Origin: Eubacterium sp.
Lineage (GTDB): Bacteria > Bacillota_A > Clostridia > Peptostreptococcales > Anaerovoracaceae
Direction: 5' to 3'
DNA: 7,970 bases
Assembly (NCBI GenBank): GCA_017425345.1
Contig: JAFOML010000050.1
Span: 1 to 7,970 of the forward strand
This document shows, piece after piece, positions 1-7,970 of the stretch. Position 1 is the first letter of the stretch, and each line of letters starts with the position of its first letter. The translations under genes and the position numbers were made by a program. The notes beneath the pieces were generated by a model. The model made no database searches and was not told where the DNA came from. It saw only the letters and a list, made by a program, of their open reading frames with translations.

Positions 1-965
1 GTTGCGCACGGAATGTACAGGTCAGCCTTGACTTCCCAGGGCTTCTTTCCTGCGACGAACTTGGATCCCGGGAACTTGTCTGCGTAAGGTGCGCAGATGT
101 TCTTTCCGGAAGCTCTCAGCTCGAGCATGTAATCTTCCTTCTCGCCCTTGATTCCGTCTTCGTCCAGAATGTATCCGTCCGGTCCGGAAATGGTGATGAC
201 CTTAGCGCCCAGCTGGTTCAGCTTCTGAACGGTTCCCCAGGCTACGTTTCCGAATCCGGAGACAACAACGGTCTTTCCTGCCAGCTCTTCGCCGCAGTGT
301 TTCAGCATCTCTCTTGCAAAGAAGACGATACCATAACCGGTAGCTTCTGTTCTTCCAGCCAGTCCGCCGTTCTCGGTTCCCTTACCAGTCAGGGTTCCGT
401 CATAAGCGTTCTTCAGCTTCTTATACTGTCCGAACATGTAGCCGATCTCTCTTCCGCCTACTCCCAGGTCACCAGCCGGAACGTCTGTGTTCGGGCCGAT
501 GTGACGGAACAGCTCGCTCATGAATGCCTGGCAGAATCTCATGATCTCTGCATCAGACTTTCCGTTCGGATCGAAGTCAGCGCCGCCCTTGCCGCCGCCA
601 ATCGGCAGTCCGGTCAGGCTGTTCTTGAAGATCTGCTCAAATCCCAGGAACTTCAGGATTCCAGGATATACGTTCGGTGCAAATCTCAGACCGCCTTTGT
701 AAGGACCAAGTGCACTGTTAAACTCAAATCTGTAGCCGGTGTTGACCTGTACTTTGCCATTGTCATCAACCCAAGGTACTCTGAACTGGATGCCTCTTTC
801 AGGCTCAACCAGTCTCTCTACCAGTCCTGCCTCGATGTATTCCGGATGTGCTTCCAGAACCGGCTCGATGGAAGTCAGAACTTCCTCAACAGTCTGCAGA
901 AACTCAGGCTCATACGGATGCTTAGCCTTGACAGCGTCAATGTACGGCTGTACTAAATTTCCCAT
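1..965 (-). CDS. gdhA: Glutamate dehydrogenase, N-terminal 321 residues (3' end outside the window)
   Basis: Catalyses reversible oxidative deamination of glutamate to 2-oxoglutarate and ammonia in the cytoplasm; the family forms hexamers. The start ATG (963-965) follows GAGGAG with 6 nt spacing. Visible motifs: the substrate-binding segment around K90 (GPYKGGLRF), K114, the catalytic lysine K126 in GLPIGGGKGG, D166 in VPAGDLG, and the Rossmann loop GFGNVAWG at 237-244. These sit one residue off the numbering I recall for the Clostridium symbiosum enzyme (K89, K113, K125, D165). Residues 260-264 read SGPDG, as in that NAD-dependent enzyme rather than the SDSSG of E. coli NADP-GDH; this hints at NAD use but does not prove it. 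The family is about 445-450 aa, so roughly 125 residues lie beyond the left edge. Arginine is almost always AGA (10 of 11 counted), unlike the CGG/CGC-rich genes next to it, which suggests high expression. It has its own promoter. Confidence 0.96.
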   Translation of the reverse strand, partial: MGNLVQPYIDAVKAKHPYEPEFLQTVEEVLTSIEPVLEAHPEYIEAGLVERLVEPERGIQFRVPWVDDNGKVQVNTGYRFEFNSALGPYKGGLRFAPNVYPGILKFLGFEQIFKNSLTGLPIGGGKGGADFDPNGKSDAEIMRFCQAFMSELFRHIGPNTDVPAGDLGVGGREIGYMFGQYKKLKNAYDGTLTGKGTENGGLAGRTEATGYGIVFFAREMLKHCGEELAGKTVVVSGFGNVAWGTVQKLNQLGAKVITISGPDGYILDEDGIKGEKEDYMLELRASGKNICAPYADKFPGSKFVAGKKPWEVKADLYIPCA

Positions 966-993
966 TTCGATCTCCTCTTTTCTCTCATAAAAA

Positions 994-1005
994 TATAGTA
1001 CTATA
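994..1005. repeat. 12-bp perfect palindrome in the gdhA leader
   Basis: TATAGTACTATA reads identically on both strands and lies about 28 bp upstream of the gdhA start codon, inside the predicted 5' leader. It is AT-rich and has no loop, so a DNA-binding site is more plausible than an RNA hairpin. It may simply reflect AT-rich promoter sequence. Confidence 0.35.
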
Positions 1006-1007
1006 CG

Positions 1008-1051
1008 TTGGACAACCGCATTGTCCGTATCAAATATAACACTTTGGACAA
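1008..1051. promoter_or_regulatory. Putative regulator-binding sites in the gdhA promoter (three GGACAA half-sites)
   Basis: A perfect inverted repeat, GGACAA-N5-TTGTCC, occupies 1010-1026 and would cover the predicted transcription start. A third copy, GGACAA at 1046-1051, lies inside the -35/-10 spacer. The extended octamer TTGGACAA occurs directly at 1008-1015 and 1044-1051, 36 bp apart. Half-sites at +1 and inside the promoter spacer are the typical placement for a repressor. The binding protein is unknown; I do not recognise the motif. Confidence 0.5.
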
Positions 1052-1061
1052 TTCTCGTCAA
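1033..1061 (-). promoter_or_regulatory. Sigma-70/A-type promoter of gdhA
   Basis: Reading on the minus strand, TTGACG (-35, 1056-1061) is separated by exactly 17 bp from TATATT (-10, 1033-1038). Transcription would start near 1026, giving a leader of about 60 nt before the gdhA ATG. The assignment is from sequence only. It is the best-spaced pair in the pdp-gdhA gap; the AT-rich stretch nearer the gene (993-1005) has -10-like hexamers but no partner -35. Confidence 0.7.
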
Positions 1062-1122
1062 TCCTTAGAAAGTGAAGATTCCGGGAGTTTTTTTGTGCTT
1101 TTTCTTGTACAAAATCCAGCGC

Positions 1123-2433
1123 TTACTTTCCCCTCAGAACATCTATAACAAGCTGCGGGATTTCCGGTCTGTCTCGCTCGATTCGGAAGGCTTTTTCGGC
1201 TTCCGCTGCGCCGTTTTCCGCCTTCTTGCGCGAACCGGCATAAACCGTTGCCAAAAGGTCGCCTTTGTTCACATGGTCACCCACCTTCTTCGCGAGCAGG
1301 ATCCCCGCGCCGGGATCGATCGAATCCTCCTTCACGGTGCGTCCTGCGCCCGTATGCTGCGAGGCGAGCCCGATGCCTTCCGCATCGATGGACGCGACGA
1401 ATCCGTTCCGCGCCGCGCGTACCTCCCGCTTGGTCGTGCTCAGTGTGAGTTTCTCCGGATCTTCGATCACAGAAGCGTCTCCGCCCTGCGCCGCGATCAT
1501 GTTTCCGAGCCGTTTCAGAGCCGCACCGCTGGAAAGCGCGTGATCTGCCATATAGGCGCCCTCTTCCAGCGTCCGGACCCGTCCGCCGAGATAGATCATG
1601 GCGCCTGCGAGCTCTCTCGAAAGAGCTGTGATATCGGCAGGCCCCTGTCCGCGCAGCACATCGATCGCCTCCCGGACCTCCAGCGCGTTTCCGACTGCCA
1701 GGCCGAGCGGCTGGCTCATATCCGTGATCATCGCGATCATTCTGCGTCCGGCATCCTCGCCGATCTCGCACATGATCCTTCCCAGCTCTCTGGCATCCTC
1801 CACGGTCTTCATAAACGCGCCGCTTCCGCATTTGACATCCAGTATGATGGCATCGCTGCCGGCGGCGAGTTTTTTGCTCATGATCGAAGACGCGATCAGA
1901 CTCATATTCTCAACCGTTCCGGTGACGTCACGCAGTGCGTAGAGTTTTTTGTCCGCCGGGGTAATATGCCCGCTCTGGCCGATCACTGCGATCCCGACGT
2001 CTCTGACCTGTTTTAGAAACTCCTCCGGCGAGAGCGTCGTCCGAAAGCCGGGAATCGACTCCAGCTTATCCACGGTTCCTCCGGTAAATCCCAGTCCGCG
2101 TCCGCTCATCTTGGCGATGGGCACACCACAGGCCGCCGCGATCGGTGAGATGATCAGCGTCGTCTTATCCCCGACGCCGCCGGTGGAATGCTTATCCACC
2201 TTGACCCCGGGTATCGAACTCAGATCGACAGTATCTCCGGATCTGCGCATCGCGTCGGTGAGGGTAAAGGTCTCCTCCCGGGTCAGTTTCTGAAAATAGA
2301 TGGCCATCAGAAGCGCAGATGCCTGATAGTCCGGGATGTCGCCGGCCGTGTAGCCCTTGACAAACCAGCGGATTTCATCCGTGGTAAGCTGTCTTCCATC
2401 CCGTTTGTGCCGTATGATTTCTTCCATGTTCAT
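1123..2433 (-). CDS. pdp: Pyrimidine-nucleoside phosphorylase
   Basis: Phosphorolyses uridine, deoxyuridine and thymidine to the free base plus (deoxy)ribose-1-phosphate in the cytoplasm. The 436-aa length fits the family (about 433-440). Visible features: phosphate-binding KHSTGG (81-86), the family signature at 110-125 (SGRGLG...TGGTVDKLE), and pyrimidine-contacting R168, S183 and K187, which match the positions I recall for the Geobacillus enzyme. K108 is the residue described as separating PyNP from thymidine phosphorylase (Met there), so Pdp is preferred over DeoA. The C-terminal domain (about 340-436) includes the GAGR and KKVGDHVNKGD segments. One oddity is Phe at 116, where the signature normally has His (GLGHTGG). 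The first ATG is chosen: GAGG sits 9 nt upstream and overlaps the last codons of deoB, 6 bp away, implying translational coupling. The sugar phosphate product is the substrate of DeoB. No clear terminator follows. Confidence 0.96.
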   Translation of the reverse strand: MNMEEIIRHKRDGRQLTTDEIRWFVKGYTAGDIPDYQASALLMAIYFQKLTREETFTLTDAMRRSGDTVDLSSIPGVKVDKHSTGGVGDKTTLIISPIAAACGVPIAKMSGRGLGFTGGTVDKLESIPGFRTTLSPEEFLKQVRDVGIAVIGQSGHITPADKKLYALRDVTGTVENMSLIASSIMSKKLAAGSDAIILDVKCGSGAFMKTVEDARELGRIMCEIGEDAGRRMIAMITDMSQPLGLAVGNALEVREAIDVLRGQGPADITALSRELAGAMIYLGGRVRTLEEGAYMADHALSSGAALKRLGNMIAAQGGDASVIEDPEKLTLSTTKREVRAARNGFVASIDAEGIGLASQHTGAGRTVKEDSIDPGAGILLAKKVGDHVNKGDLLATVYAGSRKKAENGAAEAEKAFRIERDRPEIPQLVIDVLRGK

Positions 2434-2439
2434 GGTATT

Positions 2440-3618
2440 TTACCTCAAAATCTCCTGCAGGAAGCTCTCCCCTTCGCTCGTCCTGCTCACACCCAGATAT
2501 GCCGCGATCGTCTGTCCGAGATCCGCGAAAGTCCTCCGCGTTCCCAGATCCACACCTGCTTTCACAGGCTCCCCGTAAGCGAGCACCGGCACATATTCTC
2601 TCGTATGATCAAAGCCGTGATGGATCGGATCGGTTCCGTGATCCGCCGCGATGAACAGAATATCGTCAGGTCCCATCGCGTCCATAACCTCCGGAAGCCG
2701 TCTGTCCAGATCCATGATCGCATGGCCATAGCCTTCCGGATCTCTCCGGTGTCCGTACAGAGAGTCGAACTCGACGAGATTCGTAAAGATCAGTCCGCCG
2801 AACGGCTTTTTCATCGCCTCGATCGTCTTGTCCACGCCGTCCATGTTGCTGACCGTATGCACGGATTTGGTGCAGCCCTGTCCGTTGAATATGTCGTGGA
2901 TCTTTCCGACCGCATAGACAGTCTGGCCCGCTTCGGAAATGTGATCCAGCACTGTCGGCTCCGGCGGTGACACCGCATAGTCTCGCCGGTCGCTGGTCCT
3001 CGTACGTTTCCCGTTTTCGAGCACATAGGGCCTCGCGATCACCCTGCCGCACGCCCATTCGCCGACCAGCATGCCGCGGGCGATCCGACAGATCCCATAG
3101 AGGCTTTCCAGCGGAATGACTGCCGTATTGGCCGCGATCTGAAAGACGCTGTCCGCAGAGGTATAGACGATGGGTTTTCCGGTCGCCTCGTGCTCCGGCC
3201 CCAGCTCATCGATGATCACGGTTCCGGAAGCCGGATAGTTGCCCAGCACCTCGGTTCCGATTGCTTCTTCGAACTTCTCGATGAACTCCTTCGGAAATCC
3301 GTCCGGATAGGTCTTGAACGGTGTCAGCGTTTCGATCCCGGCGATCTCCCAGTGTCCGGTGATCGTATCCTTTCCGGCGGAGAGCTCGCGCATCCGTCCG
3401 AAAGAGCCGATCAGCTCCGATTCCGGCACGCGGAACTTTCCTTCCGCCGCATCCGTAATGTTTCCGATTCCCAGCTTCTGAAGATTTGGGATCGCAAATC
3501 CGGGCGTGCCTTCTGCGGCATGCAGCAGCGTGTTGCTGCCCTCATCCCCGTAGCGGTATGCATCCGGTTCCGCGCCAACACCCAGGCTGTCTGCGATCAT
3601 CAGTATCACTCTCTTCAA
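2440..3618 (-). CDS. deoB: Phosphopentomutase
   Basis: Interconverts (deoxy)ribose-1-phosphate and the 5-phosphate, feeding nucleoside sugars into central metabolism; cytoplasmic, Mn-dependent, alkaline-phosphatase superfamily. With a TTG start the protein is 392 aa, close to the roughly 394 aa of Bacillus homologues. Metal and catalytic residues fall where expected: D10 in MIADSLGVG, the phosphorylated T85 in GKDTITGHWE, D156, D285 and H290 in VEFDSLYGHR, D326-H327 in AADHG, and H338 in DHT. A longer frame opens at a GTG at 3655-3657, but that would add 13 unrelated residues, read through the Shine-Dalgarno and overlap the upstream gene. The TTG at 3616-3618 has AAGGAGG 8 nt upstream, and the family N-terminus KRVILMIADS follows at once. 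It lies 16 bp after the metallophosphoesterase stop and 6 bp before pdp. DeoB and Pdp act in consecutive steps. Confidence 0.96.
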   Translation of the reverse strand: MKRVILMIADSLGVGAEPDAYRYGDEGSNTLLHAAEGTPGFAIPNLQKLGIGNITDAAEGKFRVPESELIGSFGRMRELSAGKDTITGHWEIAGIETLTPFKTYPDGFPKEFIEKFEEAIGTEVLGNYPASGTVIIDELGPEHEATGKPIVYTSADSVFQIAANTAVIPLESLYGICRIARGMLVGEWACGRVIARPYVLENGKRTRTSDRRDYAVSPPEPTVLDHISEAGQTVYAVGKIHDIFNGQGCTKSVHTVSNMDGVDKTIEAMKKPFGGLIFTNLVEFDSLYGHRRDPEGYGHAIMDLDRRLPEVMDAMGPDDILFIAADHGTDPIHHGFDHTREYVPVLAYGEPVKAGVDLGTRRTFADLGQTIAAYLGVSRTSEGESFLQEILR

Positions 3619-3626
3619 TCGAATCC

Positions 3627-3633
3627 CCTCCTT
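3627..3633 (-). promoter_or_regulatory. Ribosome binding site that fixes the deoB TTG start
   Basis: AAGGAGG on the minus strand, one base after the metallophosphoesterase stop codon (3635-3637) and 8 nt before the TTG at 3616-3618. It is a near-perfect anti-16S match. It decides the start against the upstream in-frame GTG, and ties deoB translation to termination of the preceding gene. Confidence 0.8.
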
Positions 3634-3634
3634 G

Positions 3635-4336
3635 CTACAGGATCTTCTGCGGCACACACTGCACGTAGTCCAGCGAGACCAGTCTGTACCGCACGCCGTT
3701 CAGCGTTCCCTGAAAGCCGTGCCGGAAGACGTCCTGCCCATGCAGATGTCCGTAAACGCACTCTTTTACGCCAAATTCCGAAAGCAGCCCGGTAAAGCCC
3801 GAAGGCTGCATCTTATCATTCGTCGGCGGATAATGCAGCGCTGCGATGATCGTTTCCGCGCCGTTTTTCACCGCGTCCTCCAGGGAAAAGCGCAGACGCA
3901 AAAGCTCACGGTCATAAATCTTCTGATCGTGTTCGTCGAACCCGTTCGTCCCGGGACAGATCCATCCGCGCGTTCCGCAGATCGTCGCGCCGGAGCCGGG
4001 CACCGGAACACTCTGGTTCTGCAGGAACGTGATGTCGTCGAACAGCCGGTTCAGCTTGCTGATGGAGGTCCACCAGAGGTCGTGGTTGCCTTTGCTGATG
4101 ATTTTGTGCCCCGGAAGCTCATGGATCCAGTTCAGATCCGCCATCGCCTCGTCGAGCCTAAGCCCCCAGGAGATATCCCCCGGGATCAGCACGGTATCCT
4201 CCTCCGTCACAGCCGCGAGCCATTCCTCGCGCACTCTGTCCGGATGATCCTTCCATCTGGGTCCGAATATGTCCATTGGTTTCTGGATCCGCTCATCAAA
4301 AGAAAGATGCAGATCTCCAATTGCAAAAATGCTCAT
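3635..4336 (-). CDS. Metallophosphoesterase (calcineurin-like phosphohydrolase)
   Basis: A 233-aa protein with the complete dinuclear-metal motif set of the calcineurin-like superfamily: D8 and H10 in GDLHL, G53-D54 in PGDISWG, N85-H86... of the block GNHD at 83-86 (with LWW after it), H168 in ALHYPP, and H197/H199 in GHLHG. There is no signal peptide or membrane segment, so it is cytoplasmic. It resembles the small conserved bacterial group often labelled predicted phosphohydrolase or Ser/Thr phosphatase-like. The substrate (phosphoester, nucleotide or nucleic acid) cannot be told from sequence. The ATG (4334-4336) overlaps the rmuC stop as ATGA, so translation probably restarts there; only a weak GGGGA lies upstream. 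It is followed by deoB after 16 bp. The position between rmuC and nucleoside-salvage genes fits a nucleotide or nucleic-acid role, but this is inference. Confidence 0.9.
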   Translation of the reverse strand: MSIFAIGDLHLSFDERIQKPMDIFGPRWKDHPDRVREEWLAAVTEEDTVLIPGDISWGLRLDEAMADLNWIHELPGHKIISKGNHDLWWTSISKLNRLFDDITFLQNQSVPVPGSGATICGTRGWICPGTNGFDEHDQKIYDRELLRLRFSLEDAVKNGAETIIAALHYPPTNDKMQPSGFTGLLSEFGVKECVYGHLHGQDVFRHGFQGTLNGVRYRLVSLDYVQCVPQKIL

Positions 4337-5526
4337 GCATCATCCCCATTTGTGTCTGTCGTATAGAAACTCTCGTATCCTTCTTCCAGGTCGAGCATCC
4401 GCTGCGCCTTGTAGCCCGGGAGCTCCGTCACGTCCTTCAGCTTGCGCTGCATCGCACGGGTCCGGACGCCGATCAAAGTCTCCAGGTTATTATTCGCCTG
4501 CGTCAGGTTCTTCTGCGCCTTCTGGAGCACGGACTGGAAATTCCCAAGCTCCGTCTTCACCGCGCCCAGCACCTGCCAGACCTCGCCGGAGCGCTTCTGG
4601 ATCGCCAGCGTACGGAAACCCATCTGCAGGCTGTTCAGCAGCGCCGCCATGGTCGTCGGCCCGGCGATATTGACATTAAACTCCCGCTGCAGCGGTTCGA
4701 TCATGCCCATGCGCACGACCTCCGCATAGAGTCCCTCAAACGGGAGGAACAGAATGCCGAAGCTGGTCGTCGCCGGCGGGGCGATATACTTATCGTGAAT
4801 ATCTTTGGCTTCCTTCCGGATCATCTGCGCGAGGATCCGCTGGGCGGCTTCCACCTGCGCCTTATCCCCGGTATCGTATGCGTCCACGAGGCGCGCATAG
4901 GCGTCTCCCGGGAATTTGGAATCGATCGGAAGCCAGACCGGCTGATCGCCGTCGCCGGGCATCCGCACAGCAAACTCCACGACGTTTCCACCGGTCCCGG
5001 TCGTGTTCACGTTCTCCGCGTACTGCTCCGGGGCCAAAATCTCAGCCAGAATCGACCCCAGCTGCACTTCTCCGAGAATGCCTCTGGTCTTGACATTGGA
5101 GAGGACCTTCTTCAGGTCGCCGACTCCGGATGCCAGATTCTGCATCTCACCGAGGCCGCGGCTTACCTGCTCCAGCCGCTCGCTCACGATCTGGAACGAC
5201 TGTCCGATGCTGCTCTCCAGTGTCTTCTGGAGCTTCTCATCGACCGTGCCGCGGATCTCTTCCATCTGGCGGGAGTTCTCCTCCTGCATCTGGCGGAACC
5301 GCTCGTTCAGTTCCATCAGCCGCTGATTCTGAATCTCCGTGGTGCTCTTCTGCGTGTTATACAGCATGTTGCTGAACTGCGAGAAAGCGTCATTCACGGT
5401 CCGGTTGGTCTCGATGCGGTAATCGTTGATCTCGCGCCGGATCGCGGCAAACCGGGTCAGCGTGAAGATCGTCACCACGAGGCTTGCCGTCACGAGGATC
5501 AGCAGGATGATCTCGGCGATGCTCAT
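4333..5526 (-). CDS. rmuC: DNA recombination protein RmuC family
   Basis: A 397-aa RmuC-family protein. Residues 4-24 form one hydrophobic membrane anchor (SIAEIILLILVTASLVV...), followed by a long charged, Gln/Glu-rich coiled coil at about 28-130. The RmuC domain (about 145-365) shows RGILGEVQL (148-156), the nuclease-like block PIDSKFP (200-206), FLPFEGLYAEV (260-270), AGPTTMAALLNSLQMGFRT (288-306) and RTRAMQRKLKDV (355-366). In E. coli, RmuC limits recombination at inverted repeats, and the fold is related to PD-(D/E)XK nucleases; the biochemical activity here is unproven. The ATG (5524-5526) overlaps the stop of the 174-aa gene as ATGA, and its own stop overlaps the phosphoesterase start in the same way. 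Three consecutive genes are thus coupled by 4-bp overlaps. Start choice is well supported because the membrane segment begins directly. Confidence 0.93.
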   Translation of the reverse strand: MSIAEIILLILVTASLVVTIFTLTRFAAIRREINDYRIETNRTVNDAFSQFSNMLYNTQKSTTEIQNQRLMELNERFRQMQEENSRQMEEIRGTVDEKLQKTLESSIGQSFQIVSERLEQVSRGLGEMQNLASGVGDLKKVLSNVKTRGILGEVQLGSILAEILAPEQYAENVNTTGTGGNVVEFAVRMPGDGDQPVWLPIDSKFPGDAYARLVDAYDTGDKAQVEAAQRILAQMIRKEAKDIHDKYIAPPATTSFGILFLPFEGLYAEVVRMGMIEPLQREFNVNIAGPTTMAALLNSLQMGFRTLAIQKRSGEVWQVLGAVKTELGNFQSVLQKAQKNLTQANNNLETLIGVRTRAMQRKLKDVTELPGYKAQRMLDLEEGYESFYTTDTNGDDA

Positions 5527-6047
5527 ACTTCTCCGCCTTCCAGCAGATCATCTTCCGTCTCTTCCGGTTCTTCCTCGCCGCCCATGTCTACCTCCTCGCC
5601 GTGATAGTAGCGATAGGTGCGGTCCAGCAGATCCAGGGACTCCACGGCGGTGCCGGTGCCTGTCTGCACGCCGGCCAGGGACAGCTTAAAGTCATCGATC
5701 GTGATCCCGTTCTTGCGGTACTGCCGCTTGTCCATCAGGTCATAGTGGTCGGCATTCCGCTTCTGCAGTTCGACAAAATCTTCAAGACTCACCCCAAGCA
5801 GCTTCGCAATTTCCGAATAAGCCTCGTCGTCCTCCGGGACTTCGACCTGCTTCAGATCCGCGAGGCAGCTCTCTGCTCCCTCGCGAATCTCTTCAAAAGC
5901 TTTGATATGACTGCTGAAATCCGCCTTGCGGAACAGCGGGATTTTCTTGCCGGCTGTGGCAGCCGCCATCGCCGCATCCCGGTAGCGGGTCAGCAGTTCG
6001 TTAAAATACTTATCTTTGATCTGATCGATCTTCTCTATATAATCCAT
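5523..6047 (-). CDS. Conserved-looking hypothetical protein, 174 aa, acidic C-terminus
   Basis: I do not recognise this protein. It appears soluble and largely helical: charged amphipathic segments at about 3-35 and 45-66, a helix-rich stretch at 74-108 (EIAKLLGVSLEDFVELQ), a small block at 110-148 ending in LLDRTYRYY, and a strongly acidic tail at 151-174 rich in Glu and Asp. There are no cysteine clusters, nucleotide-binding loops, signal peptide or membrane segment. The start ATG is well supported: AGGAGG (6057-6062) sits 9 nt upstream. Its stop overlaps the rmuC ATG (ATGA), which makes it a likely functional partner or regulator of RmuC, for example as a soluble subunit; this is inference from coupling alone. 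It follows metY by 70 bp without an evident promoter between them. Confidence 0.85.
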   Translation of the reverse strand: MDYIEKIDQIKDKYFNELLTRYRDAAMAAATAGKKIPLFRKADFSSHIKAFEEIREGAESCLADLKQVEVPEDDEAYSEIAKLLGVSLEDFVELQKRNADHYDLMDKRQYRKNGITIDDFKLSLAGVQTGTGTAVESLDLLDRTYRYYHGEEVDMGGEEEPEETEDDLLEGGEV

Positions 6048-6074
6048 CGTACTTCCCCTCCTGAAGGCAACCTG

Positions 6075-6149
6075 TTACTCTACTGCTGCCAGCGCCTGTT
6101 CCAGATTCTCCGGCTCGTTATTCCACTGCTGCCAGCGCCTGTTCCAGAT
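6075..6149 (-). repeat. Short tandem duplication of the metY 3' end
   Basis: A 25-bp stretch is identical at 6082-6106 and 6125-6149 (offset 43 bp). The similarity continues with two mismatches through a TAA stop in each copy. In the coding direction the first copy encodes the real end of MetY (LEQALAAVE, stop 6118-6120). The second, 43 nt later and therefore in a different frame relative to metY, reads NLEQALAAVE with its own stop at 6075-6077. The second copy is not translated from metY and appears to be vestigial. It ends about 28 bp upstream of the start of the 174-aa gene and leaves that gene's Shine-Dalgarno intact. Confidence 0.85.
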
Positions 6150-7395
6150 CTTCCAGAATATCGTCGATATGCTCAATGCCGACGGACAGACGTACCAGAT
6201 CCGGGCTGATGCCGCCTGCGAGCATTTCCTCGTCGGAAAGCTGCTGATGCGTGGCGTTCGCCGGATGCAGGATGCAGGTGTGCGCATCGGCAACGTGGGT
6301 GGCGATCATGCCAATCTTCAGGTGCTTCATGAATACTTCCGCGCCGGCTCTGCCGCTCTTGAGTCCGAATGCGATTACACCGCAGGTTCCGTTCGGCATG
6401 TACTTCTGTGCGCGCTCATAATACGGGTTGGACGGCAGTCCCGGGTAGTTGACCCATGCCACCTTCTCGTGGCTTTCCAGATACTCGGCAACTCTCTGCG
6501 CGTTGCTGCAGTGACGCTCCATGCGGACGGCCAGTGATTCCAGACCGAGGTTCAGGAAGAATGCGTTCATCGGTGCCTGAATGGAACCGAAGTCACGCAT
6601 CAGCTGTGCGGTCGCCTTGGTGATGAAGGCGCCTTCTTTTCCGAAGCGCTCCGCGTAGTTGACTCCGTGATAGGACTCATCCGGTGTCGTCAGTCCCGGG
6701 AACTTATCCGCATGCGCCATCCAGTCGAATCTGCCGCTGTCGACGATCGCGCCGCCGACGGCTGTATCGTGACCGTCCATGTACTTGGTCGTGGAATGGG
6801 TCACGATGTCTGCGCCCCACTCAAACGGTCTGCAGTTGATCGGAGTTGCAAAGGTGTTATCCACGATCAGTGGAACCCCGTGCGCATGCGCTGCTTTAGC
6901 AAAACGTTCGATATCAAAAACCTTCAGAGCCGGATTCGCCAGCGTCTCGCCGAATACACACTTGGTGTTCGGCTGGAATGCCGCTTCCAGTTCCTCATCC
7001 GTGCAGTCCGGATCGATGAACGTAAAGTCGATCCCCATTCTGCGCATCGTCACGTTGAACAGGTTATAGGTGCCGCCGTAGATCGCAGCGGATGCGATCA
7101 CGTGGTCTCCGTTCGATGCCAGATTGAACACCGAGAAGAAGGAGGCTGCCTGTCCGGAGCTCGTCAGCATAGCGGCGGTGCCGCCTTCCAGCGCTGCGAT
7201 CTTGGCAGCGACCATGTCGTTGGTCGGATTCTGCAGTCTGGTATAAAAGTATCCTTCTTCTTCCAGTGCGAACAGCTTGCCCATGTCCTCGCTGGTATCA
7301 TATTTGAATGTGGTGCTCTGAATGATCGGAATCATTCTGGATTCTCCGTTCTTCGGAGTGTAGCCTGCCTGGATGCACTTGGTTTCTGTTCTCAT
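6118..7395 (-). CDS. metY: O-acetylhomoserine sulfhydrylase (O-acetylhomoserine aminocarboxypropyltransferase)
   Basis: A PLP enzyme of the Cys/Met metabolism family that makes homocysteine from O-acetylhomoserine and sulfide, the direct sulfhydrylation route to methionine; cytoplasmic. At 425 aa it has the usual MetY length, longer than MetB/MetC (about 380-400). Motifs: the phosphate-contacting YTRLQNPT (51-58), SSGQAA (79-84), the cofactor aspartate in LIVDNTFATP (176-185), and the Schiff-base lysine K204 in HSTTKYMDGHDTAVGG. The C-terminus has the typical RLSVGIEHIDDILEDLEQAL end. Related activities of the same fold (methionine gamma-lyase, cystathionine gamma-synthase) are less likely from length and the N-terminal TKCIQAGYTP. 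The start ATG (7393-7395) follows AGAGG with 7 nt spacing. It has its own promoter, with a palindrome in the spacer. Its last codons and stop are duplicated just downstream. Confidence 0.94.
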   Translation of the reverse strand: MRTETKCIQAGYTPKNGESRMIPIIQSTTFKYDTSEDMGKLFALEEEGYFYTRLQNPTNDMVAAKIAALEGGTAAMLTSSGQAASFFSVFNLASNGDHVIASAAIYGGTYNLFNVTMRRMGIDFTFIDPDCTDEELEAAFQPNTKCVFGETLANPALKVFDIERFAKAAHAHGVPLIVDNTFATPINCRPFEWGADIVTHSTTKYMDGHDTAVGGAIVDSGRFDWMAHADKFPGLTTPDESYHGVNYAERFGKEGAFITKATAQLMRDFGSIQAPMNAFFLNLGLESLAVRMERHCSNAQRVAEYLESHEKVAWVNYPGLPSNPYYERAQKYMPNGTCGVIAFGLKSGRAGAEVFMKHLKIGMIATHVADAHTCILHPANATHQQLSDEEMLAGGISPDLVRLSVGIEHIDDILEDLEQALAAVE

Positions 7396-7436
7396 GTGTT
7401 TACCTCTCTTACCAAAGTATTTCTGTAACTAAATGT

Positions 7437-7465
7437 ATTTTATACCAATAAAGTGGTATTTGCAA
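7437..7465 (-). promoter_or_regulatory. metY promoter with a palindromic operator candidate in its spacer
   Basis: On the minus strand, TTGCAA (-35, 7460-7465) and TAAAAT (-10, 7437-7442) are 17 bp apart. The 18-bp inverted repeat ATACCA-N6-TGGTAT (7442-7459) occupies the whole spacer and touches the -10. A further TACCAA half-site (plus strand, 7410-7415) lies in the leader about 15 nt upstream of the ATG. The leader is only about 35 nt long, so no SAM riboswitch or T-box fits. Control by a DNA-binding repressor responding to sulfur status is a reasonable inference; the regulator is not identified. Confidence 0.65.
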
Positions 7466-7480
7466 TCACCTGCCGTGCAA

Positions 7481-7533
7481 TGGCGGCTCTTGATTGGCGG
7501 CCTTCGCGCTGCAGTCCAAGATTGGCGGCCCTT
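7481..7533. repeat. Direct repeats of a TGGCGGC motif upstream of metY
   Basis: Three related short repeats occur in this non-coding stretch: TGGCGGCTCTT (7481-7491), TGGCGGCCTT (7495-7504) and TGGCGGCCCTT (7523-7533). The last two share the 11-mer GATTGGCGGCC, 28 bp apart. The reverse complement GCCGCC follows at 7597-7602 and 7641-7646, so the motif switches orientation to the right. No gene is recognised here. A 114-codon plus-strand open frame that crosses the stretch has a composition typical of chance. Confidence 0.6.
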
Positions 7534-7541
7534 GCAATTGT

Positions 7542-7627
7542 AATCACCACGCTCCCGGCGTCAAGGGCCCTGCAAGCGGCCTTCACAACCAGCGTTGCCG
7601 CCCTTGACCCCAGTCGCGCTGGTGATT
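7542..7627. repeat. Nested inverted repeats able to form a long stem (possible structured RNA or cruciform)
   Basis: The outer arms AATCACCA (7542-7549) and TGGTGATT (7620-7627) are perfect complements. Inside them, GTCAAGGGC (7560-7568) pairs perfectly with GCCCTTGAC (7600-7608), and GCAA (7572-7575) can pair with TTGC (7595-7598). Two alternative pairings compete: CAAGGGCC (7562-7569) with GGCCCTTG (7527-7534), and ACCAGCG (7588-7594) with CGCTGGT (7617-7623). No poly-T tract follows on either strand, so it is not an intrinsic terminator. It matches no RNA family that I recognise. The transcribed strand, if any, is unknown. Confidence 0.5.
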
Positions 7628-7687
7628 CTTCCTCCGGTAAGCCGCCTATGTGTCTTTCTGCCTGGATGCGGGGGGACTATCCTAGGT

Positions 7688-7713
7688 CGAAGGAGCCGCT
7701 TTCGTCTCCTTCG
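7688..7713. repeat. Compact 8-bp hairpin
   Basis: CGAAGGAG (7688-7695) is the perfect complement of CTCCTTCG (7706-7713) across a 10-nt loop. On the minus strand the loop contains a C-GAAA-G tetraloop, which would make a stable RNA hairpin. No T-run follows, so it is not a terminator. An 8-bp palindrome AGTGCACT sits just to its right (7718-7725), before the tandem repeat array begins. Confidence 0.5.
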
Positions 7714-7732
7714 TGGCAGTGCACTCCTGGCG

Positions 7733-7970
7733 TTTGCGTCAATATGTCGCTGACGGTTGCCAGACTGGTGCTCTGCGCTCGGGGTGCTCTTGCTTGACGC
7801 AAATATGCCCGGAATTCCAATGGTTTTTGCGTCAATATGTCGCTGACGGTTGCCAGACTGGTACTCTGCGCTCGGGACACTCTTGCTTGACGCAAATATG
7901 CCCGGAATTCCAATGGCTTTTGCGTCAATATGTCGCTGACGATTGCCAGACTGGTACTCTGCGCTCGGGA
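7733..7970. repeat. Tandem array of 93-bp units with internal 10-bp inverted arms (continues past the window)
   Basis: Units start at 7733, 7826 and 7919; two are complete and the third is cut by the window end after 52 bp. Units 1 and 2 differ at five positions (7770, 7784, 7785, 7786, 7824), and unit 3 differs from unit 2 at one visible position (7942); all are transitions. Each complete unit has perfect arms TTTGCGTCAA (7733-7742) and TTGACGCAAA (7794-7803 in unit 1) enclosing 51 bp, followed by a 22-bp linker containing GGAATTCC. Both arms are followed by (A)TATG. The whole unit is conserved, which rules out CRISPR (no variable spacers). The length is a multiple of three, so one minus-strand frame stays open with a 31-residue period, entering from beyond the window and stopping at 7677; coding is possible but weakly supported. 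Confidence 0.9.

Follow-up and report, generated by a model that had tools for sequence, protein, structure and literature searches.

At the right-hand end of the window, the term used here for the whole 7,970-nucleotide stretch of DNA analysed, a 93-bp unit with inverted 10-bp arms is repeated in tandem, and the question raised by this locus is what kind of element such an array represents. To judge from the analyses below, it looks like an ordinary array of its kind, resembling non-coding repeat clusters known in other bacteria.

Tandem Repeats Finder (TRF) and a direct-repeat search placed the array at 7728..7970, with a period of 93 bp, 2.6 copies, 94% matches, 0 indels and a score of 437. 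The sequence stops at 7970 within the third copy, so 2.6 copies is the visible part only. The arm TTTGCGTCAA starts at 7733, 7826 and 7919 and the arm TTGACGCAAA at 7794 and 7887; all five are exact, and their orientation alternates with a start-to-start spacing of 61/32 bp. These positions delimit a first 71-bp element copy at 7733..7803, where the TTTGCGTCAA and TTGACGCAAA arms enclose 51 bp, and a second of the same length with the same arms at 7826..7896, for which folds were also used; a third copy at 7919..7970, recognised by TRF and its arm position, is cut by the sequence end. The 22-bp linkers between them occupy 7804..7825, with GGAATTCC in the middle, and 7897..7918, which differs from the first linker by one transition. 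The first-pass annotation, which described two full units and one partial unit with perfect 10-bp inverted arms in regular alternation, was thus accurate, and its figure of 88 of 93 identical positions between the full units (7733-7825 vs. 7826-7918) was reproduced by counting in its own phase. Its statement that all differences are transitions holds for the six that lie within 7733-7970 (five between the full units and one in the partial third copy), but a seventh, at 7732 just outside, is a G/T transversion; as for the recent amplification that it read from this pattern, six of six transitions agree with it but count as weak evidence for recency. Over the 57 positions common to the copies, copies 2 and 3 show 2 differences, copies 1 and 2 show 4, and copies 1 and 3 show 4, which are too few for the growth route of the array to be read from them. 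The probability that seven variable sites would all miss the 20 arm positions is ~0.17, so the arms show no significant extra conservation within the window.

Each unit combines two nested symmetries. One is the 71-bp hairpin, in which the arms surround 51 bp. The other, absent from the earlier annotation, is a 42-bp composite palindrome with the layout TTGACGCAAA-7-GGAATTCC-7-TTTGCGTCAA (10-7-8-7-10), in which the 8-bp palindrome GGAATTCC is exactly central. It covers linker 1 and both flanking arms at 7794..7835 and, going by sequence and arms, recurs across linker 2 at 7887..7928. This palindrome has 15 symmetric pairs out of a possible 21, a level that 2 of 2000 shuffles attained. Perfect inverted repeats with non-overlapping arms of 10 bp or longer appeared in 15 of 5000 dinucleotide shuffles of one unit taken as circular, and 14 of 1000 shuffles were as symmetric as the complete circular unit, in which 46 of 93 bases are symmetric. 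Because such values are rare among shuffled units, we do not attribute the inverted symmetry to chance. When folded as DNA, both hairpins are more stable than most shuffles (z -1.8 to -2.8), and the RNA folds of the array are modest (z -1.3 to -2.5).

One relative of the array was recovered. A single-sequence protein search with a minus-strand frame gave P0001 as the sole match (E 1.1e-6; 2633 candidates), a 96-aa metagenomic ORF present on three contigs, the longest of 2779 bp. Another minus-strand frame of the array found no match in the protein search, and an alignment search with P0001 in the query retrieved nothing beyond P0001 itself. Among the offsets tested (12-65), P0001 matches itself best at 31 residues (18/65 identical), which corresponds to 93 bp, and its similarity to the array opens at the arm-encoded residues LRQ. 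Mismatch to the window DNA was counted as a lower bound, by giving each residue the nearest codon, and the arms of P0001 were inferred from residues. The minimum was 2/40 bases in the arms, 7/44 in the linker and 32/105 in the spacer, vs. ~53% in each class for residue-shuffled P0001, and none of 2000 shuffles had an arm value this low. Judged from residues, the arms would be the best-conserved part of this sole relative found. The left edge of the array in the window is an arm or lies at most 5 bp from one, and the edges that can be judged, this one with its 5-bp uncertainty and the start of P0001 with residues only, lean to the 71-bp form. The perfect 10-bp inverted arms may be the ends of the element, as terminal inverted repeats are in a MITE; what bears on this are these two edges, the one uncertain by 5 bp and the other residue-only.

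We therefore favor, at a probability of slightly more than one half, the reading that the array is a non-coding intergenic cluster that arose when a 71-bp arm-bounded hairpin element was locally amplified in tandem together with a 22-bp linker. It is preferred because the symmetries are rare in shuffles, the case for coding is weak, P0001 keeps both period and arms, the edges fall at or near arms, and clusters of REPINs provide a precedent. The 71-bp piece bounded by perfect 10-bp arms would be the founding element, and the 22-bp linker, as the middle of the second palindrome, would have been copied along with it. Copies may have accumulated by slippage or unequal recombination, and the arms would matter through a putative role in hairpin formation or protein binding. 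Points against this reading are that no dispersed copy was seen in the rest of the window, that the RNA folds are modest, that the arms are not significantly extra-conserved within the window, that two array frames score above the wrong-frame median for codon usage and that the window proteins scanned include no recognized transposase. The first-pass annotation had proposed a protein-binding array, a cruciform-forming element or a tandemly amplified REP/MITE-like element; of these, the last is best supported in the form of an arm-bounded hairpin element amplified in tandem, and REP membership is not supported, for lack of an unpaired tag. As it stands, the array is a local repeat, and its main use would be as a seed for genome searches.

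The rival that survives best, though we rate it well short of an even chance, is a plain minisatellite, that is, a random piece of intergenic DNA that slippage duplicated, with the arms only aiding that slippage and no element, binding protein or function involved. Few, near-identical copies are what it would predict, and the searches for others are in keeping with it. No further copy was found in the rest of the window (best unit scores 20 and 24, vs. a mean of 21.6 and a maximum of 34 for 100 shuffled units), blastn of the array against plasmids and phages gave no match, and no homologous array was seen in the genome-contig scan or in the six viral-contig scans that targeted it. The genome-contig scan returned two stretches, from a Chloroflexus MAG and an Undibacterium MAG, each with a single site and no array in the surrounding 301 and 277 bases. 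Viral-contig scans with the unit start, the conserved piece and the linker piece returned 0 each, the scan for arms facing each other returned L001 and L002, and the scan for arms around 10-36 bp returned L007 to L010; all of these viral loci carry one exact arm pair apiece, and TRF detected no array of the present unit on L001 and L002. The hairpin of L009, considered as a relative, is perfect and has 16 nt in common with one palindrome half (E 0.054 in blastn against the loci retrieved); we took it as chance because, as a terminator would, it sits where apparently convergent ORFs meet, and because it had been selected by the pattern. What a private duplication does not predict, however, is P0001, a separate repeat of equal period with the arms best conserved.

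It is also conceivable, although we consider it unlikely, that the array belongs to an undescribed family of miniature palindromic elements in a Clostridia-like lineage with its own mobilizing enzyme, which would insert as a 71-bp hairpin, grow into 93-bp arrays, and be analogous to but independent of the REPIN/RAYT system. Were the element mobile, a small repeat family would be added to a bacterial group on which our literature search joining REPIN, RAYT and Firmicutes gave no match. A search of viral contigs with a P0001-alignment pattern produced 17 stretches and one with a sulfhydrylase pattern produced 1, none of them upheld by tblastn, and neither the genome-contig scan nor the viral scan for the neighboring gene revealed a homologous locus lacking the array. 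With tblastn, the array frame retrieved 2 plasmid and 10 phage records and P0001 retrieved 6 from plasmids; every one of these matches had E ≥0.4 and lay under annotated genes. A known structured RNA was rejected on the Rfam results, which contained no match for 7400-7970 at E up to 1 and none for the whole window at gathering score. Full-text literature searches on arm and linker words listed matches that were unrelated by title, and a search on Clostridia tandem repeats gave no match. The earlier remark that its author knew of no named element with this sequence agrees with the Rfam result and with the titles of the literature matches listed, and the array is seemingly undescribed, no prior description having been found in the searches made.

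Every identified gene of the window is encoded on the minus strand. An O-acetylhomoserine sulfhydrylase family gene (6118..7395, minus strand; TIGR01326, E 3.8e-173) has the array on its upstream side, and 337 bp separate its start codon from the first arm. The other identified genes encode a glutamate dehydrogenase, cut by the window start, a pyrimidine-nucleoside phosphorylase, a phosphopentomutase and one unnamed protein. The PDB entries closest to the glutamate dehydrogenase are 1bgv/1hrd, from Clostridium symbiosum, and a Clostridia-like host is therefore likely. One window protein has a weak phosphoesterase match under the cut-off, another is presumably RmuC-like, and a tRNA search of the window gave nothing. 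At 7541-7626, in the interval from the sulfhydrylase gene to the array, is a second, longer imperfect hairpin with ends AATCACCA / TGGTGATT and inner segments GTCAAGGGC / GCCCTTGAC. Folded as single-stranded DNA it has a z of -4.9 on the minus strand (0/200 shuffles as stable) and -3.4 on the plus strand. This hairpin has no Rfam match, and its 17-mer occurs in 35 viral stretches whose blastn matches are at most 24 nt and which are unrelated beyond the search word. Direct 16-bp copies, GATTGGCGGCCTTCGC and GATTGGCGGCCCTTGC, lie 28 bp apart at 7492-7535 in the same intergenic region as the array. At 6074-6154 there is a 38-nt direct repeat (43-bp spacing, 89% alike), in which the 3′ end of the sulfhydrylase gene, including the stop codon, is duplicated just downstream of the gene.

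The main functional rival is a regulator-binding array, which is possible but, in our estimate, unlikely. The arms would be repeated sites of a dimeric DNA-binding protein, which perhaps controls the 6118-7395 gene, or the array would titrate a regulator; a binding array of this kind would amount to a naturally occurring operator with multiple sites. Five exact sites at a regular 61/32 spacing fit this idea, 32 bp being about three helical turns, whereas 61 and 93 bp are not whole turns at 10.5 bp per turn. The array is also at least 337 bp from the start codon, and neither a regulator nor a transposase (including RAYT) was recognized among the window proteins scanned. Some encouragement comes from L001, where both arms occur 43 bp apart and end 44 bp ahead of a helix-turn-helix gene (an 88-aa piece of which matches PF12844 at E 6.5e-14), and from one stretch of L002, where the arm core was seen several times by eye (two arms and one 1-mismatch site by pattern search). 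L001 would at least show that such an arm pair can occupy the position expected of an operator. However, both loci were selected by the arm pattern itself, and blastn shows no other similarity to the array in either. As observations on these loci in their own right, the inverted TTTGCGTCAA pair at 10429-10491 of L001, shortly upstream of the helix-turn-helix gene, is perhaps a phage-regulator operator pair. The stretch at 10520-10720 of L002 holds several TGACGCA-containing motif copies by eye (one near-match by pattern search), some of them followed by CGGTTACC; mechanically called ORFs overlap it, and it could be an iteron or operator cluster.

That the array is the 3′ part of a minus-strand protein-coding gene with 31-residue repeats is very unlikely. 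The number 93 is divisible by three, the P0001-like frame (7677..7970, minus strand) is open to the sequence end, the similarity to P0001, a predicted protein, falls in that frame, and Pfam gives HTH_31 below its threshold (E 0.0039, 17.9 bits vs. a cut-off of 27). Against this, half of the array's six frames are open, and no Pfam or NCBIfam match over the cut-off was obtained in those three. We scored codon usage against seven gene stretches from this window. All six array frames fell between -1.0 and -0.07 bits per codon, vs. at least 0.098 for 47/47 gene slices of the same length, which were also in the training set and are flattered by it. The wrong-frame slices (n = 235) had a median of -0.52 and a maximum of 0.28. 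The P0001-like frame, at -0.83, was under that median, while two array frames exceeded it (-0.07 and -0.09), the latter being the open minus-strand frame two bases on. AlphaFold2 gave the P0001-like frame a mean pLDDT of 58.8 and a pTM of 0.41, on the weak basis of a two-sequence alignment. Since all six frames score below every gene slice, the array is probably non-coding, and on the ORF list, protein search and codon usage the P0001-like open frame is judged likewise. The case that the first-pass annotation had named against itself, a conserved coding repeat, finds a similar protein, P0001, in one frame, yet that frame scores poorly for host coding. An assembly artefact at the contig end can practically be dismissed, for although the sequence ends inside the repeat, the copies differ in register at several sites and P0001 is a separate repeat of equal period.

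The preferred reading, local amplification of an arm-bounded hairpin element, can be set beside several known repeat systems. CRISPR arrays consist of palindromic repeats at regular spacing with unique spacers; the present repeats are also palindromic and regularly spaced, but their spacers are near-identical, unlike those of a CRISPR array. REPs are defined, in the available portion of one account, by a terminal GTAG or CGTC that stays outside the base pairing, and are small intergenic palindromes, at times in tandem, with loops of 2-3 bp in many GTAG families (some longer) and 4-5 bp in CGTC families (PMC3733652). The palindromes of the array are likewise small, intergenic and in tandem. Unlike tagged REPs as that portion presents them, however, the array has its CGTC inside a paired arm, has no GTAG in the arms, and encloses 22 or 51 nt between them (PMC3733652). 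REP membership is not supported, the unpaired tag being absent, and the phyla named for REPs in the same portion do not include Firmicutes (PMC3733652). BrickBuilt of Porphyromonas gingivalis is described as a minisatellite inside a MITE, with a 23-bp unit repeated without spacers and found 19 times in one genome (PMC4596501). The array resembles it in being intergenic and in tandem with small inverted-repeat ends, and differs from this 23-bp, 19-locus element, as there described, in its 93-bp unit (PMC4596501). REPINs, according to the accessible sections of the paper concerned, are REP doublets in which inverted short repeats enclose a less conserved spacer and form a hairpin (PMC3116915). 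When set against those sections, the array has no REP tag, and neither an RAYT partner among the window proteins scanned nor a dispersed copy in the rest of the window was recognized (PMC3116915). The 71 bp between the GI-doublet 16-mers given there and the 71-bp element here are probably a coincidence (PMC3116915). Paired inverted copies that form a hairpin, as in REPs and REPINs, are nonetheless present in the array. Ordered REPIN clusters, in the same sections, consist of near-identical hairpins that follow one another in tandem, each with its flanks, and the array, with its inverted, hairpin-forming arms repeated in tandem together with flanking sequence, is like them (PMC3116915).
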